NCBI GenBank assembly: GCA_023150055.1
Contig: JAKLLP010000047.1
Span: 1-10,530 of the forward strand
Origin: Gammaproteobacteria bacterium
Lineage (GTDB): Bacteria > Pseudomonadota > Gammaproteobacteria > Steroidobacterales > GCA-2729495
Direction of reading: 5' to 3'
Length of the DNA: 10,530 nt
In this document: positions 1 through 10,530 of the stretch, in pieces
Position numbering within the stretch: position 1 is the first letter of the stretch
Layout: every line of letters starts with the position of its first letter
The notes under the pieces: generated by a model
Told to the model about the DNA's origin: nothing
The model's database searches: none
What the model saw: the letters and a program-made list of their open reading frames with translations, nothing else
Translations under genes and position numbers: made by a program

Positions 1-556
1 AGTCGCCGGCGGCAGTAGCCGCACCCCGCTGGCCCCGCGCCCGCGCGCGCGCCACCCAGGGCGGCACCCATCGCTCGGGGGCCTGCGACCACAGCCCGCG
101 ACGCGACGCGCGCGCATCGGCCTCGGCCTCACAGTAGCGCTGCGCGCCGGCAATTTCGCCGAGGTACTGGCGGTACGCCCAGGCGTGGCCTGCGCCGATC
201 ATCGCCTCGTTCACGCTCTGCCCGTCCACGACCACGACCGCCACCAGGCGCTGGTAACTGTCGCGGGTCACCGGGACGAGCGAGATCTCGCGTGCGACGA
301 CCCGGCGCTCGAGCGCCTGCTGCGCCTCGCGACCGAACGGCGCATCGAGCTCGGGCGCATCGATGCCGTACAGGCGCACCTCGACCGCTTCCCCGTCGAC
401 CCGCGCCCGGAGGCTGTCGCCGTCGCCCACCCGCTCCACGCGGCCACGCAGGATCGCTGTCGCCGCAGCACCGGCCGCCGGCCCCTCGTCGGCGGCGCGC
501 GGCGAGCAACCGGTGGTGAGCAGCCCGAGAACGAGGCAACAGGCGAGATGTCTCAC
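1..556 (-). CDS. Thermonuclease (SNase-like) lipoprotein, partial at the left edge
   Basis: Reading from GTG at 556-554 gives 185 residues that run off the window without a stop. Residues 1-17 form a lipoprotein signal ending in the lipobox LTTGC (Cys17). Ser18 at position +2 favours the outer membrane by the usual Lol rule. The rest matches the staphylococcal nuclease fold: GDGDS at 44-48, RLYGIDAPE at 61-69 (Arg61 and Glu69 equivalent to catalytic Arg35 and Glu43), D-S-Y-x-R at 99-103 (Arg103 equivalent to Arg87), then VNEAMIGAGHAWAYRQY and RRGLW near 152-156. It probably cleaves single- and double-stranded DNA or RNA with Ca2+ in the envelope. Its GTG overlaps the TGA of the DUF2130 gene (GTGA, 553-556), so translation is probably coupled. 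The catalytic residues are intact. The C-terminus is not visible. Confidence 0.88.
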   Translation of the reverse strand, partial: MRHLACCLVLGLLTTGCSPRAADEGPAAGAAATAILRGRVERVGDGDSLRARVDGEAVEVRLYGIDAPELDAPFGREAQQALERRVVAREISLVPVTRDSYQRLVAVVVVDGQSVNEAMIGAGHAWAYRQYLGEIAGAQRYCEAEADARASRRGLWSQAPERWVPPWVARARARGQRGAATAAGD

Positions 557-1854
557 CCTTTTCCCTCGTCCGTCTCGCCCTCGATCGCCGTGGTGGCGTC
601 GTCTTCCAGCGCCTTCAGTTCCAGCCCTTCGATCTCCTGCAGCGTCTTGCCGGCAATTCCCTGCAGGTCGCCGTACATGCCGATGGTGGCCTGCGTGACG
701 CGCTCGATCTGTGCGTCACGCTTGGCCCACTGCTTCATGATCACCTTGCGCTCCCGGTCGAGGTCTTCCTTCATGGTGGTAAAGGACTCGGCGATGGCTT
801 CCAGCCGCTGCCGGAAGCGCGGTCCGGTGAGATATTGGTAGAGCAGCTCGGTCTTGGTGTGCAGGCCCTCGGAGGACTGCCGGGCGAGCGCCACCTCGAT
901 CAGCCCCTGGCGAAGCATCATCGCGACCGGCAACACGAGCGTCGGATGGATCACCCAGACGTTGTCCACGTGATCGAATATCTCCACGCCCTTCGGCAGC
1001 ACCTGGCTGACCATGATCGCGAGGTCGGCCTTCACGGTGCGCTGGTCGTCGCGCAACTTTGGCAGCCACGCGTCGCTCCAGTTCTTCGTGCGCTTGGATT
1101 CCCACAGGATCAGCCCGCAGGCCTGCCCGGCCGCCCCCCTGACCGCCTGCGTGACGTCGCCGCCGAACTCGCCCTTCGGGACCGGCACGATATCGTCGAG
1201 CGGAAACTTCGCCTTCAGCAGTTCTTCGAGCACCAGCTCCTGCACCTCGCCCTGCAGTTGCTGTGAGCCCTGCTCGGCCTTGCGCTTCAGTTCCTCGATC
1301 TGCTTCTGCATCGAGGCGATGGTTTGTTCCTTCTCCCGCACCTTCAGGCCGAGCTCCTCGTCGGCGTCTTTCCTGGCCTTGTCGCGCGCCGCCGCGAGGC
1401 CGGCCTGCACCTGCTTCTCCACGTTGAGCGCCATCTCGCGTTTCGCGTCCTCGAGTTCGCGCTCCTTGCGCAGGAGCGCTGCCTGTGCCTGCTGCGCCTC
1501 GGCGAGCTTCTTGTCGCGCTCGGCGAGCACCTCCTTGAGCTCTTTGACCTGCTGCGCGTTCTGCTCGAGGTCGCTCTGCAGGAGAGCGCGGGCCTTTTTC
1601 GCCTCGTCCTCGGCAATCTTCGTCCGCTCGGCCTTCAGCCGCTTCGCCACCTCGTTGTCGAGCGCTTGCCGCTCGGCCTCGATGGCTGCTTCGCGCGCCT
1701 TCATGGCGGACTCTTTCTTCGCGACGTCCTCGTCCTTCTGCCGGAGGCGCGCCTCGAACTGCTGCCGTGTCGCCGCGATCAGCGGCGCCGCGAGCGACTC
1801 GGTGAGCCGGATCTCGGTGCTGCAGTTGGGGCAGATGATGGTCGGTTCGCTCAT
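553..1854 (-). CDS. DUF2130 family protein: coiled coil plus PD-(D/E)XK-like nuclease domain
   Basis: 433 residues from ATG at 1854, preceded by GAGAG about 8 bases upstream. An in-frame extension upstream crosses a REP sequence and looks non-coding, so this start is preferred. Residues 7-19 carry a single CxxC (Cys8, Cys11) in the family's usual CPNC...EIRLTE opening. Residues about 30-205 are Lys/Glu/Ala/Gln-rich with heptad character, a long coiled coil. Residues about 200-330 form the DUF2130 domain. It holds a Glu-rich helix (QELVLEELL, 205-213), GGD at 231-233 and WESK at 251-254, the arrangement expected of a PD-(D/E)XK site (D233, E252, K254). From memory, Pfam places DUF2130 in the nuclease-like clan, as with RmuC-type proteins. 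The biological role is unknown. No membrane segment or signal peptide is visible, so it is probably cytosolic. The 4-bp overlap with the SNase lipoprotein indicates an operon. Confidence 0.9.
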   Translation of the reverse strand: MSEPTIICPNCSTEIRLTESLAAPLIAATRQQFEARLRQKDEDVAKKESAMKAREAAIEAERQALDNEVAKRLKAERTKIAEDEAKKARALLQSDLEQNAQQVKELKEVLAERDKKLAEAQQAQAALLRKERELEDAKREMALNVEKQVQAGLAAARDKARKDADEELGLKVREKEQTIASMQKQIEELKRKAEQGSQQLQGEVQELVLEELLKAKFPLDDIVPVPKGEFGGDVTQAVRGAAGQACGLILWESKRTKNWSDAWLPKLRDDQRTVKADLAIMVSQVLPKGVEIFDHVDNVWVIHPTLVLPVAMMLRQGLIEVALARQSSEGLHTKTELLYQYLTGPRFRQRLEAIAESFTTMKEDLDRERKVIMKQWAKRDAQIERVTQATIGMYGDLQGIAGKTLQEIEGLELKALEDDATTAIEGETDEGKG

Positions 1855-2105
1855 GGGTCGGTCTCTCGATCGGAAAGCGCGGTGCGCCGGTGGCTGCCCT
1901 TTTACCCTCCCGGCGCGCTGCGTGGAAGAAAAATCAGCCTGGAAATCGGCGCCGCCGCTGTCGGGGCTGAAGCCCCTCCCGGTGCGCAGGCGGCATGGAT
2001 CAGCATGCGGCCCTGTAACCGCGCACCGACCTTTAGCGTGCACGACACGAGAACTGCAACGCCAGTACGCCTCGACAGCACTGGGCCGGGGCAGCACCCT
2101 GTGGG
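1855..2105. other. Intergenic region between the DUF2130 gene and the IS element
   Basis: About 250 bases with no believable gene. It holds the DUF2130 ribosome-binding region, one isolated REP unit (1956-1980) and, at its right end (2098-2107), the left remnant of the REP in which the insertion sequence sits. No convincing sigma70 promoter for the DUF2130 gene was found. Reading frames that pass through it are extensions or antisense shadows. Confidence 0.6.
1956..1980 (-). repeat. REP-like palindromic repeat, isolated copy
   Basis: On the minus strand this reads GGGAGGGGCTTCAGCCCC followed by GACAGCG. The core is a perfect 6-bp stem (GGGGCT at 1963-1968 against AGCCCC at 1971-1976) with a 2-base loop. 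It shares the GGGAG, CTTCAG and CCCGACAGCG blocks with the REP at 2098-2107 plus 3488-3513, in the opposite orientation. Repeats of this kind are common between genes in Pseudomonas and Xanthomonas relatives. Confidence 0.65.
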
Positions 2106-2107
2106 AG
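2098..2107 (+). repeat. Left remnant of the REP interrupted by the insertion sequence
   Basis: CCTGTGGGAG. Its exact reverse complement is at 3547-3556, at the far end of the inverted REP pair. The repeat resumes at 3488 (CGACTTC...). The last two bases, AG at 2106-2107, are repeated at the right end of the element (3486-3487), as expected of the dinucleotide core used by IS110-family recombinases. Confidence 0.75.
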
Positions 2108-2112
2108 ATGAG

Positions 2113-2126
2113 ATGGACCCCTCCCG
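2113..2126 (+). repeat. Left subterminal inverted repeat of the IS1111-type element
   Basis: ATGGACCCCTCCCG, the exact reverse complement of 3469-3482. The five bases ATGAG lie between it and the AG core on its left. Confidence 0.9.
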
Positions 2127-2207
2127 CTCCACCCCTCGGTGAGGTCTCGGCTCATAACAGCCATGATAGCCACTGGGGCATATCCATACGGAGTCAGGAG
2201 GGATCCA

Positions 2208-3227
2208 ATGAGCAAGATTACGCTGGTGGGACTGGACACATCAAAGTCGGTGTTTCATCTGGTGGCCGTGGACGAACATGGCCAGGTGAGCTGGCGGCGC
2301 TGCCTGCGCCGGGCGCAGTTGTTGAGCTTTTTCGCCCAACTGCCGGTCACGCGGGTAGTGCTGGAGGCCTGCGGTGGCAGTCACCACTGGGGCCGGCGGC
2401 TGATCGAGCTCGGCCACACGGTGCAGCTGATCAGTGCGCAGTTCGTCAGTCCTTATCGACGCGGGCAGAAGAACGATTACCGGGATGCCGAGGCCATTGC
2501 TGTGGCCGCGCTCTCCCCGGGGATGCGCTTCGTGCAGGTGAAGAGCGCCGAGCAGCAGGCGGTGCAGGCGCTGCACCGGGTGCGCGAGCGCGCGCTCACC
2601 GAGCGGGTGGCCATTGCCAACCAGCTGCGCGGGCTGCTGGCCGAGCACGGGGTAGTGTTTGGCCGCGGGGAACGCGCCCTGCGCGGTGGCGCACAGGCAC
2701 TGCTTGGCCAGGGCTGGCTGCCCGCCCCGCTGCCGCGGCTGGTGGCCGGGTTGCTGGAGGAGCTGGCGCGCTGCCGCGAGCGGTTGCGGGAGTATGAGCA
2801 GGAGCTCAACGCGATCGCCCGCGGCTCGGCCACCGCGCAGGCCCTGCAGGCGCAGCTGCCCGGGATCGGGCCGCTGACGGCCACCGCGCTGCCCGTGAAG
2901 GTGGCCGATGTGCGGGTGTTTGCCAACGGGCGGCAGTTTGCCGCCTACCTGGGGCTGGTAGCACGCCAGCACTCCAGCGCCGGGCGCACCCGACTGGGGC
3001 GGCTGAGCAAGTGCGGGGATCGTTACCTGCGCAAGCTGCTCATTCACGGGGCGCGCGCCGTGCTGCGCCACCTCGGCGAGAAGCAGGACGCCGATAGCGT
3101 GTGGCTACGCGCGCTGCTGGCCCGGCGCGGGTTCAACAAGGCGTGTGTGGCACTGGCGCACCGCAATGCGCGGCGCGCCTGGGCGATCATGGCCCGGCAG
3201 GCTGAGCTGGAGGCGCCGCCGGCTTAA
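2208..3227 (+). CDS. IS110/IS1111-family transposase (DEDD recombinase)
   Basis: 339 residues from ATG at 2208, with AGGAGG at 2196-2201 six bases upstream. An in-frame GTG/ATG-type extension from 2139 lacks such a site and is less likely. The N-terminal RuvC-like DEDD domain shows D10 (GLDTSKSVF), E53 (VLEACGG), D90 and D93 (NDYRDAEAI). A coiled linker covers about 115-205. The C-terminal Tnp20 domain starts at LPGIGPLTA (217-225) and includes RQHSSAGR (253-260), whose Ser256 or Ser257 is the expected nucleophile, then GRLSKCGDRYLRKLL. Length and both domains are complete, so it looks active. It should excise the element as a circle and insert it at REP sites under guide-RNA control. The + strand of the upstream flank may also drive expression from a promoter formed in the circle, as known for the family; none is obvious in the integrated form. 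Confidence 0.95.
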   Translation: MSKITLVGLDTSKSVFHLVAVDEHGQVSWRRCLRRAQLLSFFAQLPVTRVVLEACGGSHHWGRRLIELGHTVQLISAQFVSPYRRGQKNDYRDAEAIAVAALSPGMRFVQVKSAEQQAVQALHRVRERALTERVAIANQLRGLLAEHGVVFGRGERALRGGAQALLGQGWLPAPLPRLVAGLLEELARCRERLREYEQELNAIARGSATAQALQAQLPGIGPLTATALPVKVADVRVFANGRQFAAYLGLVARQHSSAGRTRLGRLSKCGDRYLRKLLIHGARAVLRHLGEKQDADSVWLRALLARRGFNKACVALAHRNARRAWAIMARQAELEAPPA

Positions 3228-3299
3228 CGGTTCACGCCGCAGGATCAGGCATCAATCTCACGAGTGCGTCGAGGAGGCGGATGACGAACCGGTTGGACC

Positions 3300-3433
3300 G
3301 GCGTCGGCGGAACTGAGAAGTCGCCAGGGCATCACTGGCCCGGGTGGGAGTGGAGTCGCCGACGCGCGCAGATATCATCGAGGCTGGGGGAAGCACACGT
3401 TCCCCGCTACACGAGCCGGATATAAGCCTGCAC
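3300..3433 (+). ncRNA. Predicted IS1111 bridge RNA (seekRNA) with target and donor loops
   Basis: The region lies between the transposase stop and the right inverted repeat, the known position of IS1111 guide RNAs. Loop 1 is closed by a perfect 9-bp stem, GCGTCGGCG (3301-3309) with CGCCGACGC (3357-3365). It has an inner hairpin GCCAG (3323-3327) / CTGGC (3335-3339). Its left strand holds GAAGTCGC (3317-3324), the exact complement of GCGACTTC at 3487-3494. Its right strand holds GTGGGAG (3344-3350), identical to 2101-2107. Loop 2 has the inner hairpin GGGGAA (3387-3392) / TTCCCC (3400-3405) and a weak outer stem GCAG (3368-3371) / CTGC (3428-3431). Its left strand ATATCATC (3372-3379) matches the complement of the left element tip at 7 of 8 bases. 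Its right strand ATATAAG (3420-3426) equals the right tip 3481-3487. The RNA ends are not defined by sequence alone. Confidence 0.75.
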
Positions 3434-3468
3434 TCACAACCGCGTCGTCTGACACCGCCTTGACACAC

Positions 3469-3482
3469 CGGGAGGGGTCCAT
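3469..3482 (-). repeat. Right subterminal inverted repeat of the IS1111-type element
   Basis: CGGGAGGGGTCCAT on the plus strand, an exact 14-base inverted match to 2113-2126. It is followed by ATA and then the AG core. Confidence 0.9.
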
Positions 3483-3487
3483 ATAAG

Positions 3488-3534
3488 CGACTTCGACTTC
3501 AGTCCCGACAGCGTTTGGCGCTGATCTGAAGTCG
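3488..3534. repeat. Inverted REP pair (BIME-like), right part of the split copy
   Basis: The sequence continues the REP begun at 2098-2107. CGACTTCAG (3494-3502) pairs with CTGAAGTCG (3526-3534), and CAGCG (3509-3513) pairs with CGCTG (3519-3523) around a TTTGG loop. Without the element, the unit would run from CCTGTGGGAG to CTCCCACAGG (3547-3556), a large imperfect palindrome made of two REPs facing each other. GACTTC is present twice in tandem (3489-3494 and 3495-3500), a 6-base duplication absent from the isolated copy at 1956-1980. Confidence 0.7.
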
Positions 3535-3536
3535 GC

Positions 3537-3568
3537 ACTGAACGGCCTCCCACAGGAGGCCGTTCAGT
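3537..3568. terminator. Perfect 14-bp hairpin at the 3' end of the serine hydrolase gene
   Basis: ACTGAACGGCCTCC (3537-3550), a 4-base loop CACA, then GGAGGCCGTTCAGT (3555-3568), with no mismatch. It begins 4 bases past the stop of the minus-strand gene at 3573. Neither side has a T-run, so it may protect or stop 3' ends rather than act as a classic intrinsic terminator. It overlaps the outer arm of the inverted REP pair. Confidence 0.5.
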
Positions 3569-3572
3569 CGGT

Positions 3573-4679
3573 TTACTGTGCGTCGCCGGCATCCGCAGCT
3601 TCATCGATGCCGCGGATGATCAGGTTCGGCAGCAGCGCCTCGTCCCAGTCGGTGGCGAGATCTCCCGTGCGGACGATGACGAGCCCCTTCGAGGGCACGA
3701 TGTACACGCGCTGCCCGCCGAAGCCGTCGAAGTAAATGAGGTCCGGCGCCGCGAACGGCTCGGCCTGCGGTACGGTCGCCGAGGACTTGCTGTTGTAGCG
3801 CCGCACAGGTTCGTACGCCGTGCCGAGCCAGGTGTAGTAGCCGTAGTTGGGATTACTGGCCGAGGGTGTGACCACCTCGCGCATCCAGCTCTCCGGTACG
3901 ACCTCCTCGCCGCCCGCCACGCCGCGATCGAGGTGCAGGAGCCCGACCGCGAGCCACGAGCGGGCGGTGGCGGCGAGACAGCAGAAGACGCGCGCGAGCC
4001 GGTTGTCCTCGGAGTCGAGCACCACGAAGGCGTCGGCTGCGCCGATGCGCTGCCAGAGCATGGTGGAGAGGTACTCGGCGTAACGGCGGCCGGTTGCCCG
4101 CTCGAGGATGATGCCGATGGCCTGCGGGCCGATGTTGCTGTACTCGAAGCGCGAGCCCGGTTCGGCCTCGAGCGGTTGCCCGAGCACCACCTCGGCGAGG
4201 CTGCCGCCGATCATCACCTGGAAGAACTCGCCGACCGGGTTGAGCAGCTCGAGCGAGGGGAAGCCGATGCCGCTCGACTGCTGCAGGAGCTGACGGATCG
4301 TGACTTTCGCCCGGCCGTCGTTCGCCCACTCGGGCAGGTACAACGCCGCCGGGTCATCCACCGAGGCGATGAAGCCGTCGCGGATTGCGATGCCGGTGAG
4401 CAGCGCGAGGACCGACTTGTGCATCGACTGCAGTACCTCGGCGGGGATGCTGCGCGCAGCGGGCGCGGCGGTCGGTACCTGCAGCGCCGCTCCGCCCGGC
4501 ACGCGTTCCTCGGGCCCGGTGCCGCCGCCGAAGGGCAGGCCGAGGAGCCGTGTGGTGACCACGGGTTCGGTGACGTACATCACGGCGAGGGCGCCGAGCA
4601 GGGCAACGCCGAGCACGGCCAGCAGGCGCTTGAGGATGCGTAACAAGGGACTTTCCCCGGGCGTTGACGAGGCGCGCAT
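3573..4679 (-). CDS. Membrane-anchored serine hydrolase of the beta-lactamase (PF00144) family, probably with an internal deletion
   Basis: 368 residues from ATG at 4679. The only upstream alternative is a TTG at 4709, and neither start has a strong ribosome site. A hydrophobic segment at about 16-36 anchors the protein, with the remainder periplasmic. SMHK at 85-88 is the SxxK motif (Ser85 nucleophile, Lys88), YSN at 180-182 is the YxN motif, and GFGGQ at 319-323 followed by VYIVPSKGLVIVRTG stands in for the third motif. This matches esterase or 6-aminohexanoate-dimer-hydrolase-like members rather than true beta-lactamases. The linker between anchor and SxxK is only about 48 residues, Pro/Gly/Ala-rich, and ends IPAEVLQ-SMHK. 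Relatives normally have two sheet strands (ALLVxxxGxL...ERY) just there. About 40-50 residues therefore seem to be missing in frame, and activity is doubtful. Substrate unknown. Confidence 0.82.
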   Translation of the reverse strand: MRASSTPGESPLLRILKRLLAVLGVALLGALAVMYVTEPVVTTRLLGLPFGGGTGPEERVPGGAALQVPTAAPAARSIPAEVLQSMHKSVLALLTGIAIRDGFIASVDDPAALYLPEWANDGRAKVTIRQLLQQSSGIGFPSLELLNPVGEFFQVMIGGSLAEVVLGQPLEAEPGSRFEYSNIGPQAIGIILERATGRRYAEYLSTMLWQRIGAADAFVVLDSEDNRLARVFCCLAATARSWLAVGLLHLDRGVAGGEEVVPESWMREVVTPSASNPNYGYYTWLGTAYEPVRRYNSKSSATVPQAEPFAAPDLIYFDGFGGQRVYIVPSKGLVIVRTGDLATDWDEALLPNLIIRGIDEAADAGDAQ

Positions 4680-4790
4680 GATACCCGCTGCCTGCCGCCG
4701 GGGTAACAACCGCCCGGGGCACTCCGCCGGTCGCGTGTGATAATGCTGCGGGCGTCTGCGGGAGGAGGGGCCGGGGTCGGCCGTGAGTGC

Positions 4791-5675
4791 ATGAACATGC
4801 CTGGCGCAATCCCGATCGCTCCACGGGTGCAGATCGCGCTCGCCGCCGGGCTTTTTTCCACGGGCGGGCTTGCCATCAAGGCCTGCGAGATGACCGCCTG
4901 GCAGGTCGCCTGTTTCCGCGCGGCGGTGGCGGCCGCCGCGCTCGCGCTCCTCACGCCGGCGGCGCGCCGCGGCTGGAGCGCGCGCACGCTCGTGGTCGCC
5001 TTGCCATTCTCCGCGACCATCATCCTCTTCACCCTGTCGAACCGGGCGACGACCGCAGCCAACGCGATCTTCCTCCAGGACACGGCACCTCTCTACGTGC
5101 TGCTGCTCGCGCCCTGGCTGCTCGGCGAACGCGTGGAACGGCGCGACCTGTGGTTCATCGGCGCGGTCGCCGCCGGCTTCCTGCTGCTGGTGCTCGGCGC
5201 GACACCAGCGGCACGCACCGCGCCCAACCCGGCACTCGGCAACCTGCTCGCGACCGTCGCCGGACTCACCTGGGCGCTTACGCTGATGGGCCTGCGCTGG
5301 CTCGCGGTCGCCGGCGGCGAACGGGGCAACGCCGCGCTCAGCGGCGCGCTCGCCGGGAATGTCGTCGCGGCGGTGGTGGCGGCGCCGTTCGCGTTCCCCG
5401 TCGCCGGCGCCACGGCGACGGACTGGCTCCTCATCGGGTATCTCGGCGTGTTCCAGATCGCGCTCTCGTACGTGCTGATCAGCGCCGCGATGCCGCGCCT
5501 GCCGGCTTTCGAGGTGGCGCTGCTGTTGTTGCTCGAGCCCGTGCTGACGCCCCTCTGGGCCTGGCTCGTACTCGGCGAGCGGACCGGCGCCCCGGCGATT
5601 GCGGGCGGCGCCTGCATCGTCGGCGCGACGGCGCTGCGGGTTTGGCAGCAGCGAATGATGCGGAGCAAAGCATGA
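4791..5675 (+). CDS. EamA/DMT-superfamily membrane transporter
   Basis: 294 residues from ATG at 4791; a second ATG lies at 4797. GGAGGAGGGG at 4761-4770 is about 20 bases upstream, farther than ideal, and an in-frame ATG at 4743 is possible. The protein is almost wholly hydrophobic, with about ten segments in two homologous halves. Each half ends in the family's signature: LYVLLLAPWLLGERVERRD at about 101-119 and LLLEPVLTPLWAWLVLGERT at about 246-265. Length is typical. Members of this family export amino acids, metabolites or drugs across the inner membrane; the substrate cannot be read from sequence. It is transcribed away from the serine hydrolase gene (111 bases between starts). It shares ATGA with the CPBP gene downstream, so the two are co-translated. 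Confidence 0.92.
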   Translation: MNMPGAIPIAPRVQIALAAGLFSTGGLAIKACEMTAWQVACFRAAVAAAALALLTPAARRGWSARTLVVALPFSATIILFTLSNRATTAANAIFLQDTAPLYVLLLAPWLLGERVERRDLWFIGAVAAGFLLLVLGATPAARTAPNPALGNLLATVAGLTWALTLMGLRWLAVAGGERGNAALSGALAGNVVAAVVAAPFAFPVAGATATDWLLIGYLGVFQIALSYVLISAAMPRLPAFEVALLLLLEPVLTPLWAWLVLGERTGAPAIAGGACIVGATALRVWQQRMMRSKA

Positions 5676-6472
5676 AGAATTTCATGCGCCGTCACCCGCT
5701 GCTCGCCTACGTCGCGCTCGCTTACCTCGTCACCTGGGGCATCGGCGTCGTGCTTCTCGCGGCACGGCGCGACTGGGTCGGTTTCCATGTCGCCGAGCGC
5801 TGGGAAGCCGTGGCCGCCTTCGGCCCGCTGCTGGCGGCCTTCGCGGTGGCCGCCGTGGTGGAGGGTGCCGCGGGCGTGCGCGCGCTGCTCGCCTCGATGG
5901 CGCGCTGGCGGGTGGGTGCCGTGTGGATCGCCGTAAGCGTGCTCAGTCCGTTCGCGCTGCTCGCCGCCGCGGCGCTCATCGTGCGCTGGACGAGCGGGGC
6001 GTGGCCGGATTTCACCGCGCTCGAAACCGGCAGGCTCGCCACTTCCGCAGGCCTCGCCGAGTTCATCGTCATTTCCGGGTTCGTGCAGGGCCTCGGCGAA
6101 GAGCCGGGCTGGCGCGGTTTCATGCTGCCGCGCCTGCGCCTGCGGTTCACGCCGCTGCTGGCCACGCTCGTGCTCTTCCCGGTGTGGCTGCTCTGGCACT
6201 TGCCGGCCTTTCTCGGCCGGCCGCAGTTCGGTCTCGCGCAGTGGTTCGCCTTTTCGGCCGGCATCCTGTCGGCGGCGATCTGGCTCACGCTCATCTGGGA
6301 GCGGACCCGCAGCGTGCTCATGGCCATTCTCTGGCACATGCTCATCAATATCGCGCGCGGTATCGCGCTCGCGGTGTCGATGCCGATGTTCCTCGCCATC
6401 AGCACCCTGGTGCTGATTGGCGCCGTCCTGATCGCCGGCTACTGGCTGCTGCGCCGGCCGGCGCCCGGCTGA
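5672..6472 (+). CDS. CPBP-family intramembrane metalloprotease (CAAX protease/bacteriocin-immunity type)
   Basis: 266 residues from ATG at 5672, which overlaps the EamA stop (ATGA, 5672-5675). It is a polytopic membrane protein with about seven or eight hydrophobic segments. The Abi/CPBP motifs are present in order: EEPGWR at 143-148 (EExxxR), WLLWH at 172-176 (normally FxxxH; His176) and HMLIN at 222-226 (His222, Asn226). These are the residues that bind the metal in Rce1-like proteases, so the protein looks catalytically competent. Bacterial members process peptides or give immunity to bacteriocins; the substrate here is unknown. Coupling to an exporter could mean joint handling of a peptide, but that is speculative. 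The last 34 bases overlap the end of the convergent carbon-nitrogen hydrolase gene. Confidence 0.92.
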   Translation: MKNFMRRHPLLAYVALAYLVTWGIGVVLLAARRDWVGFHVAERWEAVAAFGPLLAAFAVAAVVEGAAGVRALLASMARWRVGAVWIAVSVLSPFALLAAAALIVRWTSGAWPDFTALETGRLATSAGLAEFIVISGFVQGLGEEPGWRGFMLPRLRLRFTPLLATLVLFPVWLLWHLPAFLGRPQFGLAQWFAFSAGILSAAIWLTLIWERTRSVLMAILWHMLINIARGIALAVSMPMFLAISTLVLIGAVLIAGYWLLRRPAPG

Positions 6473-7611
6473 GCATCCGCAGCACCGCCACCGTCGAGCC
6501 AGCGGCTGGTGCGATCGATCAGCCCGGCCATGTCCTTGCCGGTAGCGGGCAACTGCGCCGGCGGCAGATCGAGGTGATTGAGCGGCGTTTCCTGGAGGTA
6601 CTGGCCGAACACCGGTGCGACGACTTCCAGCGGGTAGTGCGGGATGCGCCGGTTGCGGCGGTGCGCGGCGATGGGGATTTCGGCCTCGATGATGGCCTCG
6701 TTGTTGGTGGGGTCCTCGGCCAGCACGCGGCCGCGGGGGTCGACGATGAGCGAGCCGCCGCCGAATTTCGCTGCGTCGCTGTCCGGCGGAAAGGTGATGT
6801 TGGACATGGCGGAGTAGAAGTTGTTGAACTGCGCGATCGCCTTTACGTCCGTCGGCGAGAAGAGCGTGGCGGTGCGGAACATGATTTCCACGCCGCGCAT
6901 CGCGAAGGCCGCGAATACGAAGGGATCGAGCTGCACGGTGCTGACCGCGATGTTGCCGTACTCCGTCTGCAGCACCGGGAACTCCTGCTCGATGCCGTAG
7001 CGCGCGCGGTAACGGTCGCGCACGGCCTCGATGGTGGTGGTCGGGATCTCGGTGCCCGGGGTCAGGCGCTTGATGTTGCGGGTCTTCCAGTAGCGTGCAG
7101 CCACCCGGCCCTGGCGGTCGAGCACGGCGTTCAGGCTCAGGATGTGCCCGGGCCACTCCTCGTCGCGGGCGTAGCTGCCGAAGATGATGTAGGTGTCGCA
7201 CTCGCGGGCGATGGCGCCGAGCTGCTCGGTCTCCGGCCCCGGGATGCTGATGGTGAAGCGCAGCTTCTCCTCCCGCGTGCCCTCGGAGTAGCCGGTGAGC
7301 GGAAACTCGTTGTAGAGCAGGAAGTCAGGCTTCTTGCCGGTCCGGCAGGCTTGCCGCGCCAGGCGCACCATGGTGTCGAGGTTTGCCTTCAGCCCCGCCT
7401 CGATGCTCGGCGCCTGCTGCAGATTGGTGACGCCGTTCTGGATCACCTTCACCACCACCACGTCCTTGGCGAGCGGTTGCGTGGGATAGGTGCCGTCCGG
7501 GCGCACCAGCAGCGGCGCCGGGGCCGCTGCCGCGGTCAGCGCGGGTGCCGCAGCGCAGGCGCCGGCGACGGCCAGTGCGAGCAGTGCGGCAGGGCGGGTC
7601 GGATTTCTCAT
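6439..7611 (-). CDS. Exported carbon-nitrogen hydrolase (nitrilase-superfamily) homologue lacking the catalytic Cys
   Basis: 390 residues from ATG at 7611, preceded by AAGGAG eight bases upstream. In-frame codons further up to 7698 lack such a site. Residues 1-30 form a signal peptide (Arg/Ala/Leu-rich, ending in an Ala run), so the product is periplasmic or secreted. The domain spans about 50-315 with the family landmarks: YNEFPLTG (Glu102, general base), YWKTRNIKR (Lys176 or Lys181), FGGGSLIVDPRGRVLAED (283-300) and AIIEAEIPI (306-314). At the nucleophile elbow relatives read ICxDxxxPE, but this protein reads IAVSTVQLDPF (221-231) after YGN, with no Cys. Two of the three Glu-Lys-Cys residues remain, so it is probably a non-hydrolytic homologue or uses altered chemistry. 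The 3' end overlaps the opposing CPBP gene by 34 bases. Confidence 0.85.
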   Translation of the reverse strand: MRNPTRPAALLALAVAGACAAAPALTAAAAPAPLLVRPDGTYPTQPLAKDVVVVKVIQNGVTNLQQAPSIEAGLKANLDTMVRLARQACRTGKKPDFLLYNEFPLTGYSEGTREEKLRFTISIPGPETEQLGAIARECDTYIIFGSYARDEEWPGHILSLNAVLDRQGRVAARYWKTRNIKRLTPGTEIPTTTIEAVRDRYRARYGIEQEFPVLQTEYGNIAVSTVQLDPFVFAAFAMRGVEIMFRTATLFSPTDVKAIAQFNNFYSAMSNITFPPDSDAAKFGGGSLIVDPRGRVLAEDPTNNEAIIEAEIPIAAHRRNRRIPHYPLEVVAPVFGQYLQETPLNHLDLPPAQLPATGKDMAGLIDRTSRWLDGGGAADAQPGAGRRSSQ

Positions 7612-7771
7612 GAGCGTCTCCTTCGGCAGCGGCAATGGGTGGCGCCCCCGGGGGCGGGGCAGCTGCGCTACGCAGTGTCTGGCCTGGACCCGCGTCATGT
7701 CCAGACCACCCCCGGTCCGTGCGGCGAACTCGCCGCGAAGACGACATGGTGAGATTCCTGAGTTCGTGTGC

Positions 7772-7791
7772 CGCGAGGTATCGCGAGGTAT
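7772..7791. repeat. Short tandem repeat, two 10-base units
   Basis: CGCGAGGTAT occurs twice in direct succession between the carbon-nitrogen hydrolase and PLDc_N genes. It may be chance. The rest of this 195-base gap shows only a weak hairpin (CTGGAC at 7684-7689 with GTCCAG at 7699-7704). Confidence 0.4.
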
Positions 7792-7806
7792 GGCGGGACG
7801 CTTCCT

Positions 7807-7989
7807 TTAGCGCCGCCGCGGACCCAGCAGCAACCAGAGAACGAGCCCCAGCACCGGCAGCAGCAGGATCAGGACGACCCAGAGCACTTTGCTGCCAGTG
7901 GTGGCGCCGCTTTCGAGCGTCTTGACGATGGCCCAGATGTCCAGAACCAGGATGATGAGACCGAGAAGTCCGCTGACTTCGATGCCCAT
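7807..7989 (-). CDS. Small PLDc_N-domain membrane protein
   Basis: 60 residues from ATG at 7989, with GGGGGAG about eight bases upstream. In-frame extension to 8055 gives an implausible polar N-terminus. Two hydrophobic helices (about 6-23 and 34-54) are joined by a short polar loop (KTLESGATTGSK). The ending LLPVLGLVLWLLLGPRRR is typical of PF13396, the segment that precedes phospholipase D domains in cardiolipin synthases and also occurs as stand-alone small proteins. The stand-alone form has no known function; a membrane scaffold or stress-related role is possible. A weak TATGCT lies upstream near 8030, but no clear -35 was found. Confidence 0.82.
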   Translation of the reverse strand: MGIEVSGLLGLIILVLDIWAIVKTLESGATTGSKVLWVVLILLLPVLGLVLWLLLGPRRR

Positions 7990-8117
7990 GTCTGCGCTCC
8001 CCCCTGAAGACAGGCGACAGCGCCGAGCATAGGGGATTCGCGCGTGACCGGCCACCGTTCAGGAGTAGCGCCCGCCGCGACGTGGCCGTGCTTTAGCCGT
8101 GGCGTCCGGCGTCGCGC

Positions 8118-8576
8118 TCAGCCCTGGCTCGCGTCGACGTCGGCCTGCAGCCGCGCCAGCGCCGCAGCCGGTAGGCGCGTTTCCATCAGGGGAAACAGCG
8201 TCCGGTCCTCGAGGCGGATGTGTGCATTGAGCCGCTCGCCGAAGGTGGCGAGCCGCTCCGCCGTGGCTGAATTGTCTGCGGCGAGATCCTGCACGGCTTC
8301 GATCATGCTCCGGTGCTCGACCACGAGTTGCGATACGAGGCGCGCGACATCGGCGCCGGCTTCACGCGCGGCGGGAAAGACGATCCGCTCCTCCACGGCG
8401 AAGTGAGGCCGAAGATGACGTTCGAGAAATTCGGCGAGCGCCCTGGCCTGCGCTGCCGGGTTGGCCGGCCAGTTGCGATCGGCGACCGCCGCCGGGCGCA
8501 TGAGTCTCTGCGCCACGATCAGGGCCTCATGATGCTCACGCGCGACGGCGATGAGAGCAGGGTGTCGTCGAGCCAG
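8118..8576 (-). CDS. Hemerythrin (HHE) domain protein, probable CTG start
   Basis: The proposed 152-residue protein starts at CTG (8576-8574), six bases after AGGAG at 8587-8583. The frame is closed upstream by TAG at 8588-8586, and no ATG, GTG or TTG lies between that stop and GTG 8516. Starting at 8516 gives 132 residues but loses RRHPALIAVAREHHEAL, the usual opening of this family including the first ligand His (His15 or His16). The other di-iron ligands are visible: HFAVEE (His58, Glu62), EHRSM (His88) and HIRLE (His119, Glu123). The protein should be a cytosolic four-helix bundle binding O2 or NO, or storing iron. It follows the DUF1971 gene with 9 bases between stop and start, and the stop codon is part of the ribosome site, so expression is coupled. 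Confidence 0.85.
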   Translation of the reverse strand: MARRHPALIAVAREHHEALIVAQRLMRPAAVADRNWPANPAAQARALAEFLERHLRPHFAVEERIVFPAAREAGADVARLVSQLVVEHRSMIEAVQDLAADNSATAERLATFGERLNAHIRLEDRTLFPLMETRLPAAALARLQADVDASQG

Positions 8577-8585
8577 GACAAACTC

Positions 8586-8858
8586 CTAGCGATAGAACTC
8601 CAGGTAGAAGCGCGCCTTGCCCAGCGGCCTCACCATGTGGGCCACACGAGGTTCGACGACGCCGAAGTTGTCCGGATCCAGGCATATCTCCTCTCGGGGT
8701 TCGCGGATGATATAGAGCAGCTTTCCCTCCAGCACGACGATTTTCGCCCATAGGCCCTGCTTGATCGCATGGCTGCCGAGCCACATGTCCGGCACGCTGT
8801 CCTGATCGTACACCGGCGTGCGGTTGTAGGGAGCAACGGTATCTGGAATGGATTTCAT
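8586..8858 (-). CDS. DUF1971 (TehB-associated, cupin-like) protein
   Basis: 90 residues from ATG at 8858, with GGAGG nine bases upstream. The sequence matches the small DUF1971 family throughout: PYNRTPVYDQDSVP (10-23), GLWAKIVVLEGKLLYI (35-50), LDPDNFGVVEPRVAHMV (60-76) and GKARFYLEFYR at the end. It has one cupin-like beta barrel and no signal peptide. The function is not established. The name of the family comes from fusion to or neighbourhood with tellurite-resistance methyltransferase TehB, but stand-alone members are often beside hemerythrins and nitrosative-stress genes (recalled, not checked). It is the first gene behind a strong promoter and is followed directly by the hemerythrin gene. 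Confidence 0.88.
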   Translation of the reverse strand: MKSIPDTVAPYNRTPVYDQDSVPDMWLGSHAIKQGLWAKIVVLEGKLLYIIREPREEICLDPDNFGVVEPRVAHMVRPLGKARFYLEFYR

Positions 8859-8903
8859 GGCGATGTGCCTCCACCATGCGGGAACCCCGGCACGTTTTAA
8901 AGC

Positions 8904-8931
8904 ATTATAGCAAATAGATCTTATATGACCA
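8904..8931 (-). promoter_or_regulatory. Sigma70-type promoter of the DUF1971-hemerythrin operon, with a possible NsrR-like half-site
   Basis: On the minus strand there is a perfect -10 TATAAT (8909-8904) and a -35 TGGTCA (8931-8926; 4 of 6 to TTGACA) with a 16-base spacer. Transcription would start near 8897, about 40 bases before the ATG. The stretch is conspicuously AT-rich against its GC-rich surroundings. Inside the spacer, AAGATCTATTT (8922-8912) matches the NsrR half-site AANATGYATTT at all but one defined position. Confidence 0.65.
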
Positions 8932-8965
8932 GGCGGAGCCGCGGGGCTGGTGTCCGGCTGAACAC

Positions 8966-10530
8966 TCAGGCGATGGGGTTGAAGGCGGTCAACGCGTCGC
9001 GCAGCGCCACCGAGCCGAGCCCGTGCAGCGGGAACAGGCTCGCGAACTGGCCCTGCTCGCCGTGCAGCGCGAGATAGTTCAACGCCACCATCTCGACCAG
9101 CAGGTTGACGTTGTTCGCCCCCGGGGAGCTCGCCGTCTCGACCGAGCCGTCGGCGCGGAACCAGCCGAGCTGCTGGTGGCGCTCCGGCGGATTGCCGTCG
9201 CCGGTGAACAGCGACGGGCGCCCGCCCGGGTTGTAGACCAGGAAGAACGAGGCGGCGGTGGACTGGTTGTCGCTGGTCCACACGCTCTTGCCGCGCGCCG
9301 CGGCGGAATTGTCGATCGTGCCGTTGGAGTCGACCGAGCCGTCGCTGAACACGTAGAGCATGAGCGGCACGCCCACCCGCGCCGCGTATTCCAGGCACGC
9401 TCCCATGCACACGCCGGCGCGGAAGTCGCGCGTTTCGCCGGTGGAGCGGTCGCCGGTGTGATAATCGAAGCCGCCCATGGTGATGGTGCCGGCGCCGGCG
9501 AAGCCGTTGACGACCATCTTCATCACCGCCGCGGTCTTGCGAAACTCGCCGTCACCCGCGTACTCGGCGTCGGAGAAGATGCCGGAGGCTCCCTTGATGT
9601 CCGCATCGAGTTCCGGGTTGAGCGCGGACGGGTCGCCGTAGCGGTCGGCCAGCGAGGCTGACTTCACGTAGCCGCAGCGCACCAGGTCCTTGATGACGGC
9701 ATCGGTGGTCACCTGGGTATCCACCCGGCCGAGCTTGCGGTCGCTGATGCGCTGGATCGACTCCATGACCGCGACCGCATCGTCCTGGCTGAGCAGGCCG
9801 ACCAGCTTTCCCGTGTCGACCAGGCCGGTGACGTCGCTGGCGCGGTCCACCTTGGTGGGCCGCACGCTCGGGTCGATCATCGACGGCGGCGCGATCGAGT
9901 TGCCGCCCGACTCGCTGCTCTGCGAGCCGATCAGCGTCAGCAGCTCGCCGTCCGCCCCGGTACGCCAGATGGCGTACATGGGGTTGTGCGGATTGTTGCC
10001 GGTGTCGTTCTCCGAGCGCGCCGGTATCACGGCCCCGTTGATGGCGGCCGCCGTGCCCGCCGACACGCGCGTCATCATGCCGCGCAGGAAGGCGCTGTCG
10101 CTGTGAAAGGCAAGCCCGAGCTGGGTGTCGATGAAGGAACTCGTGCCGGTCTGCGGGTTGACGACGGCGGGCGTCATGTCGCCGGGCAGGCCGAGCTTGC
10201 TGTAGCCCGCGGTCGAGAGGAAATCCTGCTGGCCGCCCTGCCGGCCCACCAGCACGTTGGAGCCTGCGATGTTGGCGCCGCCGGCGAGGTCGAAGCAGAT
10301 GAACGGGACCTTGCCGGCGCCGAGTGTGGCAATACCGCACGGGCCGAGCAGTGCCTGCAGGTCGGGGGAGAGGGCGGCGCGGGCCGCCCGGGGATTCGCG
10401 AACAGGCTGAAGATGGTGGGACCCAGCACCAGTGCCCCGCCGCCCGCGAATCCCTGGGCGATGAAATCCCGTCGTGTCACCGGCCGCCGGTGATCCGGGT
10501 GCCGCAACGGCTCGTTCAGTCCGAATTGCT
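8966..10530 (-). CDS. Tat-exported DUF1501-like protein, start beyond the right edge
   Basis: At least 521 codons to the stop at 8966. The frame stays open to the window edge, reading QFGLNEPLRHPDHRRPVTRRDF, so the true start is probably a few codons outside. An in-frame TTG at 10507 is the first alternative (513 residues; numbering below from it). TRRDFIAQGF (11-20) followed by a hydrophobic stretch and ARAAL near 42-46 is a twin-arginine signal, so the protein is exported folded. The body resembles DUF1501, an alkaline-phosphatase/sulfatase-like fold: VPFICFDLAGGANIAGSNVL (67-86), GGFDYHTGD (345-353; compare GGWDTH) and LYVFSDGS (384-391; compare VVxFSEFG). Metal-binding residues look altered relative to the common family, and its substrate is unknown. 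It ends 107 bases before the DUF1971 start. No terminator is clear. Confidence 0.78.
   Translation of the reverse strand, partial: QFGLNEPLRHPDHRRPVTRRDFIAQGFAGGGALVLGPTIFSLFANPRAARAALSPDLQALLGPCGIATLGAGKVPFICFDLAGGANIAGSNVLVGRQGGQQDFLSTAGYSKLGLPGDMTPAVVNPQTGTSSFIDTQLGLAFHSDSAFLRGMMTRVSAGTAAAINGAVIPARSENDTGNNPHNPMYAIWRTGADGELLTLIGSQSSESGGNSIAPPSMIDPSVRPTKVDRASDVTGLVDTGKLVGLLSQDDAVAVMESIQRISDRKLGRVDTQVTTDAVIKDLVRCGYVKSASLADRYGDPSALNPELDADIKGASGIFSDAEYAGDGEFRKTAAVMKMVVNGFAGAGTITMGGFDYHTGDRSTGETRDFRAGVCMGACLEYAARVGVPLMLYVFSDGSVDSNGTIDNSAAARGKSVWTSDNQSTAASFFLVYNPGGRPSLFTGDGNPPERHQQLGWFRADGSVETASSPGANNVNLLVEMVALNYLALHGEQGQFASLFPLHGLGSVALRDALTAFNPIA

Follow-up and report, generated by a model that had tools for sequence, protein, structure and literature searches.

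The RNA-guided insertion sequence is already a known kind: bridge RNAs, or seekRNAs, date from 2024, and insertion into repetitive extragenic palindromes (REPs) is known as well, for ISPa11, ISPpu9, ISPpu10, ISPsy8 and others (PMC1525189). The inverted repeats of IS1111 elements are usually 11–13 bp long, and extensions of 7 bp on the left and 3 bp on the right lie outside them (PMC11187229). A bridge RNA has been predicted in 93.0% of IS1111s, with six diverse elements inspected by hand, and in many of them the donor-binding nucleotides are placed in a multiloop (PMC11208160). The same report that gives the end rule describes a promoter at the circle junction and, for ISEc11, an 82-nt RNA form that was sufficient, and it leaves the recognition of the ends open (PMC11187229). 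The two accounts of 2024 diverge, a short target RNA having sufficed for ISEc11 (PMC11187229) and a donor loop having been predicted for IS1111 (PMC11208160). The element described here is probably one more RNA-guided IS1111, in a gammaproteobacterial assembly and with a readable REP-like target, and its comparison with relatives makes testable the question whether IS1111 RNAs program not just the target but also the donor ends.

The stretch of DNA analysed (the window, 10,530 nucleotides) contains a jumping gene at 2106–3485 of the forward strand which, judged by its ends and its gene, is an IS1111-type element of 1380 bp. Its subterminal inverted repeats, ATGGACCCCTCCCG at 2113–2126 (forward strand) and a perfect copy at 3469–3482 (reverse strand), are 14 bp long and have the 7/3-bp extensions of the IS1111 end rule (PMC11187229). 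The left 7-bp extension AGATGAG (2106–2112, forward strand) is the left donor end and starts with the core AG, and the right tip ATATA (3481–3485, forward strand) is the right donor end. Under the 7/3 rule the interrupted target reads GTGGG/AGCGACTTC, the slash marking the element, with its left half at 2101–2105 and its right half at 3486–3494 (both forward strand); the AG core is present twice, at the left end of the element and at the start of the right flank. A candidate promoter, TTGACA-16-TATAAG, read directly from the letters, faces outward at the right end (3460–3487, forward strand). The right tip and the core make up its –10-like box, in the inserted state included.

The transposase gene (2208–3227, forward strand) encodes a DEDD protein of 339 aa, and this size and the two Pfam domains (PF01548 and PF02371; E-values of 1.3e-22 for Transposase_20 and 1.2e-15 for DEDD_Tnp_IS110) fit the IS1111 DEDD/Transposase_20 class, for which about 330–350 aa are expected. 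D10, E53, D90 and D93 are invariant across nine aligned transposases, and the match to PDB 8wt6 is limited to residues 211–282 (E 2.4e-5). Downstream of the gene, about 240 bp of noncoding DNA extend from 3228 to the right repeat, as is characteristic of IS1111. ISEc11, ISKpn4, ISPst6 and ISPa11 are alike in this downstream noncoding region, in repeats with 7/3 extensions, and in having the top-strand complement before the bottom-strand match (PMC11187229).

All the family features checked are present except the C-terminal motif GL-P----S(T)G, for which the window copy has GLVARQHSSA, with A in place of both the P and the G that follows the serine. The second of these changes (window 2976–2981) gives S257-A258 where SG or TG is usual after the catalytic-type serine, and SG or TG is found in all eight of the other aligned transposases, with SG in relatives that are 91% identical. 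SG is reported to be highly conserved in the family and both residues to be necessary in Piv (PMC11187229, PMC11208158), and in IS621 G242 touches D102 (PMC11208158). It is conceivable, then, that the element and its RNA fold are genuine, with this copy inactive or impaired by SA and its guides a relic. TA is, however, occasionally found in the IS1111 family (PMC11187229), the transposase frame of the window is open with D, E, D and D present, and another left end, with no difference over 72 bp, is seen at a different site, the gene of that copy being unassembled. We consider a relic unlikely, and the departure from the motif is taken as probable variation of one copy.

An initial annotation of the noncoding region had placed four guides in two loops, and all four were recovered at exactly the coordinates given (all on the forward strand). 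The target loop is complementary to each strand of the interrupted site, over 8 and 7 bases, with the top-strand complement first: the left target guide GAAGTCGC (3317–3324) has its complement GCGACTTC at 3487–3494, and the right target guide GTGGGAG (3344–3350) equals 2101–2107. The donor loop complements both ends of the element: the right donor guide ATATAAG (3420–3426) equals the right tip and core at 3481–3487 in 7/7 bases, and the left donor guide ATATCATC (3372–3379) agrees in 7/8 bases, the weakest match of the four, with ATCTCATC, the reverse complement of the left tip GATGAGAT (2107–2114). In both loops the left guide does reach only the first core base, as annotated, since C3325 and G3380 misfit the next one. 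The IS621-like guide order that had been proposed depends on reading the target on the minus strand; guide order has been called reversed between IS1111 and IS110 (PMC11187229).

IS621, of the IS110 group, likewise has a target loop and a donor loop, each with a left and a right guide, a CT core (the window being read on the minus strand) and a DEDD and serine recombinase (PMC11208160, PMC11208158). Unlike in IS621, the RNA of the window lies downstream of the gene rather than upstream, and the inverted repeats are long (PMC11208160, PMC11208158).

Guides of 7–8 bases do recur singly in shuffled DNA: the four matches were found in 41, 138, 493 and 2 of 5000 dinucleotide shuffles of 3228–3468, and the single-sequence fold gave no signal above shuffles. 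At least three of the four jointly, on the other hand, were found in 0/5000 shuffles, which agrees with the claim that the symmetry is hard to obtain by chance. The joint count, the match of a covariance model, the covariation in 46 clusters of relatives and the compensatory pairs (all below) oppose the reading of the guide matches as functionless products of chance or of sequence bias in GC-rich DNA, which we regard as extremely improbable. On the evidence of sequence comparison, we put at about 0.9 the probability that the bridge RNA (seekRNA) of the IS1111-type element is encoded here.

The segment 3262–3445, folded alone, was not stabler than its shuffles (z –0.20; 86 of 200 shuffles at least as stable), and an Rfam search returned nothing at E<=1. 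The single-sequence energy is uninformative; the support for the fold comes from comparison. Alignment of 39 elements showed a common noncoding anatomy, comprising a closing helix, a target stem-loop in which both target guides lie, and a further part whose GGCC-closed hairpin carries the donor guides. RNAalifold analysis of alignment A2 (37 of the 39 elements; L057 and L065 were excluded for length) gave 22 pairs, 15 of them with changes on both sides, and the fold is thus conserved among relatives, as the annotation had anticipated. Paired cells amounted to 95.7%, compared with 76.5% in column shuffles and 30–43% with partners slid, figures biased in favour of structure in that the consensus was derived from A2, where the pairs were counted too. 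In A2 the row of the window is misaligned at the main stem, and the stem of the window was therefore taken from its predicted fold, in which the 5' arm of the target stem (3301–3309, forward strand) forms nine standard pairs with 3357–3365; this stem is in the consensus too. A two-loop fold conserved in the noncoding region is what is expected of a bridge RNA or seekRNA.

A covariance model, R1, was built from 32 relatives, with the window and its 91% relatives excluded and two 58% relatives included. R1 matched the window at 3279–3437 of the forward strand (86.7 bits, E 2.6e-25), so that the covariance search proposed for this region succeeded with R1, though not with Rfam. The modelled RNA of 159 nt, and the portion of it, about 87 nt, that finishes with the target stem, compare with RNAs of about 150 and 80 nt in the ISEc11 group (PMC11187229). 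R1 matched 97 of 100 IS loci (those without a match were L058, L152 and L167), a set that did not include L051, L054, L056, L069 and L094, whose ends were missing or whose matches were weak. A separate run matched 25 of 27 IS loci and 0 of 23 loci taken as controls from the assembly of the window itself, and three further loci of the same genome yielded one match at chance level (L002, 6.3 bits, E 0.11). In locus L146, a second R1 match at 3704–3854 on the opposite strand scored 112.6 bits, above that of the element that brought the locus in.

Relatives were collected by transposase search of a class sample of 369 genomes and an order sample of 396 (E limits 1e-40 and 1e-60), with matches in 44 and 38 genomes, respectively, the window's own genome being included in each. 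The inverted repeats, and not the RNA, were used to define the ends of each element; of 59 loci with a transposase, 20 were dropped for want of a repeat meeting the rule, and L084 and L090 were admitted under a hand-relaxed rule. Five of the resulting 39 elements had cut flanks, and 34 were used for the flank-match test. In these, the longest exact matches between an element's own flanks and its own noncoding region exceeded those with swapped flanks (0/20000 permutations), and the two target guides jointly scored a mean of 13.35/16 against own flanks and 11.06 against swapped ones (0/20000 permutations). Own flanks were unbeaten in 22/34 elements and outscored by those of some other element in 12/34, the worst fits being L053, L039 and L066, beaten by 27, 14 and 12 others. 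At fixed alignment positions, in 32 of the 37 A2 elements, each guide beat its swaps (0/20000 permutations).

Addition of 46 loci gave 71 elements in 46 clusters (greedy clustering at 75% RNA identity); of 98 matches, 24 had no usable ends and three more were lost to a distance filter. Mean own and swapped scores across the clusters were 5.91 and 2.30 of 7 for the right target guide, 7.09 and 4.46 of 9 for the left target guide (taken at the best offset in a 19-base stretch, own and swapped alike), 6.70 and 5.27 of 7 for the right donor guide, and 6.20 and 5.11 of 8 for the left donor guide, each with 0/10000 permutations, where the permutation leaves relatedness in place and the clustering lessens it. 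The ends were required to read ATG and CAT, which preset two bases in each tip, out of five on the right and eight on the left. The target-loop guides thus differ in relatives at other targets and fit their own flanks better than swapped ones, as had been predicted for a bridge RNA.

The nearest relatives are 91% copies in two genomes of the same genus, L067 and L068, followed by two 58% copies, L036 and L035/L038 (L035 and L038 treated as one). L034, from a contig of 'Nevskiales bacterium PRO7', was treated as the same copy as L068. The window has the guides GAAGTCGC and GTGGGAG at the site GTGGG/AGCGACTTC; L034 has GACGTCGC and GTAGGAG at GTAGG/AGCGACGT, where its contig ends; L067 has the guides of L034, yet its site is GTAGG/AGCGACTTC, which leaves one mismatch in the left target guide. 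The expected change of guides with the site was therefore borne out in both 91% copies for the right target guide, and for the left in one copy, with one mismatch in the other. Five copies in one genome (L151 and L153–L156) share one RNA, and their sites have GGA in common on the left and are unlike on the right; either loose specificity of the left guide or misplacement of the right ends by the end rule would give these right-side differences.

The seekRNAs of PMC11187229 are described there by their target guides alone, whereas here the donor loop was followed too. Of the 46 clusters, 31 have ATATA as the right tip and 15 have a different sequence, and the right donor guide equals the tip on all five bases in 29 of the 31 and 14 of the 15. 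A quick tree of the transposases implies at least 11 changes in the tip and 10 in the guide; an independent-pairs test confined to well supported branches had only 4 pairs, about 2 of which changed in the same way, 0 in opposite ways and 2 without difference. A reading in which the target loop is the sole guide, recognition of the ends falls to the protein by way of the inverted repeats, and the donor-like stretches are protein-binding or processing motifs, could appeal to ISEc11, for which an 82-nt RNA with target matches was sufficient (PMC11187229), and to the left donor guide, the poorest fit both in the window and across clusters, where the own guide was best or tied in 15/46. The repeated change of tip and guide, and the exact five-base agreement in 14/15 clusters with non-ATATA tips (two bases being preset by the end rule), oppose it, and even the left donor guide outscores its swaps (0/10000 permutations); we find this reading quite unlikely. 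The tracking of changed tips by the right guide supports a bridge-type donor loop in IS1111, at the level of sequence. A search of titles and abstracts, largely outside the subscription journals, turned up nothing on covariation of donor guides in IS1111, and comparative evidence for an IS1111 donor loop that appears to evolve with the ends is the chief addition made here.

The base that pairs with the first core base is identical in both loops in 45/46 clusters, and it equals the flank in 41/46 clusters for the donor loop and 40/46 for the target loop. The right donor guide ends in a base that is the same as the second base of the flank in 40/46 clusters and as the second base of the left end of the element in 23/46. 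At this second core position the left end and the right flank differ in 27/46 clusters, most often as A versus G, and there the RNA agrees with the flank in 21 clusters and with the left end in 4. This final guide base suits the integrated right junction better than the circle junction, and one core used by both loops is the only account we can offer for its following the flank. The cores read in the RNAs of relatives vary (CG, TG, TT, AG and others), in contrast to IS621, where the second base of the CT core is almost invariant (PMC11208158). This variation of IS1111 cores in step with both loops is relevant to the retargeting of such recombinases.

Taken as one proposal, to which we give about even odds, the donor loop of IS1111 elements is complete and evolves along with their ends: the right donor guide keeps pace with repeated changes of the right tip (ATATA, ATAGA, ATACA, ATGTA, ATACC, ATAGG) and has its core base in common with the target loop, the RNA could be adapted to the right end in its integrated state, as would suit excision, and the short seekRNA for which sufficiency was reported would be no more than part of the natural guide. 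In the window element, the target loop could pair with both strands of the REP-like GTGGG-AG-CGACTTC, and the donor loop could pair with the two tips of the element, likewise around AG. By analogy with characterised relatives, a promoter formed at the joined ends of the circular form would give the transposase mRNA and the RNA, and a recombinase tetramer would hold target DNA and donor DNA on the two loops. Strand exchange at the core by the DEDD/RuvC and serine active site would then insert the element in a single orientation.

The target GTGGG-AG-CGACTTC is, on sequence grounds, a REP-like repeat. The window's own assembly (2.65 Mb, 517 contigs, 73% complete) contains GTGGGAGCGACTTC with at most two mismatches at 63 places, compared with 33 for a reversed control, and certain of the 63 are clearly REP-like, such as GTGGGAGGGACTTCAGTCCCGAC. 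Uninterrupted GGGAGCGACTTC occurs at 11 places in this assembly, seven of them as CGGGGAGCGACTTC. ISPa11 likewise targets REPs, whereas the window element has another transposase and another REP (PMC11187229); compared with the REP-targeting elements of PMC1525189, the match between guide and repeat could here be read directly and followed in relatives. The right flank at 3488–3500, CGACTTCGACTTCAGTCCC, contains a 6-bp tandem repeat of GACTTC. This duplicated flank, GACTTCGACTTC, occurs once in the assembly, and the tandem repeat is found nowhere else there. The REP arm AGTCCC suits GGGACT and not GCGACT, so that the site was presumably altered before or at insertion.

The second copy lies in a different dispersed repeat, CGGGGAG/CGACTTCGGAGACC, which has GGGAGCGACTTC in common with the REP-like repeat targeted by the window element. 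It is cut by a contig end: its left end (L002, 1–72) starts contig C154, adjoining TATCGGGGAG. The context of TATCGGGGAG is the repeat GCGAGTATCGGGGAGCGACTTCGGAGACC, uninterrupted in L017, L020 and L028. The left flank of this copy, CGGGGAG, agrees with the right target guide of the window in 5/7 bases; its own RNA is unassembled, and either two distal mismatches are tolerated or the RNA has been retargeted.

An empty site was sought among 10 genomes of the same genus, the window's own included, and none was found there: the right flank had a match in 8/10, the DUF2130 gene of the left flank was absent from the stretch fetched from the four best relatives (L124–L127), and in L125 and L126 the upstream DNA carries a different gene and shows no REP on inspection by eye. 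Elsewhere in the window, a frame of 513 aa (8966–10507, reverse strand) has a Tat-like signal by eye and no Pfam match at E<=0.001. Searches of collections gave seven phage records, one with at least 80% query coverage, and at least 5000 plasmid records, all below 60% identity among the matches listed.

R1 also matched downstream of the gene in IS4321, a member of the IS1111 family (L182, 75.5 bits). Its guides, read by eye, agree with its flanks for the left target guide AAAACGGAA (9/9) and the right target guide (6/7), and with its right tip for the right donor guide ATAGATT (7/7). The target site of IS4321, the inverted repeat of the Tn21 family, differs from that of the window element.
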